28,923 bases of DNA, taken from positions 1 through 28,923 of the IMG/VR virus record IMGVR_UViG_3300044815_000006. One strand, 5' to 3'. This document shows positions 1 through 28,923 of the stretch, in pieces; the first letter of the stretch is position 1, and every line of letters begins with the position of its first letter. The DNA comes from a virus. The notes under the pieces were generated by a model. It did not search any database and was not told the DNA's origin. It saw only the letters and a program-made list of their open reading frames with translations. Both the position numbers and the translations under genes were made by a program.

Positions 1-722
1 CCCTGGCCGCTACTGCTCCTGGCAAAATCCTGTGGCTCAACTTCGATCCTGATGGCACTGACTCACTCACATCGTTCGGTGAGGACAAGATCCTTGTCAT
101 GGATATGGCTCAGCAACCTGCATCATTCGTTGAGGAGTTCAAGACTGAGCAGATGCTAGGATTGGACAAGTTCCTACGTCTCCACCCTGAGATACAGACT
201 GTGGTGTTCGATTCACTCACCACATTCGGCGACAAAGCATTGATCCATGGTGTGTACAAGGCATCGCAGTCTAAGAAGGGTGCGAAGTCTACACTTGAAG
301 ACCCAGGCCGTGACGGCTATGGACACAAGAACTCGTACGTCCGACTCGCGGTGAAGAACCTGCTCTACATCACTAAGAAGCACGACCGCAACGTGATCTT
401 CATCGCTCACGAAGGCGTACCTGAGAAGAACGACGAAGGTGTTGTCATGATGATCTCTATCATGTTGGGATCGTCACTCGTCAAGCAGGTGCCAGTCGAT
501 CTGTCTGAGATATGGGCGATGGAAGACACTGGTAAGTACCGACGCATCGCTGTTCGTGCGTGTCGTCTAAGACGTCCCATGAAGACCAGGATGTTCATCT
601 CATCGAAAGACGCTGAGTTCAAGTGGGAGTTCAACAGCGACACTCAAGAAGGAGAAGGCATCGAGGATTGGTACAACGCATGGATGGAAAACGGACGCAA
701 GAAGATAGCCCTCCCTTCCTAG
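1..722 (+). CDS. Sak4-like RecA-family recombination ATPase (5' partial)
   Basis: The frame is open to the left edge of the window; 239 residues are visible and the start lies upstream. The protein resembles phage Sak4/AAA_24 single-strand-annealing ATPases, small RecA-fold proteins that act with a phage ssDNA-binding protein in recombination and replication. What is seen: a first strand ending in WLNFDPDG just after where a P-loop would sit, a Walker B-like strand TVVFDSL around visible residue 70, and the family-typical helix-strand NLLYITKKHDRNVIFIAHEG. The Walker A motif itself must lie outside the window, so ATPase competence cannot be checked here. A putative ssDNA-binding protein gene starts at 2198, which fits the usual Sak4-SSB pairing. 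The stop codon at 720-722 runs directly into the next open frame. The fold is fairly certain; the exact subfamily is inferred. Confidence 0.8.
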   Translation, partial: LAATAPGKILWLNFDPDGTDSLTSFGEDKILVMDMAQQPASFVEEFKTEQMLGLDKFLRLHPEIQTVVFDSLTTFGDKALIHGVYKASQSKKGAKSTLEDPGRDGYGHKNSYVRLAVKNLLYITKKHDRNVIFIAHEGVPEKNDEGVVMMISIMLGSSLVKQVPVDLSEIWAMEDTGKYRRIAVRACRLRRPMKTRMFISSKDAEFKWEFNSDTQEGEGIEDWYNAWMENGRKKIALPS

Positions 723-853
723 TGGGAGGTCACGACTTCGATAGCTACACTCAGATGTGCAGGCGTTGTAAGGCTGGCATGTCGTCATGGTATCAGTTCG
801 GTGATGTGTGCAAAGGCACATCGATCTATCACACACAACAGGAGTCCAACACT
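722..853 (+). other. Possible zinc-ribbon coding stretch in frame with the downstream gene
   Basis: The 131-nt gap between the Sak4-like gene and the 160-aa gene is fully open in the downstream frame. It reads as a compact Cys/His segment: HDFDSYTQMCRRCKAG, then a single Cys in FGDVCKG about 14 residues later. The pattern H-x8-C-x2-C-x14-C is zinc-ribbon-like. A GTG overlaps the upstream stop at 722 but has no good Shine-Dalgarno sequence. An ATG at 680 has a weak GAGG 13 bases upstream. It could be an N-terminal extension of the gene at 854, the remnant of a separate small gene, or its own product with a read-through into the next gene. This is inference from composition only. Confidence 0.35.
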
Positions 854-1336
854 ATGAATCCATCAGCAGCTATCTTCATCGCTAGTGACAAGGCACGTGC
901 AGTCAAGTGTCAGTACGTTGGTGAGTCCGATGCCAAGCGTGAAGCCGAGATGCGTGGCTACACGTTCAAGACCATGGACCAGACGCTTACCAAAGGTGAC
1001 ATCGTTGTCGTCCCCACTGGCACGCGCCATGGCTTCACGTGTGTCAAGATCATCGATGTCAACGTCCCCATCGATACGCAAGGTTCGATTGAGTACAAGT
1101 GGATCGTTGGTAAGGTCGATCTCGAACAGTACGAGAAGATCCTTGCCGTTGAAGAGACAGTGATGGCGAAGATTCGCAACGCCGAAGTCGCACGTCAGCG
1201 CAAGCAGATGCGTGCTGATCTCGGTGAGATGGGCGACCTCGGCCTTGATGATGACGTGCTCATGATTGAAGGCAGGAGCGATCCAGTCCCCGAACCTGCA
1301 CCTGCCCCCGTTGTGCCGAAGCAGTCCGCTACGTAA
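854..1336 (+). CDS. Conserved phage protein of unknown function, 160 aa
   Basis: This 160-residue protein starts at an ATG with GGAG nine bases upstream. I recognise the general pattern of a conserved small protein found in replication arms of podophages: an N-terminal FIASDKARAVK strand, a central segment FKTMDQTLTKGDIVVVPTGT followed by RHG, a tryptophan-containing strand KWIVGKV, a charged alpha-helical stretch (about residues 97-128) and an acidic then Pro/Ala-rich tail ending PAPAPVVPKQSAT. No catalytic motif is visible and I assign no function. The same frame stays open upstream to 623, and residues encoded at about 722-853 look like a small Cys-rich zinc ribbon, so a longer product from the GTG at 722 or the ATG at 680 is possible. 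I prefer 854 because of its ribosome binding site. It sits between the Sak4-like gene and a dyad-rich non-coding stretch. Confidence 0.75.
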   Translation: MNPSAAIFIASDKARAVKCQYVGESDAKREAEMRGYTFKTMDQTLTKGDIVVVPTGTRHGFTCVKIIDVNVPIDTQGSIEYKWIVGKVDLEQYEKILAVEETVMAKIRNAEVARQRKQMRADLGEMGDLGLDDDVLMIEGRSDPVPEPAPAPVVPKQSAT

Positions 1337-1356
1337 GGACCGCAGGCAACTCCTGT

Positions 1357-1400
1357 CTGTCAAGGTGGCCCTCATGCGCTTGAGTATAGAGACTTGACAG
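1357..1400 (+). repeat. Inverted repeat CTGTCAAG / CTTGACAG
   Basis: Perfect 8-bp arms at 1357-1364 and 1393-1400 are separated by 28 nt. They open the non-coding stretch (1337-1516) between the 160-aa gene and the helix-turn-helix gene. The right arm contains TTGACA, but no matching -10 box lies 16-18 bases further on, so I do not call a promoter here. Confidence 0.4.
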
Positions 1401-1405
1401 TCAGG

Positions 1406-1452
1406 CCGAAACCATTCGGTTTCGGAAATTTCCTCCTCCTGAGATCTAGGAG
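1406..1452 (+). promoter_or_regulatory. Cluster of dyads upstream of the helix-turn-helix gene (operator or terminator candidate)
   Basis: Three dyads follow each other with almost no spacing. CCGAAACC (1406-1413) and GGTTTCGG (1418-1425) form an 8-bp stem with a 4-nt loop. GGAAATTTCC (1424-1433) is a perfect 10-bp palindrome sharing two bases with that stem. CTCCT (1436-1440) and AGGAG (1448-1452) form a 5-bp dyad around an AGATCT core. The first stem is terminator-like but is followed by AAATTTCC rather than a T run. Because the next gene encodes an XRE-type DNA-binding protein, an autoregulatory operator region is an attractive reading, but it is unproven. Confidence 0.45.
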
Positions 1453-1468
1453 CTGGAAAACTACAAAG

Positions 1469-1507
1469 GCCCCTTCACTGTGTACTTGCGCGCGTAAGTG
1501 AAGGGGC
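1469..1507 (+). promoter_or_regulatory. Hairpin whose 3' arm contains the ribosome binding site of the helix-turn-helix gene
   Basis: GCCCCTTCAC (1469-1478) pairs perfectly with GTGAAGGGGC (1498-1507), a 10-bp stem with a 19-nt loop that includes CGCGCG. The 3' arm carries AAGGGG, the best Shine-Dalgarno sequence for the ATG at 1517, ten bases downstream. In mRNA the stem would mask that site. There is no T tract after the stem, so a translational control element fits better than a terminator. Confidence 0.45.
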
Positions 1508-1516
1508 TGGCAGTAG

Positions 1517-1855
1517 ATGGAGATGATGATGCCTCGTAACCCAGACAACGTCATCCCTGAAGATGAGCTACAGATCAATCGATGCATGACTCGTCTTCGT
1601 CACACATTGAAGGCCGCTCGTAAGGCACAAGGACTCACGCTGCTACAGGTAGCCGTTGAGATGGGCCTTGAAGATGCTGGTGACGTTGGCAAGTACGAGA
1701 AGGGGACAGTCATCCCCAACACGAAGACGTTCGTTCGATGGGCACACGCAGTCAACTGTGGACTGTACATCAGAGGTACTGAGAAGGTACGAGATGCAAT
1801 GTCCCAAGTGCGGCTTCTATCCTATCAAGCGTCGAAACGGAATGCGAAGGTGTAG
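1517..1855 (+). CDS. XRE/Cro-type helix-turn-helix protein, 112 aa
   Basis: This is a small DNA-binding protein with a Cro/CI-type helix-turn-helix over about residues 26-86. Residues RHTLKAARKAQGLTLLQVA form helix 1 and the turn, MGLEDAGDVGKYEKG forms the recognition region, and TKTFVRWAHAVNCGLYI is the closing helix and strand. Four in-frame ATGs (1517, 1523, 1526, 1529) are clustered; AAGGGG favours 1517, and GGAG at 1519-1522 would favour 1526 or 1529. The last 20 residues, from about DAMSQV, are unlike the rest and overlap a zinc-ribbon frame that starts at 1794. With no integrase in view I would not call it a lysogeny repressor. It may regulate the early operon, perhaps through the dyads just upstream. 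Confidence 0.8.
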   Translation: MEMMMPRNPDNVIPEDELQINRCMTRLRHTLKAARKAQGLTLLQVAVEMGLEDAGDVGKYEKGTVIPNTKTFVRWAHAVNCGLYIRGTEKVRDAMSQVRLLSYQASKRNAKV

Positions 1856-2165
1856 GAAATGCGGACCCTTCTCGGACAGACAGACCCAGGACACTCGACG
1901 TCGGTTGCTGTTGATCGAGACAAGTGTGCCATCATCTGCCACATCCTCGCCATCAACGTTGATCACCTTGTCATCAAGCGTCTCCATGGCAACGACATGT
2001 TCGTTGTCAAGAAGTCGCTTCTCACGAATCACCCATCGTATATCCGCACTCTGGTTCCAGGTGTGGAGACGATGTTGCTATTCCACCACAAGCCGTCACG
2101 TGCGGAGTTCTATCCCATGGGACAGCGGCCGGGGGGATCAGGGTCAGGCGTCTGACCTACTATGA
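1794..2165 (+). CDS. Overlapping zinc-ribbon reading frame (start convincing, remainder doubtful)
   Basis: An ATG at 1794 with GAGAAGG upstream opens a frame whose first 30 residues form a clear treble-cleft or zinc-ribbon pattern: MQCPKCGFYP, then RRCRKCGPF, giving C-x2-C-x13-C-x2-C. It overlaps the last 62 nt of the helix-turn-helix gene in another frame. Beyond about 1880 the frame loses protein-like character (runs of Ser and Thr), while the frame of the 98-aa gene becomes protein-like. Either a short zinc-ribbon peptide is made with a meaningless tail, or a frameshift joins the ribbon to the 98-aa protein, or the ribbon is a decayed fragment. I support the ribbon, not the full 123-aa product. 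Confidence 0.35.
   Translation: MQCPKCGFYPIKRRNGMRRCRKCGPFSDRQTQDTRRRLLLIETSVPSSATSSPSTLITLSSSVSMATTCSLSRSRFSRITHRISALWFQVWRRCCYSTTSRHVRSSIPWDSGRGDQGQASDLL
1859..2155 (+). CDS. Small hypothetical phage protein, 98 aa
   Basis: This 98-residue protein is not recognised. The stretch IICHILAINVDHLVIKRLHG followed by VVKKSLL and PGVETMLLFHHKP has ordinary hydrophobic patterning and looks genuinely coding, ending in a Gly-rich tail. It begins three bases after the helix-turn-helix stop codon, in the same frame, with GAAGGTG as a possible ribosome binding site. Its first 25 residues overlap the zinc-ribbon frame at 1794. The region therefore encodes something in two frames, and the true N-terminus is uncertain. 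No function is proposed. Confidence 0.6.
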   Translation: MRTLLGQTDPGHSTSVAVDRDKCAIICHILAINVDHLVIKRLHGNDMFVVKKSLLTNHPSYIRTLVPGVETMLLFHHKPSRAEFYPMGQRPGGSGSGV

Positions 2166-2176
2166 TAGTACTATCA
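2142..2176 (+). promoter_or_regulatory. Hairpin plus 14-bp palindrome TGATAGTACTATCA
   Basis: GGTCAG (2142-2147) and CTGACC (2152-2157) form a 6-bp stem with a GCGT loop. Directly after comes the perfect 14-bp palindrome TGATAGTACTATCA (2163-2176), which overlaps TATGAT (2161-2166), a good -10 hexamer. No convincing -35 box is 16-18 bases upstream, so promoter status is weak, but the palindrome is a good operator candidate 21 nt ahead of the start codon of the putative ssDNA-binding protein gene. Confidence 0.45.
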
Positions 2177-2197
2177 ACATCAACAGGAGAAGACATC

Positions 2198-2665
2198 ATG
2201 GCTAAAGCAGCCACGTTGAAGGCGGTTGAGAAGACCGCACGTGACGAAGAAGACACGGACCTGCCTTCGGTCATTGAGTACGATGAAGACCTCAGTGAAG
2301 CTGAGGCCCCGGAGCCGTTGCCGGTTCGTGAGTACACCGCCACGATCAGCGGTGCGAAGACTCGCGAGTCGGCCAAGGGAAACAAGTACGTCGAGGTGAT
2401 GTTCCACATTGCCGCTGATGAGTACCCTGCTGACTACGAAGCTGGCAACCCGAACGGCACCATCCTTGGCTACCGTCGCGTGAGTCCGGCGTCCGACCAG
2501 TCGGCCCGCTATGGCATGCGCAAGTTCTGCGAAGCCATCGATGCCCCGCTCGGCAAGCAGGTTCGCCTTGACGACTGGGTTGGCAAGGAGGCCATCGTGA
2601 CTATCGCCCACGAGCCCTATGAGGGCGTGATGCGGGCGGCGATCACCAAGGTACGCGCTGCCTAA
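2198..2665 (+). CDS. Putative phage ssDNA-binding protein (DUF669-like), 155 aa
   Basis: The start is the ATG at 2198, with AGGAG eight bases upstream. An in-frame ATG at 2162 lies before the palindrome and is less likely. Residues 1-40 are low-complexity and acidic (EEDTDLP, EYDEDLSEAEAPEP). From about residue 43 there is an OB-fold-like layout: REYTATISGAKTRESAKGNK, then VEVMFHIAADEY, GYRRVSPAS, a helix YGMRKFCEAIDAPLG and a final strand pair WVGKEAIVTIAHE and MRAAITKVRAA. This resembles DUF669-type phage proteins, which often accompany Sak4-like ATPases and act as SSBs. Placement in the same operon as a Sak4-like gene supports that role. DNA binding is inferred, not visible from a motif. 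Confidence 0.6.
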   Translation: MAKAATLKAVEKTARDEEDTDLPSVIEYDEDLSEAEAPEPLPVREYTATISGAKTRESAKGNKYVEVMFHIAADEYPADYEAGNPNGTILGYRRVSPASDQSARYGMRKFCEAIDAPLGKQVRLDDWVGKEAIVTIAHEPYEGVMRAAITKVRAA

Positions 2666-2690
2666 CGCCCACCCGCTAGGCAGCTCGGGA

Positions 2691-2731
2691 TGTGGGGTGA
2701 GTGGACACTGTCAACGCCGGCTCATCCCACA
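2691..2731 (+). terminator. Candidate terminator hairpin after the SSB-like gene
   Basis: TGTGGGGTGAG (2691-2701) pairs with CTCATCCCACA (2721-2731), an 11-bp stem with one G-U pair and a 19-nt loop. It starts 25 nt after the SSB-like stop codon and is followed by CCTTATATATAT, a weak U-rich tract. Intrinsic termination is plausible but not typical. Confidence 0.45.
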
Positions 2732-2890
2732 CCTTATATATATGCGCTCGCTAGACGGCCACGATCCAGGAGCTACTTACTGGCGTGTGAAACCGCGATG
2801 GACTCTTGCCGGCCCATCGCTATACCTGACGGCGGGCGTGTTAGTTCCTGACCTTCGGCATCCTTGTGGTGGCTGGTCAGGGACGGGAGA

Positions 2891-2956
2891 AGGAGACAGT
2901 CATGACATCGTGCCAAGGTACCCCCCTCACGTACGATTGTTCGTTGACTGTCTCCT
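2891..2956 (+). repeat. Perfect 12-bp inverted repeat overlapping a promoter -35 box
   Basis: AGGAGACAGTCA (2891-2902) is the exact reverse complement of TGACTGTCTCCT (2945-2956), with 42 nt between. The right arm covers five of the six bases of the -35 box TTGACT (2944-2949). The left arm contains AGGAG and ends in an ATG that opens only a shadow frame. The arrangement fits two operator half-sites flanking a promoter, or a large cruciform. Confidence 0.55.
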
Positions 2957-2972
2957 ATCTCTTTGCTATAAA
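2944..2972 (+). promoter_or_regulatory. Sigma70-type promoter, TTGACT-17 nt-TATAAA
   Basis: TTGACT (2944-2949) and TATAAA (2967-2972) are separated by exactly 17 nt, matching the sigma70 consensus at ten of twelve positions. Transcription would start near 2979, about 40 nt before the ATG at 3020. This is the best bacterial-type promoter I see in the window and would drive the small-gene and replication operon from 3020 onward by host RNA polymerase. Confidence 0.75.
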
Positions 2973-3019
2973 CGGTCATCGACATCCTGTTGAAGACCAG
3001 ACCTCGAAAGGGAACTCAC

Positions 3020-3253
3020 ATGGCGAACGCACCCAAGGCTACCGACGGCGTGAAGAAGACCAAAGCCGCTCCGCAGCCCAAGCCGATCTTCCTCGGCATC
3101 GAAGTGCTCGACGAGAACGGCCAGCCGATGACGTTCGACAAGTCGCGCATCAATGTCATCACTGCCACGAAGGATGCCAGCGAGCTGCTCACGCTGTTGG
3201 AATCCAACCCGAACGCCTTCAGCAAGAAGCTCGCTGTCTCGTTCATGAAGTAA
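3020..3253 (+). CDS. Small hypothetical protein, 77 aa
   Basis: This 77-residue protein has a good start: AAAGGGA lies six bases before the ATG, and a strong promoter lies about 50 nt upstream. The N-terminal 22 residues are Lys/Ala/Pro-rich (MANAPKATDGVKKTKAAPQP). The remainder has a compact alternating pattern, FLGIEVLDENGQPMTFDKSR and INVITATKDASELLTLLESN, suggesting a small alpha/beta fold. No family is recognised. As the first gene after the promoter it may be highly expressed early in infection, a common place for small host-interaction proteins, but that is inference. Confidence 0.75.
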   Translation: MANAPKATDGVKKTKAAPQPKPIFLGIEVLDENGQPMTFDKSRINVITATKDASELLTLLESNPNAFSKKLAVSFMK

Positions 3254-3311
3254 CGGATCTCTCCTGTTGCGAAAGCCCATGTAAGTCAGCACGCTTTGGG
3301 CCTGGAGTTTA

Positions 3312-3339
3312 GACCCCGCACGGGACGCTGTGCGGGGTC
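3312..3339 (+). terminator. Strong GC hairpin between two small genes
   Basis: GACCCCGCAC (3312-3321) pairs perfectly with GTGCGGGGTC (3330-3339), a 10-bp GC-rich stem with an 8-nt loop. It is followed by GATTCGTATG, so there is no U tract. It may be a partial or factor-dependent terminator or an mRNA-stabilising stem separating the 77-aa gene from the 86-aa gene. Confidence 0.5.
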
Positions 3340-3359
3340 GATTCGTATGTGGAGGTGAG

Positions 3360-3620
3360 ATGCCCTACACGATTGATGACGAAGTACCTAATCATCTCAA
3401 AGACGCACAAGACGTGACCACTGCACTGATCGATGCACTCATGAAGGCGAGCCTGTGTGATGGTGTGATCATCTTCCAGTTCCTTCGTACCAAGCGAGGG
3501 TTCCAGTGCATCAACTCATGTCGTGGTGTCCTGCCACCCAACGTCAAGGAGTTCGTCTCCAAGGCAGTGGCCAAGATGTTAGAAGGTGAAGACCTCACCA
3601 GCCTTGACAGACCGAACTAG
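3360..3620 (+). CDS. Small hypothetical protein, 86 aa
   Basis: The start ATG at 3360 follows a near-perfect ribosome binding site, GGAGGTGAG. The product has an acidic N-terminus (PYTIDDEVPNHLKDAQDVTT), an amphipathic helix ALIDALMKAS, a hydrophobic strand VIIFQFLRTKRGFQ, a two-Cys segment CINSCRG and a C-terminal helix VKEFVSKAVAKMLEGEDL. No known family is recognised. It lies directly downstream of a strong hairpin and just upstream of the Cys-rich 94-aa frame. It is probably a phage accessory protein; no function is proposed. Confidence 0.75.
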   Translation: MPYTIDDEVPNHLKDAQDVTTALIDALMKASLCDGVIIFQFLRTKRGFQCINSCRGVLPPNVKEFVSKAVAKMLEGEDLTSLDRPN

Positions 3621-3627
3621 GTGTGAT

Positions 3628-3912
3628 ATGTCTTACCAACACGTCATCCATGTGATGACAGACTACTGTGTAGTGTGTGGTCGGTCATGTACGGAGATAG
3701 ACAAGCACGATCTCCCCTGTACTGACGCTGTGTCGGTGACAGCGATCTCTCATATCAGGAAGATGGTAGTTCAACATGAACGAGCGCGTCACAGCCGAAC
3801 TCAACCAGCCTTTGAAGATCACCATCCCTTGCCCATCTCGTATACCCGCTGGCAGAGGAGTCAACGGCACATCCCGAGGGGCAGCGGGGAACATCCGAGT
3901 GAGGATGACTGA
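3628..3912 (+). CDS. Small Cys-rich hypothetical protein, 94 aa
   Basis: An ATG at 3628 with AGGTG six bases upstream opens a 94-residue frame. Its first half has a zinc-binding-like layout: DYCVVCGRSC followed by HDLPC, giving C-x2-C-x3-C with a later His and Cys. The first 50 residues look coding (MSYQHVIHVMTDYCVVCGRS, then SVTAISHIRKMVVQHERARH). The last third overlaps the ribbon-helix-helix gene that starts at 3776 and looks like a shadow of it. Either the two genes truly overlap by 137 nt, or the functional part is only the N-terminal zinc segment. No function is known. Confidence 0.5.
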   Translation: MSYQHVIHVMTDYCVVCGRSCTEIDKHDLPCTDAVSVTAISHIRKMVVQHERARHSRTQPAFEDHHPLPISYTRWQRSQRHIPRGSGEHPSEDD

Positions 3913-4111
3913 TGATGAACGTGCCCTGATCATCGCTGAGGCTCAGGCCGTTGGCGTCACACCCATGACGTTCATGCGCTGGACTGCTGTGATGGTAGCT
4001 GCTGCTCTCGAACAGTATCGTCTGTCGGGTAACACAACAGAAGAAGTGGAGGTACACGATGGAGCTACTCTTCGATCAGTCTCAACAAGAAGCAATCGAC
4101 CTATGCCTTGA
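3776..4111 (+). CDS. Ribbon-helix-helix-like small protein, 111 aa
   Basis: The N-terminal 40 residues are Pro/Gly/Arg-rich. After that comes a pattern typical of ribbon-helix-helix DNA-binding proteins: a strand GNIRVRMTDDERALIIAEAQ, a turn VGVTP and a second helix MTFMRWTAVMVAAALEQYRL. It resembles the MobC/CopG-like 'R-hyd-s-x-x-E-x-x-x-hyd-x-x-x-A' layout, but the family is not certain. The ribosome binding site is weak (GGAAGATGG). The gene overlaps the Cys-rich frame upstream and runs 53 nt into the helicase gene, whose ribosome binding site lies inside it, so translation of the two is probably coupled. It may be a transcriptional regulator or an accessory replication factor. Confidence 0.65.
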   Translation: MNERVTAELNQPLKITIPCPSRIPAGRGVNGTSRGAAGNIRVRMTDDERALIIAEAQAVGVTPMTFMRWTAVMVAAALEQYRLSGNTTEEVEVHDGATLRSVSTRSNRPMP

Positions 4112-5309
4112 CAAGACACAACGCATTGTGTGGGTGTCTGGTATAGCAGGCACAGGCAAGACCTCCATCATGAAGGAGGTGCACGATACGTGGCAGTCAC
4201 GTGACAAGACTGTGCAAGCCACAGCTCCTACAGGCAAGGCAGCCAAGCGCATCCGTGAGGCGTGTGACATCGACTCCAAGACGATGCACGCTGCGCTTGA
4301 GTATCCACGTCCGGGAGAGATCAATCGCAAGACGGGCAAGCCGCTTGTCTCCTCACATCCCAAGCGTGACCACACCAACCCGATGGAAGCAGACGTCCAT
4401 CTCGTTGATGAGTACTCGATGGTGAACTACGAGGTGCATCGCAACTTCCTCGATGCGATGAAGCGGGGTTCGTTGATTCGTATGTTCGGTGATGCCAACC
4501 AGCTACAGCCCATTGAGAAAATCAAGACGCTGAAGGAGAAGCCATCTCAGTTCCTTCAGCTCATGGAGAAGTTCCCAGGTCAGATGCTCACCACGATTCA
4601 TCGTCAGGGTGAGGGCTCATCGATCATCACTAATGGGCAACGTATCCTCAACGGTCAGATCCCCAAGCGGTTCGATGACTACCGCCTGAACATGACTGAC
4701 GAACCTGACAAGTGGATCAAGAAGTTCTGGACGGAGTCGGACAAGGCTGCGCAGTACCGGACCATCACGTCACAGATCATCTCACCAACCAACGTTGGCT
4801 GGTGTGGTACGTTGGCGTTGAACGCGATGATCCAGGAGCTGTGTCATGATGCCTCCGAGGACTACTGCGAAGTCGAACGACACGAGTGGGACGATAAGGG
4901 ATATCTGCGGTTGTACTCTGGTGATAAGGTCATCTATACGACCAACAACTACACGCTCGGCATCTTCAACGGAGAGACTGGTATCGTCAAGTCCTACGCT
5001 GAGTTCGGTGAGATCGAGATCGACTTTGGTGACAAGGTTGTGGTCATCCCTCCTCAGGTTATGGTCGTGGGCTATAACGATCGTGAGACCATAGTCAATC
5101 CACAGAAGGATCTCGAACTCGCCTACGTCATCACCACTCACAAGTCACAGGGCAGTGAGTACGCGTCGGTCATGTACGTGATGAACCGCTCTCGTTCGTT
5201 TAATCTCAACCGCAAGAACTTGTACACAGGGCAATCACGGGCACGCAAGGAGATCGACATCGTGTGCGATCAGCAATCCTTGTGGTTGTCCGTCAGCAAG
5301 AAGGGGTAA
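4059..5309 (+). CDS. SF1B DNA helicase, RecD/Dda-like, 416 aa
   Basis: This is a 5'-3' superfamily 1B helicase that would unwind DNA in phage replication or recombination. Motifs in order: a Q residue at about position 10, Walker A GIAGTGKTS (28-36), motif Ia ATAPTGKAAKRI, Walker B VHLVDEYSMV, motif III FGDANQLQPI, a His-Arg-Gln segment TTIHRQGEG, an OB/SH3-like insertion including YSGDKVIYTTNNY and FNGETGIVKSY, motif V YVITTHKSQGSEYASV and motif VI LYTGQSRARKEI. Length and order match Dda/RecD2-type phage helicases lacking a large N-terminal extension. The start ATG at 4059 is preceded by GTGGAGG. All ATPase residues look intact. It lies in an operon with nucleotide kinase and polymerase genes. 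Confidence 0.92.
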   Translation: MELLFDQSQQEAIDLCLDKTQRIVWVSGIAGTGKTSIMKEVHDTWQSRDKTVQATAPTGKAAKRIREACDIDSKTMHAALEYPRPGEINRKTGKPLVSSHPKRDHTNPMEADVHLVDEYSMVNYEVHRNFLDAMKRGSLIRMFGDANQLQPIEKIKTLKEKPSQFLQLMEKFPGQMLTTIHRQGEGSSIITNGQRILNGQIPKRFDDYRLNMTDEPDKWIKKFWTESDKAAQYRTITSQIISPTNVGWCGTLALNAMIQELCHDASEDYCEVERHEWDDKGYLRLYSGDKVIYTTNNYTLGIFNGETGIVKSYAEFGEIEIDFGDKVVVIPPQVMVVGYNDRETIVNPQKDLELAYVITTHKSQGSEYASVMYVMNRSRSFNLNRKNLYTGQSRARKEIDIVCDQQSLWLSVSKKG

Positions 5310-5315
5310 GGGCTG

Positions 5316-5897
5316 GTGATCATCTTTCTAAACGCGCCTCCTCGTGCGGGCAAGGATACGTGTGCTGAGATCATGTGTCGTCTCGTCCCTGGCATGGGCG
5401 AGTTCAAGATGTCGGCTGTACTCAAGACGGCCATCGCTGATCTATTCGGACTCGACCACCCACAACACAAGTGGTGCGAACACAACAAGGACTCGAAGAC
5501 CAAGGTGTTTGGTGACAACGACTTCTCCTATCGGGAAGTACAGATCTCCTTATCAGAGGAGTGGATGAAGCCGAACTTCGGTGAGGACATCTTCGGTCGC
5601 ATTGCGATGAAGCGGCTAGGTCGCACATTGGACAAGATCCACTTCGTTGTGTCAGATGTGGGCTTCCCTCATGAGGTAGTGCCCATCATCCGAGGTCTTG
5701 CGTCGAAGCATGAGATCAGGTTGTTGAAGATCAGTCGTCCTGGTTGTGACTTCAGCAAAGACAGTCGTGACTGGATACACGGAGCCGACGTAGGCATCCG
5801 TGAGGACACGATCAACAATCGTCATGACCTGGAACTCTACGAGGAGCAGATCAAGATATGGCTACGCAGCGTGAAGCTATTACCGAAGGCTGGCTGA
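5316..5897 (+). CDS. Deoxynucleoside monophosphate kinase, T4 gp1-like, 193 aa
   Basis: A P-loop kinase that would phosphorylate dNMPs to dNDPs for phage DNA synthesis. The start is a GTG at 5316, six bases after the helicase stop codon, with AAGGGGTAAGGG upstream. The N-terminus MIIFLNAPPRAGKDTCAEIM has the strand and P-loop RAGKDT seen in T4 gene 1 kinase, followed by FKMSAVLKTAIADLFGLD, which matches the 'lid/LKDA' region of that family. A strand with a conserved Asp, FVVSDVGFPHEV, and an Arg-containing segment LLKISRPGCDFSKDSRDW complete the pattern. The length is near the family norm of 180-240. The last 40 nt overlap the polymerase gene, so the two are probably co-translated. Confidence 0.85.
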   Translation: MIIFLNAPPRAGKDTCAEIMCRLVPGMGEFKMSAVLKTAIADLFGLDHPQHKWCEHNKDSKTKVFGDNDFSYREVQISLSEEWMKPNFGEDIFGRIAMKRLGRTLDKIHFVVSDVGFPHEVVPIIRGLASKHEIRLLKISRPGCDFSKDSRDWIHGADVGIREDTINNRHDLELYEEQIKIWLRSVKLLPKAG

Positions 5898-8362
5898 GAG
5901 ACGAAGTTACTAAGCGCGCTGCGGCAAGGGAGTTGAAGGTCGAATGTCTGGGTGCGGGGCGGATAGACCAGAGGATCGCCATCGTTTCGGACTATCCGGG
6001 CGATGCAGAGGTCCAGCAAGGCCGACCTCTTGTTGGGCCAACGGGCGTCTATGCTGGGAATGTGTTGAGGACTATCGGTGTCAAGTACTCAGACTGCTAT
6101 GTTACCAACCTGTCCAAGCGACAGCCCGACTTCGATCACAAAGCCAAGACCAACAGCAAGATCCCCGCTGATGAGCGTGCTCAGTGGAAGGACATCCTTC
6201 AGTGGGAGCTGAGTCAGCTACCCAACTTAGAACACATACTGGTGATGGGCAATCATGCACTCTACGGAGTCCTCGGAGAAGACGGCATCACTAACTGGCG
6301 AGGTACTGTTTGTGATGTCAGGATTGGAGAGCGGATATATAAGGTTACAGTTACTCACAACCCGGCATACATCAACACCGATCCTCGTGTGGAGCCTGTA
6401 TTCAAGTTCGACATCAAGAAGTTCGGTCTGGCGTTGGAAGGTAAGTTTCGCCCTCATACGATTCGCCCTCATATCAATCCTACGTATGAGCAGGCCCTCG
6501 AATGGATTGAACACTATCGAACTACTCCTCACCCTGTCGCGTTTGATATCGAAACGATTCACGCAGAGTTGGCGTGTGTTGGGTTTGCAGACAACGCGCA
6601 CGAAGGACACTGCATCAATCTCCGTGACCGTACAGAGCACAGATTCACAGTAGAGCAGGAGGTGGTGATTCATGAGCGACTCCAAGAACTGTTCGACACC
6701 CCCGATAGACAGTGGGTTGCACAGAACGGTAACTTTGACTCTTACTTCCTCTGGCTTAAGTCTCGAATTCGAGTGCCATGCGTGTGGTTTGACACTCTCC
6801 TCGCTCACCACACACTGTTCCCCCGGCTCCCTCATGGGCTGGGTTTTCTCACATCCATGTACACCACTCACCCCTTCTACAAAGACGAAGGGGAAGAGTG
6901 GAAAGAAGGTGGTCACATCGACTCCTTCTGGGAGTACAACGTAAAGGACTGTTGCATCACGTGGGCTGCGTACTCAAAGATGATCAAGGAGCTGGAGGTA
7001 CACAAGCTCAGTGACTTCTTCTTCAACCACGTCATGCGTCTGCAACCACACCTCACATGGATGACAGTCGGTGGCATCGCTGTTGATGAGACACTGCGTG
7101 AGCAGATCGCCAATGAGTTGATCGCCAAGAACGAGGAACAGCTACAAGCGTTCTGGTCCCTAGCACAGGAGCTGACAGGTGAACCTGAGACGTACCGTCC
7201 GAACCCTCGATCAACTCTTCAGATGCAAGAGCTTATGTTTGACAAGCTCGGCCTTGTCGGACACGGACGCAGCAACGATAAGGCTAACCGGGCCAGGATC
7301 AAGTCTCACACTAATACATCCGAGCACGGTGCAGAACTCGTTCGTCTCGCAGAGGCATACATTAAGGATGCTAAGCATCTCTCTACATCGATTGGCATCG
7401 AGACGAACAAGAAGACAGGTGTCTCCACGCTAAAGAACAAGCTCGATGAGGACAGGAGAGCACGTTGTGAGTACAAACAATTCGGCACACAAGCAGCGCC
7501 TGGAAGGCTATCTTCGACACAGACTCTATGGGGGACTGGCTGGAATCTCCAGAACGTGCCTCATCAGGCATACAAGATGTTCATTGCTGACCCTGGTTAC
7601 GAGTTCACGTACTTCGATAAGCGTCAAGCTGAAGCGAAGGTCGTGGCATATCAGTGGAACGTGAAGGGTCTGAAGCGCAACTTCATACGCTCGGAGACAG
7701 AGGATGGATTCGACCTTCATCGTGGCAATGCGGCACAGATCTTTCGTCTTCCTTACGACCAGATACCGAAGCATGACTTTGATCCCGAGACGCACGAACC
7801 GACGAAGCGGTATCTGGGGAAGCGTTGTGTTCATGGGCTCAACTACAGGATGTCCCCCACCAAACTTGCTGAGGTTTGTGACATCCCTCTCGAACAGGCA
7901 TACGAGGCGTACACCGCCTATCATCGAACGTTTCCTGAGATTCGAGCGGCTTGGGCAAAGACTGATAAGCAGGTCACAGCAACGAAGCAGCTCTGGACGC
8001 CGATGGGCAGGCGCCTCATCATCATGGAGCGTCTTGATGATCAGGCGAAGGAATCCATCGTGGCATTCATCCCTCAATCAACGATCGGTGATATGGTTTC
8101 AAAAGCGATTTACGGTTGTCACGAGCATAAGGACTGGCCCCACGGGGAGGCGAGGATCGCGCTCAACATCCATGACGCACTCATTGCCTTACACCTATCG
8201 AAACATGCATCGCTGGTAGAGCGCATCATGCGTGAAGTGAGTGAGGAGCCACTCATCATCAACGATATCGATGGCAACCCACCACAAGAGGTCATCATCT
8301 TCTCTGACTTCAAGCACTCGAAGCCAGGGCCTGATGGTGTACATCGTTGGAGCACGATATGA
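5858..8362 (+). CDS. Family A DNA polymerase with N-terminal uracil-DNA-glycosylase-like domain, 834 aa
   Basis: Replicative phage DNA polymerase. Residues 38-195 form a family 4/5-type uracil-DNA glycosylase-like domain: IAIVSDYPGDAEVQQGRPLVGPTG and CYVTNLSKRQP, with a later THNPAY. Residues 225-380 are a DEDD 3'-5' exonuclease: D230 and E232 (FDIET), D294 (NGNFD) and YNVKD (360-364). Residues about 390-834 are the polymerase: motif A FDKRQAEAK with catalytic D587, motif B R651/K655/G660/Y663 (RYLGKRCVHGLNY), motif C LNIHDAL with catalytic D773. Two changes are unusual: motif A has DKRQAE rather than DYSQIE, and motif C reads HDA instead of HDE. No 5'-3' exonuclease is present. It overlaps the kinase gene by 40 nt and shares ATGA with the next gene. 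Glycosylase activity is inferred. Confidence 0.92.
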   Translation: MATQREAITEGWLRDEVTKRAAARELKVECLGAGRIDQRIAIVSDYPGDAEVQQGRPLVGPTGVYAGNVLRTIGVKYSDCYVTNLSKRQPDFDHKAKTNSKIPADERAQWKDILQWELSQLPNLEHILVMGNHALYGVLGEDGITNWRGTVCDVRIGERIYKVTVTHNPAYINTDPRVEPVFKFDIKKFGLALEGKFRPHTIRPHINPTYEQALEWIEHYRTTPHPVAFDIETIHAELACVGFADNAHEGHCINLRDRTEHRFTVEQEVVIHERLQELFDTPDRQWVAQNGNFDSYFLWLKSRIRVPCVWFDTLLAHHTLFPRLPHGLGFLTSMYTTHPFYKDEGEEWKEGGHIDSFWEYNVKDCCITWAAYSKMIKELEVHKLSDFFFNHVMRLQPHLTWMTVGGIAVDETLREQIANELIAKNEEQLQAFWSLAQELTGEPETYRPNPRSTLQMQELMFDKLGLVGHGRSNDKANRARIKSHTNTSEHGAELVRLAEAYIKDAKHLSTSIGIETNKKTGVSTLKNKLDEDRRARCEYKQFGTQAAPGRLSSTQTLWGTGWNLQNVPHQAYKMFIADPGYEFTYFDKRQAEAKVVAYQWNVKGLKRNFIRSETEDGFDLHRGNAAQIFRLPYDQIPKHDFDPETHEPTKRYLGKRCVHGLNYRMSPTKLAEVCDIPLEQAYEAYTAYHRTFPEIRAAWAKTDKQVTATKQLWTPMGRRLIIMERLDDQAKESIVAFIPQSTIGDMVSKAIYGCHEHKDWPHGEARIALNIHDALIALHLSKHASLVERIMREVSEEPLIINDIDGNPPQEVIIFSDFKHSKPGPDGVHRWSTI

Positions 8363-8835
8363 GGATCGAACCAGTAGGATACGGACGCGCACGCTTCTAT
8401 CGTATCAAGACAGACGACGGTGAGGTACTAGACACTCGCCTCACACGCGATGCAGCACGTCGCTTCGTGCGTGATCAGACGGATGGTGTATGGACTAAGC
8501 CACTAGGCGCTGAGTCGATCATCAAGCTGTTCGCTGAGCGACGCAAGGCGAAGATGATACGCAAGATGGCCGCCTTCCTACTAGGCATGTCCACTCACAT
8601 GCTAGACAAGTACGAAGGCGGTCACAACTTCCCACGTATGGACAGGCTGCACCGCATGCTAGGTCTGGCTGGGTTGAAGCTGGCGGTCATTGATACCGCT
8701 GATGATACTGTGTGGGACGTGTCCGGGGATCAGCCCCGAGTCTTTCCCATACGAGTAAGTCGTGGACGAATAGTATTGCTCGGTCCTCGGAACGGAACAT
8801 CTTCGGTTGATCCCAACTCTCCTGAGGACAACTGA
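8359..8835 (+). CDS. Helix-turn-helix protein with N-terminal basic domain, 158 aa
   Basis: The start ATG overlaps the polymerase stop codon as ATGA, with GGAG six bases upstream. The first 45 residues form a small strand-rich, Arg-rich region (GYGRARFYRIKTDDGEVLDT, then LTRDAARRFVRDQ). Residues 52-112 look like an XRE-type helix-turn-helix: SIIKLFAERRKAKMIRKMAA, FLLGMSTHMLDKYEGG as turn and recognition helix, then MDRLHRMLGLAGLKLAVI. The tail is predicted to be flexible. It is laid out much like the helix domain of the 112-aa protein at 1517, so the phage carries two such proteins about 7 kb apart. Location inside the replication operon suggests a regulator or replication accessory rather than a lysogeny switch. 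Confidence 0.7.
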   Translation: MRIEPVGYGRARFYRIKTDDGEVLDTRLTRDAARRFVRDQTDGVWTKPLGAESIIKLFAERRKAKMIRKMAAFLLGMSTHMLDKYEGGHNFPRMDRLHRMLGLAGLKLAVIDTADDTVWDVSGDQPRVFPIRVSRGRIVLLGPRNGTSSVDPNSPEDN

Positions 8836-8899
8836 CCTCCCAGTCTAAGTCATCCTTGACCACACCATCCCGGTCGTGGTGTTCGATGGAGTACTTGCC

Positions 8900-9016
8900 A
8901 TGCATCGTCATGAACCACCCCTCACCTACCGCGCCCTCTCTGTCATCGCAGTGGTGTCCGCTCTGGTTGCTACTGCTATCCTGCTCTCTGGTTGTGAACT
9001 GCTCGTGTTGCTGTGA
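8900..9016 (+). CDS. Tiny lipoprotein-like membrane peptide, 38 aa
   Basis: A 38-residue frame with GGAG eight bases before its ATG. It begins with a charged start (MHRHEPPLTYR), followed by a hydrophobic helix SVIAVVSALVATAILLSGCE that ends in a lipobox-like LLSGC, then ELLVLL. Cleavage at Cys32 would leave only a seven-residue lipopeptide, so it may act as a membrane-anchored peptide instead. Its stop codon overlaps the GTG start of the DUF3987-type gene (GTGA), which points to translational coupling. Small phage lipoproteins can mediate superinfection exclusion or lysis, but no family is recognised. It lies in an otherwise empty 177-nt gap. Confidence 0.55.
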   Translation: MHRHEPPLTYRALSVIAVVSALVATAILLSGCELLVLL

Positions 9017-10278
9017 ACTACTCGAAGATGGTGCCAGCCAACTCACCCATCGGCAAGTACCTCACCTACATGGAAGCGGTAGAGACAGCGAGGAGCTATG
9101 ACTTCTGGTGTGCGATCTGGGCCTTGGGATCAGCCTGTGGGCGATCTGTATACGTGGACCGACCACGAATCCCCGTCTATCTCAACTGGTACGTCATCCT
9201 CTGTGCCGAGTCGGGTATTACACGCAAGTCAACAGCAGTCTTGGCAGCCCGTCGATGGCTTACAGGGTGTGATGGTTCAGCTCCCATCGTTGAGGGTAAG
9301 ACCAATGCTCCTGCACTCACCGCTTTCCTTGGAGGTCGTACCCTTGAGCATGGTCGAGCTGACGTACACCTCGCAGTCTCTGAACTCGCTACAGTGTTGG
9401 GCAAGGGGAGTGAGTCAGTGGGGCTACCGATACTCCTCACTGACTTGTACGATTGCGAATCGAAGAAGGATCTACCTGGAACTATTAGAGACGGAGAGGT
9501 CCATCTGCGGGACGTCTTCGTTACGTTCCTATCTGCTTCAACCCCTACATGGCTTGCCACCGCTGTCTCACCCCAAGTCATTGAAGGCGGCTTTACTTCA
9601 CGAGTCATGTTTATCACAGACGAAACACGTAAGCGATCCGTGCACTGGCCCCGTCCCGAAGATGCAGATGGTTGGTCAGGTTGTGTGGAGAGCTTGGCTC
9701 GATGTGTTGAACAAGCCCGATCCGTATCCAGAATACGGCTCAATCCTGCCGCCATCACTGCACTGGGTTCGTGGTATCGCAATCGCCCAATCAACCGCAC
9801 ACCCTTTCTCTCATCCTTCGACGCCCGTGAGGATGACCATGCTCTACGATTGGCAGCGTGCCTTTCCATCAATGACGGAACATATGAGATTCAGAAGCGA
9901 CACATTGTGTTCGCTGTTCAAGCCATCACAGAAGTCAAGACCAAAGCCAACGATCTCTTCGGTGGGAACTACAATGAGTCCGTACGAATGGGGGATGGCA
10001 TCGATAAGATCCGTCAGGTGTTGATCGAAGCTGGCATGGATGGCATGTCACACAAGGATCTGTACTATCGCTGTCGCTATCGACTCGACGCTCATGAGTT
10101 CAGCACGTTGATGACTGTCATGCACGAGTGCAACATGGTGCAGATCTTCCTCACCAAGAAAGATCCACACAGCAAGAAGCAAGGTGCCCGTCTCTACCGA
10201 GGTACGCAGAAGATCACTGCCCTTGGTATGACGACCGAGCTGCTGGCAAGAGTGAACCTTCCGAGGGGCTCGGTCTAG
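9013..10278 (+). CDS. DUF3987-type helicase/primase-like ATPase, 421 aa
   Basis: A RecA-fold ATPase resembling the DUF3987 (YfjI-like) phage and plasmid replication proteins, which stand in for DnaB-type helicases or helicase-primases. Seen in order: a helix pair with FWCAIWALGSACGRSVYVDR, the P-loop strand WYVILCAESGITRKSTAV (Walker A-like S67-T74 with K72), a Walker B-like strand VHLAVSELATVLG (E124), a sensor strand VTFLSASTPTWL, and GGFTSRVMFI with a candidate arginine finger (R197). The C-terminal 100 residues look like a winged helix (IRQVLIEAGMDGMSHKDLYY). The start is a GTG at 9013 overlapping the upstream stop. The last 65 nt overlap the convergent 1404-aa gene. It is probably the replicative helicase of the phage. 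No primase domain is evident. Confidence 0.78.
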   Translation: MNYSKMVPANSPIGKYLTYMEAVETARSYDFWCAIWALGSACGRSVYVDRPRIPVYLNWYVILCAESGITRKSTAVLAARRWLTGCDGSAPIVEGKTNAPALTAFLGGRTLEHGRADVHLAVSELATVLGKGSESVGLPILLTDLYDCESKKDLPGTIRDGEVHLRDVFVTFLSASTPTWLATAVSPQVIEGGFTSRVMFITDETRKRSVHWPRPEDADGWSGCVESLARCVEQARSVSRIRLNPAAITALGSWYRNRPINRTPFLSSFDAREDDHALRLAACLSINDGTYEIQKRHIVFAVQAITEVKTKANDLFGGNYNESVRMGDGIDKIRQVLIEAGMDGMSHKDLYYRCRYRLDAHEFSTLMTVMHECNMVQIFLTKKDPHSKKQGARLYRGTQKITALGMTTELLARVNLPRGSV

Positions 10279-13200
10279 AACGTGCACCACTGAAGTCCAC
10301 ATGGATGGGGCGGCCGTAGATCCCACTCAGCTTCTGACTGGCAGTCTGTTCCCAGTTCTTCAACGTCCACAACTGCTCAGTGCGTAGCTGATCGATCTTC
10401 AGATTCCATCCATCGATCAAGTCAAGTCGGTCACGTGGCGTGAGCGTCTTCTTGCCTGTCACGTTGGGATCGTTCGTGCTCGTACCAATGGAGGAGATCC
10501 ACATCTTGTACTTGCCGATCTCCTTCTCCTGTGAATCGATATCAGAGAGGATGGGCTTGGCTGACAGTGCGAGGTCTTGATACACAGGGTCCATCGATGG
10601 CACGAGGCTGTTGCCTGCGATGGGTGTACCATCCATCTGCACGAACCCACCAGTGATCAGCACAGAGGCATCGTTGCTGATCGCCTTGAGGTTGCCCTTC
10701 TTGCTCATCACCTGCGACGTAATCTCTCTGTCAGACGAAGGACGGAGGACACCAGGGAACAATGTCTGAAGCGGTCGAAGCTGACTGAGGCCAGCAAGTC
10801 CGAGCGCCTGGATGCTATCACCTGTAGCGTGTAGCATACGCTCAAGATCAGTGCCAGGATTAGCCAGACCAGTATGAAACGCATCAGCCACAGACACGAA
10901 CATAGCACCCGCAGCACCGAACAGCTCCTTGATGACAGCTTCCATGTTCTTATCAACGAACGAGTTGACATACCGCTCTGTCCCTGCATCTGAGTTGAGC
11001 TTCTGACCAGACACCAACGGTGTGCCAGTAATCAACGAACCAGCCTGTCCACCCACACCGATGCCAGCACGGATGTCGATGCCCATCGTCGCACCAAGCA
11101 CACCAAGGGGAGGTGGGATGGCAATGTCAGTGAAGCGTTGTACTGAGTGGCCCCACATGTGACCATTCTCATGCACCATGCCAGCATTGCCAACGTCACT
11201 GAAGTTGAACAGACCATCCATGCCCTCAAGCACCATGGACCTGAACACACCAAGTTCAGGTGAGACAGGGATCAGCACGGCACGATGAGGGTCCACCCCA
11301 GGGATGAGCATGACCATGTTGTCAGCACGCTGTGAGTCAGTGAGAACGTTCCAGTAGTAGTCGTTCTGTGTTCTCATCGTACCGTCAGGCATTGGATACA
11401 GAGTGTCATCTAGCTCAGCGACCATCTGGTTGTATCCCATCTCCATCACGGTAGGGATACCAACCACACCCGCGAGCGCTGGGATGGCCCACTTCGGGTT
11501 CTTCTGGATCGCACGGCCGATGGTGGCGATGGACTGGATGGTGGCACCAGAGAACGGCACAGCCGCGTGCAACAGATCAGTGTTCGCACCACGACGTCTC
11601 ACATCACCAACGAGATCCTTGCTATGAACCATCGCTGATCTGATGTTGTCAGGCGTGACGGCACCAAGCCGCTTCAGCTCAGCCATGGTGGCACCAGTCG
11701 CAGCACCCTCATGAGCGGCACGGTTCAACGCCATCCACACCTTGCCCACCACCTGCATCCCACCGATGCCTAGCTTCTGTGAGAACTGTGGATTGATCTG
11801 TGACAGGATGTCCGTGACGTGACCACCGAACTCAGACGACCCAGACAGCGGACCACTAGCTGAGGTGCCGAACTCCTTCCTCATCGCTCGTACGATGGAT
11901 GTCTGGTAGGCACGCTCTAGCTTAGGGATCATCGCACGTGCGAAGCCAGGGACCAGAGACGAGATACCAGTGTTCGTCTCCAACCCCTGCTTCAGTGCGT
12001 TGCTGAGGATGCGTGACGACTCGTACACGAAGTGAGCCTTCGCTCCCCTGAACGCGTCACTGTAAGCGGTCGCCCCTGATCCCAGAGCACCAAGCATATT
12101 GCCAGGACGGAAGTCCCCTAGCACTCTGTTGAGACTGAGCTGTTGTGCGGCGAACACTCCTGCGATTGGCGCGAACAGGGAGTACGCACCCGTGGTGCCA
12201 GCCGTCATCATCCGCTTGAATGCATTCATGGTCTTGTTCAGAGTACCAGTCAGTGCAGGATTGATCTCCAGTGCTTGACGGAACCCTGCGTGTGGTACAT
12301 GGAATCCGTACTCTTTCCCGTTGATGCGTAGCCATACCGCCTCCGGTCCTATGATGGACTTTGTTGTGTTGGGTTGGGTTGAGTCTTCGTAGAGCTTCTT
12401 GATCTCTCGGTCTGTGGTGTTGAGGTCTACCTTTGCTGTCTCGATGTCACGTGTGCCAATGTAGCGAGGTGCGTAGCGTTCCTCCTGCCCGATGGGCCTG
12501 AGTTGAGTGAGGTCGTGCATACCATGCTGATCTAACACGAGGTTGGTCAGCTTGAACAACACACTCCTCTGTGACTCAGTTGTGTTGAGATGCTTCATCA
12601 AGCCATGAGCGTAGGCACCAGCCGCTATCAATGCGTTCTCAGGTGCGAGGATACCAGCCCCGCTCTCATGCGCCTTCTGATACCACTGAGCCATGGCCTG
12701 TGTCTCTTTGCCTTGGGTAGTGGTGATACCAAACAAGTCAGTCATCTTCGCCAACATGCCACGACCCTCTGTCGCAGTCATGCCAGGAACGTAGGCTGAC
12801 GATCCACCGAACTGCATGCTCGCCTTCAGCTTGTCAGCGAAGGACTTCTTCATCTGCCCGCGAGCTACCACGTAGTCGAGTGAGTCATCCATCCACAGAC
12901 CTAGCTCCTTGGCTAAGTTGTCAAGGTCAGGACGAGACTGTAGCCATGCGGCACTTGTCCTCATCTCCTGCTGAGTGACAGGACGAGCGGGTCCAGTGGC
13001 TCCCTTGTGCGTGTTGCCCCACAGGTTCGCACGCACACGACTGCTGATGTTGTTCGCGTTGATCCACGCCGTGACATCATCTGCTGTCGCAGCTCCATCA
13101 GCCAACATATCATCGAGAGTAGCCCAACGGCCATGACCAGGAGCGTTCTTGTTACGAGAGGCGTAGTCGTATGCCGTGTTCCATGCCGATGTAGCAAGCT

Positions 13201-14428
13201 CATTCCTCGATGCTAGGGCCAGTGCGAATGCGTGTTGATCATCAGGGCTCATCGTAGACAGACGACGATGTATCTCAGACGGAGCGACTGTGCTCTTAGG
13301 TGTGAAGCCTGAGTTGGGAGGCAGCCCGCCCCAGTCGTTGTCAAGGATGGCTTGTGACATGCCATGTGAGTCACGCATGATCTGACCCTGCATGGTCTCC
13401 CACCACGAAGGAGTGTACATGCTACTGTCTTTCAACGCGGACTTGACGAACTGTGCGCTGTCTACTGTATATCCCTTAGCAGCATCCCATCCCTTCGCTG
13501 CTGTCGAGAGGATGTGACGTGTTGTCTCATCACGCCCGCTGGCCCTTGCAAGGCCATCGAAGAACTGATCCACTGGGTGAGGAGAGGATGGTCGTCCGAC
13601 AGGAGCGATACCGGGCTCAGCTCTCGCATCACGGAGAGCAGTCCGATACTTGACAACACCAGCACCGCCAAGAGCAAGAGCCAGTACACTAGCGCCAACC
13701 TTGACACGGTCTTTCCATACTTGTCGTGTTGCTGCCTGATCAGCATCGAGACGTGCCTGTAGGCCCGGATCTTCGTGATCCACCATGACGGCCTGATGAA
13801 CAGGATCGGCGTACTCGATGGTTGGTTCGCGGTCGATAGAGGGCTCTTGATTGGGCACCCCTCCATCAGAGAACAGAGTGGGCCTGTCGCCGTAGGCTCG
13901 AATGCCTTGGTCAATAGTAGTTCCAATGGCAGCCTGAGCGGCAGCTCTAATTGCTGTGGCTCCTGGTGTTGTGTACTTGACTGCTGGTGTGAGGAGGTTA
14001 TAAGCGTTTCGAGCGAGTCTTGATCCGCGACTGAGAGTTGCAGCCGTACCCGCTCCAGGGACGGGGATAAGCGTGCCCAATGCTCGTGCGACTTGATCGA
14101 CTCCTGTGACGGCATCACCCACCCCCAGTTTGCCTTCAACGTAGTGACGTGCGGTGTCACCTGCATCTTGCAGTGTCTTGTCTACGCCCTCTTCACCAGC
14201 CTTATCCCACGTCTTGACGATACCTTCATCACGACTAGGCTTGTCCGTGGCGTAGTTGTACAACGTCTCCAACCCTTGACCAGCTAAGCCGGCTAGGGTT
14301 GGTAGGCCAGTGCCAATGTCACTAACACCAGCAATGAACTGCTTGACAGGATGTGAGCCAGGAGCAGGAGCGTAGTCGATAGACGGCTCTTTGGCCTCAC
14401 TCTGCCACTCGATCAGTGGTTCAGCCAT
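10214..14428 (-). CDS. Large internal virion (ejection) protein, 1404 aa
   Basis: The last and largest gene of the virion arm. Size, position and composition fit the large internal core proteins of podophages (role analogous to T7 gp15/gp16), which leave the capsid with the DNA and form a conduit in the host envelope. Residues 1-300 are Pro/Gly/Ala-rich and contain a repeated motif: EPLIEW (3-8), EPSIDY (14-19), EPSIDR (195-200), EPTIEY (201-206), each group followed by SHPVKQF or SPHPVDQF. A hydrophobic stretch VGASVLALALGGAGVV lies at 244-259. The middle is helical and charged; a Gly/Ala-rich membrane-like segment (GTTGAYSLFAPIAGVFAAQQ) lies about halfway along. No lysozyme or transglycosylase motif is visible. 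Its 5' end overlaps the upstream gene by 16 nt. Confidence 0.75.
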   Translation of the reverse strand: MAEPLIEWQSEAKEPSIDYAPAPGSHPVKQFIAGVSDIGTGLPTLAGLAGQGLETLYNYATDKPSRDEGIVKTWDKAGEEGVDKTLQDAGDTARHYVEGKLGVGDAVTGVDQVARALGTLIPVPGAGTAATLSRGSRLARNAYNLLTPAVKYTTPGATAIRAAAQAAIGTTIDQGIRAYGDRPTLFSDGGVPNQEPSIDREPTIEYADPVHQAVMVDHEDPGLQARLDADQAATRQVWKDRVKVGASVLALALGGAGVVKYRTALRDARAEPGIAPVGRPSSPHPVDQFFDGLARASGRDETTRHILSTAAKGWDAAKGYTVDSAQFVKSALKDSSMYTPSWWETMQGQIMRDSHGMSQAILDNDWGGLPPNSGFTPKSTVAPSEIHRRLSTMSPDDQHAFALALASRNELATSAWNTAYDYASRNKNAPGHGRWATLDDMLADGAATADDVTAWINANNISSRVRANLWGNTHKGATGPARPVTQQEMRTSAAWLQSRPDLDNLAKELGLWMDDSLDYVVARGQMKKSFADKLKASMQFGGSSAYVPGMTATEGRGMLAKMTDLFGITTTQGKETQAMAQWYQKAHESGAGILAPENALIAAGAYAHGLMKHLNTTESQRSVLFKLTNLVLDQHGMHDLTQLRPIGQEERYAPRYIGTRDIETAKVDLNTTDREIKKLYEDSTQPNTTKSIIGPEAVWLRINGKEYGFHVPHAGFRQALEINPALTGTLNKTMNAFKRMMTAGTTGAYSLFAPIAGVFAAQQLSLNRVLGDFRPGNMLGALGSGATAYSDAFRGAKAHFVYESSRILSNALKQGLETNTGISSLVPGFARAMIPKLERAYQTSIVRAMRKEFGTSASGPLSGSSEFGGHVTDILSQINPQFSQKLGIGGMQVVGKVWMALNRAAHEGAATGATMAELKRLGAVTPDNIRSAMVHSKDLVGDVRRRGANTDLLHAAVPFSGATIQSIATIGRAIQKNPKWAIPALAGVVGIPTVMEMGYNQMVAELDDTLYPMPDGTMRTQNDYYWNVLTDSQRADNMVMLIPGVDPHRAVLIPVSPELGVFRSMVLEGMDGLFNFSDVGNAGMVHENGHMWGHSVQRFTDIAIPPPLGVLGATMGIDIRAGIGVGGQAGSLITGTPLVSGQKLNSDAGTERYVNSFVDKNMEAVIKELFGAAGAMFVSVADAFHTGLANPGTDLERMLHATGDSIQALGLAGLSQLRPLQTLFPGVLRPSSDREITSQVMSKKGNLKAISNDASVLITGGFVQMDGTPIAGNSLVPSMDPVYQDLALSAKPILSDIDSQEKEIGKYKMWISSIGTSTNDPNVTGKKTLTPRDRLDLIDGWNLKIDQLRTEQLWTLKNWEQTASQKLSGIYGRPIHVDFSGARSRPSPSEGSLLPAARSSYQGQ

Positions 14429-15249
14429 CCGATGTTCCCAGCCTTGTCTTTGACTTCAGGACGTCCACGAGCATCAACGTTGCCAGTCAACTCGGTATCA
14501 GGAGTGGCCTTGCCCTTTGACTTGAGGTAGTCAAGCGAAGTCTGAGCAGGGTTCGTAGCGGGGGCCGGGGCCTCAGCTTGTGGCTGTTGCTGTTGCTGAC
14601 GCTGTTGAGCACGCTCACGCTTCGATCCATTTGGAGAGTGGGGGATCAGAGGTGTCTCAACGTTCCGTCCCCTCTGTGTCTGTGAAGCGCCAGTCTCTCC
14701 GGTTCTGGTCTCCATCTGAGCCACACCACGATGCTGTCCGGTATTGTCCACCGCACCTGTTCTTGCTACTGTGGCCTTCGTATTGGCTGTTGATGTATTC
14801 ATCGCCTTGCCAGCCGAGATGTCAGTTGGCTCCACACCCATCAACTCTTGTGCTGGGAAGTCAGACGCCTTGAGATCGAGATCATCATCAACCGCACGAC
14901 CACCCTTACGGAAGGACTCAGTACCAGCGCCGATGTTCTTGTAGTTCTCAGCCTCAAGCGCAGACCTCAACTGAGAGGCTCGTAGGGCCGCTGCCTGATG
15001 CGGATCAACCTTCTGTCCGATGTACGCAACGTTCTGCTTGCCTACGTTCTCAAGCCCAGTGTTGTCGAGCTGGCCTCGGTTGATGAGCTGTTGCTTGCTC
15101 ATAGCTTGGTTGCCTTCGAGGTTCTGCATCCCAAGCTTCAGTGCAGCCTGATCAGCTTGAGCACTAGAGGCCATGGCTCCCGCCTTGCGACGAGCAACAT
15201 CAGCACCGTACGCTTCAAGATCAGCGAATGGATTGTACTCAGCGGGCAT
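14413..15249 (-). CDS. Probable internal virion protein, 278 aa
   Basis: A hydrophilic, Ala/Gln/Gly-rich protein with no recognised domain. Residues 1-110 are helical and polar (ADVARRKAGAMASSAQADQA, then MSKQQLINRGQ). Residues about 120-230 are low-complexity Thr/Gly/Asn-rich, followed by a glutamine run (QQRQQQQQPQ) and an Ala/Pro stretch, and a C-terminal segment with NVDARGRPEVKDKAGN. It sits between two other internal virion candidates, starts with AGGA nine bases upstream, and overlaps the 1404-aa gene by 16 nt. Composition and location suggest a structural or ejection protein. This role is by context only. Confidence 0.6.
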   Translation of the reverse strand: MPAEYNPFADLEAYGADVARRKAGAMASSAQADQAALKLGMQNLEGNQAMSKQQLINRGQLDNTGLENVGKQNVAYIGQKVDPHQAAALRASQLRSALEAENYKNIGAGTESFRKGGRAVDDDLDLKASDFPAQELMGVEPTDISAGKAMNTSTANTKATVARTGAVDNTGQHRGVAQMETRTGETGASQTQRGRNVETPLIPHSPNGSKRERAQQRQQQQQPQAEAPAPATNPAQTSLDYLKSKGKATPDTELTGNVDARGRPEVKDKAGNIGWLNH

Positions 15250-15251
15250 GA

Positions 15252-16127
15252 TCAGTATCCTGTCAGAGCTTCATCGTACGTGGGCATCTGGGGCGTAGGA
15301 CCGTTCGCTTTATTGCCCAGCGACGCATCGAGGTACGACCACAATCTATTCTGATTGGCTGTGGCCTTCTCATCCGCAGCGTTAGCAGAGATCGTGCTGC
15401 CTAGTGTAGCAAGCGCGTTGCCTACGTTCGGAGACGGCGCGTTCTGTGGCGTCGCTGTCGATCCAATCCCCTGCAACATCTGCATGAGGTCAGCCGTGCT
15501 CGTAGATGGATCAAGTGCAGCCTTCGAAGACATGGCTACGCCTTCGAGGGGCTTGAGGTAGTTGTTCAAGTAGGCGTCGCGCGTGCCACCAAACAGATCT
15601 TGAACGTCCTTCTCCTTGCCGTAATCGATCTGCGGCAGGAGACGTTCCATCGCACGGTTGACGATGTTCGATTGGTTCGAGGAGCCACCTTGTGTGCGCT
15701 GTCCAATGACGGCAGCATCCCGCAATGCTGGATTCACCATCGAATTGAACAGCCTATCGTTGTCACTATTCACCGCATTGCGTGCGTTGTCTAGTGACAT
15801 CCCTGGGGCACCACCCGATGTGGCCAAGTCACTGAACAGCTTGGGCAAATCCTTGGCAGCACCAGCCCCCGCACCTTGTATGCCCTTGTTGATGCTCTGT
15901 GTGCCAGGAGACAACACGTCTTCGAAGTTGCCGGTGCCTGCATTGAACTTGCCGAATGTGTCACCGACACTATTCGTGCGACCAGCGTTGATGACCTTCT
16001 CACGCTGAGCACGATCCTTGTTTGCGTTCTCTGCGTAGAGATCGTTCGACTCCTGTTGATCCTGTGATCCAAGGAACGACCCAAGCAGAGACCCTGCACC
16101 GGACAAGTAGCTTCCCCAATCAGCCAT
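15252..16127 (-). CDS. Probable internal virion/ejection protein, 291 aa
   Basis: A polar, Asn/Gly/Ser-rich protein. The N-terminus begins WGSYLSGAGSLLGSFLGSQD, a short glycine-zipper-like amphipathic stretch seen in small podophage ejection proteins (T7 gp14 type), followed by a helix DLYAENANKDRAQREKVINA. The rest is helical and low in aromatics, ending in MPTYDEALTGY. Its start overlaps the stop of the 514-aa gene by one base, and it ends two bases before the start of the next gene, so these genes form one tight operon. The ejection role is inferred from size, composition and position. Confidence 0.6.
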   Translation of the reverse strand: MADWGSYLSGAGSLLGSFLGSQDQQESNDLYAENANKDRAQREKVINAGRTNSVGDTFGKFNAGTGNFEDVLSPGTQSINKGIQGAGAGAAKDLPKLFSDLATSGGAPGMSLDNARNAVNSDNDRLFNSMVNPALRDAAVIGQRTQGGSSNQSNIVNRAMERLLPQIDYGKEKDVQDLFGGTRDAYLNNYLKPLEGVAMSSKAALDPSTSTADLMQMLQGIGSTATPQNAPSPNVGNALATLGSTISANAADEKATANQNRLWSYLDASLGNKANGPTPQMPTYDEALTGY

Positions 16128-17671
16128 CAGAATACTCCTGACCCGCTAGTGCCTACACCGCGAGTGCGACCCTTGTTGAGATTACGATTGGCGAGTTGAT
16201 CGAGTACGCCGTTGCTCGAACCAGCACCACTCACCTGTCCTTGCTGAGCACCAGCCGTGTTCAATGACGAGTGTACATCGAACAGGTTCTGAGAGCCAAG
16301 CAACGATCCGATGTCATCACTGAACGTGCCCTGTTCCTGCTTGGCTGTGTTGTCACGTTCTGTGGTGTATGGATCGACACTGAAGTCAGGACCACCCAAC
16401 GTGTAGTTGCTGGCCCCAGTTAGAGCCTTGTCACGGATCGCACTGAACTTCGGAGCGTCAGCATCTTGAACTGAGTGAGCCGCAGCATCGATCTTCGTAC
16501 GAGCACCCGCACGTTGGTTGCTGAGGTTGGTCTGTGCGATGCCCACACCAGCACCTGACAGGTTGCCACGCGATGCGAACCTACCTATCTCAGCCGACGA
16601 CTCATTGAACTTGTTGTTCAGGAAGTTATCGACTGAGGTGTTGAACTCCTCCGGCGAGAATAGACCACCTCCTTCCGGGAATGCCTTGTTGACGTCACCT
16701 GTGTACTGATCACGGAACTCGTTCTGCTTCGTGTCGAAGGCGCTGTTAGCGAGCCCTTGTCCGACCTGATCGTTGAGCAACGCTTCGTAGTTGCTGTCTG
16801 GGTTGAACTGACTGAAGATGTCGTTCACTTGCTTGATGGCAGGCGCTTCGTAGCCTTTGCCTTGAACGTGACGTGTCTGTGTAGCCGAGTCGACGCCCAT
16901 CAATGCCGCTTGCAGGGCCTTGCTCGCACGTACTGGATCGAACACCGTGTTACCACGTCCGCCCATGAAGTCACGAAGCGCACCGATGTTGTCACTACCA
17001 GTCGCTCCGTCTGTAGGTCCGAAGCCATCTGGCCCTGGTGTGTAGTCAATGCCCAACGCTGACATGAGGGACTTCATGCCCTCGCCCAGCATCGACACGC
17101 CCTTGTTCATCATGCCTGGAGTTGAGAAAGGTGACTGGCCCCATGTATTGAGCATCGTGCCAAAGGGATCAGCCTTCAGCTTCTCGATGTCAGGCAACCC
17201 AAGCAGGCTGCTGATGTTGCCCCAGATGTCATTACGGTTGGCCGCATTCATGGCCTCTTGAGCAGCTTGGGCGGCCTCTGGTCCCCCTGGATAGGAGGTT
17301 GATCCAGCTACTCCACCGTCTCCCCAAGAACCATCAGGACCAGATCCTTGTCCTATGGCGTCATTGTTAGGTCCATCACTAAGAGAATCGTTGCCGTACT
17401 TATCAGCGCCATCCCCACCAACGTCACTACCAACGTTGTCCGATCCATCTTCGTCATCGAACTCCTTGGCACCTGTCTTCGGGTTGACGGAGTCGTCCTT
17501 CCCGCCGACCTGATACCTACCGAAGCGTTGACCAAGTGTCTGCTTCGCATGAGCCAGTAGCTCAGGAGTCTGTGCCGACTTGGGTAGGACAATCTCACCA
17601 GGCGTTAGATGCCCGATGGTCTTGTCACCACCGCGCCCCTTCTTCGATAGATGAGCAACGACCTTGTTCAT
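16127..17671 (-). CDS. Virion-associated protein with N-terminal HLTPGE module, 514 aa
   Basis: The N-terminal 71 residues carry a compact module I have seen at the start of internal virion proteins in other short-tailed phages: GDKTIGHLTPGEIVLP (15-30), a helix TPELLAHAKQTLG, RYQVGG (52-57) and SVNPKTGAKEF (61-71). It is followed by an acidic Gly/Asp/Ser-rich linker to about residue 130. The remainder is helical and Asn/Gly-rich with a repeated SNxxG flavour near the C-terminus. No enzymatic motif is recognised. The start ATG at 17671 lies ten bases after the lipoprotein stop codon. It is most likely an ejection or internal core protein. The module itself has no function I can name. Confidence 0.6.
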   Translation of the reverse strand: MNKVVAHLSKKGRGGDKTIGHLTPGEIVLPKSAQTPELLAHAKQTLGQRFGRYQVGGKDDSVNPKTGAKEFDDEDGSDNVGSDVGGDGADKYGNDSLSDGPNNDAIGQGSGPDGSWGDGGVAGSTSYPGGPEAAQAAQEAMNAANRNDIWGNISSLLGLPDIEKLKADPFGTMLNTWGQSPFSTPGMMNKGVSMLGEGMKSLMSALGIDYTPGPDGFGPTDGATGSDNIGALRDFMGGRGNTVFDPVRASKALQAALMGVDSATQTRHVQGKGYEAPAIKQVNDIFSQFNPDSNYEALLNDQVGQGLANSAFDTKQNEFRDQYTGDVNKAFPEGGGLFSPEEFNTSVDNFLNNKFNESSAEIGRFASRGNLSGAGVGIAQTNLSNQRAGARTKIDAAAHSVQDADAPKFSAIRDKALTGASNYTLGGPDFSVDPYTTERDNTAKQEQGTFSDDIGSLLGSQNLFDVHSSLNTAGAQQGQVSGAGSSNGVLDQLANRNLNKGRTRGVGTSGSGVF

Positions 17672-17680
17672 GACTCAGTC

Positions 17681-18034
17681 CTACGGTACGAGCATCGCGC
17701 CCATCACAGCACGCACGATAGCGTCTGCGATCTGAGGAGCAGTCTGACCAGCGGTCTGGATCAGTGCCTGATCAACAGCCGCGCGCAACGCCTGACCATC
17801 AAACGCTTTGACGTCAGTTGCGTTGTAGGTGAACGTGCCTTCACCAAGGTTACCTTTGAATGCAACGTTCGCCTTCTCCTTGCCATCGATGTACTCGATA
17901 GCAGAGGCACACTCAGCCAGCGACGGGCCATCACACACAGGCTTCATCGTGATCCTGACTGATGTCAGCCCTGCGTACTGTTGCGTAGAGCAAGCACCGA
18001 GGAACAGGAGAGGGATGAGTAACAGGCGTTTCAT
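17681..18034 (-). CDS. Lipoprotein, 117 aa
   Basis: The N-terminus MKRLLLIPLLFLGACSTQQY is a clear type II signal peptide with lipobox LGAC and Cys15 as the lipidated residue. Position +2 is Ser, which in Gram-negative hosts favours outer-membrane sorting. The mature part is predicted to be strand-rich first (SVRITMKPVC, then KANVAFKGNLGEGTFTYNA) with two more cysteines (VCDGPSLAEC) that could form a disulfide. It ends in an amphipathic helical region with a hydrophobic tail (IVRAVMGAMLVP). The ATG overlaps the upstream small membrane gene as ATGA; AGGAG is eleven bases upstream. It might be an outer-membrane spanin-type protein or an exclusion factor, but no spanin partner is evident. Confidence 0.7.
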   Translation of the reverse strand: MKRLLLIPLLFLGACSTQQYAGLTSVRITMKPVCDGPSLAECASAIEYIDGKEKANVAFKGNLGEGTFTYNATDVKAFDGQALRAAVDQALIQTAGQTAPQIADAIVRAVMGAMLVP

Positions 18035-18195
18035 TTCTTCTTGTTCTCCTGGATGTGAGACCACACCGACCAGCCAATCGTGACGGCTAATGTGATCGCA
18101 CCAATAAGCGCGTTCATGTCACCGTCACTGATCAGCCCACCACCGAGCGCAGAGAACAACGCCCTGATGATGCCTCCAACGATCTTCGCAATCAT
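18031..18195 (-). CDS. Small membrane protein, holin candidate, 54 aa
   Basis: A 54-residue protein with two hydrophobic stretches: MIAKIVGGIIRALFSALGGG at the N-terminus and MNALIGAITLAVTIGWSVWS at 27-46, and a basic end QENKKK. This layout (R-x-L-x5-GGG, then a polar turn, then GAI...WSVW plus a Lys tail) resembles Pam3-gp28-type small phage holins. The ATG at 18195 has AAAGGG eight bases upstream, and the stop codon overlaps the lipoprotein start (ATGA). Two other small membrane genes lie just upstream, so this looks like a lysis cassette, but no endolysin gene is in the window. Confidence 0.65.
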   Translation of the reverse strand: MIAKIVGGIIRALFSALGGGLISDGDMNALIGAITLAVTIGWSVWSHIQENKKK

Positions 18196-18217
18196 GACCC
18201 AGCCCTTTCAAGACTAG

Positions 18218-18403
18218 TTAGATACTAAGTAGTGACACTCCTAGTGCACGGGATAGCAACTCGATGCACACGATGAAACAGATCACACCATAGATGCACC
18301 ACAGAATGAGGGCGATCGGAGGCTCTGCGGGGATCTTGCTGATGCCATACGCAAGCAACACAAGGATGCACGCGCATGCAAGGATGACGAGGATCAATCC
18401 CAT
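18218..18403 (-). CDS. Small two-helix membrane protein, 61 aa
   Basis: A 61-residue protein made almost entirely of two transmembrane helices, LILVILACACILVLLAYGI (about 3-21) and IALILWCIYGVICFIVCIEL (about 30-49), linked by a short turn SKIPAEPP. Five cysteines lie in the helices. The ATG at 18403 follows AGGA. Upstream in-frame sequence is open to 18499 but overlaps the neighbouring gene and is less likely. A holin, antiholin or membrane accessory role is suggested by its neighbours and hydrophobicity only. Confidence 0.6.
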   Translation of the reverse strand: MGLILVILACACILVLLAYGISKIPAEPPIALILWCIYGVICFIVCIELLSRALGVSLLSI

Positions 18404-18411
18404 AAGATGTC

Positions 18412-18687
18412 CTAACCTGCTGACAGGTTGTGAAGGTTCGTAGCCACGAAGGCACAGAACCCGGCGATGATGGTCGCCAACATGAGTAGCACAGCCCATA
18501 TGAAGCGCACCACGAGTTGATGCATCTCACCCTTGAAGGTACTGATGCGGCGATGAAGCGTCTCTAGCTTGTCACCGATCTCCTGATATCGCTGCCCACA
18601 AATCGAATCGTGGGCATGATGCTGAACTTCTATCACTGCTAACCTCGTCTCTAGTGACGTGTCAGCCCTCCGATCTCCGTCGCTCAT
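18412..18687 (-). CDS. Coiled-coil protein with C-terminal transmembrane helix, 91 aa
   Basis: The first 60 residues are charged and heptad-like (LETRLAVIEVQHHAHDSICG, then YQEIGDKLETLHRRISTFKG), followed by one transmembrane helix FIWAVLLMLATIIAGFCAFV and a short tail. The layout resembles XhlA-type (hemolysin/holin partner) phage proteins: a soluble coiled coil anchored by a C-terminal helix. Two start codons are adjacent (18690 and 18687); AAGGGG is six bases from 18687, which I prefer. It is located between the tail fibre and the two small membrane proteins, and is a candidate member of a lysis cassette. Confidence 0.65.
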   Translation of the reverse strand: MSDGDRRADTSLETRLAVIEVQHHAHDSICGQRYQEIGDKLETLHRRISTFKGEMHQLVVRFIWAVLLMLATIIAGFCAFVATNLHNLSAG

Positions 18688-18696
18688 CATCCCCCC

Positions 18697-20220
18697 TTAT
18701 GAGTACTCATCGATGATCATCCATCCATCACCACCTGCGCCTCCCAAGCGAGATACGCCAGCGTTGTCGAATGCGCCGGCACCACCTCCGCCCAAGATGC
18801 CTGCTTGACCTGCTCCCGCTGTCCCGCTCATGTTACCTGCACCTTCACCGCCACCAGATCCAGGAAAGCCAAAGCCATTACCTGCTGCATCTGAATAGAA
18901 GGTAAGAGGTTGTCCTGGTGCGCCCCTTTGATTGAGGTCTCCTAGAGAACCAATTCCCCCAGCTCCACCTGCATGAACGCCTGCACCATTTATTCCTCCT
19001 GCTCCTCCAGTTGCTTGAACCCGTGAAGCAGAGTTGTCTAGTTGGGTTGTGCCTCCAGTGTTACCAGTACCATTGGAGACACCAGTACCTCCAGCACCGA
19101 TGGTGTACGTGATCGTTGCGTCTGCAGTAACATCGATCCACTTCTCAGAGGTGCCGCCCTGTCCACCGCCACTGCCGCCGAGCACTGTGTTTCCTGTGCT
19201 GTTGACGCCTCCTCCCGCACCACCACCACCACGAAGACGAACATTGATGAAGCGAGTCGAGGTTCCCTTCGTCCACGTGCCAGTGCCAGCCGCCGTGACG
19301 ACCGTACGTCGCAGGAGTCGACCAACAGTAACACCAGCGACGCCTTGAGGCGTACACACAAGCGACGTGCTTGATCCAGTGACTACTTCAGCTGGTGTAG
19401 CCAATTCAACAACACCAGTCGCGGTGTCACTTGCGTTCTGCTTCAGGCCAGCAAAGGCAGCCGATGCTGTAGCTTGTCCAGTACCCCCTTTACCAATGGA
19501 CAACTGACCAGTGAACGTAGCATCACTAACAGTGACACCAGCTACATCAATGAGCAGTGTCTCATTCGCTCCAGCGTTCTGAACAGTAAGGGTGATGTTC
19601 GTGCCAGCAACCAACGCACTAGCTAGAGTCGATGGCACAGTATCAGTAACAGTGACCTTCACACCACCAACCGCCGCAGCCGCTGCGACCGCACTAGCCG
19701 CTGCCGCTGTGGCCGCAACGCCAGCAGCAGCGACCAGCGCAGCCGAAGTAGCAAGGTCGGCAGTGAGATCTATCAGCGTGGTGATCTTCCCCGCAGAGAC
19801 CGCCTCGTTGTAGGTCGTTGCTACATGACCTTGCGACACGATGCCATATCGATGGTTGTCGAGTACAAAGTCGTTGGGAGCGTACGACACTCCGAGTGTG
19901 TACGTCCCACGGTTGGCGACCTGGATCTCAAGACCAGCCCACAGAATCGGGTTGTCTGCCCTTGCCTCCTCGAACGTACCAGCAGCCGCCGATACATGAT
20001 CGAGCAGACAGACGAAGATCGATCCCAGTTCCGCATCAACGAGTGACTGTCCAGCAGTGTAGGCTGTCGATGTCTGCCACACACCAGCCAGACCAGAGAT
20101 AGCCAGATACCGTGAGAACACCGCATCAACGAGACGCCAGTTGTCATGCTCCTTCTGGTGCCATGGCCGGTTGTTGAATGCAACCAGCTCGAAACTGAAG
20201 TTAGGTGTTCTCACGGTCAT
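18697..20220 (-). CDS. Tail fibre protein with glycine-rich C-terminal domain, 507 aa
   Basis: Receptor-binding tail fibre. Residues 1-100 form a virion-attachment domain: TPNFSFELVAFNNRPWHQKE, DNWRLVDAVFSRYLAI and VWQTSTAYTAGQSLVDAELG, a pattern I associate with BPP-1-like podophage fibres. Residues 155-185 are an alanine-rich coil (AAAAVAAAA type). Residues 238-300 contain shaft motifs common in fibres: SIGKGGTGQATASAAFAGLK and TATGVVELATPAEV. Residues 325-507 are a glycine-rich domain with blocks such as RLRGGGGAGGG (328-338) and ILGGGGAGAF (475-484), like the Gly-rich adhesin domains of many tail fibres, probably a polyglycine-type sandwich. It ends in DGWMIIDEYS. No chaperone gene is adjacent, and no variable-repeat/reverse-transcriptase system is visible. 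Confidence 0.88.
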   Translation of the reverse strand: MTVRTPNFSFELVAFNNRPWHQKEHDNWRLVDAVFSRYLAISGLAGVWQTSTAYTAGQSLVDAELGSIFVCLLDHVSAAAGTFEEARADNPILWAGLEIQVANRGTYTLGVSYAPNDFVLDNHRYGIVSQGHVATTYNEAVSAGKITTLIDLTADLATSAALVAAAGVAATAAAASAVAAAAAVGGVKVTVTDTVPSTLASALVAGTNITLTVQNAGANETLLIDVAGVTVSDATFTGQLSIGKGGTGQATASAAFAGLKQNASDTATGVVELATPAEVVTGSSTSLVCTPQGVAGVTVGRLLRRTVVTAAGTGTWTKGTSTRFINVRLRGGGGAGGGVNSTGNTVLGGSGGGQGGTSEKWIDVTADATITYTIGAGGTGVSNGTGNTGGTTQLDNSASRVQATGGAGGINGAGVHAGGAGGIGSLGDLNQRGAPGQPLTFYSDAAGNGFGFPGSGGGEGAGNMSGTAGAGQAGILGGGGAGAFDNAGVSRLGGAGGDGWMIIDEYS

Positions 20221-20225
20221 GGTTG

Positions 20226-20381
20226 TTACTTCTTCAGCAGCGACGGAGCCGAGTCGTTCGAACCCGTGTTGTTACTCGCACCACCGTCACCGCCCTCACC
20301 CGGAGTAGGGTTGGTCGGCTTGGTCTGACACGCACCGACCGCAACAGCAGCAGCGAGCGCGAGGATCGTGAGCAGCTTCAT
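20226..20381 (-). CDS. Small lipoprotein, 51 aa
   Basis: A 51-residue frame with AAAGGGA seven bases before its ATG. The N-terminus MKLLTILALAAAVAVGACQT is a lipoprotein signal with lipobox VGAC (Cys18). Only about 34 residues remain after processing; they are Gly/Asn/Ser/Pro-rich and disordered-looking (TPGEGGDGGASNNTG), ending SLLKK. It resembles the tiny lipoproteins found next to tail genes in some phages. Function could be lysis (outer spanin-like) or superinfection exclusion; neither can be read from the sequence. It lies five bases before the tail fibre start, so it is probably co-transcribed and coupled with it. Confidence 0.65.
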   Translation of the reverse strand: MKLLTILALAAAVAVGACQTKPTNPTPGEGGDGGASNNTGSNDSAPSLLKK

Positions 20382-20395
20382 GTTCATCCCTTTCA

Positions 20396-20788
20396 TCACA
20401 CGTCGATCTCCGTTCCAACGACTTGCACCGACGCAGCCAGGAGATCAGCAGTTGCGACAGTGTAGGAGATGGTCTCACCTGCCGCGAGGTAGTACTCCTC
20501 GGGGGCGGGACCAGCCGTCTTCGCATCAGTCGTACCATCAGGCTCGACCGCCGCGTTGTTCGCAGACATGAACGCCGGTGTGGAGTAGACGAAGTGGCCA
20601 GTGGTGAGCGCCGCAGTCTGCATCACCTTGATGCCGTTGACGAGCAGGCCGAACACCGAACTCACACCAGCAGTCACACGGTAGAACAGCTTCACACGTG
20701 CAGCCTTGCCCACCGGACAGGTGTACACGAGGTTGGTGCCAATCGTGAGCGTTGCGAGCTTGCCGAGAGTACCGATCTTGTCAGTCAT
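20396..20788 (-). CDS. Hypothetical virion-region protein, 130 aa
   Basis: A strand-rich 130-residue protein: IGTLGKLATLTIGTNLVYTC, KAARVKLFYRVTAGVS, a central GHFVYSTPAFMSANNAAVEP, and a final YYLAAGETISYTVATAD with VQVVGTEIDV. The pattern (a 'tcpvGk.arv.l.yrvta' segment followed by 'yyLaaGetis') suggests a jelly-roll or Ig-like beta-sandwich as in small phage tail or capsid accessory proteins. I choose the ATG at 20788 (AAGGAT nine bases upstream) over the longer open frame from 20833. It lies between the 82-aa gene and the small lipoprotein gene, in the tail section. The role is unknown. Confidence 0.65.
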   Translation of the reverse strand: MTDKIGTLGKLATLTIGTNLVYTCPVGKAARVKLFYRVTAGVSSVFGLLVNGIKVMQTAALTTGHFVYSTPAFMSANNAAVEPDGTTDAKTAGPAPEEYYLAAGETISYTVATADLLAASVQVVGTEIDV

Positions 20789-20792
20789 AGAC

Positions 20793-21041
20793 TTACATCC
20801 TTGCAGTTCGAGAGAACGCCTGTGCTCTCGCATAGCTGCTCAACGAGGCAGCAATTCGTTTCCGTACGATGACGTTCACCTCACTGAGAGTGACCGTGTT
20901 CGAGAAGGCTGAGCTAGGTACACCAGCCTGCTTCTGAAGCGCCGTGATCTCCTGACTGATGACCAGCGCCTGAGCACGAGCCTCTGCCTTGGATACCTTC
21001 ACACCATCAGCAGGGAAGGTGACGTCAACATTCGAAGTCAT
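20793..21041 (-). CDS. Hypothetical small protein, 82 aa
   Basis: An 82-residue, mostly helical protein: SKAEARAQALVISQEITALQ followed by a polar stretch and VNVIVRKRIAASLSSYARAQ. AGGAG lies six bases before the ATG, and the start codon overlaps the stop of the tail nozzle gene by one base. No family is recognised. Its constant position after a tail nozzle gene suggests a small tail or assembly protein. It ends just before the start of the 130-aa gene. Confidence 0.65.
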   Translation of the reverse strand: MTSNVDVTFPADGVKVSKAEARAQALVISQEITALQKQAGVPSSAFSNTVTLSEVNVIVRKRIAASLSSYARAQAFSRTARM

Positions 21042-22837
21042 TATGATCTCCTAATCGATCCAGCGGCGTAGGCGAGGAACAGCGACACGAACTTGAGTGG
21101 TCCGTCTGCCTCACCAGTGAGCCGCATCTTGAACAGTTTATACTTGGCTCTCCATGCGTAGAGCTTCTCAATCGAAGTGGGCCGCCCATCACCATACAGA
21201 TGACCGAACGGAGACAGTCCGTAGCCGAGCGCATCACCACCCATGAAGTCCATGGACAGTGCAGGTGTCAGTGCTTCAACGTCCCAACCCAACCCATCAT
21301 CGAACAGCGTGTCGTCGAGGAACTCCTCGCCTACGTGCTCACGGTCATAGAAGGCGTTGTCGATGAACATCTGCAACGTGAACTGTCCGGTGCCTAACGT
21401 GTCGAGTCCGACATAGCGTGACTCCTTCGTGTTCATCCGCTTGCCGTTGTCACTCCACGGCAAGATCCAGTCGAACGGGATGGGGATGCCACTCTGATCG
21501 AAGTCAGCAACTGGCGTCCACCCCGTCTGATCAGTGAACGTGGTGTCGTCATCGAACATCTCTTGGTCGCCAACGTAGTCACGCCCGTACGTCTTCTTGT
21601 CTTGTTCATTCTCAAGCAGGTAGACCTGTGATCCTTGAGTGAAGAACACACGTTTGAGAGACGACACACATGACGACCTGAAGCGCCAGTTGTGGTAGAC
21701 ACTCCACGCATGAACACGCAGCTCAGTGTTGTCTTTGAACGTGAAGCACGTTGTCTCAGTGATCTGTCGGGGGTCATCAGCGTTGGGGATGAATAGCATG
21801 TACTCATCCTCCAGTGAGTTGTACACGCTGTGGATGCGATCCTGCAATGTCGCTGTCTGCTTGAGAGCACCGATCTGGTTACGCAGCGATGGGCTGATCA
21901 GATGTGATGTCGTCTCAGCCTTGACAACACCAGTGAACAGCGCACGTGTCACTGTGTTCACAGCATCGATGCCGCAGAACAGCATGTCTTCATTGAGTGT
22001 CTGAGCAGACAGGTGTGATACAGCACCGTGTTGCTGTACAGCGTCATCGAACTGAGGCGTGTGATCTGCACTGTCGTAGATGCCAAGCACACCGGGCAAG
22101 ATGGCATCATCGAACATGACGATGAGCCTGTCTCGGAACTTGCTCAGCCCACGGATGTCTGGCTCACCACTAGGCACACGCGATGAGAGATCGAACTCAA
22201 TCGCATCGTTCGGTCCAGGGTCTCCAAGGAACGTGCCAGTGGTATCACTCGCTCCAATGCTCAACGTGGACGGCGCATCAGGCCGACCACCAATGATCAG
22301 GTAACGCGCGTGCTGTACAGCATACCGGCCAATAGGTGTATTTGCATTCGAGCCTGTTGCGAGATCACGGAGGTACGAGACATTGCTGTCAGGTGTGACC
22401 ACCAGTGGCTTGTTAACCCCGTTGTGTATCGTAAGGTTGCCTCGTGATATACAGAACGAGCAAAAGTCCGTCTGACCCCAAGCAGTCGGAGAGCCAGGGA
22501 GCGAAGCGGCAAAGGAGTCATCGAACGCGAGTAGAACAACTCCGGTTGCAGATACTCGTGCAACCTTCCCATTGGTGCCAACACACCATATGGCGCCACT
22601 GAAGTAGAATGAGTTGACGATCTCTTCGACGTGTGACTGAACGTCACTGAAGAGGATGGTTCCAGGTCTGATTGCATTGCTACCATCCAAGCCTTGGTGA
22701 AGGTTGCGGAGACGCTTAGCGAACTTGATAGACAGATTCAGGTCAGAGTCGACCTCGTTCAGCCCACCAGAGAAGTCTCTGATGGTGACGTCTTGTAGAG
22801 TAGCCTGACGCTTGATTGGCTTGCGACCAAAGATCAT
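21041..22837 (-). CDS. Tail nozzle / tubular protein B-like, 598 aa
   Basis: A large strand-rich protein with scattered short repeats typical of podophage nozzle proteins (T7 gp12 or P22 gp10 role): a start RDFSGGLNEVDSDLNLSIKF, DGSNAIRPGTILFSD, several sheet-forming segments such as YFSGAIWCVGTNGKVARVSA and LTIHNGVNKPLVV, and a middle GLSKFRDRLIVMFDDAILPG that looks like a propeller blade. The C-terminal third is rich in Asp and aromatic residues (DTLFDDGLGWDVE). The ATG at 22837 overlaps the adaptor stop codon by one base (TGATG); a GTG at 22840 is an alternative. Gene order adaptor then nozzle supports the call. Alternatives within tail proteins are possible. Confidence 0.78.
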   Translation of the reverse strand: MIFGRKPIKRQATLQDVTIRDFSGGLNEVDSDLNLSIKFAKRLRNLHQGLDGSNAIRPGTILFSDVQSHVEEIVNSFYFSGAIWCVGTNGKVARVSATGVVLLAFDDSFAASLPGSPTAWGQTDFCSFCISRGNLTIHNGVNKPLVVTPDSNVSYLRDLATGSNANTPIGRYAVQHARYLIIGGRPDAPSTLSIGASDTTGTFLGDPGPNDAIEFDLSSRVPSGEPDIRGLSKFRDRLIVMFDDAILPGVLGIYDSADHTPQFDDAVQQHGAVSHLSAQTLNEDMLFCGIDAVNTVTRALFTGVVKAETTSHLISPSLRNQIGALKQTATLQDRIHSVYNSLEDEYMLFIPNADDPRQITETTCFTFKDNTELRVHAWSVYHNWRFRSSCVSSLKRVFFTQGSQVYLLENEQDKKTYGRDYVGDQEMFDDDTTFTDQTGWTPVADFDQSGIPIPFDWILPWSDNGKRMNTKESRYVGLDTLGTGQFTLQMFIDNAFYDREHVGEEFLDDTLFDDGLGWDVEALTPALSMDFMGGDALGYGLSPFGHLYGDGRPTSIEKLYAWRAKYKLFKMRLTGEADGPLKFVSLFLAYAAGSIRRS

Positions 22838-23496
22838 CACGACCCTGCGATGGTAAACGACCCAGTTGGGCGACGACGCTTCTGAGCCAGCTTGATCGGC
22901 GCTGACGTCTCCAAGCGTCGAAGTTCAAGGAACCGTGAGTCGAATAGGTTCTTGTACTTCTGCGTCGCGTTGGGGTTCGCTCCATCGTCTTCCAGGTAGT
23001 CGTACACAGCGCCGTTCGTCAGCAGATCGGCATCTGCGTACACGATCTCATCCCCTGTGAAGTTGGCAGGCTTCACCTTGATCCGTGCCTGTAGCCCACC
23101 AATGGCGGTGCGCGGCCAGATCTGAAACTTCTTCGCTGGGTTGCTGATCGAGTCGAAGTAGATGGGTGTGACACCAGTGAGAGTGAACGGATTCATCTCA
23201 GTTGGTAGACGCGGAATAGCGTCACTGTGTCCAGCGATAAACAGATAACGAATGTCACTGAGCTTTTCAATCACGTTGGTCAGGTCATCTGTGACGACAC
23301 CATTCACTCCATCGAGTGTCCAGTCTGCCCAGTCACAGTAGCCATCCAACCAGAACGCATCGAAGATGGAGTTGAAGATGCGCTGTGCCTTCTGACCAAG
23401 CACGTCCTCAGCATACACCTGCACGCCAACACCAGGAGTCTGTGACAACTCCTGTTCACACGCTACGATGAGCTGTGAGAACGTCTTGAACGACAT
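22837..23496 (-). CDS. Head-tail adaptor / tubular protein A-like, 219 aa
   Basis: A helical-bundle protein with an inserted strand domain, in the position and size range of podophage adaptors (T7 gp11, P22 gp4 role), which join the portal to the nozzle. Seen: helix FSQLIVACEQELSQTPGVGV, helix AQRIFNSIFDAFWLDGYCDW, a strand region IRYLFIAGHSDAIPRLP and TPIYFDSISNPAKKFQIWPR, and a C-terminal helix YKNLFDSRFLELRRLETSAP with a basic tail. The start has AGGGGG upstream. A strong hairpin separates it from the decoration protein gene. The role comes from position and fold pattern. Confidence 0.72.
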   Translation of the reverse strand: MSFKTFSQLIVACEQELSQTPGVGVQVYAEDVLGQKAQRIFNSIFDAFWLDGYCDWADWTLDGVNGVVTDDLTNVIEKLSDIRYLFIAGHSDAIPRLPTEMNPFTLTGVTPIYFDSISNPAKKFQIWPRTAIGGLQARIKVKPANFTGDEIVYADADLLTNGAVYDYLEDDGANPNATQKYKNLFDSRFLELRRLETSAPIKLAQKRRRPTGSFTIAGS

Positions 23497-23517
23497 AGCC
23501 CTACCCCCTGAGATTGA

Positions 23518-23545
23518 CGGGTGACGTGAAAGGGAACGTCACCCG
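23518..23545 (-). terminator. 10-bp hairpin between decoration and adaptor genes
   Basis: CGGGTGACGT (23518-23527) and ACGTCACCCG (23536-23545) form a perfect 10-bp stem with an 8-nt loop. On the coding (minus) strand it follows the head genes by about 40 nt and precedes the adaptor gene by about 20 nt. No U tract follows. It may be an attenuating terminator that keeps capsid transcripts more abundant than tail transcripts. Confidence 0.5.
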
Positions 23546-23584
23546 CCTCTCCCCCAGCCTTAACTACGTTGCAGGAAGTCTAGG

Positions 23585-24625
23585 CTAGGCAATCACGTGT
23601 GCGACGCCATGAAGGTTCGTGATGTCCACAACGAGATGGACCTCATGAACGATCACACCGTTGAACGCGGTAGCAGGCTTGTACGTGCCACGAGGATCGC
23701 CCGTGGTCAGCGTCTGCGGGTTGGTGTTGATGGCCTTGTTGAACTCGCACACACCACGAGAGAACAAGAAGGTCATGTCAGCCACACCGGCCGTAGAGCC
23801 ACCGTCACTGGTGATCGTTACCGAGTCACCCTTGACGACAGGAATCCAACTGGCCTGAGCGATGTCCTTGCCGAAGAGGAGACCGTTGGCAGCAATCGGT
23901 TCCGTGCCATCAGCCGCAGTCTTGGCAACACCATTGACGAACCCAGTGAGCGCACTGATCGCAGTGGTGGATGCTGTGGTGTGAACACCTCGCCAACCAA
24001 CCCAGAAGCCGGTGACAGGAGCAACCACAGTAGCACTAGCAGCGTTGGCGATGGCGAAGGCAGTGCTGACAACCGGGATAGTCTCGTCTTCATCATCTGT
24101 CGGCACGCCGTCTTCAAAAGCACGACGCAGCTTCAGCGACTTGAGCGGCAGACCAACCGTATCAGACCAGCCCACATTCAGGTTGACAGACGAGCCACCT
24201 GTGCCGTTGACGATCTTGTCAACGTACTTGAACGCCTTCTTACCCTGAACAGTCGTGGCACCGTTGCAGGTGAACGACTCGGCCATCGGCTGACCAAGGT
24301 AGTCACGTCCAGTGATCGTCACGACAGAGGTGTTGCCGCCCGAACAGAACAGAGTCAGACACCGACCGAAGACGGCATCGAGCTTGCCCTGCGTACGAGT
24401 CAGACTCGTGGACGATCCATCGAACGTGGTGGGGAAGTCAGCCGACGTGAAGGTCTGACCAGCAGTGGTGATAGCCTTGGCAGCCAAGATGCCGTCGGCA
24501 TCGAGCGTAGCCGGGGCACCGAGAGATGCGTACATCTGTTCGTTGTTGATGTCCGCAGAGAACTGCATCAACGGGACGTAGGTGTTGATGTTACGCGGGT
24601 AGTTGTCAGCCTGACGCTTAACCAT
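23585..24625 (-). CDS. Probable capsid decoration/cement protein, 346 aa
   Basis: A strand-rich protein, low in aromatics and rich in Thr, Ala and Gly. A central segment VVTITGRDYLGQPMAESFTC followed by TTVQGKKAFKYVDKI (about 101-138) resembles the BPP-1 Bbp16-type cement protein pattern ('hThTG-D-x-x-G-x-x-h-x-E ... T-V-x-x-x-x-x-F-x-x-h'). It is much longer than that protein, and the extra C-terminal half contains three further strand-rich stretches. AGGAG lies eight bases upstream. It lies one gene after the capsid protein, a common place for decoration proteins that stabilise the head. The cement role is an inference; a second capsid-like or spike protein is the main alternative. Confidence 0.6.
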   Translation of the reverse strand: MVKRQADNYPRNINTYVPLMQFSADINNEQMYASLGAPATLDADGILAAKAITTAGQTFTSADFPTTFDGSSTSLTRTQGKLDAVFGRCLTLFCSGGNTSVVTITGRDYLGQPMAESFTCNGATTVQGKKAFKYVDKIVNGTGGSSVNLNVGWSDTVGLPLKSLKLRRAFEDGVPTDDEDETIPVVSTAFAIANAASATVVAPVTGFWVGWRGVHTTASTTAISALTGFVNGVAKTAADGTEPIAANGLLFGKDIAQASWIPVVKGDSVTITSDGGSTAGVADMTFLFSRGVCEFNKAINTNPQTLTTGDPRGTYKPATAFNGVIVHEVHLVVDITNLHGVAHVIA

Positions 24626-24641
24626 CTTGTATCTCCTGTAT

Positions 24642-24661
24642 CCAGGGGTTCAGACCTGGAA
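24642..24661 (-). other. Short hairpin before the decoration protein gene
   Basis: TCCAGG (24642-24647) and CCTGGA (24656-24661) form a 6-bp stem with an 8-nt loop in the 44-nt gap between the 107-aa gene and the decoration gene. It sits just upstream of the decoration gene's ribosome binding site. A role in mRNA stability or in separating expression levels is possible. Confidence 0.35.
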
Positions 24662-24669
24662 GTGATTCC

Positions 24670-24993
24670 TCACTGAGCTGTGTGGGCGGGACGGCGGCCG
24701 TTACGCTGATTGAGCGACTCAGTACGAGCCTTCAACGACACGGACGACGGGTTGGGCTGCTCATCTCCACTCTCCATATCAACTAGGGGAGCGAGTTCGG
24801 ACAGACCGAGCTGCTTAAGACGCTTCAGAGTAGAGACACGAATCGACGCACCGCGTGGGAAGTAGACCATGTAGCCAGCAGGCTCTTCAATCTCTTTGAA
24901 GGTGATGCCAGCATCGGTCTTCTCCGCCACGCGACGAGTCCTCGTGCCTTCAAGCAGCTCAACCTCATACTTCGGTAGAACGTTTGCAGGCAC
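24670..24993 (-). CDS. Hypothetical head-region protein, 107 aa
   Basis: Starts with a GTG at 24993, with GAGGTGAG just upstream and the capsid gene stop codon eight bases away. The product has an N-terminal strand pair KYEVELLEGTRTRRVAEKTD, an acidic turn, a central PAGYMVYFPRGASIRVSTLK and a helix RLKQLGLSELAPLVDME, then a disordered basic tail (ARTESLNQRNGRRPAHTAQ). I recognise no family. Being placed between the major capsid and decoration genes suggests a head-completion or capsid accessory role. Confidence 0.65.
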   Translation of the reverse strand: MPANVLPKYEVELLEGTRTRRVAEKTDAGITFKEIEEPAGYMVYFPRGASIRVSTLKRLKQLGLSELAPLVDMESGDEQPNPSSVSLKARTESLNQRNGRRPAHTAQ

Positions 24994-25001
24994 GACTCAC
25001 C

Positions 25002-25961
25002 TCACTCGTTAATCAAGACGCCGTGAGTACGGAACGCCTTCCACATGCACCACTGTCCCTGCCACACGGTCCGGCGACCAATGGCATCGACGTTCCACGG
25101 CGACACGAGTTCCTTCACCTTCATGTTGACATGACGGAGGATGTGCAGGCGGAGGTACGTCGAGTTGATGAAGTACGCATAGTTGACGGGGCAGTCCTCA
25201 TCGTACATCATCGTGGTGTTCTGATGCTTCACACCAGAGAAGCCCAGATCCATCATCTTCTTGCCGCTGTTCGACTCGCCCATGTTGATGACAACCTTGT
25301 CACGCACGGCAGTACGATAGTGGCGATAGATGTTACGTCCACACAGGATCACGTCAGGCTTGTCACCCTTCATGGTCATGTCGAGGAGGATGTCGTCAAA
25401 CGCCTCTTCGATGTTGGTGTTGTCGAGGTTGCCGTTGAAGTCGTAGCTCGACGGACGCCACTGAGTCTCAGCAACACGCGAGATGTTGCCGACAGAACCA
25501 GTCGTCGGATCATCAGGGATCAGAAGGGCGAGGCCGTTCGGATCAGTACCAGCGCCACTCGCGTAGAGGTAGCCACTGAACTTGTCCTTGATGCTCTCTT
25601 CGAGCACCTGCATCTTCGCCTTCATCAACTTGAAGATCTGTGCCTGACCACGGTTCTCATCCTGCTCCTGATCAGAGATGATGACAGTGCCAGCGACACG
25701 CGACCAGTTGTACGTGACGGTATCGAACTCGTTCGTCTGCTGAACGGGGACTTCATCGTAGTACTGGTAGGAGGCGACGTTGGGGTTGCGCCCAAGCGTC
25801 AGCGGGTTCGTGATCTCGTGACCACCATCCTCGAACTCCACTCGCCCGTTCGCAAACGCCCACGCCATGAGAGCGTTGGACTTCACAGAAGCAAGGATCA
25901 GCTTCTTGCGCGAACGAGTCAGTGTGGAGTTGAGGACGGTTTCCATAGGTGTGGAAGCCAT
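25002..25961 (-). CDS. Major capsid protein, 319 aa
   Basis: Shell protein of the phage head, probably HK97-fold. The pattern is that of podophage coat proteins related to BPP-1 Bbp17: an N-terminal helix TPMETVLNSTLTRSRKKLIL, an E-loop-like region RVEFEDGGHEITNPLTLGRN, then YQYYDEVPVQQTNEFDTVTY and VAGTVIISDQEQDENRG, a long spine helix QIFKLMKAKMQVLEESIKDK, and A-domain strands KPDVILCGRNIYRHYRTAVR with a late CPVNYAYFINSTYLRLHILR. AGGAG precedes the ATG. The scaffold gene lies directly upstream and the decoration gene downstream, as expected for a head operon. Confidence 0.85.
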   Translation of the reverse strand: MASTPMETVLNSTLTRSRKKLILASVKSNALMAWAFANGRVEFEDGGHEITNPLTLGRNPNVASYQYYDEVPVQQTNEFDTVTYNWSRVAGTVIISDQEQDENRGQAQIFKLMKAKMQVLEESIKDKFSGYLYASGAGTDPNGLALLIPDDPTTGSVGNISRVAETQWRPSSYDFNGNLDNTNIEEAFDDILLDMTMKGDKPDVILCGRNIYRHYRTAVRDKVVINMGESNSGKKMMDLGFSGVKHQNTTMMYDEDCPVNYAYFINSTYLRLHILRHVNMKVKELVSPWNVDAIGRRTVWQGQWCMWKAFRTHGVLINE

Positions 25962-25974
25962 AACTCATCTTCTC

Positions 25975-27033
25975 CTAGTTGCGATATCCAGCCTCGGCCA
26001 TCGACTCTCTGATGATGTCATCAATCGAAGATGTGGCCGACATGGATGTCTCGTTGTTCTGAACATTCGACTGAACACGGCGTCCAGTGGGTACGTTCTG
26101 AGTGCGTTGACCTGCGGCTCCATTCGCCTTCGCCTCTTTTGCAAGGCGCATGTGCTCCTGGAGCGGAACATTCCAATCAAGCTGATGTTCTCTGTAGAAC
26201 GCTTGCAGCTTGTAATACGCACCATCCAACGAGAGGTTCTTGTCTTCGCCTAGGAGGTGGGCTATGGCATCAACGTGCATTGGTGCATCAGCGTGAGTGG
26301 AAGTGAACGACTCCCATGTCCTCTGTGCTTCACTGCGCGCTGCTGTCTGTTGTTCGTTCTGTTGTCTTGCATCAGTGAAGGGCTTCATGTGTTCAGCGAT
26401 CATGTTTTTGATCGCGTTGACATCAGTCCCTTGACCGATACCTTCTATATTAAGGCCCTGAGACTGAGCCAAAGTCAACAGGTTCTTGATCGTAGCAACG
26501 GGATCATCCATCCAGGACTTGACAAGGCGAGCCCCGGTCGTGACCTGTTCAGGAGACAGACCGAGCTGGGTTCCAACACCACCAGATGTTTCGAACGCAG
26601 ACAGTCGAGCCTGAGCAGCGGTGAGATCACGAGAGGCGTTGTCTGCCCTCAGCTTCTCCTTCTGGAAGTTCTCGTAGTGACGACGTTCATTGCCTCCCTT
26701 GGCGATTACTTGTCCGGTTTGTGGATCAAGAAGATCCTGGGGACCACGAGGGGCTGACTTGGCTGGTTGAATCGGTTTGCCATTACCGTCAAGGCGAGGA
26801 GCTTGCTTCCCTTTGTCGCTCGCAACCCTCTCAGCTTGGTTGCGCGGCGGCGGAGAGCCTCCGTCCGTAAGTTCATCATGGGGCTGCTGTTGCCCATCCT
26901 GACCTTCATTGCCGTCTCCTGCGTCATCATCGAGTCCCTCTACCTGAGAGAGGATGTCATCATCGATACCACTTCCACTCGGCTCCCGAGGATCGAAGCA
27001 GCAACGATCAGTGAACTGGTTGCGGAGAAACAT
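25975..27033 (-). CDS. Scaffolding protein, 352 aa
   Basis: An internal capsid-assembly scaffold by composition and position. The first 100 residues are acidic, Gln/Gly/Pro-rich and disordered (GIDDDILSQVEGLDDDAGDG, then PPPRNQAERV). The middle holds a charged coiled-coil HYENFQKEKLRADNASRDLT AAQARL (two parts of one helix), then helix-rich segments TTGARLVKSWMDDPVATIKN and EHMKPFTDARQQNEQQ. The C-terminus is short, basic and ends DDIIRESMAEAGYRN, a likely coat-binding helix. AAAGGG precedes the ATG at 27033, which lies 26 nt inside the portal gene. It is directly followed by the capsid gene. Gene order portal-scaffold-capsid is standard. Confidence 0.82.
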   Translation of the reverse strand: MFLRNQFTDRCCFDPREPSGSGIDDDILSQVEGLDDDAGDGNEGQDGQQQPHDELTDGGSPPPRNQAERVASDKGKQAPRLDGNGKPIQPAKSAPRGPQDLLDPQTGQVIAKGGNERRHYENFQKEKLRADNASRDLTAAQARLSAFETSGGVGTQLGLSPEQVTTGARLVKSWMDDPVATIKNLLTLAQSQGLNIEGIGQGTDVNAIKNMIAEHMKPFTDARQQNEQQTAARSEAQRTWESFTSTHADAPMHVDAIAHLLGEDKNLSLDGAYYKLQAFYREHQLDWNVPLQEHMRLAKEAKANGAAGQRTQNVPTGRRVQSNVQNNETSMSATSSIDDIIRESMAEAGYRN

Positions 27034-28923
27034 TGGATTGCCCTTTCATAGCCTGCGCGGTGTGCATCGCCTTCATGAGTGCTGCGCGCGGATCAGCCCC
27101 ACCTTGTATCTCTTGTGCTGCCTGAGCCTTCAGTTGCGTAGGCAGTGCCGCAAGGAGTTGTTGCAGTTGGTCAGTCTGCCCACCACCACCATCAGGCCCA
27201 GCGGGAGGAGCACCACCAGTAGGAACAGCCCCAGCGTCAGACTGTACACCACCAGGAGCAGCAGGAGCACCAGGAGTAGCAGGTGCACCATCCACCGCCG
27301 GGCCTGGGATCGCCGCAGCGATCTTGTCCCAGTCCTCTTTGTCAATCGTCACCTCATCGAATGCTTGAGACAACATCTTCAGCATGATCTTGAGTACGAC
27401 GGGTCCGGCTGGCGTACGAACGAACTGCCCCAACACCTGACCGAGTTTAATAGCCTCATCCTTCTTAGCTTTGCTAGTCTGCTTCTGTGCTGTGCCACCA
27501 ATGACACGCGGACAGAAGGTCGTGCGAATCTCCTGAGCCTTCAGGTTGACCCAAGCAGTCGCAGGCACCTTACCAACGAGGTACGCAACTTGCTCAGGAG
27601 GCATGAACTGTAGACACAACTGAGCGATGCCCCAACCAATGACACCAACCCAGTCTTCAATGGAGTCAGCCTTCTCTTCGATGCGCATGTTGGCTGCGCC
27701 GACGTTGGCTTCAACCGCATCATTCGTGGTGTTCGTCTTGAACTGCTCACCACGCATGGCCTCACTGACCGATGAGATGCGGTCGATGGCTTGGTAGTGA
27801 CCTTGCTTGTCCCACAGCTCCTTGTAGTTCATCGATGGAGGCACGATGGATGTGAACAGCTCAGTGATCTTCATCCCATCAGGGACACGGATACCACGTG
27901 CTGTGCCGTCTGCGCCCTTGAGCAGCGACTCCACGTCCTGTTGAGACAGGCCCTTCGTGTTGTCGAACACGATGTTGCGTCGTGCCCACGAACGAGCTGT
28001 CTTCTGTTCAGACACGATCTCGTTGATGCCATCCTGTTGATCGAGGTAGTAGCTCACCTCTCCCTTCGTGGCCGGTCCTTCAGGAGACTCGTAGAACGTG
28101 AGCGGGAACGCGGGGAAGAACCCTTCCAACCCCAATGGATCATCCCACACCCACAGCGGCCACGACCAGTCCTTGCTATTGAACATGAGCAAGCGACGAG
28201 TCACCTTGTCCCACACGTACGAGACTGAGGTGTACTGTGAACGACGGTACGACTCCTCATCATCGTAGCCAGCGTCCTTCATCGTGGAGATGGCGCTGTT
28301 CTCTTCGAACATGGAGTAGTCGAGAGGAGACGAACCGTCTGTGGCTTCTTCTGACTGGCCCACCTTCATGGTGTGTGTCGGTTTGTACAACGACTGTACA
28401 GAGGCGTCGTCCTTGTTCTTCTGTCCGAACCTCGCTTGGATGTACGAGGTGGGTAGCATGTCATCGATGATGATCCAGTTGGCATCGGACAGGTCGATCT
28501 CCGACGCATTGGGATCGACGTGGACACACTCAGGACGACGATAGCGAGCAAACGGCCCAGCAGGCTGGAGAATGTCGAGCTGATCCTCCAACGCCATGAT
28601 CTTGCCTTCGACCTCTTCGATCTCCTGCTTGGTCTTACACTTGTCGAGTTCATCTGATAGCTTCTTGAGATCCTCAAGTGCCTTCTCCGAACTGTCATCC
28701 TTGAACGTCCAGCCGATCTCGATCCACGACCTGTTGCATAACAACGTGGTGACAACCGCACGCTTCGCCTTGGGCTTCAGGTTGATGCCCGGTGCGTACC
28801 GCTTGGCGAACAGCTCGTTCACTAGCTTCTCACAGCACCGTGCTAGGTCTTGCATCTCATCATTGAACACACTGAACTCAACCTGTGGGTTCTTGGAGTA
28901 CAGCATTGGTGTGATCGTGGTGA
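27008..28923 (-). CDS. Portal protein (5' partial)
   Basis: The dodecameric vertex protein through which DNA enters and leaves the head. The frame is open to the right edge, and the residues just before the first internal Met (TTITP) continue naturally into MLYSKNPQVEFSV, so the start lies outside the window; 637 residues are visible. Seen: a charged helix pair EDLKKLSDELDKCKTKQEIE, VHVDPNASEIDLSDANWIII, a stem-like strand set (WSWPLWVWDDPLGLEGFFPA, then FPLTFY), and a helical crown. The last 110 residues contain an unusual Pro/Ala/Gly-rich stretch (GAPATPGAPAAPGG and PTGGAPPAGPDGGGG) followed by a helix QLQQLLAALPTQLKAQAAQE. The stop overlaps the scaffold gene. Confidence 0.85.
   Translation of the reverse strand, partial: TTITPMLYSKNPQVEFSVFNDEMQDLARCCEKLVNELFAKRYAPGINLKPKAKRAVVTTLLCNRSWIEIGWTFKDDSSEKALEDLKKLSDELDKCKTKQEIEEVEGKIMALEDQLDILQPAGPFARYRRPECVHVDPNASEIDLSDANWIIIDDMLPTSYIQARFGQKNKDDASVQSLYKPTHTMKVGQSEEATDGSSPLDYSMFEENSAISTMKDAGYDDEESYRRSQYTSVSYVWDKVTRRLLMFNSKDWSWPLWVWDDPLGLEGFFPAFPLTFYESPEGPATKGEVSYYLDQQDGINEIVSEQKTARSWARRNIVFDNTKGLSQQDVESLLKGADGTARGIRVPDGMKITELFTSIVPPSMNYKELWDKQGHYQAIDRISSVSEAMRGEQFKTNTTNDAVEANVGAANMRIEEKADSIEDWVGVIGWGIAQLCLQFMPPEQVAYLVGKVPATAWVNLKAQEIRTTFCPRVIGGTAQKQTSKAKKDEAIKLGQVLGQFVRTPAGPVVLKIMLKMLSQAFDEVTIDKEDWDKIAAAIPGPAVDGAPATPGAPAAPGGVQSDAGAVPTGGAPPAGPDGGGGQTDQLQQLLAALPTQLKAQAAQEIQGGADPRAALMKAMHTAQAMKGQSNVSPQPVH

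What the first reader, a model, noticed from the sequence alone, without database searches (positions are those of the whole stretch)
17459..17629. Compact HLTPGE...NPKTGAKEF module at the start of a virion protein
Residues 15-71 of the 514-aa protein (GDKTIGHLTPGEIVLP, RYQVGG, SVNPKTGAKEF) form a dense, conserved-looking unit next to a disordered acidic linker. From memory, similar phrases begin otherwise unrelated virion-associated proteins of other phages, with no assigned function. A mobile N-terminal module could be a targeting or self-processing tag for internal virion proteins.
Basis: partly seen in the sequence, partly recalled or inferred. Interest (0 to 1): 0.5.

Follow-up and report, generated by a model that had tools for sequence, protein, structure and literature searches.

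The report
Mobile domain shared by phages, toxins
A 60-residue domain at the start of a phage protein that is probably injected with the DNA also sits, in related form, at the front of a family of bacterial wall-cutting proteins that look like toxins with matching antidotes, so it may be an address label for cargo that leaves through phage particles.

Summary
Residues 10-73 of the 514-aa protein (minus strand) are a real domain. Seventy-five aligned relatives predict one compact mini-fold (pLDDT 87) with no PDB match. No Pfam, PHROG or NCBIfam family covers it.

It is mobile: in 68 proteins that carry it, the parts behind it fall into 29 BLAST clusters. A relative phage with a 69% identical capsid protein shares only residues 4-78 of this protein by BLAST.

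Unexpectedly, one group of the same domain (tree support 87) heads a multi-copy family in Rhodospirillaceae-type genomes. Many C-termini there are peptidoglycan hydrolases (lysozyme, glucosaminidase, M23, M15, 3D, lytic transglycosylase). The next gene looks signal-peptide or membrane type in 27 of 34 cases, against 78 of 345 controls. This is toxin-immunity architecture. Four such clusters lie among phage head genes. None of 12 strong carrier genomes shows a T6SS sheath gene, but only 3 of 12 show the capsid gene searched.

Best reading: an N-terminal loading/ejection domain of phage cargo, recruited once by polymorphic wall-attacking toxins. Self-processing is not supported. Delivery and toxicity are inferred, not shown. 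Closest known kind: MuF phage toxins, which use another N-terminal domain.

The parts
17453..17644 (-). the module, residues 10-73: GR-G-D....GHLTPGE.V.P, helix 36-53, VGG..DS.NPxTGxxEF
16127..17671 (-). 514-aa protein that starts with the module; inferred first gene of the ejection-protein cassette
   Evidence: same position in relative L174; virion presence inferred, not shown
17312..17458 (-). acidic Gly/Ser/Asp-rich linker after the module, about residues 72-120 (net charge -10 over residues 72-111)
   Evidence: low pLDDT throughout
16406..16654 (-). predicted long helical hairpin, residues 340-422, with an SRGNLSG turn resembling DNA-transfer proteins
   Evidence: block pLDDT 84-93 for residues 341-400, 59-69 for 401-420; resemblance by motif only: a profile of DNA-transfer proteins does not score it above shuffles
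15252..16127 (-). 291-aa protein, next gene; weak hit to 'pilot protein for DNA ejection' (E 0.019)
14413..15249 (-). 278-aa protein of the same cassette
   Evidence: position only
10214..14428 (-). 1404-aa giant protein ending the cassette, inferred large ejection protein
   Evidence: no family hit of note; a 1294-aa protein lies at the same place in L174

Best explanation
The module is a small, independently folding N-terminal sorting domain of cargo that travels in phage particles. In the window it heads the first protein of what looks like a short-tailed phage's ejection cassette; I infer that it docks that protein inside the particle or guides it out with the DNA. The same domain was recruited, probably once, to the front of a polymorphic family of peptidoglycan-degrading proteins with periplasmic or membrane partners, carried both among phage head genes and as solitary pairs in Rhodospirillaceae-type genomes. 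Shown by computation: the domain, its conservation, its mobility, its homology between the two sets, the wall-hydrolase C-termini, the partner genes and the head-gene neighbourhoods. Inferred: that the partners are immunity proteins, that the proteins are toxins, that they ride in particles, and that the module is what loads or ejects them.
For: Compact predicted fold, seen in two viral models of a public library (TM 0.74 at E 7e-4 and TM 0.77 at E 0.19). It is the only BLAST-detectable part of this protein kept between two phages whose capsid proteins are 69% identical. Toxin-only HMM finds 45 of 45 phage modules, worst E 1.6e-14; the reverse finds 30 of 30. Toxin modules form one side of a branch, SH-aLRT 87. 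Of 20 toxin-type proteins scanned (of about 51 in hand), 8 have a wall-hydrolase Pfam family above its curated cut-off, 5 more below it, 7 none. Next gene signal-peptide/TM-like in 27 of 34 vs 78 of 345 controls, P 6e-11. Homologous C-termini go with homologous partners in 3 of 15 cross-locus pairs vs 5 of 439. Module genes lie among portal, scaffold and capsid genes in G005, G009, G010 and G248 (PHROG names for proteins of all four). T6SS sheath gene in 0 of 12 strong carrier genomes.
Against: No experiment shows packaging, ejection, toxicity or immunity. Most toxin-type genes lie outside phage clusters, and only 3 of 12 strong carrier genomes (G001, G005, G248) match the capsid profile, so for the other 9 no particle is in evidence; these are draft genomes. 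In G001 the capsid cluster and the module genes lie on different contigs. The TonB-box-like linker in 13 of 34 toxin-type proteins suggests bacteriocin-like uptake instead. Only 8 of 48 phage-type proteins have a clearly acidic linker. The excess of giant genes downstream in phages is weak: 16 of 20 vs 48 of 83 controls. The window protein's C-terminal part could not be tied to DNA-transfer proteins by profile. In the full-length model, built on five rows, most of the module is below pLDDT 70.
Confidence: 0.48

Rival explanations
1. Envelope-transit domain: the module helps a released protein bind or cross the target's outer membrane. The toxins are bacteriocins imported through TonB (TonB-box-like linker with a wall hydrolase behind it, like pesticin, recalled), and in phages the module does the same job for ejected proteins.
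For: TonB-box-like heptapeptide in 13 of 34 toxin-type linkers vs a shuffled mean of 0.56 (maximum 4 in 500 shuffles); partners of exported or membrane type.
Against: The motif pattern was written after reading the sequences; 0 of 55 phage-type proteins have it, so it is not part of the module. No receptor-binding domain was recognised in the Pfam scans.
Confidence: 0.2
2. The wall hydrolases are ordinary virion lysins that help DNA entry, and the partners are periplasmic inhibitors made by the lysogen to shut out related phages. The module is still a virion tag.
For: Head-gene neighbourhood in four clusters; exported or membrane-type partners.
Against: Tandem multi-copy genes with different enzymes, and solitary pairs in housekeeping surroundings, look like polymorphic toxins rather than one lysin per phage.
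Confidence: 0.15
3. Plain structural dock: the module only anchors proteins inside the capsid or portal during assembly and has no role in exit; outside phages it was re-used for something else.
For: Compact fold and strongly conserved residues; found at differing distances from the N-terminus.
Against: Does not explain why multi-copy bacterial hydrolases keep it.
Confidence: 0.15
4. Self-processing tag cleaved near NPKTG.
For: Conserved D, H, N, T and E residues.
Against: NPxTG is a hairpin turn inside the predicted fold; no peptidase family matched the module in Pfam (22 rows); one of 75 rows has a borderline deacetylase hit in NCBIfam (E 0.009).
Confidence: 0.05
5. A type VI secretion marker domain (such as MIX, FIX, RIX or WHIX).
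For: N-terminal marker, polymorphic wall-hydrolase effectors and partner genes resemble T6SS effectors.
Against: VipB/TssC in 28 of 297 genomes of the order but in 0 of the 12 strong carriers and 1 of all 20 carriers (draft genomes, and about 1 would be expected among 12 by chance, so this shows only that T6SS is not needed). The domain is also a phage domain.
Confidence: 0.04

Closest known systems
MuF polymorphic toxins of temperate phages (PMC5576092, PMC3482391; Bxa, PMC11699363)
   Same: Phage-encoded; shared N-terminal domain tied to head genes; many C-terminal effectors; small partner gene next to the toxin; proposed delivery by phages.
   Different: Different N-terminal domain (no MuF match in the 20 toxin-type proteins scanned); [quoted passage not shown] found here in MAGs of the order of G001; the module also heads proteins of phages with no effector domain.
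Tape-measure PGE motif (L001-L003; tail tape measure proteins matched)
   Same: D.....LTPGEIVLP followed by a helix; the aspartate and the PGE turn are shared at the same spacing.
   Different: No H21 and no NPxTGxxEF half; lies inside tape measure proteins, not as an N-terminal unit. Some phage proteins carry both (L115).
Short form of the module in named phages (Phage DSL-LC04; by BLAST Methylophilales phage Venkman EXVC282S)
   Same: GRGQDTMLAHITP.E...NPATGLREY, at about residue 160 of a 759-aa protein that precedes further genes and a 'DNA transfer protein'.
   Different: The middle helix is nearly absent.
P22-type DNA transfer / ejection proteins (p32/gp7-like)
   Same: L015's C-terminal part matches them; the window has a helical hairpin with an RG.LSG-like turn.
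   Different: Those in four fetched named phages have no module; the profile does not confirm the window protein as one.
Pesticin-type bacteriocins (recalled, from no call)
   Same: TonB-box-like stretch before a lysozyme-type domain (one toxin-type protein, L022:5640-6788).
   Different: No receptor-binding domain recognised; phage-type N-terminal module.

Membership tests
MuF polymorphic toxins | N-terminal MuF domain | tested here: not met
   no MuF family among Pfam matches of 20 toxin-type proteins or the window protein
MuF polymorphic toxins | located among phage head genes | tested here: inconclusive
   met in four clusters; solitary copies are in housekeeping surroundings
Polymorphic toxin systems in general | one N-terminal domain, many unrelated C-terminal effectors | tested here: met
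Polymorphic toxin systems in general | adjacent immunity gene | tested here: inconclusive
   partner gene enriched and of matching compartment; neutralisation not testable
Polymorphic toxin systems in general | toxicity to competitors | not testable with these tools
   needs bench work
T6SS marker-domain effectors | T6SS in the producing genome | tested here: not met
   0 of 12 strong carriers, draft genomes
Podophage ejection proteins | gene lies in an ejection cassette before a giant protein | tested here: inconclusive
   layout seen in the window and in L172-L174, L190, L191; statistical excess weak (16 of 20 vs 48 of 83)
Podophage ejection proteins | present inside virions and ejected | not testable with these tools
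   needs virion proteomics
P22 gp7-type DNA transfer proteins | profile match of the window protein's C-terminal part | tested here: not met
   no score above shuffled copies
Tape-measure PGE motif | PGE turn plus helix inside a tape measure protein | tested here: not met
   shared half-motif, different place and extra NPxTGxxEF half
TonB-dependent bacteriocins | TonB box | tested here: inconclusive
   similar motif in 13 of 34 toxin-type proteins, none in 55 phage-type; pattern chosen after inspection

The most novel reading that the evidence does not exclude
Alphaproteobacteria use phage or phage-derived particles as protein-injection devices against competitors: a non-MuF domain of short-tailed phage ejection proteins loads a library of wall-cutting toxins into the particle, each paired with a periplasmic or membrane immunity protein. 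The window's module would represent the ancestral virion-cargo signal.
Probability: 0.3. Interest if true: 0.9.

Novelty: new variant of a known kind. Interest (0 to 1): 0.7.

Why it matters
How short-tailed phages choose, load and eject their internal proteins is, as far as I know, open in general terms (recalled; not searched exhaustively). A conserved 60-residue domain that recurs on many different partners is a ready candidate signal that can be tested by fusion. If it also loads antibacterial enzymes, it links DNA-ejection machinery to bacterial warfare and gives a search handle for a new toxin-immunity family in genomes where no T6SS was found. The nearest precedent met in the papers read, MuF toxins, uses another domain and is described mainly from phages of Firmicutes.

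Tried and rejected
Direct searches with the window protein or its module found nothing convincing in named phages (one chance-level hit, E 8; none). The full protein found nothing in viral contigs; the module alone found only three tape-measure half-motifs. The portal and the giant protein gave no relatives. Queries from other loci hit named phages only through C-terminal parts or not at all; the short form came by way. T6SS delivery was tested and set aside. A sortase-type reading of NPxTG was not pursued: it is a predicted hairpin turn. PDB searches by fold and by sequence gave nothing at E 0.001 or better. A profile of DNA-transfer proteins did not recognise the window protein. The full-length model is poor (pLDDT 44). 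The giant-gene excess is weak. The capsid-module association (3 of 5 capsid-positive genomes carry the module, 20 of 297 overall) is suggestive only, since G001 and G005 were known carriers before the search. Gene calls are from a home-made greedy caller, and the signal-peptide test is a simple hydrophobicity rule, applied alike to controls. After the filing check I lowered two odds slightly (best explanation and novel case) and raised the T6SS rival by 0.01, because the 9 of 12 carriers without a capsid match, the layout caveat and the small expected T6SS number had been under-told.

Full report
WHAT IS THERE. The 514-aa ORF runs 16127-17671 on the minus strand. The window is a virus record of 28,923 bases with a P22-like portal (Pfam E 7.9e-7), a major head protein (PHROG E 1.2e-49), a DNA polymerase and a helicase. 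The 514-aa gene is followed by genes for 291, 278 and 1404 aa, a layout like an ejection-protein cassette (inference). A weak hit to 'pilot protein for DNA ejection' falls on the 291-aa protein (E 0.019). Relative L174 has a like order and a head protein 69% identical.

IS THE MODULE REAL. A pattern demanding PGE, a gap of 29-39 residues and NPxTGxxEF gave 18 viral and 26 genome stretches. In-frame modules stand in 17 of 18 and 10 of 26, with one further frame-broken copy; the lower genome yield fits the far larger collection. Residues outside the pattern are conserved: D16, H21, G56 invariant and G12, R13, P30, G47 at least 90% in 22 rows. A profile scan of viral contigs gave 500 candidate stretches (perhaps a cap), confirmed 356 and kept 80. 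Seventy-five modules predict a compact fold: helix 3-10, short strand 20-21, helix 36-53, and a hairpin 61-62/69-70 whose turn is NPKTG (pLDDT 87, pTM 0.63; the five models range from 73 to 87). In the full-length run on only five rows most of the module is below pLDDT 70. No solved structure matches at E 0.001. Two viral models match at TM 0.74 (E 7e-4) and 0.77 (E 0.19). No Pfam (22 rows), PHROG or NCBIfam (75 rows) family covers it; there are only sporadic weak hits.

IS IT MOBILE. With the module removed, 68 C-terminal parts of 60 aa or more, the window's included, fall into 29 BLAST clusters (E 1e-3, single linkage). The largest has 24 members and 18 are singletons; remote homology between clusters is not excluded. 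The window's nearest modules (L049, L050, L051; 56-62% identity over the aligned stretch) are followed by different sequence. Against L174 only residues 4-78 align by BLAST, while the MAFFT alignment hints at remote similarity further on. L015 carries the module ahead of a domain that matches 'DNA transfer' or 'DNA ejection' proteins of named phages. In the fetched records DSL-LC05, D478, CBW1004C-Prop1 and ctfPj964 that protein is 203-248 aa, all four match L015's domain, and no module is detected in them or in the stretch around. Half of the module also occurs inside tape measure proteins (L001-L003). A short form with little middle helix is found in the named phage DSL-LC04 and, by BLAST, in Methylophilales phage Venkman and two other records.

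THE UNEXPECTED RELATIVES. The genome scan led to bacterial MAGs titled Rhodospirillaceae or Marinimicrobia with up to seven copies (G001). In a sample of 297 genomes of that order, 20 carry the module at E 1e-5, 12 of them strongly (best E 5e-24 or better). The toxin-type proteins have a short N-terminal lead of two main kinds, the module, a linker and a variable C-terminal part. I scanned 20 of about 51 in hand (count). Eight hit a peptidoglycan-acting Pfam family above its cut-off: Phage_lysozyme 6e-23, 3D 3e-11, Glucosaminidase 4e-8, 4e-9 and 1e-7, Peptidase_M23 3e-7, Peptidase_M15_4 7e-13, DPBB_1 6e-11. Five more hit below cut-off (Hydrolase_2 twice, one of them a piece of a frame-broken copy; Peptidase_M74 twice; VanY once) and 7 hit nothing relevant. 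The gene that follows looks exported or membrane-bound in 27 of 34 cases (two of the 34 had no neighbour called), against 78 of 345 control genes (P 6e-11). Across loci, pairs with homologous C-termini have homologous partners in 3 of 15 cases, against 5 of 439 otherwise (P 0.0015; pairs are not independent; 12 of 15 do not). In the 19 solitary loci compared, the toxin-type genes have lower GC3 than the median of their surroundings in all 19 (means 0.61 for 22 toxin-type genes, 0.54 for 22 partners, 0.76 for 151 others), which suggests arrival by transfer. This is the gene layout of effector-immunity pairs acting on the cell wall.

THE PHAGE LINK. In G005, G009, G010 and G248 such genes lie among portal, scaffold and capsid genes. 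PHROG names support head proteins in G005 and G248, portals in G009 and G010, terminase in G010 and G005, scaffold in G248 and an endolysin in G009; one of the ten proteins scanned (403 aa, G009) has no PHROG. HMMs trained on either set alone recover the whole other set: 45 of 45 and 30 of 30, with no decoy. On the tree the toxin modules are one side of a single branch (SH-aLRT 87; 38 of 72 inner branches unresolved) and lie among phage modules under midpoint rooting, which suggests one recruitment from phages. A T6SS sheath gene is in 28 of 297 genomes but in none of the 12 strong carriers; about one would be expected by chance, and the genomes are drafts.

HOW IT MOST LIKELY WORKS. I read the module as an N-terminal sorting domain of phage cargo. 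It folds alone, it stays constant while what follows changes, it stands in the inferred ejection-gene region of phages, and it has been placed on enzymes whose target lies where an injected protein arrives, the periplasm. Whether it acts at loading, at exit or both is not known. The main rival, uptake like a bacteriocin, rests on a TonB-box-like stretch in 13 of 34 toxin-type linkers (shuffled mean 0.56, maximum 4 in 500) and in none of 55 phage-type ones; that pattern was chosen after looking. Against particle delivery, only 3 of the 12 strong carriers match the capsid profile, and most toxin-type genes are solitary.

WHAT IS KNOWN. MuF toxins are the nearest kind: phage-encoded, MuF at the N-terminus, small ORFs downstream, much more abundant in Firmicutes, proposed to be delivered by phages (PMC5576092 and PMC3482391, passages seen). 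Bxa belongs to the same MuF type (PMC11699363, abstract, outline and one section read). The polyvalent-protein paper describes virion-packaged effectors with MuF (PMC5512222, 12 of 52 passages seen); none of those shown describes this motif. Seven paper searches listed nothing whose title or abstract names this module or this toxin family; subscription papers are not held.

Noticed in passing
L169, L170, L171, L184, L217 (phage-cluster toxin loci): Partner genes next to phage-cluster toxins are related across clusters even where the toxins' C-termini are not (5 cross-locus pairs); in L170, L171 and L217 most lie on the opposite strand to the toxin.
   Followed up: partly
L031; G004 contigs C9 and C24 (L186, L185): Frame-broken copies of module-toxin genes, suggesting decay or turnover; left as they are.
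   Followed up: no
L115:6090-8426: A phage protein with the module near its N-terminus and a tape-measure-like DGEFV motif near its C-terminus; a related protein, L116, matches tail tape measure proteins there.
   Followed up: partly
L061:6905-9145: One protein with the full module and a second, weakly scoring half-module about 150 residues later.
   Followed up: no
G002, G003 (L032, L038): MAGs titled Candidatus Marinimicrobia fall in the same order as a Rhodospirillaceae MAG in the genome tool's grouping, so the titles may be wrong.
   Followed up: no
window 17681-18690, minus strand: A 127-aa lipoprotein-like ORF and 92/93-aa membrane-type ORFs just upstream of the 514-aa gene, probably the lysis cassette.
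   Followed up: no
L036:1852-2748; L022:783-1886; L059:4189-5505; L217: Module proteins with C-terminal parts of no recognised Pfam family, candidates for new effector domains.
   Followed up: no
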